Shown here piece after piece: positions 1-54,565 of a stretch of DNA of 54,565 nucleotides. How positions within the stretch are numbered: position 1 is the stretch's first letter; each line of letters opens with the position of its first letter. A program made the translations under genes and the position numbers. The notes beneath the pieces are model-generated. The model saw nothing but the letters and a program-made list of their open reading frames with translations. It did not search any database and was not told the DNA's origin. Source of the stretch: Gillisia limnaea DSM 15749 (GTDB taxonomy: Bacteria; Bacteroidota; Bacteroidia; Flavobacteriales; Flavobacteriaceae); NCBI RefSeq assembly GCF_000243235.1, contig NZ_JH594606.1, forward strand, positions 247,995-302,559. The letters are read 5' to 3'.

Positions 1-1
1 A

Positions 2-394
2 AAAGGTGCCACAATATCTGCTGCTATGGGCGGATGCCAGGCGGAAATTGGGGTTTCTTCTGCTATGGCCGCAGGAGCACTTACCGAAGCTATGGGCGGA
101 ACACCGGAGCAGGTGCTTATGGCTAGTGAAATCGCAATGGAACATCACCTGGGATTAACCTGTGACCCTATTGCAGGTTTGGTACAAATTCCATGTATAG
201 AACGAAATGCGATGGGAGCGATCAAGGCGATCAACGCCGCAGAGATCGCTATGGAAAGTGACGCTTCCAAGGCCAAAGTGCCATTGGACAAAGTGATTGC
301 TACTATGTGGGATACTGCAAAGGATATGAATTCAAAATACAAGGAAACTTCTGAAGGTGGATTGGCTGTAAAGGTTAGTTTAAGCGACTGTTAA
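2..394 (+). CDS. sdaA: L-serine dehydratase (L-serine ammonia-lyase), C-terminal part, cut by window edge
   Basis: This is the last 130 residues of an iron-sulfur L-serine ammonia-lyase, which converts serine to pyruvate and ammonia in the cytoplasm. The open frame continues to the left edge, so the gene starts outside the window. The motifs [15 protein letters not shown] and IPCIERN supply three conserved cysteines, which in this family ligate the catalytic 4Fe-4S cluster. The C-terminus ([14 protein letters not shown]) ends at the usual family position, with a cysteine as the last residue. In the characterised Legionella enzyme the C-terminal Cys occupies the active site as a cluster ligand, and the same may apply here (family knowledge). 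The next gene lies 133 bases downstream on the same strand and is probably independent. Confidence 0.93.
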
Positions 395-527
395 AACTAT
401 TTCTATTTAAATTCTGGTAAAAAATGAATTCCTGATTGGTGACACAGGGAAACTTCTTCCTTGATTTTTCTGGGAACAAATTGTTTGCTGAATTCTATAT
501 GTATAAATTCAATCTAAATTTAAATAA

Positions 528-1211
528 TTGACAATTTCAGTAAATCCAGATTGGGAGAAAATAAAAAACCTCTTTCGAAATTTCGGGTGGATGATTGCGT
601 CCTATTTTGTTTTTTTCTTATTACTGGGAATTATCCATGCAGTTTTTCCTGAATTTGATCTCGAGCAATATCAGCAATCAAACTTAAATGAACTTCTAGA
701 GAAGAGTCCCTGGAAATTCATATTTCTCGCTGTAATTCTTGCACCTATAATAGAAGAAGGAATGTTTCGCACCTTAATTCAACCTTCTCAAAACGAATTG
801 CTGTTTTTTCTTACTATTTGGATTCTTGTGCTGGTAACCGCATTTATTCCCCTGGATGTTTTCTGGGCTGTCAAATATGTTTTTTTGATCCTTTTAGCCA
901 TCCTCTCTTTTTTATTTCTGAAAGAATTTATCCCATTACACTGGCAGCAACGATTATGTGAATTTCTGGGTCGGTATTATATTGCAGTTTGGCTCACAAC
1001 CGCTGTTATCTTCGGAATGGTCCATGTTTTCAATTATGTGGAAGGTTTTCAACTGGACTTTGTATTATTCCTCCTGGTCATACCACGAATTATCGCCGGC
1101 TTCTTCTTCGGAAAGATAAAGATCGAGAACAATGGCCTTTTTTGGCCAATCCTGATGCACGCCATGAATAACGGAACCGTGGTTCTATTCCTGCTCCCCA
1201 GGCTTCTTTAA
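528..1211 (+). CDS. CPBP-family intramembrane metalloprotease (TTG start)
   Basis: This is a 227-residue integral membrane protein with several hydrophobic helices (about 22-40, 65-75, 92-132, 150-170, 177-195, 205-225). It has the three CPBP/Abi signature motifs: EEGMFR (Glu76-Glu77, Arg81), FGMVH (His166) and HAMNN (His211, Asn214). In CAAX-prenyl-protease-like families these residues form the metal-dependent active site inside the membrane. The frame opens with TTG at 528. The first in-frame ATG (591) would remove the first 21 residues but leave all catalytic motifs, so the start is uncertain. The substrate cannot be told; in bacteria the family includes self-immunity and protein-processing proteases. 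It is convergent with the next gene, and the weak dyad between them (GAAACA...TGTTTC near 1211-1255) could be a terminator. Confidence 0.8.
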   Translation: MTISVNPDWEKIKNLFRNFGWMIASYFVFFLLLGIIHAVFPEFDLEQYQQSNLNELLEKSPWKFIFLAVILAPIIEEGMFRTLIQPSQNELLFFLTIWILVLVTAFIPLDVFWAVKYVFLILLAILSFLFLKEFIPLHWQQRLCEFLGRYYIAVWLTTAVIFGMVHVFNYVEGFQLDFVLFLLVIPRIIAGFFFGKIKIENNGLFWPILMHAMNNGTVVLFLLPRLL

Positions 1212-1343
1212 GAAACACAGTACTTTCTATAATATTCTGTTTCTGCTTTTATTGAAATTGAGCATTCTAAGAATTCAAGAAGATTTGGAAAATTATTCTA
1301 CTATATATACTTCAAAAACAACAGATCAAGCCTTATGAAAAAA

Positions 1344-1829
1344 TCAGTTTTTAATACGAAACTGAATGCTGCTGTCGCAATCTTCCTTGCTTCGGGTATC
1401 CACTATATAAATTATTTTCCAGCTGTCTTCTTCTTTGAATAATTGAAATGAATTCACCCCGCAATGACTTAATTCTCCGTTCACAAAAAATGAATAAGTC
1501 GTTATCACGTTAGCCAATGGCCCGTTAACCTTTATTTCAAAAGAATGAAGCTTTTCTTCAAATTTGGTGGTTTCAGGAATAGAACTAATAGCTTTTATAA
1601 AATCTGAATAGGTATCGGTCGTTAAATTTACATTGCCTTCCTCATCTTCAGCAATAGATTGCATAGTGATAGATGGGTGAGCTAATTCCCTTAAAGCAAT
1701 GGAATCCTGATCATGAAAGGCAACAAAAAAAGATTCCACCGTTTTTTTTGCTGCTGTTTCTTCCGGAGTTTCCTGTGCATCTGCTGAAAACCCGGTGATT
1801 ATAACCAATAGACAAACTAAAATCTTCAT
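1344..1829 (-). CDS. Small secreted protein with NTF2-like (SnoaL/DUF4440-type) fold
   Basis: The protein has about 161 residues from the preferred start at 1829, which gives a clean signal peptide (MKILVCLLVIITGFSADAQ) likely cut after the Ala-Asp-Ala region. An upstream ATG at 1853 would add eight polar residues before it and is less likely. The mature part begins with a helix (TAAKKTVESFFVAFHDQDS) and continues with strands ending in DSWKIIYIVDTR. This is the pattern of NTF2-like cone-fold proteins, which bind small ligands or act as enzymes. No catalytic assignment is possible. It is divergent from panB, and the panB promoter overlaps its start region. Export to the periplasm is inferred from the signal peptide; the fold call rests on pattern only. 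Confidence 0.68.
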   Translation of the reverse strand: MKILVCLLVIITGFSADAQETPEETAAKKTVESFFVAFHDQDSIALRELAHPSITMQSIAEDEEGNVNLTTDTYSDFIKAISSIPETTKFEEKLHSFEIKVNGPLANVITTYSFFVNGELSHCGVNSFQLFKEEDSWKIIYIVDTRSKEDCDSSIQFRIKN

Positions 1830-1840
1830 ATCTCGCAGGT

Positions 1841-1871
1841 TTGAATGTAGCATACTAATTTAGTACTTTTA
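1841..1871 (+). promoter_or_regulatory. Candidate Bacteroidota promoter of panB
   Basis: A TTG (1841-1843) is separated by exactly 20 bases from TACTTTTA (1864-1871), seven of eight matching the TAnnTTTG -7 element of Bacteroidota sigma factors. Transcription would begin near 1875, leaving a leader of about 17 bases before the panB ATG. The same 20-base spacing occurs at the two small-RNA promoters at 31.5 and 33.0 kb. Confidence 0.55.
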
Positions 1872-1891
1872 CTCCACAAAAAACACATCCA

Positions 1892-2710
1892 ATGTCAGTT
1901 GCCAAAAAACAATACAAACGCATTACCACCAAAACTTTAGTGGAAATGAAAAAGAATGGTGAAAAAATTGCCATGTTAACCGCCTATGATTATACCATGG
2001 CGCAAATTGTTGACGGGGCAGGCATCGATGTTATTCTCGTTGGAGATTCCGCAAGTAATGTTATGGCTGGACATGAAACCACGCTTCCAATTACCCTGGA
2101 CCAGATGATCTATCACGCGGCAAGCGTGGTAAGGGGAATTCACAGGTCTTTAGTGGTCGTGGATTTGCCCTTCGGAAGTTACCAAAGTGACCCCAAAGAA
2201 GCCTTGAGATCTGCGATTAGGATCATGAAAGAAAGCGGCGGTCATGCGGTTAAACTTGAAGGAGGGAAAGAAGTAAAAGAATCGATAAAAAGAATACTAA
2301 ATGCCGGGATTCCTGTAATGGGGCATTTGGGACTTACTCCACAGTCTATTTATAAGTTCGGGACTTATACCGTGCGCGCAAAAGAAGACGAAGAAGCTGA
2401 AAAATTAAAATCGGATGCTTTAATGCTGGAGCGTTTGGGCTGTTTTGCAATGGTACTGGAGAAGGTGCCGGCTAAACTTGCTCGCGAAGTGGCAGAAAGT
2501 GTTAGTATTCCTGTAATAGGGATTGGTGCCGGAAACGGAGTAGACGGCCAGGTTTTGGTATTACACGATATGATAGGGATGAACCACGAATTCAATCCGC
2601 GGTTTTTAAGAAGATACCTGGATATGCACGCCCAAATGACCAATGCTTTTCAACAATACAAGGAAGATGTGAAATCCGGTAATTTTCCCAATGAGGAAGA
2701 ACAGTATTAA
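1892..2710 (+). CDS. panB: 3-methyl-2-oxobutanoate hydroxymethyltransferase
   Basis: This enzyme transfers a hydroxymethyl group from 5,10-methylenetetrahydrofolate to 2-oxoisovalerate, giving ketopantoate, the first committed step of pantothenate and coenzyme A synthesis in the cytoplasm. Its 272 residues match the family length. Recognisable blocks are [15 protein letters not shown] (metal and substrate region), [37 protein letters not shown] and [18 protein letters not shown]. The metal-binding Asp of VGDS and the Asp of VVVDLPF are present. The ATG at 1892 follows an A-rich leader. Its substrate is also the valine precursor made by the ilv operon in this window, so the location fits a branched-chain/pantothenate neighbourhood, although it has its own promoter. 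Confidence 0.96.
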
Positions 2711-2814
2711 AAACACCTTGAAGTTAAGAGCGTTCGCTTTAAAAAACTTCCGTTAAAAGAAATGTTCCCGCTGCCCTTTCTGCTTTCTTTTTCAGAATAA
2801 TAAATACGTACGAT

Positions 2815-3513
2815 TTGAAACCCGATAAAATAATTTCCACTCCTCAAAATCTTCAGATCCTCTATGAGGACAATCACATAATTGTAATCAACAAGAGGCC
2901 CGGAGATATTGTGCAGGGGGATAAAACCGGGGATACGCCTTTAAGTGAAGTTGTTAAGGAATATATTAGGTTTAAGTACGATAAACCGGGAAATGTCTAT
3001 CTTGGGGTCGTTCACAGGTTAGACAGGCCTACCAGTGGAATCGTTTTGTTTTCCAAAACCTCTAAGGCCTTACCCCGCTTAAACAAACTTTTTAAAGACA
3101 AGGAAGCAAAAAAAACCTATTGGGCTGTTGTGAAAAATGCACCGCCGCAGGCAGAAGGAACTTTGGTTCATTTCCTAAAGCGCAACCCCAAGCAAAACAA
3201 ATCCATCGCCCATATCAAGGAAGTTCCGGAAAGCAAAAAAGCCATCCTTGAATATAGGATCCTTAAAAAGCTGGACAATTACTATTTGCTGGAAATTGAT
3301 TTGCAAACCGGAAGGCATCATCAAATAAGAAGTCAACTATCATCAATAGGCAGTCCTATAAAAGGAGATTTAAAATATGGTTTTGATCGCAGCAATAAGG
3401 ATGCAGGTATTCATTTACATGCCCGTAAACTTTCCTTCATACATCCGGTGAAAAAAGAGCTGATAGAAATTATCGCTTCCCCACCAAGGGAACCTATCTG
3501 GGATGCATGTTGA
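2815..3513 (+). CDS. RluA-family RNA pseudouridine synthase (TTG start)
   Basis: This 232-residue pseudouridine synthase isomerises a uridine in rRNA or tRNA. The RluA signature HRLDRPTSGIVLFSKTSKA places the catalytic aspartate at Asp70. The C-terminal QTGRHHQIRSQL block and the LHARKLSFIHP segment are also characteristic. There is no N-terminal S4 RNA-binding domain, so it belongs to the short single-domain group; the target base cannot be read from sequence. The frame starts with TTG at 2815 and no in-frame ATG precedes the conserved LQILYEDNHIIVINK core, so a TTG start is likely. It lies 104 bases after panB and may share its transcript. It is convergent with the next gene, with only 24 bases between them. 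Confidence 0.9.
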   Translation: MKPDKIISTPQNLQILYEDNHIIVINKRPGDIVQGDKTGDTPLSEVVKEYIRFKYDKPGNVYLGVVHRLDRPTSGIVLFSKTSKALPRLNKLFKDKEAKKTYWAVVKNAPPQAEGTLVHFLKRNPKQNKSIAHIKEVPESKKAILEYRILKKLDNYYLLEIDLQTGRHHQIRSQLSSIGSPIKGDLKYGFDRSNKDAGIHLHARKLSFIHPVKKELIEIIASPPREPIWDAC

Positions 3514-3537
3514 TTTCCTTAAAAAAAGTTATATTCA

Positions 3538-5082
3538 TTATCTGCTCAACACTTTATATTTACTTTCAATAACATCTGCGATTGGGTGTTCTTCAATTTT
3601 ACTCTCCAGCCAGGATATGATATCCAGATACAAAAATGCCCTTCGCTCAAAAGGATGATCTTCATATTGTTTTAGAGTTGCGTGTAGCTTTCTAAATTCA
3701 TCTTTTATGTCCAGCGGAGAAATTTCAGGAAGATTTCGCAAGAATTTAATCATTTCTTTTTGCACCTCATGGAGATCATTCATGCGTATCAAAAATTTGT
3801 AGGTGGATTTAATCAAATGTTCTAAATGATAATCCAAACCTGCTTCATAATGTGCAACAAGATTAAGTATTCGTGAAAAACACATAAGGTCTTCCCGCAT
3901 TTCCAGGGTGTTATTATTGATGATCTTACCTAAAAATTCGATGCATTTCTTGTTGTTTCCATCGCCAAAATACAAACTGGCAATTTTATAATAAAACACC
4001 ATGATATGGTGCGCATCAATCCGGGTTTCAAATTTTTTGATCCTTTTTAAGATTTTTTCCACTAGTATTTCGCCTCCGGAAAATTCCCCTTTCATAAACC
4101 TTAAATTCAGTTTATTGGAATAAAGATATATAAAGGACAAAGCGGCCGTATTATCATCATCCGGGATTTTGGGATCCTTTAGAGTGGTTTCAAGATCGAC
4201 CAGCACTTTTTCAAAAACCTTTACATGATTCAAATAAAAAAGGGATTCCAGCAAATAATGATTTCCTTTTAAATAAAGTATTGGGTGAATCCTTATTAAA
4301 TGAGGGTTTTCATTAAAAAGTTCTATCCATTTCTTGGAATAGCGATAACACGCCAGAAAATCCTGGCTGATAAAATTAAACCACAAATGAGATTTGTACA
4401 ACCATAATTTCTCCCGAAATCCTAATCTACTGAATTCAAAATCAGGCATTTTATCCTGAAAATAGTTCTTGATTTCCATCGCTTCCTTCTCCGTGCGTGC
4501 ATAACCGCGTTTCAGGTATATGCCGTAAAGACCCAGAGATAAATTGGATAATTTATTGGCAATCACATTTAGATAAATAAGATCTTCGGTTTCACGGATC
4601 AAAGTTTCAGCACGGTTTTGAATACTTCGGGTAATATATTGGGATTCAATGATCTTTTCCCATTCCAGGATCTCATACAAAGCACTTTTTTCCTCATAAT
4701 GCAAAGCTGTGGCCTTGACCTTGTCAAGTAACTTTAAACTTTGCTTATACAAGCCTTTTCGGTATAAAATTGAGGCAAAATCCAACTGCTCTCTTATAAA
4801 AACAGGAATACTTTGATGCGCCGGATTCAAACGCAGACTTATTAAAATTTGCTTATAAAGATGTGCTTTTATGTTGGAAAGTTGCTGTTTACTAATCTTG
4901 GTATTTGCCAAAATAACCTTCTCATCATATTTCTTCTCCCGGGCCATCACCTTAAATAAATTAAGGAATTTACTGTCTGAATTCACTCCAATTCTTCCAA
5001 CATACAGAGAAAACTGTCTTTTTTCAGAAGGGGAAAGCGATTTGATTAAAGTAAATAAGTTATCTGTTTGTTCATTGGTCAT
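3538..5082 (-). CDS. Unrecognised 514-residue helical (TPR-like) protein divergent from leuA
   Basis: I do not recognise a named family. The protein has no signal peptide or membrane segment and is predicted almost entirely helical and charged. Repeating helical pairs with Tyr/Leu/Ala positions (for example LYRKGLYKQSLKLLDKVKA, YLKGNHYLLESLFYLNHVK and KIASLYFGDGNNKKCIEFLG) suggest a solenoid of degenerate TPR-type repeats. The N-terminal 90 residues (SLSPSEKRQFSLYVG, QQLSNIKAHLYKQIL) look like a separate small helical domain. I infer a cytoplasmic scaffold or regulatory protein. It is read away from leuA and shares a 146-base upstream region that contains a tandem direct repeat, so the two genes may be co-regulated. 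Function is unknown. Confidence 0.75.
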   Translation of the reverse strand: MTNEQTDNLFTLIKSLSPSEKRQFSLYVGRIGVNSDSKFLNLFKVMAREKKYDEKVILANTKISKQQLSNIKAHLYKQILISLRLNPAHQSIPVFIREQLDFASILYRKGLYKQSLKLLDKVKATALHYEEKSALYEILEWEKIIESQYITRSIQNRAETLIRETEDLIYLNVIANKLSNLSLGLYGIYLKRGYARTEKEAMEIKNYFQDKMPDFEFSRLGFREKLWLYKSHLWFNFISQDFLACYRYSKKWIELFNENPHLIRIHPILYLKGNHYLLESLFYLNHVKVFEKVLVDLETTLKDPKIPDDDNTAALSFIYLYSNKLNLRFMKGEFSGGEILVEKILKRIKKFETRIDAHHIMVFYYKIASLYFGDGNNKKCIEFLGKIINNNTLEMREDLMCFSRILNLVAHYEAGLDYHLEHLIKSTYKFLIRMNDLHEVQKEMIKFLRNLPEISPLDIKDEFRKLHATLKQYEDHPFERRAFLYLDIISWLESKIEEHPIADVIESKYKVLSR

Positions 5083-5131
5083 TGTAACAAATTTTTGTGT
5101 AATTAACTGATTAACAGAACTATAAAAACCT

Positions 5132-5201
5132 TAATCTTAGGTCAATTGTCGTAATCTTAATCAATTATCGATTTTAGAAAGGAAGTAATCCAATACTTTA
5201 G
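5132..5201 (+). promoter_or_regulatory. Tandem direct-repeat operator and -7 element upstream of leuA
   Basis: Two near-identical units of 19-20 bases lie head to tail: TAATCTTAGGTCAATTGTCG (5132-5151) and TAATCTTAATCAATTATCG (5152-5170). A period of 20 bases places them on the same face of the helix, as expected for a tandemly binding regulator. TACTTTAG at 5194-5201 matches the TAnnTTTG -7 element except at one position, but no TTG lies at the -33 distance. This suggests an activator-dependent leuA promoter. The regulator is not identified. Confidence 0.45.
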
Positions 5202-5228
5202 TTAAAGATAAAACAAAATTAAACTGTT

Positions 5229-6401
5229 ATGGGCACTGAAAAAGTAGAAATTTTTGACACTACCTTACGAGATGGAGAACAGGTTCCGGGATGTAAATTA
5301 AATACTTCACAGAAGTTAAAAATAGCTGCGCGCCTTGATGAACTGGGCGTAGATGTAATAGAAGCCGGATTTCCAATTTCCAGCCCCGGAGATTTTAAAT
5401 CTGTTTTTGAAATTTCCAAACTGGTGAAAAATGCCACTGTTTGCGGACTTACACGGGCGGTAAGAAAAGATATTGAAATAGCGGCTGAAGCCCTGAAGTT
5501 TGCAAAAAAACCAAGAATACATACTGGAATTGGAACTTCTCCTACTCACATAAAATATAAATTTAATGCTACCGAGGATCAAATAATCGAACGAGCTTTT
5601 GATGCGGTTGCCTATGCAAAAACTTTCGTGGAAGACGTCGAGTTTTATGCTGAAGACGCCGGAAGAACCAGAAATGAATATTTGGCAAAAGTATGCACAG
5701 CTGCAGTAAAGGCAGGAGCTACAGTGCTTAATATTCCGGATACTACAGGATATTGTCTTCCCGAAGAATACGGCCAGAAGATCAAATATTTGAAGGAAAA
5801 CGTTCAGGGCATAGAAAATGTACGGATTTCCTGTCACTGCCACAACGACCTGGGAATGGCTACTGCAAACGCCATTGCCGGAGTAATGAATGGGGCAAGG
5901 CAAATTGAATGTACCATTAATGGAGTGGGAGAACGTGCAGGGAATACTTCTCTGGAAGAAGTGGTTATGATCTTACGACAACATCCCGGGTTGAATTTAC
6001 ATACAGATATAAATCCTAAATTCCTTTTCGACACCAGTAATATGGTTGCATCCGAAATGGGGATTTTTGTACAGCCTAATAAAGCCATCGTTGGAACAAA
6101 TGCTTTTGCGCATAGTTCCGGAATACATCAGGATGGGATCATTAAAAACAGGGAAACTTACGAAATAATAAATCCGCTGGATGTGGGGGTTACAGAATCG
6201 GCTATTGTACTTACAGCAAGAAGCGGAAGAGCAGCATTGGCTTACAGAGCAAAAAAAATGGGGTATGAATTGACGAAACTTGAGCTGGATAGTGTATATA
6301 CCGAATTTTTAAATTTTGCCGATAAACGCAAAGAAGTAGGAGATCTGGACATTCATACCATTATGGAGATCACCAGAAAAAATCACAGAATATTTGCATA
6401 A
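5229..6401 (+). CDS. leuA: 2-isopropylmalate synthase, short form without regulatory domain
   Basis: The enzyme condenses acetyl-CoA with 2-oxoisovalerate to give 2-isopropylmalate, the first step of leucine synthesis. The catalytic TIM barrel is complete: [15 protein letters not shown] at residues 6-20 (catalytic Arg and metal Asp), [28 protein letters not shown] (metal-binding His pair) and the HSSGIHQDG block of the second subdomain. At 390 residues it is about 110-150 residues shorter than LeuA of Escherichia coli or Mycobacterium. It ends where the C-terminal leucine-binding regulatory domain would begin, so classical feedback inhibition by leucine is unlikely. The HMGL family also contains homocitrate and citramalate synthases of this length, but the leuCDB genes directly downstream favour 2-isopropylmalate. 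It is the first gene of the leu operon. Confidence 0.9.
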
Positions 6402-6407
6402 TTATAT

Positions 6408-6486
6408 ATGAAATGAGTATAACGGGTATTCGAATCAAACACCGATGAAGATATACGAATTACATAAACCCAATAAAAAACAATAG
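6408..6486 (+). repeat. Intercistronic repeat, family 2, copy between leuA and leuC
   Basis: This element fills most of the 95-base spacer. The stretch from ATGAAATGAG through CGGGTATT, CAAACACCGATGAAGATAT and GAATT recurs on the minus strand before pxpA (35559-35685), and so does the A-rich tail AATAAAAAACAATA. The copy here lacks the GC-rich hairpin that the pxpA copy has between GAATT and the tail. A short frame (MSITGIRIKHR, 6413-6448) is open but not conserved as a peptide in the other copy. It is likely a regulatory or selfish intergenic element. Confidence 0.6.
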
Positions 6487-6496
6487 AGGTCTATAT

Positions 6497-7879
6497 ATGA
6501 AAAAAACACTTTTCGATAAAATATGGGATGCCCATGTGGTGGAAACTATTCCTAATGGGCCTAATGTCTTATATATAGACAAACACCTAATCCATGAAGT
6601 TACGAGTCCGCAGGCTTTTAACGAGCTTAAGGAGCGCGATATACCCGTTTTTAGGCCGGATCAAATAGTTGCTACAGCAGATCATAATACACCAACCATA
6701 GATCAGCATTTACCGGTAAAAGAATTATTATCCAGAAACCAATTAAGGGAGTTATCCAGGAACTGCGAAGAAAACAACATCACTTTATACGGCCTGGGAC
6801 ACCCTTATAATGGGATTGTCCATGTGATAGCCCCCGAACTGGGAATTACCCAGCCGGGAATGACCATAGTTTGCGGAGACAGCCACACCTCTACCCACGG
6901 TGCTTTTGGAACCATTGCATTTGGAATTGGTACAAGTCAGGTAGCTCAGGTATTTGCCAGCCAGTGTTTACTTTTGGAGAAACCTAAAAAACTCAGGATC
7001 AACCTTAACGGAAAATTAAAAAAGGGAGTGCTTCCAAAAGATGTGATCCTTTATATAATAAGCAAGCTTGGAACAAATTCAGGAACAGGATATTTCTGCG
7101 AATATGCCGGAAATGTTTTTGAGGAGATGTCTATGGAAGGCAGGATGACCGTGTGCAATATGAGTATTGAAATGGGGGCCCGTGGAGGTTTGATAGCCCC
7201 GGATGAAACAACTTTTGAATATATAAAAGGTCGGAAATTTGCACCAAAAGAAACGGAATTTAAAAAAATGAAGGCCTATTGGAAAACCTTAAATACAGAT
7301 ACCGACGCGGTTTTTGATAAGGAATATAGCCTGGAAGCTGAAGATATTGAACCTATGATCACCTATGGTACCAATCCCGGAATGGGGATAAAATTAACCG
7401 GAAAAATTCCTGTAAATCTTGGAAAAAGCGATTTAAAATCCCTGGAGTATATGGATTTTAAGGAAGGGGAATCCCTGATAAATAAAACCATCAATTACAT
7501 TTTTATTGGAAGTTGTACCAATTCCAGAATTGAGGATTTTAGAATAGTGGCAGCCTATATCAAAGGAAAGAAAAAAGCCGAAAATGTAAATGCACTAATA
7601 GTTCCCGGCTCCCAACAGGTCGCAGCTCAATTGCGGGACGAGGGATTGGTTCAGGTTTTTGAAGAAGCAGGGTTCACGCTAAGGCAACCGGGTTGCTCGG
7701 CTTGTCTTGCTATGAATGATGATAAGATCCCGGAAGGCGAATATTGCGTTTCAACAAGTAACCGGAATTTTGAAGGAAGACAGGGACAAGGTTCCAGAAC
7801 AATTCTAGCGAGTCCGCTTACGGCGGCAGCAACGGCAATTGCCGGAAAAATAACCGATTTCACAAAACACCTGAATTAA
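6497..7879 (+). CDS. leuC: 3-isopropylmalate dehydratase, large subunit
   Basis: The 460-residue aconitase-type subunit, with LeuD, isomerises 2-isopropylmalate to 3-isopropylmalate. The three cysteines that bind the 4Fe-4S cluster are present: Cys340 in GSCTNSR, and Cys400 and Cys403 in [10 protein letters not shown]. The N-terminal ATADHNTPT and [21 protein letters not shown] blocks are typical of LeuC. Length is normal for the bacterial LeuC subfamily. The ATG follows an A-rich tract at the end of the intercistronic repeat, with no Shine-Dalgarno, as usual for Bacteroidota. leuD starts 1 base after its stop codon, so the two subunits are translationally linked. Confidence 0.97.
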
Positions 7880-7880
7880 G

Positions 7881-8504
7881 ATGGAAAAATTTATCACCCT
7901 AAAAGATACCGCAATTCCATTGGTAATAGAAAATATTGATACCGATCAAATTATACCTGCCCGCTTTTTAAAATCTACCGATAAAGAAGGGTTTGGAGAG
8001 AATTTATTCCGGGATTGGCGATTTGACAAAAACGGAAACCCCAATGAGGAGTTCAGCCTAAACGATAAAAAATATACAGGATCAATTTTGGTAGCTGGAG
8101 ACAATTTTGGTTGTGGATCCAGCCGGGAACATGCTGCCTGGGCATTGAAGGCCTTCGGATTTAAGGTAATTGTTTCGAGCTATTTTGCCGACATTTTTAA
8201 AGGAAATGCGCTTAACAACGGACTACTGCCGGTTCAGGTTAGCAAGGAATTTTTGGATTCACTCTTCCAAAGCATACTAGAAAACCCTAAAAGTGAGCTT
8301 AGTATCGATCTCGGGAATCAAAAAATTGAAATTCCGGGTAAAAATCTTTCAGAAAAATTTGAAATAGATCCGTATAAAAAAACCTGCATGATCAATGGAT
8401 ATGATGATATTGATTTCCTGATTAGCAGAAAGAAAGCGATTAAAAATTTTGAAGAAAAGCAGCTGGAATTTTTAAAAGAACATTCAGAAGAAAATTTTGT
8501 TTAA
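7881..8504 (+). CDS. leuD: 3-isopropylmalate dehydratase, small subunit
   Basis: This is the 207-residue swivelling domain partner of LeuC. The motifs [14 protein letters not shown] near the N-terminus and [20 protein letters not shown], the substrate-loop Ser-Arg-Glu-His segment, identify it. The length agrees with LeuD proteins of about 200 residues. It follows leuC by one base and is followed by leuB after 36 A-rich bases. A short C-terminal extension rich in Lys/Glu ([21 protein letters not shown]) looks like an extra helix. Confidence 0.96.
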
Positions 8505-8540
8505 AAAAATTGATGTAGCCCTAAGAAATAATAAAAAGAG

Positions 8541-9644
8541 ATGAAATTAAATATAGCAGTATTACCCGGAGACGGGATAGGCCCAGAAATAATGCAGCAA
8601 TCGGTGAAGGTATTAGAAGCCGTAGCCGAGCGTTTTCAGCATGAATTTAGATTTGAATCGTCACCGGTGGGAGCTGCCGGTATAGAAGAAACGGGAGATC
8701 CCCTTCCGGAAGCGACCCTGGAGTTATGTAAAAAATCGGATGCAGTGCTTTTTGGAGCCATTGGTGATCCAAAATATGACAATCATCCTGAGGCTAAAAT
8801 TCGCCCAGAACAAGGTCTTTTGCGATTGCGAAAGGAATTGGGCTTGTTTGCAAATATCCGGCCTATAAAAGCTTATAAAAGTCTTCTGGAGCATTCCCCT
8901 TTGCGCCCAGAGCGCATTGAAGCTGCGGATATGGTAATTTACCGGGAACTTACCAGCGGAATTTATTATGGTGAAAGAAGTCTTTCTGAAGATGAAAAAA
9001 GTGCAACCGATACCTGCACTTATACCGTTGAAGAAATAGAACGCATTGCGCATTTAGCTTTTAAGTCCGCTCAAAAACGACGTAAAAAAGTCACTTTAGT
9101 AGATAAAGCCAATGTCCTGGAAACTTCCAGGTTATGGCGAAAAACGGTAACCCGCCTGGCTAAAGACTATCCCGATGTGGACCTGGATTTTCTTTTTGTG
9201 GATAATGCCGCTATGCAATTAATACTTAATCCAAGGCAATTTGATCTGATTCTTACCGAAAACATGTTCGGGGATATCCTCTCTGATGAAGCAAGTATAA
9301 TTGGTGGAAGCATTGGCTTACTGGCATCGGCATCTGTAGGAACAACCTATTCTTTGTTTGAACCTATCCACGGTTCCTATCCGCAGGCTGCAGGAAAGGG
9401 AATTGCAAATCCTGTGGCTTCGATTCTTTCGGCTGCGATGCTTCTGGAGCATTTTAATTTGACAAAAGAAGCTCAGGCTGTTATTGATGCAGTAGAATTA
9501 AGTATAAAATTGCAAATAAGCACTTCGGATATTGGCGGAGGACATACCACGAAAAGTGTTGGGGATTTTCTTGAAAGCCTCGTGCTGGAACCGGGTAATT
9601 TTAACAATGAAAACCTGCGATACGGCCAGATGACGATTATTTAA
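8541..9644 (+). CDS. leuB: 3-isopropylmalate dehydrogenase
   Basis: The NAD-dependent enzyme oxidises and decarboxylates 3-isopropylmalate to 2-oxoisocaproate, the last operon-encoded step before transamination to leucine. Its 367 residues carry the isocitrate/isopropylmalate dehydrogenase hallmarks: PGDGIGPEIM, GAIGDPKYD, RELTSGIYYGERS (substrate-binding Arg), VDKANVLETSRLWR (catalytic Lys), NMFGDILSDEASIIGGSIGLLASA (metal Asp pair) and FEPIHGSYPQAAGKGIANPVA. The order leuA-C-D-B is a compact single transcript that ends in a strong terminator 20 bases after the stop codon. Confidence 0.97.
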   Translation: MKLNIAVLPGDGIGPEIMQQSVKVLEAVAERFQHEFRFESSPVGAAGIEETGDPLPEATLELCKKSDAVLFGAIGDPKYDNHPEAKIRPEQGLLRLRKELGLFANIRPIKAYKSLLEHSPLRPERIEAADMVIYRELTSGIYYGERSLSEDEKSATDTCTYTVEEIERIAHLAFKSAQKRRKKVTLVDKANVLETSRLWRKTVTRLAKDYPDVDLDFLFVDNAAMQLILNPRQFDLILTENMFGDILSDEASIIGGSIGLLASASVGTTYSLFEPIHGSYPQAAGKGIANPVASILSAAMLLEHFNLTKEAQAVIDAVELSIKLQISTSDIGGGHTTKSVGDFLESLVLEPGNFNNENLRYGQMTII

Positions 9645-9664
9645 AATTTTGTTAGTTTGAGTGA

Positions 9665-9702
9665 AACCTCCCCTTTTTCATTATTATGGGGAGGTTTTTT
9701 TT
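9665..9702 (+). terminator. Intrinsic terminator of the leu operon
   Basis: Nine-base perfect arms AACCTCCCC (9665-9673) and GGGGAGGTT (9688-9696), followed by a T run to 9702, form a classical rho-independent terminator directly after leuB. Confidence 0.9.
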
Positions 9703-9771
9703 CCCCTCATTGAGGGTTTTATTCCTCGTGTTTTACGCGAATAATTCAAACGGGGGTACCATCGAATTATT
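9701..9771. repeat. Second stem-loop plus dyad in the leuB-argH convergent spacer
   Basis: CCCTC-ATT-GAGGG followed by TTTTATTCC (9703-9722) is a short stem-loop that recurs almost exactly, in the opposite orientation, near 29885-29908. A further perfect 8-base dyad, AATAATTC (9740-9747) and GAATTATT (9764-9771), lies just downstream of argH on the other strand and could help end the arginine transcript. Both lie in the 183-base spacer between two convergent operons. Confidence 0.45.
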
Positions 9772-9827
9772 AAAGGTATTTTCGGGACTTACCTTTGGGT
9801 TTGCCCGAGATTTTTGATTGATCCCTT

Positions 9828-11105
9828 TTAAATTTCATCCTTTTTCCTGGCAATTTCTGCCAATCCAAGGTTATCCTTGCTCCCTATATGGGTGTGTTTT
9901 TTTGGGTTTGATGCCTCATAGGTATTGTTCTGAACCTTCTTCCCGATCTCTTTGTAAGCTTCCCGGAAGGATTTTCCCTGCATTACAAGATCATTAATAC
10001 TATCAACCGTAAACAGGTATTTATACTTTTCCTGATTTATATCTATTTCTTTAACTTTTATCAAGGCGATAGAATAAATAAAAATATCCAGGATCTCTTT
10101 GATGCTTTCTACTGCATATATACTGTTTTCCTTTATCAATTGATAATCCCTGTGATATCCGCTTGGCAAATTATTGGTTATAAGGATCATCTCATTTGCA
10201 ATGGCCTGTAGTTTATTGCATTTCCCACGAATAAGTTCAAATACATCTGGATTCTTTTTATGTGGCATAATGCTCGAGCCAGTGGTAAGCTCATCGGGAA
10301 AAGTGATGAAATCAAAATTCTGACTCATATACAGGCAAACATCCATCGCAAATCGTGACAAGGTATTTGAAAGGGATGCTATGTTTGAGGTTACAGTCCG
10401 CTCACTTTTTCCCCTGCTCATTTGAGCGGCAACCACATTATACTTCAGGGTTTTAAAGCCGAGTTCCCTGGTTGTAAACTCCCTGTCAATAGGAAATGAA
10501 GAACCATAACCCGCAGCAGAACCCAGCGGATTTTGATCTACGATCTTTAAACCAGCCTCGAGTAAATAAAGATCATCGATCAACAATTCGGCATAGGCAG
10601 AAAACCATAATCCAAAGGACGAAGGCATCGCCACCTGCAAATGCGTATATCCCGGTAAAACCTTTTCGCTATGTTCCTTTGCCAGCCCTAATAATACATC
10701 GATCAATGTTCCGGTTTTGGCCGAGATCTCCATAAGATTATCTTTAAAATACAACTGCATCGCAACCAAAACCTGATCGTTCCTGGAGCGGCCTGTATGG
10801 ATCTTTTTCCCGATTTCTCCCAAAACCCTGGTAAGTTCAAACTCAATTTTGGAGTGAACATCTTCAAATTCCTCCCCAATAACAAAAGTTCCATCATTCA
10901 ATTGTTGCTGAAGTTTGTCAAGTTCCCTACAAATCTCTTCAACCTCTGTTAAAGTTAATAGGTTTACTTTCCCCAACATTCTGGCATGTGCCTTTGAAGC
11001 GGTAATATCGTAACCGGCGATAAACATATCGAGCTCCCGGTCGTTCCCAACCGTGAATTTTTCAATTTTCTTGTTTATCGGTATTCCTTTATCCCAAAGT
11101 TTCAT
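9828..11105 (-). CDS. argH: Argininosuccinate lyase
   Basis: The enzyme splits argininosuccinate into arginine and fumarate, the last step of arginine synthesis. The 425-residue protein belongs to the fumarase/aspartase superfamily. The signature loop GSSIMPHKKNPD (Ser277/Ser278) carries the catalytic serine, and the Thr-His pair of YTHLQVAMPSS (His155) is the partner site. HTGRSRNDQV and the SPLGSAAGYGSSFPID-like block (QNPLGSAAGYGSS) bind substrate. It is somewhat shorter than the 455-470 residues of proteobacterial ArgH. It is the last gene of the arginine operon and is separated from argE by 217 bases holding a repeat element. Confidence 0.96.
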   Translation of the reverse strand: MKLWDKGIPINKKIEKFTVGNDRELDMFIAGYDITASKAHARMLGKVNLLTLTEVEEICRELDKLQQQLNDGTFVIGEEFEDVHSKIEFELTRVLGEIGKKIHTGRSRNDQVLVAMQLYFKDNLMEISAKTGTLIDVLLGLAKEHSEKVLPGYTHLQVAMPSSFGLWFSAYAELLIDDLYLLEAGLKIVDQNPLGSAAGYGSSFPIDREFTTRELGFKTLKYNVVAAQMSRGKSERTVTSNIASLSNTLSRFAMDVCLYMSQNFDFITFPDELTTGSSIMPHKKNPDVFELIRGKCNKLQAIANEMILITNNLPSGYHRDYQLIKENSIYAVESIKEILDIFIYSIALIKVKEIDINQEKYKYLFTVDSINDLVMQGKSFREAYKEIGKKVQNNTYEASNPKKHTHIGSKDNLGLAEIARKKDEI

Positions 11106-11122
11106 CTGTATATTTTATTTTT

Positions 11123-11199
11123 TTAGCGAACTCCCCAGCTATTGGGAGTAACATCCATATAATCATTCCCCTATTTGAGAAAATTTTTCAATGTATGCT
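11123..11199 (-). repeat. Intercistronic repeat, family 1, copy A (argE-argH)
   Basis: Read on the minus strand, the element runs CATACATTGAAAAATTTTC, then a GGGGAATGATTATATGGATG block, a hairpin ACTCCC/GGGAGT, and GTTCGCTAA, ending in an A-rich tract before the argH ATG. Copies B (14238), C (22261) and D (45107) share the GGGGAA...TATATGGATG core. The outer arms CATACAT/ATGGATG can pair with one mismatch. The rest of the 217-base spacer (11200-11322) holds only a short CCCGTTCGGG dyad near 11257. Confidence 0.65.
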
Positions 11200-11322
11200 T
11201 TATAATATTTCAATTTAATCCTACCAATACTTATTATTAACCGATGCCCGCACATCCCGTTCGGGGAGGAATTCATCGAGATTCTGGATATATTTTCCTT
11301 TTATAATGTATCTCTAAAAACC

Positions 11323-12402
11323 TTATGTCTTAGCATTATTAAGAACCTTTTTCAGCAATTTGATATATTTATCGATCCCCTCTTCAATTTCCTTCACATA
11401 AATATATTCATTTGCAGAATGTGATCTTGTGGAATCGCCGGGTCCAAGTTTCAACGATGGACATTTCAGCATAGCCTGATCTGAAAGGGTTGGCGAACCA
11501 TAGGTTTTCATTCCCTGGGAAACTCCTGCCTTTACCAAATCATGATCTTTTGGAATTGAGGAGGAATTTAACCGGAGAGAACGCGCGTTTATTTCGTCAA
11601 CAGGAGCTTGGTCTTTTAAAATTTGTTCTATTTCAGCATTGGTATAGCAATCATTTACACGCACATCAAGCACCAAATGTACACGTGCGGGAACCACATT
11701 GTGCTCACTTCCGGCATTAATCTGGGTAACAGTCAATTTAACTTCCCCAAGAGATTCTGACACTTTTTTAAGACTGAAATTCTCAAACCATTGCACCGCT
11801 CTGGCAGCTTTATAAATTGCATTGTCATTATTGGGATGCGCTGCGTGAGAAGGCGTTCCTTTCACTATAGCATCAAAAACCACCAGACCTTTTTCTGATA
11901 TCGCCAATTGCATTAAGGTAGGTTCTCCCACAATTGCCACGTCGATTTGTGATAAAATGGGTAACAGGCTTGAAATCCCATTTCTACCATTGATTTCCTC
12001 TTCTGCCGTTCCCGCAAAAATGATATTATAATTTAAATCTTCAGCTTCATAAAACCAGGTGAAGGTTGCCAAAAGTGATACCAGGCAGCCACCGGCATCG
12101 TTACTTCCCAAGCCATATAATTTTCCGTCTTCTACAGCGGCTTCAAAAGGATTCCTGGTATAGCCGGAATTTGGTTTTACCGTATCGTGATGGGAATTGA
12201 GCAATAAAGTAGGCTTGGTTTCATCAAAAAAGGCATTCTTCGCCCATACATTATTCAAATGACGATTAAATGGGATTTTATGTGCTATAAACCAATTCTC
12301 CAGCAATTTGGCGGTACCGCTTTCTTCACCTGAAAAAGATTGAGTCTCAATGAGGTTTTTGAGCAATTCAATAGCTTGCTTCTGAAGTTTAACAATATTC
12401 AT
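11323..12402 (-). CDS. argE: M20-family deacylase of the arginine pathway (N-acyl-citrulline/ornithine deacylase)
   Basis: This 359-residue zinc peptidase-like amidohydrolase removes the N-acyl group. Metal ligands are visible: His72 in SHHDTVKP, Asp102 in GSNDAGG, the Glu134-Glu135 pair in GTAEEEINGR (general base and metal) and the EPT block. In a pathway that uses an N-acylornithine transcarbamylase, the physiological substrate should be N-acyl-citrulline, and from the argF' residue discussed below probably N-succinyl-citrulline (inference). Its ATG overlaps the argB stop codon as TAATG, indicating coupled translation. Confidence 0.9.
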   Translation of the reverse strand: MNIVKLQKQAIELLKNLIETQSFSGEESGTAKLLENWFIAHKIPFNRHLNNVWAKNAFFDETKPTLLLNSHHDTVKPNSGYTRNPFEAAVEDGKLYGLGSNDAGGCLVSLLATFTWFYEAEDLNYNIIFAGTAEEEINGRNGISSLLPILSQIDVAIVGEPTLMQLAISEKGLVVFDAIVKGTPSHAAHPNNDNAIYKAARAVQWFENFSLKKVSESLGEVKLTVTQINAGSEHNVVPARVHLVLDVRVNDCYTNAEIEQILKDQAPVDEINARSLRLNSSSIPKDHDLVKAGVSQGMKTYGSPTLSDQAMLKCPSLKLGPGDSTRSHSANEYIYVKEIEEGIDKYIKLLKKVLNNAKT

Positions 12403-13181
12403 TATTTGAGTATTTTAGTATGTTTTGAGTTCTTTTGAAGCAAAGTCGAATCTCCTAAACAGATTTTGGAAACGCCTCTTTCCATCGCCTGGAAACAATT
12501 GTAAAGCTTAGGCAACATCCCGTCGCTAATCACTTTTTCATCCAATAAGGCTTTATATTTCTTTAAATCTAAATTTTCTATAACCGAATCGTCATCTACG
12601 GCATTTTGCAACACTCCCTTCTTTTCAAAACAAAAATAAAGTTCCGATTTATAGATGGAACTTAGTGCAATGGCTAGTTCAGCTGCAACAGAATCACCGT
12701 TAGTATTCAATAATTCCCCTTCCCGGGTACAGGAAATTGGAGAAAAAACAGGGGTGATATTTTGATCCAAAAGAGCGGAAATAAAGATTGAATTGATTTC
12801 GGCAATATCACCAACAAATCCATAATCGATTTCATTTACTTCCCTTTTCGTGGAAATTATACTTTTCCCATCTGCTCCACAAAGTCCAATGGAATTACAA
12901 TCCATAGCCTGTAATTTGGCGACAATACTTTTGTTTATTAGTCCGCCGTAGGTCATAATGATCACTTTCAGGGAATTGCTGTCGGTTATTCTTCTACCGT
13001 CGATCATCTTGGTTTTATAACCTAATTTATAAGCCATTTCAGTAGCGTAATTCCCTCCTCCATGAATCAGGATTTTTGGACCTTCCAATGATGAAAAATC
13101 CCTCAGAAATACCTGAAATTTCTCATCGTCTTCAATTAACTTCCCTCCTATCTTTACTACTTTCAGTATTTGATCTTTCAT
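12402..13181 (-). CDS. argB: N-acylglutamate kinase
   Basis: The 259-residue amino acid kinase phosphorylates N-acylglutamate at the gamma carboxylate. KVGGKLIEDDE-like KIGGKLIEDDEKF at the N-terminus binds the phosphates. LIHGGGNYATEMAYKLG and NTNGDSVAAELAIAL are the substrate and nucleotide blocks. It lacks an N-terminal helix of the arginine-sensitive type, suggesting that it is not the feedback target (family knowledge). It follows argF' after a 75-base spacer without evident structure and overlaps argE by 1 base. If the pathway is succinylated, the substrate would be N-succinylglutamate. Confidence 0.93.
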   Translation of the reverse strand: MKDQILKVVKIGGKLIEDDEKFQVFLRDFSSLEGPKILIHGGGNYATEMAYKLGYKTKMIDGRRITDSNSLKVIIMTYGGLINKSIVAKLQAMDCNSIGLCGADGKSIISTKREVNEIDYGFVGDIAEINSIFISALLDQNITPVFSPISCTREGELLNTNGDSVAAELAIALSSIYKSELYFCFEKKGVLQNAVDDDSVIENLDLKKYKALLDEKVISDGMLPKLYNCFQAMERGVSKICLGDSTLLQKNSKHTKILK

Positions 13182-13256
13182 TTTTATTGCTTTTCACATC
13201 GGGATCCTTAGCCACGAATGCAGATTGTCCTCAATATTTCCTCCTAAACTCACAGT

Positions 13257-14222
13257 TTATTTTACTTTCTCTTTAGGCGCTGAAGGGCTTAATAATCTCT
13301 TTAAAACGGCCTGCGCGGCAAAGGTCCTGTTATTAGCCTGGTGGATTACAATGGAATTTTCACTGTCCAGCACCGCATCATCAATCACAACATTTCTTCT
13401 TACAGGAAGACAATGCATCACCTTTGCATTTCTGGTCAATTCAAGCTTCTTTGCGCCAAAAGTCCAGGAAACATCGGTGCTCAATATTGTTCCATAGGTT
13501 TTATAACTGCTCCAGTTTTTCACATACACAAAATCGGCATTTTTTAAGGCACTTTCCTGGTCATGGATTACCGGTGTATCTTTGGTAATATCCTGATTAA
13601 GATCATATCCCTCCGGATTGGTGATCACAAGATCCACGTCCAGTTTTTGCATGAATTCCACAAAGGAATTTGGAACAGATTGCGGCAAAGCTTTTGGATG
13701 TGGTGCCCAGGTGAGCACAACCTTTGGTTTTTTGGACGATTTTAACTCGGTAATGGTAAGCGCATCTGTAAGTCCTTGCAGCGGATGTCCCGTTGCGCTT
13801 TCCAGGTTGATAACCGGAACCGAAGCATATTTTTTAAAACTGTTCATTACGAGCTCCATTTCATCCTTATCCCTATCTTTTAATCCCGGAAATGCACGCA
13901 CGGCGATAATATCACAATATTGGGAAAGTACCGCAGCAGCTTCCTTAATATGCTCTGCCTTATCTGAATTCATTACGGCTCCATCCTCAAATTCCAGCGC
14001 CCAGCCATCGTTAGCTGCATTCATTACCATCACATCCATTCCCAGCAATTTGGCAGCCTTTTCAGTACTCAACCTTGTGCGAAGGCTTGGGTTAAAAAAC
14101 AGCATTCCCAGGGTCTTCCCTTTCCCCAAATTAGCTGCGGAATTCTCTTTTTTTAGCTGAAGCGCTTCTTTGATCAATTCCTGAAGGTCCTCTATATCGG
14201 TTAAATCGATGTAATTATTCAT
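13257..14222 (-). CDS. argF': N-succinylornithine transcarbamylase (predicted succinyl rather than acetyl type)
   Basis: This 321-residue transcarbamylase transfers the carbamoyl group of carbamoyl phosphate to an N-acylated ornithine. The phosphate-binding loop NPSLRTR, the HCLPVRRN block and the AAGHPLQ-like ATGHPLQGLTD segment are present. It resembles the Bacteroides fragilis N-succinylornithine enzyme rather than ornithine transcarbamylases. The residue that decides between acetyl- and succinyl-ornithine is Glu92 in the Xanthomonas enzyme and Pro90 in Bacteroides. In the motif SDKAEH it is Ala89 here. Published Glu92-to-Ala, Pro, Ser or Val changes turned the acetyl enzyme into a succinyl one, so succinylornithine is the predicted substrate. 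It sits between argD and argB. Confidence 0.92.
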   Translation of the reverse strand: MNNYIDLTDIEDLQELIKEALQLKKENSAANLGKGKTLGMLFFNPSLRTRLSTEKAAKLLGMDVMVMNAANDGWALEFEDGAVMNSDKAEHIKEAAAVLSQYCDIIAVRAFPGLKDRDKDEMELVMNSFKKYASVPVINLESATGHPLQGLTDALTITELKSSKKPKVVLTWAPHPKALPQSVPNSFVEFMQKLDVDLVITNPEGYDLNQDITKDTPVIHDQESALKNADFVYVKNWSSYKTYGTILSTDVSWTFGAKKLELTRNAKVMHCLPVRRNVVIDDAVLDSENSIVIHQANNRTFAAQAVLKRLLSPSAPKEKVK

Positions 14223-14237
14223 TTGTATAGTTTTGTT

Positions 14238-14303
14238 TTAGCGGACTCCCGATATTCTATCGGGAGTAACATCTATATATTCATTCCCCTTGGAATGTCG
14301 TTT
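14238..14303 (-). repeat. Intercistronic repeat, family 1, copy B (argD-argF')
   Basis: On the minus strand this copy has GGGGAATGAATATATAGATG, a perfect 10-base stem ACTCCCGATA-gaa-TATCGGGAGT, then GTCCGCTAA and an A-rich run to the argF' ATG. It lacks the AAAATTTTCTC segment of copies A, C and D, as if internally deleted. It occupies most of the 83-base spacer. Confidence 0.62.
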
Positions 14304-14305
14304 TG

Positions 14306-15445
14306 TTATTTGGATTGATTTGCTAAAGCGATTTTTAGAGCTTCAAAAAACCTGTCAAAATGTTCCTTCTCAATATTCAATGGAGGAAGGATTCTAAGCA
14401 ATTTTTTATTGGAAGAGGCGCCCGTAAAAACCCGGTGGTTGAATAAAAGTTCCTTCCGAAGCGCAGCAATCTCAAAATCGAATTCCAGCCCTATCATCAA
14501 TCCCCGTCCTTTTAATCTTTTTATCTGCGGAATTTCAGCCGACTTTAATTTTACATATTCAAAAAGATCTTTTGCGTTTTGCTGAAGGTTTTCCTTTTCT
14601 ATAACATCCAGAACAGCAATTCCGGCAGCACATGCCAGATGGTTTCCGCCGAAGGTTGTTCCCAGCAATCCATATTTTGCCTGGATGGAATGGTCAATTA
14701 AAACTCCTCCTATCGGAAATCCATTCCCCATTCCTTTTGCAATGGAAATTATATCCGGCCGTATTCCGTGCTTCATAAATGCAAAAAAATCTCCGGTCCT
14801 TCCATATCCCGACTGCACCTCATCGGCAATTAATACAGTTTTGTACTTTTTGCATAATTCTGAAGTTGATCTGTAAAATTCTGTGGTTGCTTCATCGAGG
14901 CCGCCAACACCTTGTATAACTTCAAAAATTACAGCTGCTACCTCCTTCTTTGCCAATGCTTCTTCCAGCCCTTTTAAATCTTCAAAAGCAAGTTTTGTAA
15001 CCGGATTATGAGTATTGAACGGAGCCTTGATAGTTTCATTATCTGTTACCGCCACAACTCCGGAAGTTCTTCCGTGGAAGGCATTTTCAAAATAAATGAT
15101 CCTGCTTTTTCCGGTATGGAACGATGCCAGTTTTAAAGCATTTTCATTGGCCTCTGCTCCGGAATTGCACAAAAACAAGCTATAATCCTTAATTCCTGAT
15201 GCTTTTTCAAGTTTTTCGGCAAGTTCATCCTGCAACGGATTATGGATCGAATTGGAATAAAAACCCAGTTTCCCAACCTGCTCGCAAATCGCCTTTGTGT
15301 ATGCGGGATGCGAATGTCCTATGGAAATCACTGCGTGCCCACCGTAAAGATCCAGATATTCTGTACCATTCTCTTCATAGACATAAACTCCCGTTCCCTT
15401 CACCGGAGTGATGTCGTAAAGCGGATACACATCAAATAAATTCAT
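14306..15445 (-). CDS. argD: N-acylornithine aminotransferase
   Basis: The 379-residue PLP-dependent class III aminotransferase converts N-acylglutamate semialdehyde to N-acylornithine with glutamate as donor. The Schiff-base lysine is Lys237 in ISIAKGMGNGFPIGG. Asp208 of LIADEVQSGYGRTG contacts the pyridine nitrogen, and NSGAEANENALKLA is the phosphate and substrate block. The length fits ArgD proteins. It lies 2 bases after proC, within the same transcript. Confidence 0.94.
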   Translation of the reverse strand: MNLFDVYPLYDITPVKGTGVYVYEENGTEYLDLYGGHAVISIGHSHPAYTKAICEQVGKLGFYSNSIHNPLQDELAEKLEKASGIKDYSLFLCNSGAEANENALKLASFHTGKSRIIYFENAFHGRTSGVVAVTDNETIKAPFNTHNPVTKLAFEDLKGLEEALAKKEVAAVIFEVIQGVGGLDEATTEFYRSTSELCKKYKTVLIADEVQSGYGRTGDFFAFMKHGIRPDIISIAKGMGNGFPIGGVLIDHSIQAKYGLLGTTFGGNHLACAAGIAVLDVIEKENLQQNAKDLFEYVKLKSAEIPQIKRLKGRGLMIGLEFDFEIAALRKELLFNHRVFTGASSNKKLLRILPPLNIEKEHFDRFFEALKIALANQSK

Positions 15446-15447
15446 AA

Positions 15448-16239
15448 TTAATTGGTTGTGATCGTATTGATCTTTTTAAACGAAGCCTGAATTCCCTTTA
15501 TTAGGGAGGAGCTTAAGCCATTGTGTTCCATTTCATTTAAACCTTCTATGGTACAGCCGCGAGGCGTTGTAACCTTGTCTATTTCGGCTTCCGGATGCAT
15601 TCCCGATTCTATCAATAAACTGGCGGCACCAAGACAAGTTTGCATAGATAATTCCTGAGCTTCTTTTGCATCAAACCCAAGTTGAATGGCACCCTGAGTT
15701 GTTGCCCGGATCAAACGCATCCAGAATGCAATCCCGCTTGCACAAATCACCGTTGCGGCCTGCATTTTAGATTCAGGGATAATAATACTGGTCCCTAATC
15801 TGTTAAAAATGGCTTCTGCAATAGGGATCCTTTTTTCACCTGTTTTGTTGCTGGATAAACAGGTCATTGATTTCCCAACTGCGATTGCAGTATTGGGCAT
15901 AGCGCGAACAATAAAGCGTTCTCCTACAATGCTTTCCATACGGCTAATCGCAAAACCTGTTACGGTTGAAATAAGCACGTGGTTTTCTGTTAACAAATCT
16001 TTTATTTCGTGTAATACATTTTCAAGCTGAAGTGGCTGTACCGCAATAATAAGGATATCCGAATTTTGGACTGCGATCTTATTATCGGTGGTTATTTCAA
16101 CCTTTGGAAAATTTTTAAACTCTTCCAGATCTCCAATTTTTCGTTTTGAAAGATAAAGACTCGTGATCGCATTGCTCATAATCAATCCTTTTGCGATTGA
16201 TATTCCAAGATTTCCGGCTCCGATGATGGCTATTTTCAT
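15448..16239 (-). CDS. proC: Pyrroline-5-carboxylate reductase
   Basis: The 263-residue NAD(P)H-dependent enzyme reduces pyrroline-5-carboxylate to proline. IIGAGNLGISIAKGL is the Rossmann glycine motif. VRAMPNTAIAVGKSMTCLS and the C-terminal TTPRGCTIEGLNEME (TPGG-type) block are ProC signatures. A proline gene inside an arginine operon is the usual arrangement in Bacteroidota, where both pathways start from glutamate and share semialdehyde chemistry. Its ATG follows a 57-base spacer that carries a long hairpin. Confidence 0.93.
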   Translation of the reverse strand: MKIAIIGAGNLGISIAKGLIMSNAITSLYLSKRKIGDLEEFKNFPKVEITTDNKIAVQNSDILIIAVQPLQLENVLHEIKDLLTENHVLISTVTGFAISRMESIVGERFIVRAMPNTAIAVGKSMTCLSSNKTGEKRIPIAEAIFNRLGTSIIIPESKMQAATVICASGIAFWMRLIRATTQGAIQLGFDAKEAQELSMQTCLGAASLLIESGMHPEAEIDKVTTPRGCTIEGLNEMEHNGLSSSLIKGIQASFKKINTITTN

Positions 16240-16255
16240 AAGTTTCTTTTTAAAA

Positions 16256-16286
16256 GACTTAAAAAGTTTTGAAAACCCTTTAAGTC
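16256..16286 (-). other. Intercistronic hairpin between argC and proC
   Basis: On the minus strand GACTTAAAGGGTTTT and AAAACTTTTTAAGTC are fully complementary over 15 bases if two G-U pairs are allowed. The apparent loop is a single base, so the tip must open. There is no U run after it, so it is more likely an mRNA stability or processing element than a terminator. Confidence 0.5.
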
Positions 16287-16296
16287 TAAATTAAAT

Positions 16297-17262
16297 TTAA
16301 AAATAATTCGCTTTTAATTTCAGTCCGGTAGATTCTTCAAACTCAAACATCAAATTCATATTTTGAACTGCCTGCCCGGATGCTCCTTTCAATAAATTAT
16401 CTATCACACTGGTAATTAATAGCTTATCCCCGAATTTTTGAAGTTTCAGAAGGCATTTATTGGTGTTCACAACCTGCTTCAAATGAATTTCTTCTTCAAC
16501 AACAAAGGTGAAGGCCGCTTCATTATAAGTCCGTTTATAAATTTCAATGGCATTTTCAAGACTTCCGCTAAACTTCGTATAAGCGGTAGCGTGAATTCCG
16601 CGGGAAAAATTACCGCGGTTGGGAATAAAATTTATTTCGTGATCATGCGCTGTCTGAAGCATTTTTACGCTCTGTCCAATCTCATTTAAATGCTCATGTT
16701 CAAAAGCTTTATAGGCCGAAAAATTATTGTCCCGCCAGGCAAAATGAGTGGTTTCCGTAAGCGAAGTTCCTGCGCCGGTTGCGCCGGTCACTGCATTTAC
16801 ATGAACAGCATCCTTTAGAAGATTCTCTGCTGCAAGCGGCAAAATAGCCAGACTGATAGCCGTTGCAAAACAACCCGGGTTTGCTATGAAATGTGCTTTT
16901 TTTATTGCTTCCCTGTTAAATTCAGGCAAACCATATACAAAAGAATGATCTTTAGAAGCCATCCTGTAATCGGTACTAAGGTCTATGATCTTCGTGATTT
17001 CTGAAAAATCATTCTCTTTCAGGAATTGCATCGAATTCCCATGGCCTAAACATAAAAATAACACATCTACATCTTTAGAGATATCTCCACTAAAGCTAAG
17101 TTCTGTTTCTCCCAACAAGTCCTGATGAATATGGGAAACAGGTTTCCCTGCCTGAGAAGTACTGTAAATAAAATTCAGGTTGACTTCCGGATGCCTTAGT
17201 AATATCCTGATGAGCTCCCCGGCTGTATATCCAGCTCCACCTATAATTCCTGCTTGTATCAT
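16297..17262 (-). CDS. argC: N-acyl-gamma-glutamyl-phosphate reductase
   Basis: The 321-residue enzyme reduces N-acylglutamyl phosphate to the semialdehyde using NADPH. GIIGGAGYTAGELIRILLRHP is cut to its core GGAGYTAGEL, the nucleotide-binding loop. The catalytic cysteine lies in FIANPGCFATAISLA, and FIPNRGNFSRGIHATAY is the substrate and dimer block. It overlaps argG by 1 base and precedes proC. Residues that would distinguish acetyl from succinyl substrates are not known to me. Confidence 0.94.
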   Translation of the reverse strand: MIQAGIIGGAGYTAGELIRILLRHPEVNLNFIYSTSQAGKPVSHIHQDLLGETELSFSGDISKDVDVLFLCLGHGNSMQFLKENDFSEITKIIDLSTDYRMASKDHSFVYGLPEFNREAIKKAHFIANPGCFATAISLAILPLAAENLLKDAVHVNAVTGATGAGTSLTETTHFAWRDNNFSAYKAFEHEHLNEIGQSVKMLQTAHDHEINFIPNRGNFSRGIHATAYTKFSGSLENAIEIYKRTYNEAAFTFVVEEEIHLKQVVNTNKCLLKLQKFGDKLLITSVIDNLLKGASGQAVQNMNLMFEFEESTGLKLKANYF

Positions 17263-18446
17263 CAGTTTTGTTTTACGTGTTGGTATATCTTTCCTGAATT
17301 TGATAAGATCTTAATAAATCCTTTAGCATCATTGGCAGTCCATGCTTTATTTTCCTCGCCATAATTCCCAAAATCACTATTCATCAAATCAAATGGAGAC
17401 TCAATTCCATCGAGTACAAAGCGGTAAGGATGCAAGGTCAAAAAGACTTTTCCGGTCACCTGTTCCTGTGAACTTTCTAAAAAAGCTTCCATATTCCTCA
17501 TCACCGGATCCAGATATTGACCTTCGTGAAGATGTGTTCCATACCACCCGGCGATATATTCTTTATGCTGAAGTTGCCATTTGCTCAGGGTATGTTTTTC
17601 CAGCAAATGATGTGCTTTTATGGTAATTAATGCGGCAGCGGCTTCAAAACCCACTCTACCCTTAATTCCAATAATGGTGTCTCCAACGTGAATATCCCTT
17701 CCAATAGCATATTTTGAAGCGATGTCTTCCAGAATTTCTATATTCTTTTCTGGAAGGTTCTCCTTTTCATTTACCGCAGTAAGTTCTCCTTTTGTAAAAG
17801 TCAGACTCATCTGTTTTGATTCTTTTTTCTCCAATTGAGATGGATAGGCCGTTTCCGGCAAGGGCTTGTTGGAAGTCAGGGTTTCTGCTCCTCCCACACT
17901 AGTACCCCAAAGGCCTTTATTTACTGAATATTTCGCCTTTTCCCAGTTGAGTTCTACACCATTCTTTTTAAGATATTCAATCTCCTCCTGCCTGGTTAAT
18001 TGCTTATCCCTTATGGGAGTAATAATTTTTATCCCGGGAGCAAGTATCTGAAAGATCATATCAAATCTCACCTGATCATTTCCAGCACCTGTACTTCCAT
18101 GAGCTATATATCCTGCCCCGATCTCTTTTGCATAATCAACGATCTCAATGGCCTGAATAATCCTTTCAGCACTTACAGAAAGTGGGTAGGTATTGTTTTT
18201 CAAAACATTCCCGAAAACGAGGAATTTTACTACCTTATTATAAAATGTGGAAACCGCATTTATATTTTTATAGGAGGTTGCCCCCATCAGTTTTGCGTTA
18301 GAACCTATTTTATGGATCTCTTCTTCTGAAAATCCACCGGTATTTACACTTACCGCATGCACCTCGAAATTTTCTTCCTTAGATAAATATTTAGCACAAT
18401 AAGAAGTATCAAGTCCTCCGCTATATGCAATTACTACTTTTTTCAT
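17262..18446 (-). CDS. argG: Argininosuccinate synthase
   Basis: The 394-residue ATP-dependent ligase joins citrulline and aspartate. VVIAYSGGLDTSYCAKYL is the PP-loop that binds ATP. GSTGAGNDQVRFD and the GRDIHVGDTIIGIKGRVGFEAAA block are diagnostic. In this pathway it acts after deacylation of N-acylcitrulline. It is the second gene of the operon, 92 bases after the GNAT gene; the spacer carries a short hairpin. The stop codon overlaps the argC start. Confidence 0.95.
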   Translation of the reverse strand: MKKVVIAYSGGLDTSYCAKYLSKEENFEVHAVSVNTGGFSEEEIHKIGSNAKLMGATSYKNINAVSTFYNKVVKFLVFGNVLKNNTYPLSVSAERIIQAIEIVDYAKEIGAGYIAHGSTGAGNDQVRFDMIFQILAPGIKIITPIRDKQLTRQEEIEYLKKNGVELNWEKAKYSVNKGLWGTSVGGAETLTSNKPLPETAYPSQLEKKESKQMSLTFTKGELTAVNEKENLPEKNIEILEDIASKYAIGRDIHVGDTIIGIKGRVGFEAAAALITIKAHHLLEKHTLSKWQLQHKEYIAGWYGTHLHEGQYLDPVMRNMEAFLESSQEQVTGKVFLTLHPYRFVLDGIESPFDLMNSDFGNYGEENKAWTANDAKGFIKILSNSGKIYQHVKQN

Positions 18447-18504
18447 TTTTTTTGAATTTTTTCGTAGGATTTAGCTACATTTTTCTAATACTATTTTAAA
18501 GCGT

Positions 18505-18525
18505 ACCCCGCTTTTCAAAGGGGGT
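18505..18525 (-). other. Short intercistronic hairpin upstream of argG
   Basis: On the minus strand ACCCC and GGGGT pair, continuing through a C-C mismatch into a U/A segment, giving a compact stem-loop in the 92-base spacer before argG. No T run follows on the minus strand, so it is not a normal terminator. Confidence 0.35.
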
Positions 18526-18538
18526 TATAACTTTAGTA

Positions 18539-19165
18539 TCATTTTTCAATTTTCTCCTTTTTATAGAAAAGCGTGTTTTTCATATTCTTTAACCTGGTAA
18601 AGGCCTTTTCATTAAAACTTTTCTTTTCCTTTGGAACCTGTTTTTTAGAAGGGTCATACATCATACCTGTGCAAAGGCACATTTTTCTTTCTGTACGGGT
18701 TAAGATGTCATAATTTTTGCAGGTTTGACAACCCTTCCAGAAACTCTCATCATCGGTTAATTCTGAAAAAGTCACCGGCTGGTACCCAAGTTCATAATTG
18801 ATTTTCATTACAGCCAGACCTGTGGTGATTCCAAAAATTTTAGCATCGGGATACTTCTTCCTGGAATGTTCGAATACCGCTTTTTTGATCGCTTTTGCCA
18901 GCCCCTGATTTCTGAAATCGGGATGTACTATCAATCCGGAATTGGCAACATATTTTTCATGTCCCCATACTTCGATATAGCAAAAACCTGCAAATTTATC
19001 CCCTTCCAGCGCTATAATAGCGTTGCCATTTGCCATCTTGGTTAGAATATATTCTGGAGTTCTTCGGGCAATTCCGGTTCCACGAACCTTTGCCGAATCT
19101 TCAATAGTATTACAAATGATCTCTGCGTATTGCGCATGAGAGTTATTAGCAATGTTAATCTTCAT
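18539..19165 (-). CDS. GNAT acyltransferase, probable N-acylglutamate synthase starting the arginine pathway
   Basis: The 208-residue protein has a GNAT domain over residues about 1-130 (acyl-CoA loop VHPDFRNQGLAKAIKKA), followed by a cysteine-rich tail, CQTCKNYDIL...KMCLCTGM, whose four cysteines could bind a metal. It is the first gene of an arginine operon that otherwise lacks argA and argJ, so N-acylation of glutamate must come from here. Genetic work in Bacteroides thetaiotaomicron assigned a homologous GNAT gene next to argG to this role. With the succinyl-type argF', the acyl donor is probably succinyl-CoA (inference). It is unlike classical ArgA, which fuses a kinase-like domain to GNAT. 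Confidence 0.78.
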   Translation of the reverse strand: MKINIANNSHAQYAEIICNTIEDSAKVRGTGIARRTPEYILTKMANGNAIIALEGDKFAGFCYIEVWGHEKYVANSGLIVHPDFRNQGLAKAIKKAVFEHSRKKYPDAKIFGITTGLAVMKINYELGYQPVTFSELTDDESFWKGCQTCKNYDILTRTERKMCLCTGMMYDPSKKQVPKEKKSFNEKAFTRLKNMKNTLFYKKEKIEK

Positions 19166-19290
19166 CTTCTGAGAAAATTAGTGATAAAAAAAAAGCGATT
19201 TTGTTTTTCGAGAGGGGAACCGGACTCACCTAAGTTCCATAAGGATTATACACGCCTAACGCGCGGCAAAAAATTGCGTAAGGGGAAACG

Positions 19291-19355
19291 TTCAGAGAAA
19301 TTTCTGAAAGTGGAATATGTAAAAAATGTAAGTTGGTTTTTCAAAATATGTAAAA
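19291..19355 (-). promoter_or_regulatory. Candidate operator region upstream of the arginine operon
   Basis: The spacer 19166-19496 carries no gene. Within it a dyad TTCAGA (19291-19296) and TCTGAA (19303-19308) spans 18 bases. A perfect 11-base direct repeat AATATGTAAAA occurs at 19314-19324 and 19345-19355, 31 bases apart, with a third ATGTAA at 19326-19331. Spacing of about three helical turns suits a DNA-binding regulator. No clean TTG/TAnnTTTG pair was found, and no clear terminator follows ilvA, so some readthrough from ilv into arg is possible. Confidence 0.4.
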
Positions 19356-19496
19356 TTCAAAATAAAAATATCAATACGAAGTGTTTGCTGCGGTTACCTA
19401 ATGGAACGGCGGCGGGGGTATAATACTATTATTTGTTTATTTGAATTCACATTTCAAATGTATAAAAAAAATCGTACTATCCTCCTTTTTTAACTT

Positions 19497-20771
19497 TTAA
19501 ATTAAAAACTGAAACAAATCAGGTTTATCATTGAGGTACTGCCCGTAGAAATTTTTAGCTTTCATTCTACCTACCAGTTCATCAAAATCTGCAGGATCTT
19601 TCAGTTCAATTCCTACCACTGCAGGCCCATTTTCCTTGTGATGTTTTTTTGAATATTCAAAATGAGTTATATCATCATCCGGACCTAAAATATCGGCAAC
19701 AAACTCCTTCAGGGCTCCAGCCCTTTGTGGAAAACGTATGATGAAATAATGCTTCAACCCTGCATAAAGCAGCGCCCGTTCCTTGATTTCAGCAGTTCTG
19801 GTAATATCATTATTACTGCCACTTACAATGCATACTACATTTTTCCCTTTGATCTCCTCCTTAAAAGAATCCAACGCAGTGATGGCCATTGCGCCTGCTG
19901 GTTCTACCACGATTGCATCCTTGTTATATAAATCCAGAATGGTTTGACATATCTTTCCTTCAGGAACGGTAACCATATCATCAAGACAATCCCTGCAAAT
20001 AGCAAAATTCCTGGCTCCAACTTTTTGGACCGCAGCTCCATCCACAAAGCGATCAATCTCTGAAAGCTCCACCACTTTTCCTTCTTTTAAAGAAAAACTC
20101 ATCGAGGGAGCACCTTCCGGCTCAACACCTATAATTTTTGTATTTGGAGATAACTGTTTAAAAACCGAAGATAATCCGGCTAAAAGTCCGCCCCCACCTA
20201 GTGGTGCGAAAACGTAATCAATAGGTCCTTCTGCCTGTTCCAGAATTTCAAGTCCAATGGTTGCCTGTCCTTCGATCACTTTTTCATCATCAAAGGGATG
20301 AATAAAAACCAGCTTGTTTAAATCTCCGTATTTAACAGCATTTTTATAGGCATCATCAAAAGTATCTCCTTTTAAGATCACCTCAACCCACTCTCCACCA
20401 AACATTTCTGTTTGTTCCACCTTTTGTTTTGGAGTTGTTACAGGCATGAAAATCACTCCTTTAGTACTTAATTTATTACAGGCAAAAGCTACACCCTGCG
20501 CATGATTTCCTGCACTTGCACAAATAACCCCTTTATCCAGTTGCTCCTGAGAGAGGCTGGAAATTTTATTGTAAGCACCTCTTATTTTATAGGACCGAAC
20601 CTGCTGCAAATCTTCTCTTTTCAGGAAAATATTGGCCGCATATTTTTTAGAGTACGTAAAAGATTCACCCAAAGGGGTTTTAACCACTACTTTGGAAATG
20701 CGTTCTGCTGCTTTCTTTACAGCCTCTAAAGTTGGCGTATAGGTTATGGAATTATCCAGTAGCGTGCTCAT
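19497..20771 (-). CDS. ilvA: Threonine dehydratase (threonine ammonia-lyase)
   Basis: This PLP enzyme deaminates threonine to 2-oxobutanoate, the entry to isoleucine synthesis. The Schiff-base lysine lies in VRSYKIRGAYNK. ASAGNHAQGVAFA and PLGGGGLLAGLS are the substrate and phosphate loops. At 424 residues it has one C-terminal ACT-like domain (KHYFIIRFPQRAGALKEFV onward), compared with two in the 514-residue Escherichia coli enzyme. It belongs to the shorter type found in Gram-positives and Bacteroidota. The start overlaps the ilvC stop as TAATG. It is last in the ilv operon. Confidence 0.95.
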   Translation of the reverse strand: MSTLLDNSITYTPTLEAVKKAAERISKVVVKTPLGESFTYSKKYAANIFLKREDLQQVRSYKIRGAYNKISSLSQEQLDKGVICASAGNHAQGVAFACNKLSTKGVIFMPVTTPKQKVEQTEMFGGEWVEVILKGDTFDDAYKNAVKYGDLNKLVFIHPFDDEKVIEGQATIGLEILEQAEGPIDYVFAPLGGGGLLAGLSSVFKQLSPNTKIIGVEPEGAPSMSFSLKEGKVVELSEIDRFVDGAAVQKVGARNFAICRDCLDDMVTVPEGKICQTILDLYNKDAIVVEPAGAMAITALDSFKEEIKGKNVVCIVSGSNNDITRTAEIKERALLYAGLKHYFIIRFPQRAGALKEFVADILGPDDDITHFEYSKKHHKENGPAVVGIELKDPADFDELVGRMKAKNFYGQYLNDKPDLFQFLI

Positions 20772-22243
20772 TAATGTAAGTTTTTCATTGCCGTCATCGC
20801 TTCTCTAAGCTCTTTCCCAATTTTCTCAACCGGATGATTTCTTATGGACGCATTCACCGCAATTAGTTTTTTATTATCTACAGCAGTACCGCCGTTCACA
20901 TATACCTTACCTATTAACTCCGGTTCCAGCCCCGTTATGTAATCCTGGATAAGCGGCTTGCAGGAATGATCGAACAGGTAGCAACCATACTCTGCAGTAT
21001 CTGAAATTATCCTGTTCATTTCGTATAACTTCTTTCGTGCGATGGTATTTGCAATAAGCGGAGCTTCGTGTAATGATTCATAATAAGCCGATTCTTCAAT
21101 GATCCCGGCCTCGGTCATGGTTTCAAAAGCGAGTTCTACCCCGGCTTTCACGAAGGATATCAATAGCACTCCTTTATCAAAATAATCCTGTTCATCTATA
21201 ACTTTAGAGGTGGCTTCGGTTTTTTCAAAAGCAGTATTCTCGGTTGCTGCGCGCCACTCAAATAATTCCTTATCATCATTTGCCCAATCCTTCATCATTC
21301 TGGAGCTAAAATCTCCGGAAATGATATCATCCATATGTTTCCTGAAAAGCGGGCGCATTTTCACTTTTAATTCTTCAGAAATTTCATTTGCCCGGATCTT
21401 TGCCGGATTTGAAAGCCTATCCATCATATTTGTGATCCCACCGTGTTTCAAGGCTTCGGTGATGGTTTCCCAGCCATACTGAATGAGTTTTGCAGCATAG
21501 GAAGGGTCAATCCCATCTGCAACCATTTTATCAAAACTTAAAATGGAGCCTGTTTGTAAAACTCCGCATAAAATGGTTTGTTCTCCCATAAGATCCGATT
21601 TTACTTCGGCTACAAAAGAAGATTCCAATACTCCCGCCTTATCACCGCCGGTTGCAACTGCATAGGCTTTTGCCCACTCCATACCTATTCCCTGCGGATC
21701 GTTTTCCGGATGGACGGCAATAAGAGTTGGCACCCCAAAACCGCGTTTATATTCCTCCCTTACTTCTGTTCCGGGACATTTTGGAGCCACCATAATTACA
21801 GTGATATCCTTTCTTATCTTCATTCCTTCCTCAACTATATTGAATCCATGGGAATAGGAAAGCACCGCATTTTCCTTAATAAATGGCATAATCGTATTTA
21901 TTACCGAAGTATGCTGTTTATCGGGAGTGAGATTGATTACCAGATCTGCATCCGGGATCAAATCCTCATAAGTGCCTACTTTAAAGTTATTTTCTGAAGC
22001 ATTTTTATAGGACTGGCGTTTCTCCTTTATAGCTCCCTCCCTTAGTGCATAAGAAATATCCAGGCCGCTGTCACGCATGTTTAATCCCTGATTAAGACCC
22101 TGAGCTCCACAGCCAACAATGACAATTTTTTTGTTTTTTAATGCTGAAACCCCTTCGGTAAATTCATTTGAACTCATCAATCTACATGTTCCCAACTGGG
22201 CTAATTGTTCACGTAGCGGCAGGCTGTTAAAATAATTTTTCAT
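20771..22243 (-). CDS. ilvC: Ketol-acid reductoisomerase, class II (long form)
   Basis: The NADPH-dependent Mg enzyme converts acetolactate and acetohydroxybutyrate to dihydroxy acids. From the start at 22243 it has 490 residues, the length of the duplicated class II form (Escherichia coli 491). The N-terminus [20 protein letters not shown] matches the family, so the longer open frame (to 22396), which would run into ilvN, is rejected. [20 protein letters not shown] is the Rossmann motif (core [10 protein letters not shown]). Acidic metal ligands lie in [12 protein letters not shown]. The spacer upstream is filled by repeat copy C. Confidence 0.95.
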
Positions 22244-22260
22244 CTGTTTATTTATTGTTT

Positions 22261-22329
22261 TAGAAGTCATATGTAACATCCATATAATAATTTCCCTGCG
22301 TGAGAAAATTTTTCCAATAGACGTTTTAT
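22261..22329 (-). repeat. Intercistronic repeat, family 1, copy C (ilvN-ilvC)
   Basis: The minus strand reads CGTCTAT, GGAAAAATTTTCTCACGC, then GGGAAATTATTATATGGATG and a short tail TTACATATGACTTCTAA before an A-rich run to the ilvC ATG. Its outer arms CGTCTAT and ATGGATG pair through G-U pairs where copy D has Watson-Crick pairs, which supports an RNA structure. The hairpin module of copies A and B is absent. It fills almost all of the 82-base spacer. Confidence 0.65.
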
Positions 22330-22862
22330 GATACTGTATTTGTATTAAATTTTTCAAGGATCTCTGAGATCTGCATTTCATTCTTGGACACTGCAATAGT
22401 TCCGGAACGCACGAATTGCATCAATCCATAGGGTTTTAATTTCTCGTATAAATTTTCTGTTTCCTGACGTTTTCCTGTTTTCTCTATCACGAAAAACTTA
22501 GGCGTAACGGTAACTATCCTTGCATTGGTTTCTTTTATAAAATCCTGAATGTTGAGATCTTCAACAAAATCTGCCGATCTTATTTTGTAAAGCGCTGTTT
22601 CCTGATAGATCAATTCTTCATCGGTATGATAAAAAGCCTTGATCACTTCAATTTGTTTCTCTATCTGGCCAACGATCTTTATAACTTTTTCTTCGGTTAC
22701 ATTCACCACAATAATAAAACGCATCACTCCATTTACTTCGCTTTTTGAAGCGGTGATGCTTTCTATATTGATATGTCTTTTCAGGAAAATTGCAGCAATC
22801 CTGCTCAACAATCCTATATTGTTTTCAGTATAGACCGAAACTGTGAAATTTTTCTTTTCCAT
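22326..22862 (-). CDS. ilvN: Acetolactate synthase, small (regulatory) subunit
   Basis: This 178-residue subunit has an N-terminal ACT domain ([21 protein letters not shown], core [10 protein letters not shown]) that in the family binds valine, and a C-terminal domain that activates the catalytic subunit. [13 protein letters not shown] is the typical valine-site strand-helix. Length is normal. Its start overlaps the ilvB stop, giving coupled, roughly equal synthesis of the two subunits. Confidence 0.93.
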
Positions 22863-24595
22863 TATTCCAAACGTATTTCTGAAACTGCTGCTCCTGTGGG
22901 GATCATAGGAAAAACATTTTCTTCTTTTTCAACTTTTACCTCCAGGAAATAAGGCTCATTGGCCTCGAACATATCCCGTACAGCATCTTTTAACTGTGAC
23001 CGCTCTGTCACCTGGTTGGTTTTTATATGATAGCCTTTTGCGATAGTGATAAAATCCGGGTTCACGAGTTCTGTGGAGGCATAGCGGCGTTCAAAGAACA
23101 TTTGCTGCCATTGCCGCACCATTCCAAGGAAACCATTGTTTAAAAGCACTATTTTTACCGCCGATTTGGTTTGAAAGATGGTCCCCAATTCCTGAATGGT
23201 CATCTGGTAACCGCCATCTCCAATAATAGCAACCACTTCACGGTCCGGACAGCCCATTTTTGCACCCAGAGCTGCAGGAAGCGCAAATCCCATGGTACCT
23301 AATCCGCCCGAAGTCACATTGCTACGGGACGAATTGAATTTTGCATACCTGCAGGCAACCATCTGATGTTGTCCAACATCTGAAACTATAATGGCATCTC
23401 CTTTAAAACAGGTATTGATCTCATCGATCACCTCAGCCATTTTTAATTCTCCTTCACTCGCGTTAAGTTCATGTTTTATGACTTTATCATATTCTTTGGC
23501 GTAGTAATCTTTGAATTCCTGGTGCCACGCAGTATGTTCATTTGGTTTTAAGAATTCAAGTAATAGTTGAAGCGTTTCCTTCACATTCCCTAAAACAGGA
23601 ATATCTGCTTTTACATTTTTATTGATCTCTGCGGGATCAATTTCAAAATGAATAACCGTTGCCTGCTTTGCATATTGTTCCAAATTTCCCGTTACCCGGT
23701 CGTCAAAACGCATTCCAATCGCTATTAAAACATCACATTCATTGGTAAGCATATTCGGGCCGTAGTTTCCATGCATCCCAACCATCCCCACATTCAAAGG
23801 ATGCTTTGTTTCTAAAGCAGAAAGTCCTAAAATAGTCCAGGCCGCGGGAATTCCCGATTTTTCTACCACCTGCTTAAAAAGCGCTTCTGCCTCTCCAAGA
23901 ATAACCCCCTGCCCAAATACAATAAGTGGCTTTTTAGCCTGGTTCATAGCTTCAGCAGCACGTTGAACAGCTAAAAGATTCACTTCAGGAAACGGGGTAT
24001 AACTCCGTATCCCTGAACATTTTTTATAGCTGAAATCCATTGAGGCAAACTGGGCATCCTTGGTGATATCTATTAATACCGGCCCTGGCCTTCCGGAACG
24101 AGCTATATAAAATGCTTTTGCAAATACTTCAGGGATTTCTGAAGCTTTTGTGATCTGGTAATTCCATTTAGTAATTGGAGTTGAAATTCCAACAATATCG
24201 ATTTCCTGAAAAGCATCGCTTCCCAGCAAATGAGATCCCACCTGGCCTGTGATACAAATAAGCGGCGTAGAATCTATTTGGGCATCGGCAATCCCGGTGA
24301 TTAAATTGGTAGCTCCCGGTCCCGAAGTGGCTATTGCCACGCCCACTTTTCCCGTAACCCTGGCATATCCCTGAGCTGCATGAGTAGCTCCCTGTTCGTG
24401 ACGGGTAAGCACGTGATGTAGCTTATCCTGGTATTTATACAATTCATCATATACGGGCATAATTGCACCTCCGGGATACCCGTAAATGGTATCAATCCCT
24501 TCTTCCAGCAAACATTTTATCACCGCTTCCGCACCGGAAACGGTTGTGGTGGAATGAATGGTTTTCTTTTCAAAATTAGCTGTTTTCACTTCCAT
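22862..24595 (-). CDS. ilvB: Acetolactate synthase, large (catalytic) subunit
   Basis: The 577-residue thiamine-diphosphate and FAD enzyme makes acetolactate and acetohydroxybutyrate. YGYPGGAIMPVYDEL and RHEQGATHAAQGYARVTG contain the catalytic Glu region. IIGDGGYQMTIQELGT with NNGFLGMVRQW is the ThDP-Mg binding motif. Three domains (PYR, central FAD-type, PP) are in normal order. It starts 11 bases after ilvD and overlaps ilvN. Confidence 0.96.
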   Translation of the reverse strand: MEVKTANFEKKTIHSTTTVSGAEAVIKCLLEEGIDTIYGYPGGAIMPVYDELYKYQDKLHHVLTRHEQGATHAAQGYARVTGKVGVAIATSGPGATNLITGIADAQIDSTPLICITGQVGSHLLGSDAFQEIDIVGISTPITKWNYQITKASEIPEVFAKAFYIARSGRPGPVLIDITKDAQFASMDFSYKKCSGIRSYTPFPEVNLLAVQRAAEAMNQAKKPLIVFGQGVILGEAEALFKQVVEKSGIPAAWTILGLSALETKHPLNVGMVGMHGNYGPNMLTNECDVLIAIGMRFDDRVTGNLEQYAKQATVIHFEIDPAEINKNVKADIPVLGNVKETLQLLLEFLKPNEHTAWHQEFKDYYAKEYDKVIKHELNASEGELKMAEVIDEINTCFKGDAIIVSDVGQHQMVACRYAKFNSSRSNVTSGGLGTMGFALPAALGAKMGCPDREVVAIIGDGGYQMTIQELGTIFQTKSAVKIVLLNNGFLGMVRQWQQMFFERRYASTELVNPDFITIAKGYHIKTNQVTERSQLKDAVRDMFEANEPYFLEVKVEKEENVFPMIPTGAAVSEIRLE

Positions 24596-24606
24596 AATTC
24601 AACTTG

Positions 24607-26280
24607 TTAAAATTCATCGGTCACACATCCTCGGGAGGCCGATGAAACTGTTTTTGCATATTTGTACAACACTCCATTGGTATATTTTAAAGCCGGAGCT
24701 TTCCAGTTTTTCCTTCTTTTTTCAATTTCTTCGGAAGAAAGGTTCACCTCAATACTATTGGTTTCGGCATTTATGGTTATTTCATCTCCGTTTTCAACCA
24801 ATGCCAGCAAACCGCCTTCCTGAGCCTCTGGTGTAATGTGGCCAACCACAAATCCATGGGTTCCTCCAGAAAATCGTCCATCGGTAATCAAAGCAACCTC
24901 TTTTCCTAAACCAGCGCCCATAATAGCTGAAGTTGGCTTTAGCATTTCAGGCATTCCCGGGCCTCCTTTTGGCCCCTCGTACCGAATGACAATCACCTCT
25001 CCTTTTTTGACTTTCCCTGCAGAAATCCCATCATTGGCATCATACTCACTGTTAAAAACATTTGCTGTTCCCGTAAAAACCAAACCTTCCTTTCCGGTTA
25101 TTTTTGCAACCGATCCTTCTGTGGCTAAATTGCCGTACAACATTCTTATATGCCCCGTTTTCTTAATAGGGTTGCTCAAAGGCCGGATCACATCCTGATC
25201 ATGGATAAGCTCCGGAACTTCTTTCAGGTTTTCTGCAAGGCTCTTTCCCGTGACGGTGAGGCAATCACCATGCAAGAGTCCTTCCTCCAGCATATATTTT
25301 AATACTGCCGGAATCCCTCCTATTTTATGAACATCTTCCATGGCATATTTTCCGCTGGGTTTTAGATCGGCTAAAAAGGGAGTGGTATCGCAAATTCGCT
25401 GAAAATCTTTCAAGTTAAAATCTACTTCAGCAGCTCTTGCTATTGCCAGAAAATGCAGTACGGCGTTTGTAGAACCGCCAAGGACAGTAATCAACCTAAT
25501 TGCATTCTCTATAGACCTTTTAGTAACGATGTCCCTGGGTTTGATATCTTTTTCTATCAATAAACCTATCGCCTTTCCGGCTTGTTCGCTTTCGATTTGT
25601 TTCTCTTCTCCCACTGCAGGATTGGAAGAATTATAAGGCAATGCCATCCCTAAAGCTTCAATGGCAGAAGCCATAGTGTTTGCGGTGTACATTCCTCCAC
25701 AAGCTCCGGCTCCCGGACAGGCTTTTTCGATTATAGCATCATATTCTTCCTTGTCGATATCTCCGGCTGTCTTCGCTCCCCAGGCTTCAAAGGCAGAAAC
25801 CACATCGAGTTTCTTTCCATTATGGCATCCTGAAGCGATTGTTCCTCCATAAACAAGAATGGCAGGCCTGTTTATGCGTAGCATAGCCATAAGTGCACCC
25901 GGCATATTTTTATCGCAACCTACAACGGTTATAAGTGCATCATAAGACATCGCATGAATCACCGTTTCTATAGAATCGGCTATTATATCACGGGAGGGCA
26001 AAGAATAACGCATCCCGGGGGTTCCCATGGAAATCCCATCACTCACTCCAATGGTATTGAAGATCAAACCTACGAGTCCGTTTTCATTACTTCCCTTTTT
26101 TACCAGTTTGGCAAGGTCATTAAGGTGCATATTACACGGATTACCTTCGTATCCGGTACTTGCTATGCCCACAAATGGCTTTTTAAAGTCCTCTTTGGTA
26201 AGGCCTATGGCGTGCAACATGGCCTGTGCTCCCGGCTGGGAATCGCTTTGAGTTAATATTTGGCTGTATGTATTCTTCAT
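24607..26280 (-). CDS. ilvD: Dihydroxy-acid dehydratase
   Basis: The 557-residue iron-sulfur enzyme dehydrates the dihydroxy acids to 2-oxoisovalerate and 2-oxo-3-methylvalerate. Cluster ligands are Cys49 (NPCNMH), Cys122 (VGCDKNMPG) and Cys194 ([14 protein letters not shown]). All three are conserved, so a 2Fe-2S or 4Fe-4S cluster is expected. [15 protein letters not shown] near the C-terminus is also characteristic. It is the first gene of the ilvD-B-N-C-A operon and feeds 2-oxoisovalerate to leuA and panB. Confidence 0.96.
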
Positions 26281-26575
26281 TATTTTTTTAGAAATATGTT
26301 ATAAAACTACTTTCTTAAAAGAAGCTTGTGAGAATTATTTAAAGGCTTCGATTACTCTCAATCATAAAATATGAACACTAAAATATTGATTTCCAGTTAT
26401 TTAAGCTGTATTTATTTACGGCTTCTGAGTCTATAAAACAATGGGGAAATTTTAAAAGCTTCATTGATTTCTGAGAAGAAATCAATCGATAACGATCTGC
26501 GGAAATTGACAACATCAATTACCCTGTAGCAAGTTAACGAGGTATATAAAAGGAAGAAATAATAAGAATTTTGAT
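26281..26575 (-). promoter_or_regulatory. Upstream region of the ilv operon with possible leader structures
   Basis: These 295 bases carry no clear gene. On the minus strand, the pairs TGAGA/TCTCA (26356-26360 with 26329-26333) and GAAGC/GCTTC (26345-26349 with 26321-26325) interleave and so exclude each other. The second is followed by TTTT, as in an attenuator. A 12-codon frame rich in Ile, Leu and Val codons (26358-26396) ends on the first base of the first hairpin, but it opens with CTG and has no ATG. The stems are only 5 bases, so this is tentative. No convincing promoter pair was seen. Confidence 0.25.
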
Positions 26576-26638
26576 GAAATCACGCCCGAGTGGGATCAGA
26601 GGGCATCTGGGGATTAAGCCCTTTTGTGGGATTAAAAA
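26576..26638 (+). repeat. Intergenic repeat, family 3, copy 1
   Basis: GAAAT, CGCCC, GAT, GCAT, GG-ATTAA, CCCTT, and TGTGGGATTAAAA occur in the same order and spacing as in 29852-29914. Each half can form a small stem (CGCCC/GGG and CCC/GGG). It lies in the divergent spacer between ilvD and the MATE gene. It may be a degenerate palindromic repeat. Confidence 0.4.
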
Positions 26639-26681
26639 ATATATTAAGTAAAATTTAGTAAGCAGCGCTTTATTATTCCTT

Positions 26682-26689
26682 TAATTTTG
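26682..26689 (+). promoter_or_regulatory. Perfect -7 element abutting the MATE gene
   Basis: TAATTTTG matches TAnnTTTG fully and ends only 6 bases before the ATG at 26696. If used, transcription would begin at or just before the start codon, giving a leaderless or nearly leaderless mRNA. No TTG is present at the matching -33 position. Confidence 0.35.
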
Positions 26690-26695
26690 CAGATA

Positions 26696-28066
26696 ATGAA
26701 AACAGAAATAAGGAATAAATATACAGAAGGCAGGATTTTCAATTCTCTTTTAAGTTTAGCGCTTCCCATTATTTTTGCGAATATCCTGCAAACAACCTAT
26801 CAGCTCATCGATACTTTCTGGCTGGGAAGGTTAGGCGCCAATGCAGTAGCTGCAGTGAGTTTAAGTTTTCCTGTCCTTTTTCTCGTTCTATCTCTTGGAA
26901 CAGGATTAACCCTGGCGGGAACCGTTATGGTCTCTAATTATAAAGGAGCCGATAATCAAAAAATGGTGGATTTCAGTTCGTCCCAAAGTGTTTTCCTGAT
27001 TTTTATTATTTCCGGTCTTCTGGCCGTTCTAAGCTATTTTTCAGCCGGACCTTTAATGAATATCATTGGTGCCGGGCCTGAAATCTATGATGATTCTGTA
27101 GCCTATTTTAAGGTTTCCTCCTTTGGATTTATCTTCCTTTTTATGTTTTTCATTTTTCAGTCCCTAATGCGGGGGATTGGAAATGTGATGCTTCCTGTTT
27201 ATATCATCCTTATTACCGTATTTCTTAATCTGGTATTGGATCCTCTGTTTATTTATGGATATGGGCCCATTCCGGGTTATGGAGTTGCCGGTGCTGCCTG
27301 GGCAAGTGTGATCACCCAGGGGATATCTGCAGTGATAGGGATTGCCATTTTACTGCGGGGAAAACACGGCATAAAGATTAGCTTTTCTTCTATGTATTTT
27401 GATATGAAAAGTCTTCGGAAGATATTCAATCTTGGGTTCCCTGCCAGTGTGGAACAATCTACCAGAGCATTGGGAATGACGATGATGGTTATTATCGTTA
27501 CCAGTTTTGGAAGCGAGATCGTCGCGGCTTACGGGATTGGGGCCAGGATTTTGAGTCTCATCGTTATTCCAGCGCTGGGATTAGGGATTGCAACTACTTC
27601 CCTGGTAGGCCAGAATATTGGCGCACGAAAAATTAAAAGAGCAGAACAGGTTGCCAATTTGAGCAATAAGATCGCTTTCTTTGGACTTACCGGTTTAGGA
27701 ATTATCCTGTTCCTCGTTGCTGAACCTTTAACAGCCTTCTTTATTCCAAACGATCCGGACGTTATTAAGGACGGAGCCTTATTTATAAAAATTATGGCTC
27801 CAAGTTTCGGGCTGTTGGGAGTACAACAGGTCATGAACGGAACTTTTAACGGGGCAGGATTCACCAAGGCTTCCATGCTTATCTCGATTATGAGTTTGTG
27901 GGTTGTCCGGTTTCCGCTGGCTTATGTGCTTTCCTATAACACTTCTCTGGGATATGAAGGCATTTGGTGGTCTTTTCCTATCTCCAACCTTATAGCTGCC
28001 ATTGCAGGATATATCTATTTTAAAATGGGATACTGGAAGATACGGGCTTTTAGGATGAGGGATTAA
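26696..28066 (+). CDS. MATE-family multidrug/cation efflux transporter
   Basis: The 456-residue inner-membrane protein has about 12 transmembrane helices in two homologous halves. LSLALPIIFANILQTTYQLIDTFWLGRLG is represented here by its core IDTFWLGRLGANAVAAVSLS, typical of the NorM/DinF MATE superfamily. The family exports drugs or metabolites in exchange for Na+ or H+. The start at ATG 26696 is preferred over the in-frame TTG at 26687, which lies inside the -7 element. It is a single gene ending in a terminator shared with the convergent gene. Substrate unknown. Confidence 0.92.
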   Translation: MKTEIRNKYTEGRIFNSLLSLALPIIFANILQTTYQLIDTFWLGRLGANAVAAVSLSFPVLFLVLSLGTGLTLAGTVMVSNYKGADNQKMVDFSSSQSVFLIFIISGLLAVLSYFSAGPLMNIIGAGPEIYDDSVAYFKVSSFGFIFLFMFFIFQSLMRGIGNVMLPVYIILITVFLNLVLDPLFIYGYGPIPGYGVAGAAWASVITQGISAVIGIAILLRGKHGIKISFSSMYFDMKSLRKIFNLGFPASVEQSTRALGMTMMVIIVTSFGSEIVAAYGIGARILSLIVIPALGLGIATTSLVGQNIGARKIKRAEQVANLSNKIAFFGLTGLGIILFLVAEPLTAFFIPNDPDVIKDGALFIKIMAPSFGLLGVQQVMNGTFNGAGFTKASMLISIMSLWVVRFPLAYVLSYNTSLGYEGIWWSFPISNLIAAIAGYIYFKMGYWKIRAFRMRD

Positions 28067-28074
28067 AAATGATA

Positions 28075-28112
28075 CTGCCGCAAAATTGGAGGACTTTGCG
28101 GCAGGTTTATAT
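28075..28112. terminator. Terminator between convergent MATE and GNAT-nitrilase genes
   Basis: Perfect 10-base arms CTGCCGCAAA (28075-28084) and TTTGCGGCAG (28095-28104) are followed by a T-rich stretch (GTTTATATTTTT) on the plus strand. On the minus strand the stem is followed by TATCATTTTTAA, so it could serve both genes. Confidence 0.8.
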
Positions 28113-28135
28113 TTTTGGGTTTAAGCTTCTTAAAA

Positions 28136-29659
28136 CTAATTCTTCCGTTTCAGGGAATAAAGATCCTTCCTTCGGTCTTTCATATTCCGTACACTTCCAA
28201 AAGCATGTAATTCCTTCAGGAGATCCAGATCCACATCTACAAGGAGCGTGCTTTCGGTATTGGGAGTTGCTTCAGCTTTGATCCCGTTCACAGGAAATGC
28301 AAAATCTGAAGGGGTGAAAACCGCACTTTGTGCATATTGAATATCCATGTTGTTTACTTTGGGCAAATTCCCTACAGATCCCGCAATAGCGACATAACAT
28401 TCATTTTCTACCGCCCTGGATTGGGCGCAAATTTTAACCCGGGAATACCCGTTCTGGGTATCGGTCATAAAAGGTACGAAAAGTATATTCATCCCTTCTT
28501 CTGCCAATAAGCGGGGAAGTTCTGGAAATTCAACATCGTAACAAATCAACACGCCAATTTTACCGCAATCTGTATCATAGGTTTCAAGGATATTTCCTCC
28601 CTTCATTCCCCACGCAGATTCTTCAGCCGGGGTAATATGCAGTTTTTCATATTTTTCATAACTACCATCCCTTCTGCAAAGAAATCCTACATTATGCATA
28701 TGTTCCCCTACTACCTGAGGCATACTTCCTGTGATGATATTTATATTATAATTCATTGCAAATTCCCGGAAAGTTTCAAGCAACCTGTCTGTATAAGAAG
28801 ATAGTCCGCGAATTGCTTCCGCTTCATTCATATGATTAAACTGCGCCATCAAGGGAGCATTGAACAATTCCGGAAACAGGATAAAATCACTTTGATAATC
28901 GCTCACTGCATCTACAAAAAATTCTATTTGAGAGACCAAAGAATCATAATCTTTAAACAGTCGCATTTGCCATTGTACCAATCCCAGTCTAACTACTGTC
29001 TTCTTGGTATCGATAAGCTTTTTCTCTTTGGTGTAATAGATATTATTCCATTCCATTAAAGTTGCAAATTCCATGCTATCCTCGTCTCCCGGCAAATATC
29101 CTTTGATCACCTTCTTTACGTGAAAATCATTGGACAGCTGAAATGATAAAACAGGATCGTGTATTTCCTTCAGCTTTACCTTGTCAATATATTTTTTTGG
29201 AGTTAGTTCTTCAGCATAACCTGCGTAATTCGGGATACGACCGCCAAAAATTATGGCTTTTAGGTTTAGTTGTTCGCAAAGTTCCTTTCTGGCCTCATAC
29301 AATCTGCGGCCCAATCTCATTCCACGATAATCCGGATGTATAAAGACATCTATTCCGTAAAGAACATCCCCTATCTTGGTATGCGTTGAAAAATTTTCTC
29401 CTCCAATTATGTCCTCATATTTATGATTTGCGTCGAATTTATCATAATCTACAATTATGGACAAAGCACAACCAGCAATTTTACCATCGATCTCAATACA
29501 AAACTGACCATCGGGAAATTTATTGATAAGCGTTTTGATCTCAGCCTTGCTCCAGTATTCATCGGCCATTGTTTTATAGCTTTTGATCATGGATATCTTC
29601 AATTGCTGATAATCCTTTAATCTTAAATTCCTTAATTCTATTTTAGCTGAATCTATCAC
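28136..29659 (-). CDS. Bifunctional GNAT acetyltransferase / carbon-nitrogen hydrolase
   Basis: The 507-residue protein is a fusion. Residues about 5-190 form a GNAT domain (acyl-CoA loop RGMRLGRRLYEAR at 112-124). Residues about 222-490 form a nitrilase-superfamily amidase with the complete catalytic triad: Glu264 (LFPELFNAP), Lys339 (EKLHITPAEE) and Cys373 (VLICYDVEFPEL). Both halves look intact, so one polypeptide may both acylate an amine and cleave an amide. The fusion is widespread in Bacteroidota, but its substrate is unknown to me. No signal peptide is present, so it is cytoplasmic. It is transcribed alone toward the terminator at 28.1 kb. Confidence 0.88.
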   Translation of the reverse strand: MIDSAKIELRNLRLKDYQQLKISMIKSYKTMADEYWSKAEIKTLINKFPDGQFCIEIDGKIAGCALSIIVDYDKFDANHKYEDIIGGENFSTHTKIGDVLYGIDVFIHPDYRGMRLGRRLYEARKELCEQLNLKAIIFGGRIPNYAGYAEELTPKKYIDKVKLKEIHDPVLSFQLSNDFHVKKVIKGYLPGDEDSMEFATLMEWNNIYYTKEKKLIDTKKTVVRLGLVQWQMRLFKDYDSLVSQIEFFVDAVSDYQSDFILFPELFNAPLMAQFNHMNEAEAIRGLSSYTDRLLETFREFAMNYNINIITGSMPQVVGEHMHNVGFLCRRDGSYEKYEKLHITPAEESAWGMKGGNILETYDTDCGKIGVLICYDVEFPELPRLLAEEGMNILFVPFMTDTQNGYSRVKICAQSRAVENECYVAIAGSVGNLPKVNNMDIQYAQSAVFTPSDFAFPVNGIKAEATPNTESTLLVDVDLDLLKELHAFGSVRNMKDRRKDLYSLKRKN

Positions 29660-29851
29660 GTACGTATTTAATTAGTAGGCTGCGAAGATACTCAGGAAAT
29701 CATTTATTCTGAAGATTCTCAGGTTAAAATAAGTTAAAGCCGGTAAAGCTGAAGAAAAAACAGAAACTTTTGAGCTTTGCTATGAATTAAAAAATAACCG
29801 AAAAGAAAGTTCCCGACATATTTAAAAGCCAGAAATATCCGGAATTCCGAA

Positions 29852-29914
29852 GAAATTTCGCCCTAATGCGATGGGAGCATTAAGGAATTAAACCCTCAAT
29901 GAGGGGGATTAAAA
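29852..29914 (+). repeat. Intergenic repeat, family 3, copy 2, in the 29660-29964 spacer
   Basis: The spacer between the GNAT-nitrilase start and the response-regulator end has no gene. It holds a copy of the element at 26576-26638, including an exact CCCTC-ATT-GAGGG stem on the minus strand that is shared with the leuB downstream region. On the minus strand it lies about 50 bases after the response-regulator stop codon, preceded by a TTGCTT/AAGCAA stem near 29936-29955, so it may work as a terminator for that operon. Confidence 0.45.
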
Positions 29915-29964
29915 TCTACAAAAAGGCCAGCGTTGCTTTGGGTTGCGAAGCAAAGAAGCTTGAA

Positions 29965-30597
29965 CTAGAAACTTACCATCTTATTTTTAACTGCGAAAAG
30001 AACCAGCCCTACCCTGCTTTTTAATTCCAGCTTTTGAAACAAAGCTTCCCGGTAACCGTCAATGGTTTTTGGGCTAAGGTTCATCTCATCAGCAACTTGC
30101 TTATACGTGCGTTCACTACAGGCCAAATTGATAAATTCAATTTCCCGCTGACTAAAATTCTTAAATGTTTTTTGTTCCTTAGGACATTTAAGTGCTTCAG
30201 AAAAATCTTCATTTAAATAATAGCCGGAATTGCTTACACAATTAAGTGCAAAAAAGAATTCATCAGGCTCTATATCCTTCAACAAATACCCTCTACAACC
30301 GGTCTTTATCATTTTGATAATGATCTCTTCCTCGTGCTCCATAGTTAAAGCCAGCACTTTTTGCGAAGGATACTTATCCTTAAGCCACTCCATAGTCTCA
30401 ATGCCATTCAAAACCGGCATTCGAATATCGAGCAAGACTATGTCCGGATGTTTTTTATTGGCCAAAAAATAATCTATTAGTTCCTGTCCATTCTTAAATA
30501 CCGAGAGGACTTCGTATTCCTGAAAAGAATTCACAAGCCCCTTTAGGGATTGTGCAAAAAGATTGTGGTCATCAACAATCGCGATCGTTTTGTTCAT
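29965..30597 (-). CDS. NarL/LuxR-type response regulator
   Basis: The 210-residue cytoplasmic transcription factor has an N-terminal receiver domain with acidic pocket (DDH at 9-11) and phospho-acceptor Asp57 (IVLLDIRMP), conserved Thr (LALTMEHEEE) and Lys (GYLLKD). The C-terminal HTH of the LuxR type (FSQREIEFINLACSERTYKQ, then VADEMNLSPKTIDGYREAL) ends the protein. It overlaps the kinase gene by 4 bases, so the two form a cognate pair. Its targets may include the two nearby small-RNA promoters (inference from position and shared box). Confidence 0.94.
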   Translation of the reverse strand: MNKTIAIVDDHNLFAQSLKGLVNSFQEYEVLSVFKNGQELIDYFLANKKHPDIVLLDIRMPVLNGIETMEWLKDKYPSQKVLALTMEHEEEIIIKMIKTGCRGYLLKDIEPDEFFFALNCVSNSGYYLNEDFSEALKCPKEQKTFKNFSQREIEFINLACSERTYKQVADEMNLSPKTIDGYREALFQKLELKSRVGLVLFAVKNKMVSF

Positions 30598-31382
30598 TTT
30601 GATGCTATTTCCTTGATTGGATAAAGTAAATATAAAGAAGTTCCCATAGTTTCAGAAGATTTTAAACTAAAGTCTGTTTGAATAAGTTCTGCCCTACTTT
30701 TCATATTCAAAAGGCCGGAACTTTTTTGTACTTTCTCTGTGTTAAAACCGGTTCCATTATCTGATGCCTGAATTTTCAAGGCTACAGGAGTATAACAAAA
30801 TGATATCTCTAGTTTTTCCGCTTTTGAATGTTTAATCGCATTGCTACAAAATTCCTGAAGGATCCGGAATAGGATAATAGCATCTTTTTGAGGGAGCTCT
30901 ATGCTTTCTCCTGCACTATGAAATTCTGTTTCTAAAATATTTAGCCTTTTAAATCTGGAAAGTTCATTTTTAACCGAAGCTTCCAAGCCCGCATAATGAA
31001 CAACTTCGTTATTCAGGGATTTGGAAAGGGAACGTACTTCCTGCAGGGAATTTGCAACCACCGCTTTAATTTCGGCTATAGCAGATTTTCCCGGCTCTTC
31101 AGTTTTCCCGGCAAGCATATTAAGCTGCATATTGGCCACAGACAATAATTGCCCAATATTATCGTGCAGTTCCCAGCCTACATTCTTTAAGGTTTGTTCC
31201 TGTATTTCCAGTTTAGATTGGGTGAGTTCCTTTTCGAAACGTTTTTCAGCTTCAAATTTTTCATAAATAAGCTTATTTTTTCGCTTTTGAAAGGTGATAA
31301 AAAATACGATCCCGAAGGTTGTCAGGAATAAAATGACCACAATAAAATAAACTATAAGTATAAGTTCTTCTTTTGCCAGCAT
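30594..31382 (-). CDS. Sensor histidine kinase, HisKA_3 type with one membrane helix
   Basis: The 262-residue kinase has a single N-terminal membrane helix (about 8-30), a short coiled coil (35-66), the HisKA_3 dimerisation and phospho-acceptor motif with His73 (WELHDNIGQLLS) and an HATPase_c domain (N box FCSNAIKHS, G box ASDNGTGFN). It has no extracytoplasmic or PAS sensor domain, so the signal must come through another protein. The seven-helix membrane protein next door is the obvious candidate. It is the upstream gene of the kinase-regulator pair and has a promoter-like TATTTTTG about 32 bases before its start. Confidence 0.93.
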   Translation of the reverse strand: MLAKEELILIVYFIVVILFLTTFGIVFFITFQKRKNKLIYEKFEAEKRFEKELTQSKLEIQEQTLKNVGWELHDNIGQLLSVANMQLNMLAGKTEEPGKSAIAEIKAVVANSLQEVRSLSKSLNNEVVHYAGLEASVKNELSRFKRLNILETEFHSAGESIELPQKDAIILFRILQEFCSNAIKHSKAEKLEISFCYTPVALKIQASDNGTGFNTEKVQKSSGLLNMKSRAELIQTDFSLKSSETMGTSLYLLYPIKEIASK

Positions 31383-31413
31383 ATTTTAACCCTTATTCTA
31401 TTATTAGGATACT

Positions 31414-31421
31414 CAAAAATA
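31414..31421 (-). promoter_or_regulatory. -7 element of the kinase/regulator operon
   Basis: On the minus strand TATTTTTG matches TAnnTTTG fully; transcription would start about 25 bases before the kinase ATG at 31382. No TTG stands at the -33 distance, which suggests activator dependence or weak use. Confidence 0.4.
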
Positions 31422-31457
31422 AGGTATAAAATTTAACATAACCTTCTACTTTCAGAT

Positions 31458-31508
31458 AAAAAAGGGGAAAAAGCCCCTTGTAGTCCTTTTTTACATGATC
31501 TACTTTCG
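31458..31508 (+). promoter_or_regulatory. Promoter of small RNA copy 1 with conserved upstream box
   Basis: AAAAAAGGGGAAAAA plus GCCCCTTG (31458-31480) contains the dyad AAGGGG...CCCCTT and ends in the -33 TTG (31478-31480). Exactly 20 bases later lies TACTTTCG (31501-31508), a one-mismatch -7 element. The second RNA copy has the same box with 21 of 23 bases identical and the same spacing. The dyad at about -55 to -33 is placed like an activator site. Confidence 0.62.
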
Positions 31509-31512
31509 TATT

Positions 31513-31617
31513 GTCATTTTAGTTAGCTAAAGTGTTTTGGGGAAAATAAAGTGTCGTCTGTAAAAAAAATATAAATAGGTAGGGCTATAAGTATTTTATT
31601 TTGACGGCACTTTTTTA
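31513..31617 (+). ncRNA. Small structured RNA, copy 1
   Basis: The RNA is about 105 nt, with no open frame. From 5' to 3' it has hairpin TTTAG-TTAG-CTAAA (31518-31531), an unpaired conserved TGTTTTGGGG (31532-31542), and a long 3' stem AAGTGTCGTC/GACGGCACTT (31549-31558 with 31603-31612) ending in a T run. An inner stem AAAATAT/GTATTTT leads to the apical ATAG-GTAGGG-CTAT. The long stem contains a T-G pair that would be an A-C mismatch on the other strand, which fixes the orientation as plus. Copy 2 (33056-33166) has the same plan with compensatory changes. Neighbouring genes are all on the minus strand, so this is a freestanding transcript. The Rfam Flavo-1 family should be compared; I cannot confirm identity. 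Confidence 0.68.
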
Positions 31618-31804
31618 TTTTCCCAATTTCTTTCAATCGATTTTTAAAATCTTAATCTATAAAATTTATTCTATATTTCATCTTTCCGGAACCAAAACCC
31701 TGTTATTTTGTAAGTATCCATTTTTTTTTAAAGGGTTTTAATTAAAAGGATTGTTCTTTTGGTATACGATAACCATTAATGCTTATAGGCATCTTTACAA
31801 ATTT

Positions 31805-32536
31805 TCAATATTCCAAATATACCCCGTTTGGCTTACTTTGCTTTGAGGAAATTATAAATCCCAAGATAAACATACCATACATAAACACATTGGAAAGAAA
31901 AATAATTAAGCCATGTAATGCGACAAAATCCGGACTTGCAGTGGTAAAATATTTGCTGTAAATAAATAAAGGGGTTACAACCAAATGCCAGATCAATCCC
32001 CCAACCGATACATAAAATACCAGATTTTTATAAAAATTCAGGATTTTGTCACTTTTGAGCATTTCATAATAATAGGCCATGATGCAAATTATTAAAATAA
32101 GGGTTCCAGAAACTGAAGTATAAGCAGAATATCCAATGAAGAAAATTTTGGAAAAAACAAGGTTTATTATTACTGTAATCCCGAAAAACAAAGCTGTAAA
32201 AGTTAATATACGCCTTATTTTAGCTGAATTTAGATGGAGAATAAAAAAGAAAAAATACGTCGTAAAGGACACCAAATAATAAGAATTATACAACCAGTAA
32301 TTTCTTTCAAATGGGGAATTCCTTAAAAATTCAAGTCCTTTATAATCAGTAAAGTATGCATATACTGCATATAAACCAACCATTTCTACAAACACCGTTA
32401 ACCATAAAAAATATACAAACAGCCGTATTATACTTTTGGGATGCGGAGTTTTAAATAAATAATAGGTACCTGCCAATGCAGCCAATAATTCGACAAAGTG
32501 TCCTATAAAAAGGTCTTCCAGGTAATATTCCAGCAA
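31805..32536 (-). CDS. Unrecognised seven-helix membrane protein
   Basis: I do not recognise the family. The 243-residue protein has about seven hydrophobic helices (10-28, 36-59, 81-101, 107-129, 134-158, 170-193, 204-229), short loops rich in Tyr and Phe, and no signal peptide or enzymatic motif. Small conserved-looking polar or charged residues lie within helices (Glu16, Glu51, His184). Its position between a small hypothetical gene (11 bases upstream) and a histidine kinase lacking a sensor domain suggests that it detects or transports the signal for that kinase (inference). A small-RNA gene lies between it and the kinase on the opposite strand. Confidence 0.72.
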   Translation of the reverse strand: MLEYYLEDLFIGHFVELLAALAGTYYLFKTPHPKSIIRLFVYFLWLTVFVEMVGLYAVYAYFTDYKGLEFLRNSPFERNYWLYNSYYLVSFTTYFFFFILHLNSAKIRRILTFTALFFGITVIINLVFSKIFFIGYSAYTSVSGTLILIICIMAYYYEMLKSDKILNFYKNLVFYVSVGGLIWHLVVTPLFIYSKYFTTASPDFVALHGLIIFLSNVFMYGMFILGFIISSKQSKPNGVYLEY

Positions 32537-32547
32537 TTCTTAAAAGA

Positions 32548-32925
32548 TTAATATTCTGTTGGAGGCCTGCCGCCCATAACAGTATTTAAGGGCTCGATCT
32601 CGTAATTGTTTTCATTCTTTTCCTCTTCTTCTAAGGCTTCTCCGCCTTTGGTAGGTGCCAAAAAAACGGTACTATAGCTTTTCTTTGGGCCGTTTTTTGG
32701 ATAAGCGGCAAAATAAATCCTAATTCCGGGATTTTCTATCCCTTGTTCCCTGGATTTTTCCTTTACATAATCAAGATATTCCTGAAGTTCTTCAACGCTA
32801 AATGAAAATTCGCGGGTATCTTCATATCCCTGACCCCGCAAGATCTCTTTTCCCCTGGAGTTTTTCCAGTTAGCCTGAAGACCCCTGGCCTCTTCTACAC
32901 TAATACATTTCTTTGGACGATTCAT
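32548..32925 (-). CDS. Small hypothetical cytoplasmic protein
   Basis: I do not recognise a characterised family. The 125 residues are hydrophilic, with no signal peptide or membrane helix. An ordered part (residues 8-92, SVEEARGLQANWKNSRG, FSVEELQEYLDYVKEKS, GIRIYFAAYPKNGPKKSYST, VFLAPT) is followed by an acidic, probably disordered tail ending in GGRPPTEY. The strand-helix pattern with a YFAAYP/VFLAP pair suggests a small alpha-beta domain. It is co-transcribed with the seven-helix protein (11-base spacer) and belongs to the putative sensory unit. Confidence 0.7.
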   Translation of the reverse strand: MNRPKKCISVEEARGLQANWKNSRGKEILRGQGYEDTREFSFSVEELQEYLDYVKEKSREQGIENPGIRIYFAAYPKNGPKKSYSTVFLAPTKGGEALEEEEKNENNYEIEPLNTVMGGRPPTEY

Positions 32926-33000
32926 ATTGTTTCTTATGCTTCTTAAAATTAAGTTAAGATAAAAATAGAAAAATAATTAGGTTAAACCTTCCCTAAATTT

Positions 33001-33051
33001 AAAAAAGGGGAAAAATACCCTTGTGCCAGCAAGGCTTTAAATTTACTTTTG
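33001..33051 (+). promoter_or_regulatory. Promoter of small RNA copy 2 with conserved upstream box
   Basis: AAAAAAGGGGAAAAA plus TACCCTTG (33001-33023) repeats the box of copy 1 and ends in the -33 TTG (33021-33023). After exactly 20 bases comes TACTTTTG (33044-33051), a full match to TAnnTTTG. Equal lengths of box, spacer and -7 element in both copies argue for selection. Confidence 0.65.
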
Positions 33052-33055
33052 TATT

Positions 33056-33166
33056 AATGTTTTAGTTAGCTAAAATGTTTTGGGGTTAAAAAGTGTCGTT
33101 AAAAGTGATAAGGGATTTGTAGGTAGGGCTGCAAAAAACTAATAATCACATAACGGCACTTTTTCG
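33056..33166 (+). ncRNA. Small structured RNA, copy 2
   Basis: This is the second copy of the element at 31513. The 5' hairpin TTTTAG-TTAG-CTAAAA lies at 33060-33075, followed by TGTTTTGGGG. The long stem is AAGTGTCGTTA/TAACGGCACTT (33091-33101 with 33151-33161) and ends in TTTTT. Inside, GTGAT/ATCAC forms a second stem, and TTTGTAG-GTAGGG-CTGCAAA (33116-33135) is a 7-base apical hairpin with the same GTAGGG loop as copy 1. Compared with copy 1, a C-G pair of the long stem is T-A, and an A-T pair of the apical stem is G-C, while pairing is kept. It lies between pxpC and the small hypothetical gene, opposite to both. Confidence 0.68.
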
Positions 33167-33217
33167 TTTATGCTTATTTTTAAAAAATTGACTGTTTATT
33201 ATTATTTTGGAAAAGGG

Positions 33218-34090
33218 TTAGTGGTTTATATAGGTTGAGTCCGGCTTAAATAAGATTTTATCTCCCAAAACCTTTTGGGAAATTATATTCATCGCATAAT
33301 CACTTAACTGAAATATCCTTGGATACCCTCCGGTTGTTTGACAATCGCGCATTAATATAATCAAGCTTCCTGAAGGAGTTAATTGGACAGTACCCGGAAT
33401 TACAGGTCCTGTGATAATTGGACTTAGGTTATTTTCAATCGCTTCCAGAAGCTGGATTGCCATCCTGTTATTTTTTTTATCTACAGAGAATTCTGTCGAG
33501 GCAAGTAACTCCTTTTCTTTTACACTCAATAAACCATATTCGGGCCCGGGGAAAACATCTATCTCCTTTTGATATAAATATTCCGAATTTATTTTAACTG
33601 CAGAGTGCGTATCATGATATGAAAAAGAAGTGCTTTCAAAAGCCAGCTTCATACCTCTTGTCAATTTTGAAAAATCTGTAATTCCTTCATACCAGCTTTT
33701 ACTTTTAAGACTTTCAGAAGTTTTAAATCCACCGTTAATGGAAAGATATGCCCGGCAGCCAGATTTTCTTTTCCCAAAGGAAAGTATATCTCCGGCATTA
33801 ATCAAATGTATAGTATTATTGGAAACGGAAATTTTGTTTATTTCAGGAGAAAGATCAGCTCCTGTGATCACAATTTTTGCAGAAGCATTAAATTGCAGTT
33901 TTGGACCCATCTGGGTAATTTCAAGCACAGCCGAATCAACCGGATTATTCAAAATAATGCTCCCCATTTTGGCAGCATATTTATCCATATTTCCACTCAG
34001 GGGAACACCATATTTCAAAAATCCATAACGCCCCAAATCCTGAATTGTAGAAAATAAACCCGGCTGTAAAACTTCAATTTCAGACTTCAT
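33218..34090 (-). CDS. pxpC: 5-oxoprolinase subunit C (carboxyltransferase-like, KipA family)
   Basis: The 290-residue protein is the partner of PxpB in ATP-dependent opening of 5-oxoproline (pyroglutamate) to glutamate. The N-terminal VLQPGLFSTIQDLGRYGFLKYGVPLSG is represented by its core SGNMDKYAAKMGSIILNNP, typical of biotin-dependent carboxyltransferase-like proteins. IVITGADLSPEIN, GCRAYLSINGGF and the ILMRDCQTTGGYPRIFQL block near the C-terminus are also diagnostic. It overlaps pxpB by 11 bases, as expected for subunits made together. It ends the pxp operon. Confidence 0.92.
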   Translation of the reverse strand: MKSEIEVLQPGLFSTIQDLGRYGFLKYGVPLSGNMDKYAAKMGSIILNNPVDSAVLEITQMGPKLQFNASAKIVITGADLSPEINKISVSNNTIHLINAGDILSFGKRKSGCRAYLSINGGFKTSESLKSKSWYEGITDFSKLTRGMKLAFESTSFSYHDTHSAVKINSEYLYQKEIDVFPGPEYGLLSVKEKELLASTEFSVDKKNNRMAIQLLEAIENNLSPIITGPVIPGTVQLTPSGSLIILMRDCQTTGGYPRIFQLSDYAMNIISQKVLGDKILFKPDSTYINH

Positions 34091-34814
34091 AATTTTCCTT
34101 TTTTAAATGAAAATTACCCAGGCTTATTTCTTCTGAAATTTCATCAAACTCCTTTCGTGATATACTATAAAATTTCACTTTATCACCAGCCAATAATTCG
34201 CATGGAGGCTCGGTGTTTTTATCAAAGAAATCAACCGGGGAATTGCCTATAATTTGCCATCCACCGGGACTGGATTTCGGGTAGATTCCTGTCTGGTTTT
34301 CACCTATTCCAACAGCACCTTTCTCAACCTTCATTCTGGGCTGTTCCTTACGGGAAATCTGAAGCGCTTTATCCAGCCCTCCCAGGTATAAAAATCCGGG
34401 TAAGAATCCAATAAAATATACGGTATAAACAGGCTGTGTATGAAGGTGTATTATTTTTAAAACAGAGCACTTCTTTTGATTGGCTAAATATTCCAGATCC
34501 AATCCAAAGTCAAGATCATAGCATACCGGAATATGGTAAATTAAGGAGTTAACTTTTTTTGGTATATTCGTCGTATACACAAGCTCTTTTACAATCAAAA
34601 CCTCACTATAGACATCCTCTATATCTGAATTATAATAAATTAATAATGAGTTATATGTGTTAATCACTTCAACCTTTAATTCAATATAATATTCTTCTAT
34701 CACTGTTTTGAAAAAAAGAATTTTCTCCAGTAGTTTTTCATTGATCTCAGGCTCAAATTCAATCAAAATTGCCCACTCCCCCATCACTTTTACTTCTGGA
34801 AATTCCTTTTTCAT
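34080..34814 (-). CDS. pxpB: 5-oxoprolinase subunit B (KipI family)
   Basis: The 244-residue subunit has a variable N-terminal half and the conserved C-terminal catalytic half: HTQPVYTVYFIGFLPGFLYLG (core IGFLPGFLYLGGLD), AVGIGENQTGIYPKSSPGGW and the GNSPVDFFD block. Family members form a complex with PxpA and PxpC. The Bacillus homologue KipI inhibits a kinase, but in this three-gene setting oxoprolinase is the supported role. The start overlaps the pxpA stop by 4 bases. Confidence 0.92.
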   Translation of the reverse strand: MKKEFPEVKVMGEWAILIEFEPEINEKLLEKILFFKTVIEEYYIELKVEVINTYNSLLIYYNSDIEDVYSEVLIVKELVYTTNIPKKVNSLIYHIPVCYDLDFGLDLEYLANQKKCSVLKIIHLHTQPVYTVYFIGFLPGFLYLGGLDKALQISRKEQPRMKVEKGAVGIGENQTGIYPKSSPGGWQIIGNSPVDFFDKNTEPPCELLAGDKVKFYSISRKEFDEISEEISLGNFHLKKENYEV

Positions 34815-35548
34815 GAACGTAAAATTTGGATGTTTTTCTTCTTGAATCTCTGCTGCAAATATTTCAATATTTCCACCGCATTTGGTGTGTCACTATGAAG
34901 GCAAAACGTGGATGCAAAACAATGTATATTCTTTTGGTTTTCACAGCGTATTTTTCCTTCGTTAAACATCAAAAAAAGATGTTGAAAAACAGCCTCTTTT
35001 TTAGTGATCAATGCATTTGGTTTATCACGGGAAAGCAGTTGGTAATTCTGTTGATAATTCCGGTCTGCAAAGGCTTCAAAAACGACTTCAATTTTCCCCT
35101 CTGCAAGACGGGAAATCACCGAATTTTGGGGTGCATAAATCGGGAATTTATCTTCAAATTCCAGGATAGAATCTATAACAATCTGAGCGATTTTTTCATC
35201 GATAGAAGCATCATTATAAAGAGCTCCATGTGGTTTGATATGGGTAAGTTTTCCGCCTTCCGCTTCTGCAATTTGTTTCAAACTTAAAATTTGAGCAACC
35301 AGACTTTGTTGCAAATTTTCGGGAGTCATCTCAAGGGTTTTTCTTCCGAAGTTTTCCTTATCGGGATACGACGGATGCGCTCCCATTTCCACATTATTTT
35401 CCATGGCAAGAACAACGGTATCATGCATGCTTTCCACCGTACCGGCGTGACCGCCACAGGCAATATTACAGGCCGAGATCAAGGGCATTAATTGCGCATC
35501 AAATTCTCCTCCTTCTCCAAGATCACAGTTGATATGTATATATTTCAT
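34811..35548 (-). CDS. pxpA: 5-oxoprolinase subunit A (LamB/YcsF family)
   Basis: The 245-residue protein starts MKYIHINCDLGEGGEFD, the LamB/YcsF signature (INCDLGEG with metal-binding Asp). It also has NIACGGHAG, MGAHPSYPDKENFGR, and HIKPHGALYND. It cleaves the phosphorylated oxoproline in the complex (family knowledge). The open frame continues upstream to 35632, but those 28 extra residues are translated repeat element, so the ATG at 35548 is chosen. It is preceded by the family 2 repeat and the Nramp-like gene. Confidence 0.92.
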   Translation of the reverse strand: MKYIHINCDLGEGGEFDAQLMPLISACNIACGGHAGTVESMHDTVVLAMENNVEMGAHPSYPDKENFGRKTLEMTPENLQQSLVAQILSLKQIAEAEGGKLTHIKPHGALYNDASIDEKIAQIVIDSILEFEDKFPIYAPQNSVISRLAEGKIEVVFEAFADRNYQQNYQLLSRDKPNALITKKEAVFQHLFLMFNEGKIRCENQKNIHCFASTFCLHSDTPNAVEILKYLQQRFKKKNIQILRS

Positions 35549-35558
35549 ATGTAGATGT

Positions 35559-35685
35559 TTATTGTTTTTTATTAGGCTCCCTCCCGGTAGCCCGGGAACA
35601 ATTCTCATATCTTCATCGGTGTTTGTATCCAATACCCGTTATGCTCCCCGGGGTTTTTATCGAATTCCTTTTATGCTCATTTCAT
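35559..35685 (-). repeat. Intercistronic repeat, family 2, copy before pxpA
   Basis: The minus strand begins ATGAAATGAGCATAA and contains a tandem duplication of a unit of about 32 bases: GAGCATAA, GG-ATT-GATA, AAAC-CCG occurs twice. It continues CAAACACCGATGAAGATAT-GAATT as in the leuA-leuC copy, then a TTCCCGG-GCTA-CCGGGAG hairpin, GGGAGCCTAA and the AATAAAAAACAATA tail. The hairpin resembles that of family 1 copies A and B. The element fills the Nramp-pxpA spacer. Confidence 0.6.
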
Positions 35686-35695
35686 AATACGATTT

Positions 35696-36919
35696 TTAAA
35701 AGCCCTCTAAAACGGTATAAATAGATTTCGCCCCAAGAAAGATGGTGATCCCAATTATGAGAATCCCCAAAATATTTTGCCTCAGTGTATTGCGATATTC
35801 CCCCATAACCGAAGACCGGTTAACAATCCAGAATAGAAATATTGCAATTACAGGCAATAACAAACCATTGGCGATTTGAGCAAACTGTATTATTTCAACA
35901 GGTTTTAACTGAAGGGAAGAGAAAAACACTCCCATTATCAGGATTGCAGCCCAAACCGATTTAAATTTAAGGGATTTTAATCCTTTTTCCCAACCCAGGC
36001 AACCTTTTACCACATAAGCAGCTGCCAATGGAGCTGTGATGGAAGAAGTAATCCCGGCGGCCAATAAACCTACCGCGATAAACAGGGTAGCATATTCCCC
36101 AAATAAAGGTTTTAGTCCCAGGGCCAGGTCTGCAGCAGAAGTAACATCATCTAAATTGGGAACCGCAGCTGTTATCACAATGGCCATAGAAACCAGTCCT
36201 CCCAGTATAATAGCGATGCCGAGTTCTCTTCTGGCAATTTTAAGGTCGGAAGGTAACTTCCATTTCTCACCAACAAGAGAAGCGTGCAAAAATAAATTGT
36301 AAGGCACCACGGTGGTTCCTACAAGTGCGATTACCGTTAAAATACCTGCAGATCCGGTTGTTGGTATAAACAATCCCTTTAAAACCTGAAAAAAATCCGG
36401 TTTGGTAAGAAATGCGGTAATAAGAAATGAAATACTCATCAATCCAACCAGGCCAATAAAAACCCGCTCCAGGATTTTATAATTCCCAATTGCAAGCAAA
36501 GCAAATGCGATTCCACCAACAATAACACTCCATAAATTCAGCGTGAAATTACCTAATTCCAGGGTTAAGGGAGTAGTGATTGCAGTTATTCCCAAAACTG
36601 CACCTGTAATATTTCCCGCCTCATAAGCGGCGTTGCCTATTACAATTGCAGAAAAAATAAGAATAATAGCAAGAACTCTTAGCGTCGGGTTTTTTATTTC
36701 TTCCCGAATGCATTCACTTAAACCCTTTTGCGCTATAATCCCAAGCCTTGCGGCCATTTCCTGCAGAATCACACAGGCTATTACCGAAAGTAATAATGCC
36801 CATAAAAGGGCATATTGAAAAGTAACCCCTGCAAGCGTGCAAACAGTAACCGTTCCCGGGCCAATAAATGCGGCCGAAACCAATACGCCCGGACCTACAT
36901 TTTTTAACCAGTTTTTCAC
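35696..36919 (-). CDS. Nramp-family transporter lacking the canonical metal-site motifs
   Basis: This 407-residue inner-membrane protein has about 11 helices with the LeuT-type fold of Nramp proteins (VVPYNLFLHASLVGEKW, helix 6, and the amphipathic repeats). Canonical metal transporters have Asp-Pro-Gly-Asn in helix 1 and Met-Pro-His in helix 6. Here these read Gly20-Pro21-Gly22-Thr23 and Val205-Pro206-Tyr207, so the Asp, Asn and Met metal ligands are gone. It lies directly before pxpABC, as does ycsG in the corresponding Bacillus locus, so it could import 5-oxoproline or a related substrate rather than manganese (inference). Its ATG overlaps the DUF2891 gene by 4 bases. Confidence 0.85.
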   Translation of the reverse strand: MKNWLKNVGPGVLVSAAFIGPGTVTVCTLAGVTFQYALLWALLLSVIACVILQEMAARLGIIAQKGLSECIREEIKNPTLRVLAIILIFSAIVIGNAAYEAGNITGAVLGITAITTPLTLELGNFTLNLWSVIVGGIAFALLAIGNYKILERVFIGLVGLMSISFLITAFLTKPDFFQVLKGLFIPTTGSAGILTVIALVGTTVVPYNLFLHASLVGEKWKLPSDLKIARRELGIAIILGGLVSMAIVITAAVPNLDDVTSAADLALGLKPLFGEYATLFIAVGLLAAGITSSITAPLAAAYVVKGCLGWEKGLKSLKFKSVWAAILIMGVFFSSLQLKPVEIIQFAQIANGLLLPVIAIFLFWIVNRSSVMGEYRNTLRQNILGILIIGITIFLGAKSIYTVLEGF

Positions 36920-38076
36920 TTTTTAGCTTTTGATTCCTGAAGGGCATATAAGGCAAAACTACCCAACCAGTGACCACCTTCATAGCTATCTCCTACAAGG
37001 TTTGGAAAGGAATGCTGCATATGTTTATCTGCCAGGTTTTTTAAATGAGAATAATCTTCCGGATATTTATTTGCAAGCCCGTAAAAAACCCAGGCTCTGC
37101 TAAAATTCAAACCATCCAGATGTACTAACTTTCCATCTTTCCTATCTGAAACTTCACCGGGAGTGAGTGTGAAGTCCGATTTTTTCAGCTGGGGCATAAA
37201 ATTATCCATCCAAAGTGAAAATGCGGCTTTTGGCAAAATCTTTCTCATTAGATCTATTTCCTCTAAACAAGGGGAAAGAAAATCAAAACCGCTTGGCTCC
37301 CAGGCCATTGGGCATCCTTTATCCTTTAAATAAAAATTCCTGGCACTTTCTTCTATCAGGGTCCTAAATTCTGCATTTTCTGTTGCAACCGCGTAATCAT
37401 AAGCAAAACTTAAGGCAAAAGCGGTATTCGTATGTTCCCCTACCCTTATTGGATAGTTTAGTTTAGGCAGGAATTCTGTTGTACGCTGCACGATTAAATC
37501 AGCAAGCGGTTTTATGTTTTCTGAAAGTTCTACCCCCATATCTGTATCCCAGGTATAAAGTTCTTCCGTAAGTTTTAAAAGCCAGGCCCAGCCGTAGGTA
37601 CGCTCATAATCCGTGTTGTGTTCTCCCTTAAAATAAGCAATTTCTGCTTGAATATTTTCTTTTGATAGTGAAGTTTCAAGTGCTTCCTTAATTTCTGTTG
37701 CGCGATCAAGTTTGGGGAAATGCTTCAATAATTTAACGAGGGTCCAATGTGCATGCACAGAGGAATGCCAGTCGAAACATCCGTAAAAGGCAGGATGAAG
37801 CTCTTTCGGAGATTTCAGATCTTTTTCTGAACCCAGAGTTTGTCCTAATTTATTTGGATATACTGTATTTACACAGGCCAGGGGTAATTCTGCAAGCTTA
37901 TTTGCTTCATTTAGATTAAGCTCAATGTTATCCTCATTGATAAGGTCATCAAGAGAAATATCAGATTCCATAATACTGTCGGAATTACTTTTATCTTTTT
38001 CTTCAGCTTTGTTGCGGTCTTCACCTTTACAACCAATCAATAAAATCAGGAATAGAACTAAGAGGGGTCTTTTCAT
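36916..38076 (-). CDS. DUF2891 lipoprotein
   Basis: From the start at 38076 (386 residues) the protein begins with a lipoprotein signal, MKRPLLVLFLILLIGCKGED, with lipidation Cys16. The frame open upstream to 38130 would bury the signal and is not chosen. After a Glu/Ser/Asp-rich linker comes the DUF2891 domain, recognised by LHPAFYGCFDWHSSVHAHW, YGWAWLLKLTEELY, FLSPCLEEIDLM and a C-terminal GGHWLGSFALYAL. The repeated helix pairs with Trp and His suggest an alpha/alpha toroid, as in many carbohydrate enzymes, but no activity is established. It is first in the transcript with the Nramp-like transporter and pxpABC, so a role in supplying 5-oxoproline is possible. Confidence 0.8.
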   Translation of the reverse strand: MKRPLLVLFLILLIGCKGEDRNKAEEKDKSNSDSIMESDISLDDLINEDNIELNLNEANKLAELPLACVNTVYPNKLGQTLGSEKDLKSPKELHPAFYGCFDWHSSVHAHWTLVKLLKHFPKLDRATEIKEALETSLSKENIQAEIAYFKGEHNTDYERTYGWAWLLKLTEELYTWDTDMGVELSENIKPLADLIVQRTTEFLPKLNYPIRVGEHTNTAFALSFAYDYAVATENAEFRTLIEESARNFYLKDKGCPMAWEPSGFDFLSPCLEEIDLMRKILPKAAFSLWMDNFMPQLKKSDFTLTPGEVSDRKDGKLVHLDGLNFSRAWVFYGLANKYPEDYSHLKNLADKHMQHSFPNLVGDSYEGGHWLGSFALYALQESKAKK

Positions 38077-38157
38077 TTTTGAAAAATATTTCGGAAACGG
38101 GATTAATTTTTCAAATGTATTAAAATCCAAGTTAAGGTATAGAAAAGTAAGAAATTT

Positions 38158-39696
38158 TTAACCCAACCAGCCTTCACGGTCCAAACTCCTGTATTGAATG
38201 GCCTCACTGATATGTGAACCCTGAATATTTTCTGTTTCTTCAAGGTCGGCAATGGTTCTTGCGACTTTTAATATCCTGTCATAGGCTCTTGCCGAAAGAT
38301 TTAGGCGTTCCATAGCGGTTTTTAAAAGTTGTTTTGAAGATTCTTCAAGTTGACAAAACTCCCTTATTTGTTTAACATTCATCTGGGCATTGTAATGAAC
38401 TTTCTCATTATCATCGAACCTAAGGGTTTGCACCTGCCTTGCCCTGGTAACCCGTTTTCTAATTTCGTGACTGGTTTCTCCGTTGCGTTCCTCGCTGAGT
38501 TTCTCAAAAGGTACCGGAGTAACTTCAATATGGATATCAATCCTGTCTAATAAAGGACCACTAATCCTACCTAAATAGCGCTGCATTTCGGCCGGGGAAG
38601 AAGTCATTGGAGATCCCGGGTCATTGAAAAAACCACTCGGACTCGGATTCATACTTGCAACCAACATAAAACTGGAAGGATAGGTTACGGTGAATTTCGC
38701 TCTTGAAATTGTAACTTCCCTATCTTCCAGGGGTTGTCGAAGCACCTCCAAAACTCCGCGTTTGAATTCCGGAAGCTCATCCAGGAATAGCACACCATTA
38801 TGTGACAGGGATATTTCCCCGGGCTGCGGATATGCACCTCCGCCCACAAGGGCAACGTCCGAAATAGTATGATGCGGGCTTCGGAAAGGTCTTTGAGACA
38901 TGAGGCCCACGTTTTCCTTAACCTTTCCCACTACACTATGGATTTTGGTCGTTTCCAGAGCTTCCCGAATGGTCATAGGAGGCAAAATACTGGGCAGGCG
39001 TTTGGCAAGCATGGTTTTACCGGCTCCCGGAGGTCCAATTAAAATAATATTATGCCCGCCTGCCGCGGCAATCTCCATACATCGTTTAATTGATTCCTGA
39101 CCTTTCACATCTGCAAAATCGTGCTCCAAATGTTCAAGATCATTATAGAATTCTTCCCGCACATTGATCTCTGTCCGTTCCAAAGGAACATTTTTGTCGA
39201 AAAACCGGATCACTTCGGTGATATTGCTTACCCCATAAACTTCGAGATCACTTACTATAGCTGCTTCTTTTACGTTTTGTTTGGGAAGTATAAAACCTTT
39301 AAAGCCCTCCTCTTTTGCCTTTATGGCAATAGGCAGCGCTCCTTTTATGGGCTGGAGGCTTCCATCGAGGGAGAGTTCTCCCATAATAATATATTCCCCA
39401 ATTGTGGAATGATTAATTTGACCGGAGGCGGCAAGAATTCCAAGAGCTAAAGTGAGATCGTAGGCAGAACCCTCTTTCCTGAGATCGGCCGGAGCCATAT
39501 TGATGGTGATTTTTTTACCCGGAAAATTATAGGAGTTATTTTGAAGAGCAGCCGCGATGCGGTAGCTGCTTTCCTTTATTGCACTATCCGGCAGTCCAAC
39601 AAGGTAGAATGCAATTCCGGGAACCACATTTACCTCTACGGTAATGGTTGTTGCCTCTACCCCAAAAACAGCACTCCCGTATACTTTTACAAGCAT
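38158..39696 (-). CDS. comM: YifB/ComM-family Mg-chelatase-like AAA+ ATPase
   Basis: The 512-residue cytoplasmic ATPase is a hexameric helicase that promotes branch migration during natural transformation in characterised members. The N-terminal Lon-like domain (VGLPDSAIKESSYRI), Walker A GPPGAGKTMLAKRLPS, Walker B GVLFLDELPEF, the sensor RFTVTYPSSFMLVASMNP-like KFTVTYPSSFMLVASMNP (core LVASMNP) and the C-terminal Mg-chelatase domain (LSARAYDRILKVARTIADLE) are all present. Length is typical. It is monocistronic or weakly linked to DUF2891 (81-base gap). Presence of this gene alone does not prove competence. Confidence 0.92.
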   Translation of the reverse strand: MLVKVYGSAVFGVEATTITVEVNVVPGIAFYLVGLPDSAIKESSYRIAAALQNNSYNFPGKKITINMAPADLRKEGSAYDLTLALGILAASGQINHSTIGEYIIMGELSLDGSLQPIKGALPIAIKAKEEGFKGFILPKQNVKEAAIVSDLEVYGVSNITEVIRFFDKNVPLERTEINVREEFYNDLEHLEHDFADVKGQESIKRCMEIAAAGGHNIILIGPPGAGKTMLAKRLPSILPPMTIREALETTKIHSVVGKVKENVGLMSQRPFRSPHHTISDVALVGGGAYPQPGEISLSHNGVLFLDELPEFKRGVLEVLRQPLEDREVTISRAKFTVTYPSSFMLVASMNPSPSGFFNDPGSPMTSSPAEMQRYLGRISGPLLDRIDIHIEVTPVPFEKLSEERNGETSHEIRKRVTRARQVQTLRFDDNEKVHYNAQMNVKQIREFCQLEESSKQLLKTAMERLNLSARAYDRILKVARTIADLEETENIQGSHISEAIQYRSLDREGWLG

Positions 39697-39899
39697 TTTA
39701 AATTTGATTTACTTAAATATAGTCAAATTTATTGTAAAGTGTTGATCACTAGTTTTTTTCAGAAAACACCAAAAAGAAATCTTTTGTTTCAAAGCATGAA
39801 ATTTTCTGCAAAAAAAGACCGATCTGTTTTCTGCTGAAAATCTAAAAATAAACCAGTGGGAAAAAGTGAAGGAAAATTTATCCTTTTCAGAATAAAAAA

Positions 39900-39949
39900 A
39901 ACTTTTAAAGTCATTTAAATCTGAATGTATTTAAATGACTTTAAAAGTT
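39900..39949 (-). terminator. Perfect 21-base hairpin downstream of the GlcNAc-kinase-like gene
   Basis: The arms 39900-39920 and 39929-39949 are perfectly complementary over 21 bases around an 8-base loop. On the minus strand the stem is followed by TTTTTTT, so it fits a terminator for the gene ending at 40040. It lies in the 343-base spacer 39697-40039, which otherwise has only AT-rich sequence and a CCCGAACGGG dyad near 39994. Confidence 0.65.
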
Positions 39950-40039
39950 ACTTTATAAAATCTAGAAATCTAAAAGTGAGGAAATTCCAGAATTAAGATC
40001 CTTCCCGAACGGGACGGAGGACGGATTTGCCAATAAAAT

Positions 40040-40909
40040 CTACTGGTGAGATTTAACGTTTAAAACATTTTTCCGATAATGCTCAATAAGAGCATCTATA
40101 GGTCTTCTAATAATATTTCCAATTTCAAGATGATACGGCTGGGCAACTGCCCTAATAATATCTTCGCTAAAATATGCGATAGTTCCTATAAAATGTATAG
40201 GCACATTTTGGGCTTGTTTAAAACTTAACACCCGGGAATGGATAAATTCCTGAATCCCTTCGTGCACCAACTTATAAAAATAACCGTTTCTCTCATTGCT
40301 GAAAATAAATTCAGCAAAATTTGCGAGATAGGTATTTGGATTTTCCTTTTTATAAAGATTTCGCTTTATTTCATCTGAATCCAGATTGTACTCAGATTCG
40401 AACTTTTTAGCTAGATCCGGAGGCATTCTTTTGTAATAATAATCGCGGATGAGTCTTTTTCCAAAGTAATTCCCACTGGCTTCATCCATTAGGATATATC
40501 CAAGTGAATTTACTGCCATTTCGATATTTTCACCGTCGAAATAGCAACTATTGGATCCTGTTCCTAAAATACATACTATTCCGGGCTCTGTGGTAGCTGC
40601 ATAAGCGGCAGCAACCATATCTTCTTTTACCAATACTTCAGAAGCATTGGTGAAAAAATTGGCTATAATACCCTCAAGTAATTTCCTGGGGCTTTCTGTA
40701 CCACATCCGGCGCCAAAAAAGTGAATTCGCTCCACTGTGCTTTTAACTTCCTGTAAATCTGGATTCTCCTCGATCCTTTGCTCCAGCATATTTTCAGGAA
40801 ACACGGCAGGGTTCAGTCCTTTGGTACGCGTTTTAAAAATTTGATCCCCATTATTATTCAGAAGGATCCAGTCACATTTGGTAGAACCACCATCAGCAAT
40901 TAATATCAT
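40040..40909 (-). CDS. BadF/BadG-type ATPase, N-acetylglucosamine-kinase-like
   Basis: The 289-residue protein belongs to the actin-like ATPase fold. MILIADGGSTKCDWILL is the phosphate-1 loop (DGGSTK) and CILGTGSNSC the phosphate-2 loop. GAGCGT and MDEASGNYFGKRLIRD complete the core. Homologues in Bacteroidota are annotated as N-acetylglucosamine kinases, phosphorylating a sugar released by wall or glycan turnover. The assignment to GlcNAc rests on similarity and is not proven. It is transcribed after gapA but separated by a strong terminator. Confidence 0.8.
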   Translation of the reverse strand: MILIADGGSTKCDWILLNNNGDQIFKTRTKGLNPAVFPENMLEQRIEENPDLQEVKSTVERIHFFGAGCGTESPRKLLEGIIANFFTNASEVLVKEDMVAAAYAATTEPGIVCILGTGSNSCYFDGENIEMAVNSLGYILMDEASGNYFGKRLIRDYYYKRMPPDLAKKFESEYNLDSDEIKRNLYKKENPNTYLANFAEFIFSNERNGYFYKLVHEGIQEFIHSRVLSFKQAQNVPIHFIGTIAYFSEDIIRAVAQPYHLEIGNIIRRPIDALIEHYRKNVLNVKSHQ

Positions 40910-40925
40910 CTTAAGTTCTTTAATT

Positions 40926-40981
40926 TATAAAAAAAGGCCGTTTTAATTGCAAGGTTTAAAATTGCTTTTAAAACAGCCTTT
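40926..40981 (-). terminator. Intrinsic terminator of pfkA-gapA
   Basis: On the minus strand AAAGGCTGTTTTAA and TTAAAACGGCCTTT form a 14-base stem with one T-G pair, followed by TTTTTTATAA. The wobble pair is only allowed on the minus strand, which supports the direction. It lies 26 bases after the gapA stop codon. Confidence 0.85.
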
Positions 40982-41006
40982 AAAATTTATTTATTTTTAG
41001 AATTGC

Positions 41007-43012
<2,006 letters not shown>

Positions 43013-43088
43013 TAATGTAAAAATATTCGATTTTAAGCATAAAACCTAATTTGGTCTTATACTCAAACGTTTTCGGTTAATAACTCAT

Positions 43089-43115
43089 AAAAAACACCCC
43101 ATTTAAAAGAGGTAT
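43089..43115 (-). terminator. Terminator-like hairpin in the 43013-43402 spacer
   Basis: On the minus strand ATACCTC and GGGGTGT form a 7-base stem with two G-T pairs and are followed by TTTTTT. It separates the GH13 gene ending at 43403 from pfkA. I see no gene in the rest of this 390-base spacer. Confidence 0.5.
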
Positions 43116-43402
43116 TTTCAATTATTTACAATTTGAATCACTTATTTATTAAAATTCGCACCTGGATCATTTGAGATTCGTGGTTTTTCTGACATAATAT
43201 TCTGATATAAGAAACCCTGTTTTTTTTATCTCAGTTTCTATTTTTACACTGAATTCAAATCGATTACCTGGGAGCAATCTCGTGAGTTATTTCAAAGTAT
43301 CAAATTCCGATTGAACAGCACGGGAAGACGATGGTGTTTTAAGCCCACTGGTGCGATAAAACGAAGTTAAAATCTTCGATCCATATAAGCTGTGCTCCAT
43401 TC

Positions 43403-45088
43403 TTACTTTTTCTCCAACAGAACGATGTCAAATTTAGAAGTTATTAAAACCTTTCCATCTTTTACTTCGCCTGAAATACCAGAATAGGCATCGTGAAGCA
43501 TTTCTCCGTTTTTAAAAGTTTGAGACACATCTATAGATTTTTCTCCTTTTGGAACACCAATCCCTATAACTACTGCATCCGTATAATCATCTTTTTCAAA
43601 ACTTCTTTCAAAATAATAGGGCTGTTCACTAATCATTTGATGGGCACCTGCTCCAACAGCAGGATGATGGTTTCTAAACTGACCCAGTTTTTGCCAGTGG
43701 CTCAAAACTTCTTTAGTAGTGGCACTGGAATCTATTTGCTCCCAGTTCATGATTGATCTTAGGGTGGCATCGCCTTCTGTTCCTTCAATTATTAAGGAAC
43801 GGGCAGATTCATCTCCATAATATACCTGCGAGGTTCCCGGACTAAGCAAAAGTATGGTTGCAGTTTCCATGGGCTTTTCACGCTCCTTATCAAAGGGTTC
43901 TCCGTCATCATGAGAGGTTAAGTAATTTACAGTGCCATATTCATCCAGGTCTGTGCTCAATAGTGTATCGTACTTATCAAACAAGGTTTCATAGTCCTGA
44001 TCCCGGGCATTCCACTTTAATTCAAAATTTATAAGACTACTGAAAGCATTTTCAAAATAATTGACTTTTTTATCTCCAAAATCAAAATACTTACCGTTGC
44101 TAATCCCATAATTATATACTTCCCCCACCAAATAAAAATCAGTATCGTCCAACACTTTTTCAGGGTTATTCTTTTTAAATTCAGCAAAAGAATAATCGGC
44201 TATTTCTTTAAATTCCTGCCATACATAAGCCTCTGTGTGTTTTACGGTATCGACCCTATACCCGTCAATTCCAAATTCTGTAATATAATCTGTTAACCAT
44301 TTCATTATGTAGAACCGTGGAGCTCGCGGATGGCCGGTACGTTCAAAAAATTCATCCAATTCTGCAACTTCCTGCTCATACCTTCCCTCTGCTTTCCATT
44401 TTTCTACGAGTTGTGGAGGCAATTCTACGGCTTCATTACTTTCAGTTCTTATGTCCGGCAAATTTTCTACAAGACTACAGGTTACGGTAGTTTCATAATC
44501 CTGATAGGTACAGGGAGTATCGTTACGCACCCACTCATCTGGCCAAACAGGATCCTTTTCAGTCACTGGCCCGGTATGATTAATAACCGCATCCAATATG
44601 ATTCTTATGCCATTTTTATGAGCAGCATCTACCAATTCCTTTAGGTCCTCTCTTGTACCAAGATTTGGATCTATCGCTGTCCAGTCTTTCGTCCAGTATC
44701 CGTGATACCCATAGGTATTCCCGGTTCCTTCATTTGTTGCACCGTGAATTTGCTCCACAACCGGTGTCATCCAAATGGCATTGATCCCTAAATCTGAAAA
44801 ATAACCCTCATTTATTTTTTTAGTGATTCCTTTTAAATCGCCTCCTTCAAAACCCCGCAGCTTTCCCGTTTCCAAAGTCCTTTCAAAATTAACATCATTT
44901 GAAAGATCGGCATTGTTAAACCTGTCTGTTAGTAAGAAATAAATATTGGCTGCTTCCCAAAAGAAAGGAGAATCATTTTTAGATGTTGAATCATCCAAAT
45001 CTTCGGCGACCCGATTTTCATCCTTTTTTGCCCCGGTATTACAACTCAGAGCAATCGATAAGATGCTTAATGCTATTAATTTTTTCAT
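43403..45088 (-). CDS. GH13 alpha-amylase-family lipoprotein (MalS-like)
   Basis: The 561-residue secreted enzyme begins with a lipoprotein signal, MKKLIALSILSIALSC (Cys16), so it is anchored at the cell envelope. The GH13 barrel is complete: region I LDAVINHTG, nucleophile Asp280 in GYRVDTVKH, acid/base Glu323 in LVGEVYN, and the stabilising Asp394 in NYLTSHDDGE. IYFLLTDRFNN and GFEGGDLKGI resemble periplasmic alpha-amylase MalS of Escherichia coli. It should release maltose from maltodextrins. A 93-base spacer with repeat copy D separates it from the GH13 gene upstream. Confidence 0.92.
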   Translation of the reverse strand: MKKLIALSILSIALSCNTGAKKDENRVAEDLDDSTSKNDSPFFWEAANIYFLLTDRFNNADLSNDVNFERTLETGKLRGFEGGDLKGITKKINEGYFSDLGINAIWMTPVVEQIHGATNEGTGNTYGYHGYWTKDWTAIDPNLGTREDLKELVDAAHKNGIRIILDAVINHTGPVTEKDPVWPDEWVRNDTPCTYQDYETTVTCSLVENLPDIRTESNEAVELPPQLVEKWKAEGRYEQEVAELDEFFERTGHPRAPRFYIMKWLTDYITEFGIDGYRVDTVKHTEAYVWQEFKEIADYSFAEFKKNNPEKVLDDTDFYLVGEVYNYGISNGKYFDFGDKKVNYFENAFSSLINFELKWNARDQDYETLFDKYDTLLSTDLDEYGTVNYLTSHDDGEPFDKEREKPMETATILLLSPGTSQVYYGDESARSLIIEGTEGDATLRSIMNWEQIDSSATTKEVLSHWQKLGQFRNHHPAVGAGAHQMISEQPYYFERSFEKDDYTDAVVIGIGVPKGEKSIDVSQTFKNGEMLHDAYSGISGEVKDGKVLITSKFDIVLLEKK

Positions 45089-45106
45089 AGGTGTGTGTGT
45101 TTTTTT

Positions 45107-45174
45107 TAGTAGACATCTATAGCATCCATATAATCCTTCCCCTTTGTGAGAATTTTATTCAATGGATGTTTCAT
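45107..45174 (-). repeat. Intercistronic repeat, family 1, copy D (between GH13 genes)
   Basis: The minus strand reads CATCCATTGAATAAAATTCTCAC, split here as arms CATCCAT, GAATAAAATTC and the core GGGGAAGGATTATATGGATG, then a short tail to CTACTAAAAAAAACACACAC before the ATG. The outer arms CATCCAT (45162-45168) and ATGGATG (45123-45129) pair perfectly over 7 bases. The copy lies in a sugar cluster, so the element is not tied to amino-acid genes. Confidence 0.65.
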
Positions 45175-45180
45175 GCCTAT

Positions 45181-47061
45181 CTAGTTAAACTTTAAAATGA
45201 ATGATTCTTGTGGACCCAATTTAATTTGAACGCTTCCCGCTTTACCTTCAACCTTTAGCTCTGTTTTGTAAGTGCCATAAAGCTGGTCTGTCAATGAGTA
45301 AGATCCATTTTCCAAATTCCAGGATTTAATGATCTCTTCCGGGATTTTCAAATTAAATTCACCGGGTTTTTCAGCATCAAAATTTGAAATGATGATTAGT
45401 TTCTCATCTTCACTCCAACGTGCAAAGGACAATACTCTGTCTGAATAATCTTCGGTATTTTCCCTGTTGTAGGTATGTAGATCTTTGTAATCCCCAACAA
45501 GTGCGGTGCTGTTTATGGTGAAATTCAACAATCTTTTGTAGAAATCGCGCAGATTTCTTTCATCTTCTGTAGATTTTCCGCCGTCAAATTTCTTATCGTT
45601 CACCCAACGTTGATAGGTGGGCACGCCAATATAATCGAAGATAGAGGTACGGGATGGCTTTCCAAATCCAGCATCCTCTGCTCCGGGTTCTCCCAGTTCT
45701 TGTCCAAAATAAACCAATGTTGGGGCGGAGCTTATAGTGGCTGAAACTACCATGGCCGGTTTCCCTTTTTTTGCACTTCCGGCAAATTCCGGGCTTGCAA
45801 TGCGTTGCTCGTCATGATTTTCCAGAAAGTGGAGCATATGCTGCTCAATATCCTTTAGATCTTCCTGAATTGCTGGAATATGATCTGTTTTTCCGTGACC
45901 CTGCATGATACTCTTAATAGTATCATATAACTGGACTTTATCATACAGGTAATCCATTTTTCCTTTTCTTATGTAATCCCTGTATAAATGAGGCTGATAA
46001 ACTTCCGCTAATAAAAAAGCATCCGGATTTTTTATTTTTATAGCAGAATTCATATAACTCCAAAACTCAACTGGAACCATTTCTGCCATATCAAATCGGA
46101 ATCCGTCCACCCCTTTCTCGATCCAATACAAGGCGATATCCTTGAATTTTACCCAGGAATTGGGAACGGTTTTATCTTTCCAGAATTCAAAATGTGCTAT
46201 ATAATCTTTATCTTCAAAACCCGGTGGCAGTTCGTCAAAATCATAATTTCCATTGGGATCTACCCCGTAATTGATCTTTACCGTTTCATACCAGTCGTTC
46301 ATGTTGGGTTGCGATAAACGGGAACCATTACCAGTCCATTTTGCCGGGTTCTCATCAAATTCCCCATCGGCTAAGGGATGGTCTTCCCCACCCAATGGTT
46401 GGTATCCATCTTTCCATTCCGGAACCTGGAAAGCTTCCCCCGGATTATAATAAAAGTTATTATTCACATTATAGGTAAGCGTTTTATCATCTTCGGCACC
46501 AAAATCTGTAACCCCATCAGGGTTTGTTAATCCCTCATAATTTCGTGCCACGTGATTTGGAACTATGTCGATAAGCACTTTTAGTCCCGCCTTGTGAGTC
46601 CGGGCAATGAGCGATTCAAATTCCTGTAAACGCTCTTCAGGATTTTCAGCAAGATCCGGGTTAACATTATAATAATCTTTAACAGCATAAGGCGAACCAG
46701 CGCGACCTTTTACCACATCGGGATCGTCGGGAGAAATCCCATATTCAGTATAATCTGTAATGGTAGCATGTTGAGGAACTCCGGTGTACCAAATGTGGGT
46801 AACTCCCAGATCTTTAATTTCCTGCAAGGCCTTATCTGTAAAATCATTGAATTTCCCAACGCCATTTTCTTCAATTGTACCCCAGGGTTTATTCGTGTTA
46901 TTGGTATTCCCGAATAAACGTGTAAATACCTGGTAAACGACTTCCTTTTTCTTTTCTTCTGTTGCCGCCATAGGTTGTTCTTCTATAGGTTTGGATTTAT
47001 CTTTACAGGCCAATAAAAGTGAAATTGCCAGGAAAAGAAGTCCGTATTTTATTCGGTTCAT
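45181..47061 (-). CDS. GH13 alpha-amylase-family lipoprotein, second copy type
   Basis: From the start at 47061 (626 residues) the protein has a lipoprotein signal, MNRIKYGLLFLAISLLLAC (Cys19). An upstream ATG at 47130 would add 23 residues before it and is not preferred. Catalytic residues by this numbering are Asp324 in GFRFDMAEM, Glu352 in LLAEVYQ and Asp417 in LENHDEQR. A long insert after region I (LTNPDGVTDF to YDFDELPPG) separates it from the other GH13 enzyme, to which it is only distantly related. It probably cuts maltodextrins or transfers glucosyl units outside the cytoplasm. Confidence 0.9.
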   Translation of the reverse strand: MNRIKYGLLFLAISLLLACKDKSKPIEEQPMAATEEKKKEVVYQVFTRLFGNTNNTNKPWGTIEENGVGKFNDFTDKALQEIKDLGVTHIWYTGVPQHATITDYTEYGISPDDPDVVKGRAGSPYAVKDYYNVNPDLAENPEERLQEFESLIARTHKAGLKVLIDIVPNHVARNYEGLTNPDGVTDFGAEDDKTLTYNVNNNFYYNPGEAFQVPEWKDGYQPLGGEDHPLADGEFDENPAKWTGNGSRLSQPNMNDWYETVKINYGVDPNGNYDFDELPPGFEDKDYIAHFEFWKDKTVPNSWVKFKDIALYWIEKGVDGFRFDMAEMVPVEFWSYMNSAIKIKNPDAFLLAEVYQPHLYRDYIRKGKMDYLYDKVQLYDTIKSIMQGHGKTDHIPAIQEDLKDIEQHMLHFLENHDEQRIASPEFAGSAKKGKPAMVVSATISSAPTLVYFGQELGEPGAEDAGFGKPSRTSIFDYIGVPTYQRWVNDKKFDGGKSTEDERNLRDFYKRLLNFTINSTALVGDYKDLHTYNRENTEDYSDRVLSFARWSEDEKLIIISNFDAEKPGEFNLKIPEEIIKSWNLENGSYSLTDQLYGTYKTELKVEGKAGSVQIKLGPQESFILKFN

Positions 47062-47195
47062 ATAATGCACTATTTTAGATTTATTCTTATTCTTCAGAAA
47101 TGATTGATAAGTAACTTTTTTAAATTCCACTATTTTAACCTCGAATTCATGAATGTAATATCCTTATTTGCAAGAAAATCCCGGCAAATCGCAGA

Positions 47196-49583
47196 TTATT
47201 CGAATTCAATTTTTATAGTTGTAATATCCTGATAAAAATTAACGGGAATATCCAGCTTTCCACGATGCATATAATTCTTTGCGGTATATTTTATTCCGTT
47301 AAGCCAAACAAACTTTATGGGTTTTTGGAGGTTTTCAATATGCATTCTAACGAGTTCAATTTCTGAACTAGAATTCTCCCCTACTTCTTTCTTTATTTTC
47401 AAATTAAGGGCTGTTCCATCATGAACACTCTCCATCCTTACTATTTCATACATTCCTTTAGTATAGGAATCTGGTGTTTCGCCATCATCGTGATAAAGCA
47501 TACCGCTGCTTACTTTGGTGTTTTCATCAAAGTAGTAATATACATCCAGGGTAGAGGCATCATAGTTTGCAGTGGTTTGCATAGGTTTTGCCGTTGGAAT
47601 GAATGCCCCGCCTCTTACAAAAGTTGGAATATGATCTTCCTGAACAGAAACAATGGCGGTACTTCCACCGCTGTATTTTTTATTTGAGTAGAAATCAAAC
47701 CAATTCCCTGTGCCGGGAAAATAGATCTCCTTTTTGGTTAAACTGTCGGACAGAACAGGTGCGATTAAAAAGTCATTTCCCCATAAATAGGTATCGGCAA
47801 TTTCGTACAACTCCATATTTCCAGGTTCCTCAAAAAACAAAGGCCTCATTAGAGGGTTCCCTGTCTTACTGTTTTCAAATGCCAGCGTATAATTATAGGG
47901 TAACAGTTTGTATCTTAATTCTATGGCTGTTTTAGCCAACGCTTTGGTTTTCTTGTTTTTAAAAACCGGTTCTGAAGGAACTTCTTCCTGTGCATGCGGG
48001 CGAAAAACAGGTTGAAAAACTCCGTATTGAAGCCAACGAACATAAAGTTCATCATCTTCCAGATCGCCAGCAAATCCACCAAGGTCAGAGTGCATATACG
48101 CCAATCCCTGCAATCCCATTTGGAGCGAAATTTCCGGCTGGGGTTTTAATCCACCCCAACTCCTGTTCACGTCCCCGGACCAGGGAATCAATCCGAAACG
48201 TTGAGATCCTGCTGCCCCTGCCCGCATTAATATGAAAGGCCGCAGATTTGGGAAATCTTCACGATAGCCCTCATACAGTAATTTTGCCCAATAATGACCA
48301 TAAATATTATGCACCTCATCTGCAGAACCTATAATATGTTGCAAGGCGGAAGGATGCATCTCCGGTTCTCCCAAATCGCCCCACCAACCCGCAACGCCCA
48401 TTTTTGTAAGATCTTTGTAGATATTCCAGAACCAGGTTTTTGCCTCTGGTTTAAAAATATCGATGAGGCCGGTGTTTCCAAAATAAAAATCATACGTGAA
48501 AGGTTTTCCGGCATTATTTGTTGCAAGAATCTCTTCATCTACAGCTTCCTCCCATTTTTTTGAAGTGGTTAAAATAAAAGGTTCTGTCACTAAAATAGTT
48601 TTAATTCCCTGCTGCTTCAAATCTTCGATCATTTTCTTCGGCTCCGGAAATGAATCCCTTACAAACTCCAGATTTCCCATAGTTCCCTGAATTTCATGTC
48701 CAAACCAAAAAAGATCCAGGATCACGGCATCTACAGGAATACTGTCCTTTTTAAACTTTGCAATCGTCTCCATTACCTCTTTCTGAGAGTGGTATCCAAA
48801 CCTGCTGGAGAAATTCCCAAAGATCCATCGCGGAGGCAATGTTTGCCTGCCTGTTAATAAGGTATAATTTTCAAGAATTCGCTCCCAGGTTTCCCCTACG
48901 ATGAGCTGATATGTTTTTCTTCCGCTTATGGTTTCATAGGTAAGGGAATTATCCTTCCTGCTATCCAGATCCAGAAATCCTATTGGGGCATTATCAAAAT
49001 GCAGCAGATACTTATTTGAAGATAAAACGATTGGAAGGGTGAAATTCAACAATTCAGCTCTTTCCTCATATCCGTAATGGGCACGGTTATACAGTTCCAG
49101 TCTGTGCCCTCTTCGGTTCATCCCCAATGCCCTTGCGCCTCCCCCAAATAGCACTTCCTCTTCTTCCAGATTGAATTCTATTTTTTCATGGGTTTCATCT
49201 TTGAAATAACCTGTTTTTTCAGAAATAACCTGTTCCTCATTAAAGAAATATTGAATGTGAAAAGGCTTTTTGGTGATCAAAACATCGATGCCTTCCGAAT
49301 CTATTTTTACTGAAGCATTGTCTTCAGAAACAGTGAAAAGGACTTTTTCAGGAACAAGGATAACCGCATGAGAAACCGAATCTATAGCTTCTCCTGCCGG
49401 GATAAAGCTGGTTTCCATAATTTCAGAAGTATAAGGCTGAAAAATATAGGTTCCTTTCGCTACAGCTACTGTTACCGAATTTTCTAAAACTTCATAACCC
49501 ACATATACCCTGTCAGGATTTTGTGCATATAAAAATGAACTTCCTGCAATAAAAAAAACGAGTACTAGTTTTATTAATCTCAT
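47196..49583 (-). CDS. GH31 alpha-glucosidase
   Basis: The 795-residue enzyme has a signal peptide (MRLIKLVLVFFIAGSSFLYAQ) and is exported. An N-terminal beta-sandwich (about 25-230) precedes the barrel. The nucleophile is Asp403 in GWWGDLGEPE and the acid/base Asp471 in WSGDVNRSW, in the order expected for GH31. YMHSDLGGFAG is the substrate block. It should release glucose from the non-reducing ends of maltodextrins in the periplasm. It starts 40 bases after the neopullulanase relic. Confidence 0.93.
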   Translation of the reverse strand: MRLIKLVLVFFIAGSSFLYAQNPDRVYVGYEVLENSVTVAVAKGTYIFQPYTSEIMETSFIPAGEAIDSVSHAVILVPEKVLFTVSEDNASVKIDSEGIDVLITKKPFHIQYFFNEEQVISEKTGYFKDETHEKIEFNLEEEEVLFGGGARALGMNRRGHRLELYNRAHYGYEERAELLNFTLPIVLSSNKYLLHFDNAPIGFLDLDSRKDNSLTYETISGRKTYQLIVGETWERILENYTLLTGRQTLPPRWIFGNFSSRFGYHSQKEVMETIAKFKKDSIPVDAVILDLFWFGHEIQGTMGNLEFVRDSFPEPKKMIEDLKQQGIKTILVTEPFILTTSKKWEEAVDEEILATNNAGKPFTYDFYFGNTGLIDIFKPEAKTWFWNIYKDLTKMGVAGWWGDLGEPEMHPSALQHIIGSADEVHNIYGHYWAKLLYEGYREDFPNLRPFILMRAGAAGSQRFGLIPWSGDVNRSWGGLKPQPEISLQMGLQGLAYMHSDLGGFAGDLEDDELYVRWLQYGVFQPVFRPHAQEEVPSEPVFKNKKTKALAKTAIELRYKLLPYNYTLAFENSKTGNPLMRPLFFEEPGNMELYEIADTYLWGNDFLIAPVLSDSLTKKEIYFPGTGNWFDFYSNKKYSGGSTAIVSVQEDHIPTFVRGGAFIPTAKPMQTTANYDASTLDVYYYFDENTKVSSGMLYHDDGETPDSYTKGMYEIVRMESVHDGTALNLKIKKEVGENSSSEIELVRMHIENLQKPIKFVWLNGIKYTAKNYMHRGKLDIPVNFYQDITTIKIEFE

Positions 49584-49622
49584 AAAGTTATTTTAAAGGG
49601 TATATATAGTCTCTGTTTAGCC

Positions 49623-49859
49623 TTAAAGTGATGCTTCCATCACAAAAAGACAATTCAAATTTTCGGTTCTGGTTATTTTGCTTAAAACAGCTGCCTGAGC
49701 CATAGAAGGTTCATAGGTTGCAATGTCTTTTCCATAGAACATCAGTTGTGCTTCTTCAGTTTGCATTCCGCTCCACCAAAATGGAGGTTCCACCCGGTCA
49801 ATTTGAGAATACAAGGAAATACTTCCGAAGAATAAAAGGATAAATAGACTCTTTTTCAT
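49623..49859 (-). pseudogene. Truncated neopullulanase/cyclomaltodextrinase (N-terminal relic)
   Basis: The frame of 78 codons has a signal peptide (MKKSLFILLFFGSISLYSQ) followed by IDRVEPPFWWSGMQTEEAQL, MFYGKDIATYEPSM and ENLNCLFVMEASL. This is the start of the N-terminal beta-sandwich of periplasmic SusA-type GH13 enzymes of Bacteroidota. A full gene would have about 600 more residues, including the whole catalytic barrel. Only 39 bases remain before the GH31 gene, so the rest has been deleted rather than frameshifted. It may still yield a short exported domain, but I treat it as a relic. Confidence 0.72.
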
Positions 49860-49903
49860 TTTTAGCTCGTTTTGAGTTTGTTCCGAATATTCAGAAAAAA
49901 GTT

Positions 49904-49936
49904 TAAAAAAAATCCTCTCTTTTCAGAGAGGATTTT
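49904..49936 (-). terminator. Intrinsic terminator after the GH65 gene
   Basis: On the minus strand AAAATCCTCTC and GAGAGGATTTT form a perfect 11-base stem with a 6-base loop, followed by a T run (TTTTTTTT). It ends the MFS-pgmB-GH65 transcript and separates it from the downstream hydrolases. Confidence 0.9.
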
Positions 49937-49951
49937 AATTTAAACCTAAGT

Positions 49952-52258
49952 TTATACAGTTACGGATTCATTGGGATTAACTTCAATTTGCTTTCCTTTT
50001 ACAAGAATTAAGACCGATTGATCGCCTTCAACTTTAAAGGTTGTTTTCCCCGCATTCACTTCTACCTTAACGATTTGGTTTCTAAAATTTACCTTAAAAG
50101 AATAGGCCTGCCATCCATCGGGAATTCGTGGGTGAAACGAAAGTTGATCCTCAACGATACGCATTCCTCCAAAACCTTCCACGATACTTATCCAGGTACC
50201 TGCCATACTGGTTATATGACAGCCTTCCTTAACCTCATTGTTATAGTCGTCCAGATCCAACCTTGATGTTCTCACATAAAACTCATAGGCCTGATCCATC
50301 CTATCGAGTTTTGCAGCCTGAATACTATGAACACAGGGAGAAAGTGAAGATTCGTGAACGGTTAAGGGTTCATAAAAATCGAAATGTTTCTCCAGAGTTT
50401 CCTTGCTGAAATGATCTTCAAAGAAATATAAACCCTGTAAAACATCTGCCTGTTTGATATAACAAGATCTTAAGATCCTGTCCCAGCTCCATTTCTGGTT
50501 AATAGGTCGATGCATTTTGTCCAGTTTATCAACAGGAATGATCTCCTTGTCCAAAAATCCGTCCTGCTGAAGAAAGACCCCGTGTTCTTCAGAATAAGGG
50601 AAATACATTTCTTCTGCAACTTCTCTCCATTCTATAAGTTCTTCATCGTTAATCCTAGTTAAGCCTATGATCCTGTTATAATCCTCTTTATGTCCATCCT
50701 TAACCTTTTCTATCATCTCCAAACAATACTCAATACACCACTTCGCGATGTAATTTGTGTACCAGTTATTGTTTACATTATTTTCATACTCATTAGGACC
50801 GGTAACCCCCAGGATCACATATTTATTTTTTACTTTGCTGAAGTTTGCTCTCTGATGCCAGAATTTTGCAATAGCGATCATTACTTCCAGTCCTTTTTCA
50901 GGGATATATTCGAAATCACCTGTATAGCGCACGTAGTTGTAAATCGCAAACACCATAGCTCCGTTCCTGTGGATCTCCTCAAAAGTGATCTCCCACTCAT
51001 TATGGCTTTCTTCTCCATTCATTGTCACCATAGGATATAGTGCAGCTCCGTTTGAGAAACCGAGTTTTTCAGCATTTTCAATGGCTTTCTCCAAATGATT
51101 GTACCGGTAGGTCAATAAATTCCTTGCAACCTCTTGATCTTTTGTAGCCATATAAAACGGAATACAATAAGCTTCGGTGTCCCAATAGGTGCTACCGCCA
51201 TATTTTTCACCGGTAAAACCTTTTGGCCCTATATTAAGCCGCTCGTCTTTCCCGGAATAAGTTTGATTAAGCTGAAAAATATTAAAACGGATTCCCTGCT
51301 GTGCTTTAATATCTCCATCTATTGTAATATCTGCCATTTCCCAGATCTTTGCCCAGGCATCTTTTTGATCCTGCAACAATTTTGTAAAACCGGTTTCAGT
51401 GGCCTTTGTTAACACCGCTTTAGCAGCAGAAATAAGCTCTGACTGGTTATGGTTCATATCTGTAACATAGCCCGCAAATTTCATAAGGCTAACAACATCT
51501 CCTTCTTTAGCATTGGAAGTATAGGTGAAAATCACTTTGTCTTCTGTTGTTTCCTTCTGAAAATCTCCCGACACTTTAGTATCATTCAGCTTCAATTCAG
51601 ATTGCATGAAGGTACAGGTATGGAATTCTGTTTTTAAGGTTTTGGAAATGATGAATCCCTGATTGTCTTCAGCCTCAACTTCCAGGATTTTCCAGAATTT
51701 TTCATCCCAATTCGCATCTGTATTGGTAATACCACTGTCTACATAGGGTTTGAAAGTGATTTTTGCCGCTCCCGACAGCAACTCAACTTTGTAATTAATC
51801 GCGCCAAGCTCATCAAGATCCAAAGATAAAAACCGGGTAGATTCCACCTTTATTTTTATTCCATTTTGAAGAAGTGCGATAAAACTTCGCTGATACCAGC
51901 CTTCCTTCATATTCAATTCCCTTCGAAAACCTGAAACTTTCTGGCAGGTGTTAAGGTCAAGTCCTTCCTCATTTACGAAAACATCGATTCCAATCCAGTT
52001 GGGAGCGTTCAATACTTTTGCGAAATGCTCCGGATATCCGTTTTTCCACCAACCCACTCTGGTTTTATCGGGATAATAAACCCCGGCAATATAACTTCCC
52101 TGAAAAGAGGGACCGCTGTATTGCTCTTCAAAATTGGCTCTCTGGCCCATGGCACCATTCCCGATGCTAAATAAGCTTTCGGAAGATTTCACTCGCCCTT
52201 TTTCAAATCCCTCTTCAATGATGGACCATTTATCTGGCACTATATAATCTTGGTTCAT
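49952..52258 (-). CDS. GH65 disaccharide phosphorylase, probably maltose phosphorylase
   Basis: The 768-residue cytoplasmic enzyme should split maltose with phosphate into beta-glucose-1-phosphate and glucose. The catalytic acid is Glu490 in GVTGPNEYEN. The beta-sandwich N-terminal domain (about 1-270), the helical barrel with YWDTEAYCIPFYMA, and HESSLSPCVHSIQAAKL (phosphate region) are in order. No signal peptide is present. The linked beta-phosphoglucomutase, which uses beta-glucose-1-phosphate, excludes a hydrolase. Kojibiose or trehalose phosphorylase are alternatives; surrounding maltodextrin enzymes favour maltose. It follows pgmB by 1 base. Confidence 0.92.
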   Translation of the reverse strand: MNQDYIVPDKWSIIEEGFEKGRVKSSESLFSIGNGAMGQRANFEEQYSGPSFQGSYIAGVYYPDKTRVGWWKNGYPEHFAKVLNAPNWIGIDVFVNEEGLDLNTCQKVSGFRRELNMKEGWYQRSFIALLQNGIKIKVESTRFLSLDLDELGAINYKVELLSGAAKITFKPYVDSGITNTDANWDEKFWKILEVEAEDNQGFIISKTLKTEFHTCTFMQSELKLNDTKVSGDFQKETTEDKVIFTYTSNAKEGDVVSLMKFAGYVTDMNHNQSELISAAKAVLTKATETGFTKLLQDQKDAWAKIWEMADITIDGDIKAQQGIRFNIFQLNQTYSGKDERLNIGPKGFTGEKYGGSTYWDTEAYCIPFYMATKDQEVARNLLTYRYNHLEKAIENAEKLGFSNGAALYPMVTMNGEESHNEWEITFEEIHRNGAMVFAIYNYVRYTGDFEYIPEKGLEVMIAIAKFWHQRANFSKVKNKYVILGVTGPNEYENNVNNNWYTNYIAKWCIEYCLEMIEKVKDGHKEDYNRIIGLTRINDEELIEWREVAEEMYFPYSEEHGVFLQQDGFLDKEIIPVDKLDKMHRPINQKWSWDRILRSCYIKQADVLQGLYFFEDHFSKETLEKHFDFYEPLTVHESSLSPCVHSIQAAKLDRMDQAYEFYVRTSRLDLDDYNNEVKEGCHITSMAGTWISIVEGFGGMRIVEDQLSFHPRIPDGWQAYSFKVNFRNQIVKVEVNAGKTTFKVEGDQSVLILVKGKQIEVNPNESVTV

Positions 52259-52259
52259 A

Positions 52260-52919
52260 TCAATTATTTATAAGTTTAATAATAAAATCTTTATCAATCT
52301 CGGTAAAATCTTTAAAAACGTAATGCGCTTCGTGTAAAGTCGATTTTTCACCAATCCCAATACTGGTCATATTGGCTATATTTGCGGCCTGAACACCTGC
52401 GACAGAATCTTCAAAAACAATACAGTTTTCAGATGGAATATTAATTTTTTCAGCAGCTATCAAAAACACTTCAGGATTTGGTTTAGCTTTGCTTACATCA
52501 TTTCCATCCACAACAGCATCAAAACGCTGAATAAGATCGGTTTTCTCTAAAATGATTCTGGCATTTTTACTTGCCGATCCCAGTGCGAACGGAATACTGT
52601 TTTCAGAAAGATAATCGATCACTGTCCCTACTCCGGGTAAAATATCTTTTTTCGTCATGGAACAGATATAAGCGAGATAATTGTCATTTTTCATCGCCAT
52701 TTGTTCCATAAACTGATCCTGAGATAACTTCACATCACCCCATTCCAGGATCTTCTCCAGGGACTTAACCCTGCTAACTCCTTTCAATTGTTCATTCTGA
52801 GTCTCGGTAATATCAAATCCAAGATCATTTGCCAATTTTTGCCAGGCAAGAAAATGAAACTTGGCGGTATCTACAAGTACGCCGTCGAGATCGAAAATTA
52901 CACCTTTATTTTTGTTCAC
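52260..52919 (-). CDS. pgmB: Beta-phosphoglucomutase
   Basis: This 219-residue HAD-family enzyme converts beta-glucose-1-phosphate from GH65 to glucose-6-phosphate. The nucleophile and acid/base are Asp10 and Asp12 in GVIFDLDGVLVDTAKFH. The cap has the specificity loop KGVSRVKSLEKIL, and FALGSASKNARIIL, KAKPNPEVFL and VFEDSVAGVQAA complete the HAD motifs. It overlaps the transporter gene by 14 bases and precedes GH65 by 1 base, so import, phosphorolysis and isomerisation are co-produced. Confidence 0.95.
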   Translation of the reverse strand: MNKNKGVIFDLDGVLVDTAKFHFLAWQKLANDLGFDITETQNEQLKGVSRVKSLEKILEWGDVKLSQDQFMEQMAMKNDNYLAYICSMTKKDILPGVGTVIDYLSENSIPFALGSASKNARIILEKTDLIQRFDAVVDGNDVSKAKPNPEVFLIAAEKINIPSENCIVFEDSVAGVQAANIANMTSIGIGEKSTLHEAHYVFKDFTEIDKDFIIKLINN

Positions 52920-54426
52920 TAATATCTATTTTTCGTTGAGTATTCACCCTAAGGGTTAAAAGTCCTGCAATAATAAAAGCAAAACCACCTATAATCAGGG
53001 CATAAATTGGTTCATTATTAAAATATTCCTTTACTAAAAATCCTAAAATTGTCGCCGCAACAATTTGCGGTATAACTATAAAAAAGTTAAAAACCCCCAT
53101 ATAATACCCCATTTTCGCCGAAGGTAATGATCCTGAAAGCATCGCATAAGGTATAGACAAAATACTTGCCCAGGCAATACCAACTCCTACCATAGCCATA
53201 GTAAGCCCTATTTTATCTGATACAAAATAGATGGAAAGCAATCCTAAACCACCAGCTACAAGTGCCAACATATGGGTGAATTTATTGCTTGTTCTTCTTG
53301 CCAGCACAGGCAATAGGAAGGCTACCGAAGCTGCGACCCCATTATAAACACCAAACATGATCGTTACCCAGTCGGCAGCATCATTGTATAATTCTGAAGT
53401 GGTATCGCGGGTGCCAAATACGTGACCGGTAACAGCCTGTGTAGTATAGATCCACATAGAAAACAATGCAAACCAGGAAAAGAATTGAACCCAGGCCAGT
53501 TGTTTCATGGTTACCGGCATATTGAGCATATCGGTAATTATAATGGTAAACCCATTTCGTATGTCTTTTGAACGTAATTGGGATACAATCATAAAAAGCA
53601 GGCCAATAAGTATCAAGCCAATAAAGAGTATATACAGTTCCTTGGTAAGATTATTAAAATAAATAACCGCAGACATTACAGAGCCGGTTACGGCCATGAT
53701 CAATCCGGAAAGAAGTTGCGTTCGAATGTTTTTGATCTTATCTAATACATCTACCTTTGCAGGGCTTATTTCCAATCTTCTTTTCTCAAATGCTGCAAGT
53801 TCTGCAGGAGAATATTCTTTAGACTTAATAACGGTCCATAGCACGGCCAGGAAAAACACCACTCCACCCACATAAAAGGACCATTTTACTGAATCGGGTA
53901 TAACTCCCTCTGGAGCAGTATTGCTAAGTCCTATCCAATTGGTAAAAACCCAGGGAAGGGCAGATCCAACCACCGCGCCAATTCCTATAAAGAAACTCTG
54001 CATGGAAAAACCAAGTGTTCGCTGCCGTTCAGGTAGATTATCCCCTACAAAGGCCCGAAATGGTTCCATAGAGATATTGATGGAAGCATCCATGATCCAT
54101 AAGGTTCCTGCTGCTACCCATAAGGTGGGGGAATTGGGCATGATAAACAGTGCAATGGAAGATAATATAGCACCTATTAAAAAATAAGGCCTTCGCCTGC
54201 CCAGCTTAGTCCAGGTCCTGTCGCTAAAATATCCTATAATAGGCTGAACTACCAATCCGGTAACAGGTGCGGCAATCCACAAAATAGGAATATCCTCAAC
54301 ATTTGCCCCAAGGGTTTCAAATATTCTGGAGGTGTTGGCGTTTTGCAAAGCAAAACCAAATTGAATACCCAGGAACCCGAAACTCATGTTCCAGATCTCC
54401 CAAAAACTAAGGGTGCGTTTTTGCAT
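52906..54426 (-). CDS. MFS transporter, maltose-type (glycoside/SLC45-like)
   Basis: The 506-residue inner-membrane protein has about 12 helices. FLGIQFGFALQNANTSRIFETLGA at the N-terminus is represented by its core FGFALQNANTSRIFETLGA, found in maltose and sucrose transporters of the major facilitator group. SDRTWTKLGRRRPYFLIGA is the loop 2-3 signature and WVQFFSWFALFSMW lies in helix 7. It should bring maltose across the inner membrane by proton symport. As first gene of the transcript it feeds the GH65/pgmB pair. Upstream sequence to the window edge (139 bases) holds only a promoter candidate. Confidence 0.9.
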   Translation of the reverse strand: MQKRTLSFWEIWNMSFGFLGIQFGFALQNANTSRIFETLGANVEDIPILWIAAPVTGLVVQPIIGYFSDRTWTKLGRRRPYFLIGAILSSIALFIMPNSPTLWVAAGTLWIMDASINISMEPFRAFVGDNLPERQRTLGFSMQSFFIGIGAVVGSALPWVFTNWIGLSNTAPEGVIPDSVKWSFYVGGVVFFLAVLWTVIKSKEYSPAELAAFEKRRLEISPAKVDVLDKIKNIRTQLLSGLIMAVTGSVMSAVIYFNNLTKELYILFIGLILIGLLFMIVSQLRSKDIRNGFTIIITDMLNMPVTMKQLAWVQFFSWFALFSMWIYTTQAVTGHVFGTRDTTSELYNDAADWVTIMFGVYNGVAASVAFLLPVLARRTSNKFTHMLALVAGGLGLLSIYFVSDKIGLTMAMVGVGIAWASILSIPYAMLSGSLPSAKMGYYMGVFNFFIVIPQIVAATILGFLVKEYFNNEPIYALIIGGFAFIIAGLLTLRVNTQRKIDISEQK

Positions 54427-54524
54427 ATCGTAAGGTAAAATTAAGATTACGACAAGCTCTAAGACTCGTCAAAACGTATTAACGGAAGTGAAAATATGGG
54501 TTCTGACTATTAATTTAAATTTAG

Positions 54525-54553
54525 TAAAGATATACTTTTTTTCAAAAGCTCAA
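54525..54553 (-). promoter_or_regulatory. Candidate promoter of the maltose import operon
   Basis: On the minus strand TTG (54551-54553) is separated by 18 bases from TATCTTTA (54525-54532), one mismatch from TAnnTTTG. The leader before the MFS ATG would be about 95 bases. A regulator gene may lie beyond the window edge. Confidence 0.3.
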
Positions 54554-54565
54554 AGTAAAATCTTT

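Follow-up and report, generated by a model that had tools for sequence, protein, structure and literature searches.

A small-RNA family of marine flavobacteria probably switched on by an adjoining two-component system

In this work, we analysed two elements of Gillisia limnaea DSM 15749 which, on comparative grounds, are members of a small-RNA (sRNA) family of marine flavobacteria without a match in Rfam, and which are probably switched on by the adjoining sensor-regulator pair. Comparison of the family members showed a conserved RNA design, a sigma-A-type promoter proper to each RNA with a dyad at fixed spacing, and a tie to one two-component locus. With moderate confidence, we further favour the view that the two elements are copies of ~105-nt trans-acting sRNAs that would be activated by the response regulator of the locus through the dyad and would pair with C-rich mRNAs.

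Structure and distribution of the RNA family

The window, i.e. the whole stretch of 54,565 nucleotides analysed here (contig NZ_JH594606.1), holds two direct copies on the plus strand among minus-strand genes, spaced by 1543 nt, in agreement with the ~1.5 kb given in an earlier note made from the sequence. Copy 1 (31513..31617, +; ~104 nt; 94.2 bits) has a start predicted from its promoter, as does copy 2 (33056..33166, +; ~110 nt; 102.7 bits), and both carry the upstream box, 5' hairpin, UGUUUUGGGG, terminator stem and GUAGGG loop listed in that note. In copy 1, predicted fold and family pairing place the 5' hairpin (helix 1) at 31515..31534 (+), followed by the linker UGUUUUGGGG in the sequence at 31533..31542 (+) and by the terminator stem-loop at 31548..31616 (+), with the apical GUAGGG at 31579-31584. 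The corresponding positions in copy 2 are 33076..33085 (+) for the linker, again read from the sequence, and 33087..33164 (+) for the terminator stem-loop, with the apical GUAGGG at 33123-33128. The linker had been described as unpaired; it is present in both copies, but its first letters lengthen the 5' stem in the minimum free energy (MFE) fold.

The promoter of copy 1 (31478..31508, +) consists of TTG (31478-31480), a 20-nt spacer and TACTTTCG (31501-31508), and that of copy 2 (33021..33051, +) of TTG (33021-33023), a 20-nt spacer and TACTTTTG (33044-33051). Both thus read TTG-N20-TACTTT(C/T)G, although the element of copy 1 is one letter off the TAnnTTTG initially attributed to the two copies. 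In the available account of Flavobacterium psychrophilum, TAnnTTTG is located at -12 to -5 (PMC9723704).

The MFE was -27.0 kcal/mol for copy 1 and -31.4 kcal/mol for copy 2 (z -4.6 and -5.6; 0/200 shuffles as good). As the opposite strands of both copies also beat their own shuffles (z -5.2 and -4.1), the strand is not given by folding energy alone. The exchanges that keep pairing between the two copies are real, i.e. C-G to U-A in the long stem and A-U to G-C in the apical stem. In order to extend this comparison, we collected 77 distinct copies from 47 stretches (the window pair and 75 further relatives), originating from Gillisia (16/16 genomes searched), Salegentibacter, Christiangramia/Gramella and Zunongwangia. 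One to three copies were found per locus, with a weak fourth in one locus, and each copy has its own promoter and terminator. The antisense match L043:8100-8205 was excluded ahead of the pairing counts, and the weak matches L175:5503, L178:7109, L042:7702 and L177:5615, under the cut-off, stand outside the 77. Other weak family matches were taken as chance, namely those in G405, G090, G098, G125 and G344 (read by eye), those in G293 and G381, and Gillisia matches away from the locus (e.g. G004:C1:2152213, E 0.0035).

The 75 added relatives gave covariation evidence that two copies alone could not give. In the 77-copy alignment, 25 of the 32 base pairs were changed on both sides and 91.4% of 2431 cells pair, so that homologues did not lose the pairing, the outcome which had been set beforehand as the refutation of functional RNAs with covarying stems; that claim is now strongly supported. 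Double-change cells numbered 368, against 106 in shuffles, and the covariation score was 0.466, against 0.182 when shuffled and at most 0.120 when the alignment was slid. Independently of any alignment, both loop-closing pairs form in all 68 copies with an exact GTAGGG (shuffle means 57.7 and 33.6). The strand of the RNA is fixed by the 229 G-U cells found as opposed to 22 A-C cells among the 77 copies. The emphasis first placed on UGUUUUGGGG did not carry over to the family: the linker is exact in only 44/77 copies, whereas nearly every copy retains the apical loop GURGGG (G 76, U 77, R 76, G 77, G 77 and G 77 of 77, position by position).

A mobile or repetitive element (MITE- or REP-like) with an incidental hairpin would account for the repetition and the inverted-repeat content. 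We give this idea practically no weight: the core 24-mer has only two sites in the whole 3.97-Mb genome (≤3 mismatches; reversed control 0), the same locus recurs across four genera, and double-sided pair changes come together with strand bias. It is also very improbable that the element is a riboswitch, attenuator or leader of a downstream gene. Promoter, structure and terminator do follow in series, and the next gene lies on the strand of the RNA in three Salegentibacter loci; however, the unit is closed by its terminator, the next genes of the window are on the other strand, no Rfam family matched, and the ORF starting at the linker spans 4-49 aa and is unconserved past VFWGKKV (44 copies having it). 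The idea of a peptide-coding element was rejected, frame and sequence being unconserved.

A comparison with Rfam, including Flavo-1, had been proposed as a check. Rfam 15 at gathering score gave 0 matches in the window and the loci of five relatives, and only seven chance-like matches, none to Flavo-1, when relaxed to E≤5. Viral contigs searched with the pattern TAGGTAGGGCTNTTAATAT gave 0 matches, and a literature search covering few subscription papers found no account of these RNAs.

The linked two-component locus and its dyad

The RNA copies occupy one conserved locus, with genes for a histidine kinase, a NarL-type response regulator, a ~125-aa protein and a seven-helix membrane protein. 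In the window, the kinase (HisKA_3 + HATPase_c; 30594..31382, -) is divergent from copy 1, and its ORF shares a few bases at its end with the frame of the regulator (REC + GerE; 29965..30597, -). The regulator scored 139.2 bits with the MctR model, 113.7 with NarL and 111.5 with GacA/UvrY, all under the curated cut-offs. The 243-aa membrane protein (31805..32536, -), for which seven long helices are predicted (pLDDT 91), had no Pfam or NCBIfam match. The 125-aa protein (32548..32925, -) belongs to an unnamed family detected in 233/397 genomes of the bacterial family (E≤1e-5), and gave no Pfam or NCBIfam match and no PDB fold match at E≤0.001 (model pLDDT 85).

Among ten fetched loci, the regulator was present in 10/10 and the kinase in 9/10; both were found in nine of ten further Gillisia loci, the tenth of which begins at a contig end. 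Some 8-kb stretches (L060, L064, L065, L072 and others) end short of the kinase or regulator. Several genomes have the RNA duplicated together with the 125-aa/membrane-protein pair, and in Salegentibacter L047, L062 and L071 the RNA and the 125-aa gene share a strand. Two of the four distinct Zunongwangia loci (L048 and L082) lack the kinase, 125-aa and membrane genes and retain regulator, dyad and RNA; the genome of L048 (G138) is absent from the list of genomes positive for the 125-aa family. For 24/77 copies, a search within 400 nt gave no divergent gene of the kinase, the membrane protein or the 125-aa protein; these copies are inner array members, stretch ends or other layouts.

Three features went without mention in the earlier note: the two-component system linked to the RNAs, the putative operator dyad and the arrangement as a multicopy cassette. 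The dyad of copy 1, AAGGGGAAAAAGCCCCTT (31462..31479, +; G000:C2:279456-279473), is a putative response-regulator operator, and that of copy 2, AAGGGGAAAAATACCCTT (33005..33022, +; G000:C2:280999-281016), lies ahead of the divergent 125-aa gene, ~80 nt upstream of its start. This G-rich/C-rich dyad ends exactly 20 nt ahead of the TAnnTT-type element in 76/77 copies (CCC(C)TT(G/T), 20 nt, then TA), with a search pattern permitting 14-22. When the 125-aa gene is the nearest, the dyad of the sRNA loci is 67-98 nt from this divergent gene in 27/40 cases.

Twenty-three loci of other genera with the 125-aa gene were also surveyed; the R1 search with filters off found no convincing RNA there (best E 0.16). 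Because 21 of these 23 RNA-less regions upstream of the 125-aa gene hold a related dyad, we consider the dyad, as judged from its distribution, to be a property of the locus and not just of the RNA. In 15 of the 21, the distance between dyad and matched gene start is 73-87 nt. Controls on the 23 regions gave 2/23 when reversed and a mean of 0.6 (maximum 5) in mononucleotide shuffles, while other 250-nt segments of the same loci held a dyad in 10/115 cases, some of these segments overlapping the counted region of L112. At the scale of whole genomes, no enrichment of the dyad was seen (67 sites against 86 for its reverse in ten genomes). We infer that the dyad at fixed spacing is a putative shared operator of the linked response regulator; a different regulator could also bind it.

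Candidate targets and comparison with known systems

No conserved mRNA target was found by searches with the linker complement or with CCCTAC at the locus. In six genomes, the complement CCCCAAAACA did not outnumber its reverse, with matches mostly within ORFs or antisense to ORFs, and CCCTAC was near local gene starts in just 3/276 cases. Within -80..+40 of the start, it was found for 2/77 membrane, 0/46 125-aa, 0/37 kinase and 1/39 regulator genes. The curlin leader (L159) is the one candidate target, from a post hoc comparison on one genome with mononucleotide shuffles: its pairing with the apical loop did not surpass that of shuffles (210 and 308 of 500), whereas its pairing with the linker beat shuffles (3 and 1 of 500).

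These counts bear on the idea that the RNA is a cis feedback regulator of the linked operon, acting on the kinase, regulator, membrane or 125-aa mRNAs. Constant genetic linkage and the co-duplications fit such a role, which we nevertheless regard as quite improbable: few operon genes have CCCTAC near their starts, the RNA has no antisense overlap with operon genes in the window, and it survives the loss of most of them in Zunongwangia.

Alternatively, as the earlier note proposed beside pairing with C-rich targets, the G-rich loops could be decoys sequestering an RNA-binding protein, as do RsmY/Z and CsrB with CsrA, the regulator acting mainly by its capture. In favour of titration are the multicopy RNA, the NarL/GacA class of the regulator, the retention of the loop sequence while stem and flanks turn over, and the failure to find a single conserved mRNA target. 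We judge it unlikely, since each RNA carries just one or two motifs and since CsrA (PF02599), Hfq (PF17209) and RRM_1 (PF00076) were each found in 0/5 genomes, with positive controls (from Bacteroides for RRM_1). Titration by a novel binder, with the 125-aa protein as a candidate, is conceivable; two Zunongwangia loci, however, keep the RNA without the 125-aa gene.

The flavobacterial family resembles RsmY/RsmZ-GacA and CsrB/C-UvrY in its regulator class and in its redundant sRNAs with conserved loops. Those systems also have an inverted-repeat operator, to which the putative dyad operator would correspond. The loops of Rsm/Csr sponges are of the GGA type, to which GURGGG does not belong; the five genomes searched also differ by the lack of a detected CsrA. 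The operator and motif of the streptococcal csRNAs likewise differ from those described here. According to the available description, csRNA1-5/Ccn of Streptococcus are sRNAs that resemble one another, measure 87-151 nt and are controlled by a single response regulator (CiaRH), a likeness that here involves an inferred regulator and sequences compared through Rfam only (PMC7602753).

As far as its available account goes, LhrC1-5 of Listeria monocytogenes is a multicopy sRNA whose expression depends on the LisRK two-component system (PMC4132741). It shares with the present family the multiple copies, two stem-loops around a single-stranded stretch, a motif repeated in loop, stretch and terminator loop and, presumably, two-component dependence. 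The LhrC motif is C-rich (UCCC) and binds the Shine-Dalgarno region, whereas the flavobacterial motif is G-rich (GURGGG, UUUUGGGG); moreover, the flavobacterial regulator genes adjoin the sRNAs and a clear dyad is present, in a comparison whose sequence side was made through Rfam only. Within Bacteroidota, FopS/GibS of Bacteroides thetaiotaomicron are also paralogous sRNAs present in multiple copies, and they act at start codons (PMC11697453). In the available account, FopS is bound by RbpB and combines a single-stranded 5' seed with a single terminator hairpin, which sets the flavobacterial RNA apart, and no RRM_1 protein was found in the five genomes searched. Rfp18 of F. psychrophilum, compared by description only, is likewise a flavobacterial trans-acting sRNA; unlike the present family, its available description gives no two-component link (PMC9723704). 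We regard the likeness to LhrC and the csRNAs as one of functional class, not of homology family.

Proposed circuit

In the trans-acting reading that we favour, the response regulator, bound to the dyad immediately upstream of -33, would turn on the sRNAs as well as, mostly in the opposite direction, the 125-aa/membrane-protein operon. The sRNAs would then operate in the manner of LhrC or the csRNAs, with G-rich motifs. Less certainly, the exposed G-rich segments (the GURGGG loop, and UUUUGGGG where present) would pair, independently of Hfq, with C-rich sites in mRNAs from other parts of the genome. Copy number (1-3, perhaps 4) would set the strength of the output, as proposed for LhrC1-5.

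More tentatively, the RNA may be a principal output of the regulator in a Gac/Rsm-like switch of independent origin in Flavobacteriaceae. In one clade, the widespread kinase/regulator/membrane/125-aa locus would have gained a G-loop sRNA on the ancestral operator, then amplified it to three or four copies, with or without the 125-aa/membrane partners. Independently of Hfq, CsrA and RRM proteins, the GURGGG loops would act either on C-rich mRNAs or on some other RNA-binding protein, and regulator plus RNA would have persisted after the loss of the kinase and partners.

Post-transcriptional control in flavobacteria is apparently little explored, and the usual RNA chaperones were not found in five genomes of these bacteria. 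The circuit proposed here would be compact, with one regulator, one dyad and one to few small RNAs. The unnamed 125-aa family is now placed in a recognisable signalling locus, and this locus offers a natural series running from gain through amplification to partial loss.

Structure, strand and spread of the RNA

The window carries two copies of the RNA, both on the plus strand among minus-strand genes, at 31513-31617 (copy 1) and 33056-33166 (copy 2), 1543 nt apart. A G-rich/C-rich dyad and a TTG-N20-TACTTT promoter precede each copy, which has a 5' hairpin, the UGUUUUGGGG linker and a GUAGGG-looped terminator stem, as the earlier note describes for its twin elements. Against dinucleotide shuffles, both copies had much lower folding energies (z -4.6 and -5.6, respectively), and so did their reverse complements (z -5.2 and -4.1). 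A 24-nt core, allowing up to three mismatches, matched just these two sites in the whole 3.97-Mb genome.

Sixty genomes, among them that of the window, were searched with a pattern, which matched in 11. Six of these (again with the window's) yielded eight good copies; matches in the other five were dropped, as the surrounding features were absent. Covariance model R1, built from the eight good copies, retrieved the RNA in 16/16 Gillisia genomes (weakest best E 1.7e-6). At E <1e-10, it detected the RNA in 8 of 397 sampled family genomes and 4 of 237 genera, and a broader model (R2) gave the same eight genomes. Both scans applied a tighter filter setting at the expense of weak matches, and divergent members in further genera may have escaped them. 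Scanning an 84,980-species collection for the exact degenerate core returned 32 stretches, all from Christiangramia/Gramella, Salegentibacter, Gillisia or Zunongwangia. Among 47 stretches counted, 25 carried one copy, 14 two and eight three, neighbouring copies being separated by 0.2-2.4 kb, and in most Gillisia arrays by about 200-240 nt; a fourth, weaker copy was present in one array (L175:5503, E 2.4e-4). One Gillisia genome harbours weak second and third copies (L042 6293-6389 and 7702-7799, both on the minus strand), each with a dyad upstream, that are probably degenerate.

For the structural analysis, 78 matches were collected from 47 sources without duplicate records and one antisense match was removed, leaving 77 distinct copies. 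The covariation that the earlier note had read from two copies extended to this set: in the alignment fitted to the model, 91.4% of 2431 cells were paired and 25 of 32 base pairs showed double-sided changes, in 368 cells versus a shuffle average of 106. Sliding the partners by 1-3 columns lowered the pairing score from 0.466 to at most 0.120. As such an alignment leans to its model, an alignment-free count was also made on the 68 copies whose loop reads exactly GTAGGG. Here both loop-closing pairs formed in 68/68 copies (shuffle means 57.7 and 33.6) and apical stem positions 7, 8 and 9 paired in 67, 65 and 66 (29.4, 45.5 and 33.8), while positions 3, 4 and 6 did no better than shuffles, indicating breaks in the apical stem at these positions in many of the copies. 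The excess of G-U over A-C cells (229 versus 22 in the 77 copies) fixes the strand of the RNA. The hexaloop was nearly invariant, with the U and the last three Gs in 77/77 copies, the first G in 76/77 and, at the third position, A in 69, G in seven and a gap in one. The exact TGTTTTGGGG linker was found in 44/77 copies and was absent from the Gillisia array copies inspected. In sense orientation, TGTTTTGGGG also occurs inside 333-337-aa ORFs of several genomes (L191, L202, L204, L205, L215, L219 and L236). The sRNA family is real and has no Rfam match.

Promoter, dyad and neighbouring genes

A permissive dyad (GGG-N4..8-CCC) was present within 85 nt upstream of 77/77 copies. The distance from CCC(C)TT(G/T) to the TAnnTT-type element was exactly 20 nt in 76/77 copies, 59 of which have TTG. 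TAnnTTTG at -12 to -5 is given as the mapped sigma-A element of Flavobacterium psychrophilum in PMC9723704, which would place the predicted sRNA starts at about 31513 and 33056.

The genes between and beside the window copies encode a 125-aa protein (32548-32925), a 243-aa membrane protein (31805-32536), a HisKA_3 kinase and a REC-GerE regulator, and this order recurs, with variations, across the four genera. The regulator was found in 10/10 and the kinase in 9/10 of a first set of loci, and both in 9/10 further Gillisia loci, the tenth beginning at a contig end; shorter stretches show part of the locus only. In several genomes, the 125-aa and membrane genes are co-duplicated with the RNA, as in Christiangramia crocea with its three RNAs (L052). 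Looking up to 400 nt from the dyad, the closest divergent gene encoded the 125-aa protein in 40 of the 77 copies, the membrane protein in seven and the kinase in six (none in 24), the dyad lying 67-98 nt from the 125-aa gene in 27 of those 40.

The model of the membrane protein shows seven long helices (pLDDT 91), and the 22 relatives compared share only 30-48% identity with it. The 125-aa family, with an invariant PP and a near-invariant final Y at its C-terminus, occurred in 233/397 Flavobacteriaceae genomes (E<=1e-5); neither Pfam nor NCBIfam gave a match to it, nor did any PDB fold at E<=0.001. Carboxyltransferase A/B, LamB_YcsF and Nramp genes (window 33218-36919), a 5-oxoprolinase-like set, flank the locus in most relatives compared.

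Loci without the RNA and gene losses in Zunongwangia

The best 30 loci of the 125-aa family comprised seven from RNA-bearing genomes and 23 from others. Among the latter, a membrane-protein match adjoined the 125-aa gene in 23/23 and a kinase match was present in 22/23 (L104 stops short of the kinase position). A AGGAAAAATCCT-type dyad lay upstream of the 125-aa gene in 21/23 of these loci from genomes without detected RNA, in 15 of them at 73-87 nt to where the matched gene starts, compared with 2/23 for the reversed pattern, a mean of 0.6 (maximum 5) for shuffles and 10/115 for other windows of the same loci. Several tandem dyads precede the 125-aa gene in L090 and L112, from genera without detected RNA. 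From this we infer an origin of the sRNA promoter next to a pre-existing operator of the kinase/regulator/membrane/125-aa locus, whose own regulator would be the likeliest binder of the dyad.

Four distinct Zunongwangia loci were available (L048, L051 = L076, L080 and L082). In L048 (8950-10155) and L082 (4407-5900), the regulator, dyad and RNA are kept and the 125-aa, membrane and kinase genes are missing, a gap of about 0.5-0.7 kb without any ORF >53 aa taking their place, with a 28% kinase-like trace in L082. The regulator looks intact, aligning full-length with other Zunongwangia regulators, and the genome of L048 (G138) was not among the 125-aa-family-positive ones of the 397 (E<=1e-5). 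The two losses may be one event; they speak more for a link of the RNA with the regulator than with the 125-aa protein.

Predicted regulation and targets

The RNA is conserved, its dyad and promoter form a fixed unit, and it is linked to the locus. The regulator would activate the sRNAs through the dyad, and their G-rich segments might pair with C-rich mRNA sites, a guess drawn from the conserved exposed loop and from the analogy with LhrC, the LisRK-controlled multicopy sRNA of Listeria. According to PMC4132741, LhrC needs LisRK and has a similar layout, with a UCCC-type motif in loop, stretch and terminator loop. No conserved mRNA target was found: CCCCAAAACA was not enriched in six genomes, its hits examined had no leader in common, and CCCTAC was rare near local gene starts of the sRNA loci. 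Instead of pairing, the RNA could titrate a protein. Searches backed by positive controls detected no CsrA, Hfq or RRM_1 in five genomes, which makes titration of CsrA unlikely; titration of another protein may be an alternative to mRNA pairing.

A wider dyad regulon is tentative. Genome-wide, the 18-nt dyad pattern was not commoner than its reverse (67 versus 86 sites in ten genomes). Of 31 non-sRNA sites examined in 30 hand-chosen stretches, 13 fell inside ORFs of at least 100 aa; among the other 18, a 20-nt spacing was seen on a single strand in six (L160, L161, one in L162, L164, L165 and L255) and a spacing of 18, 19 or 21 in five. Three of these six, with the exact 20-nt promoter spacing, adjoin sucB (NCBIfam equivalog) in two Salegentibacter and one Christiangramia (L160 about 2454, minus; L164 2541, plus; L165 2388, minus). 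Downstream of each come a 34-37-aa hydrophobic ORF with a VL(S/A)LN motif and a hairpin plus T-run; the ORF may encode a small membrane protein that has escaped annotation and belongs to the same regulon. The genome of the window itself has a dyad 223 nt upstream of a curlin-repeat gene, with a CsgE match downstream of that gene (L159 2486-5035, G000:C2); the dyad had no 20-nt-spaced promoter. The curlin leader contains CCCTAC and a stretch that matches the linker of each window RNA over 10 contiguous bp. Shuffled leaders reached such a match in 3 and 1 of 500 cases; the observation is post hoc and comes from one genome.

The family appears to be of a known functional kind, the response-regulator-controlled multicopy sRNAs, its transcription and its control by the regulator being predicted. 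What is unusual in it is the G-rich motif and the link to an unnamed protein module.
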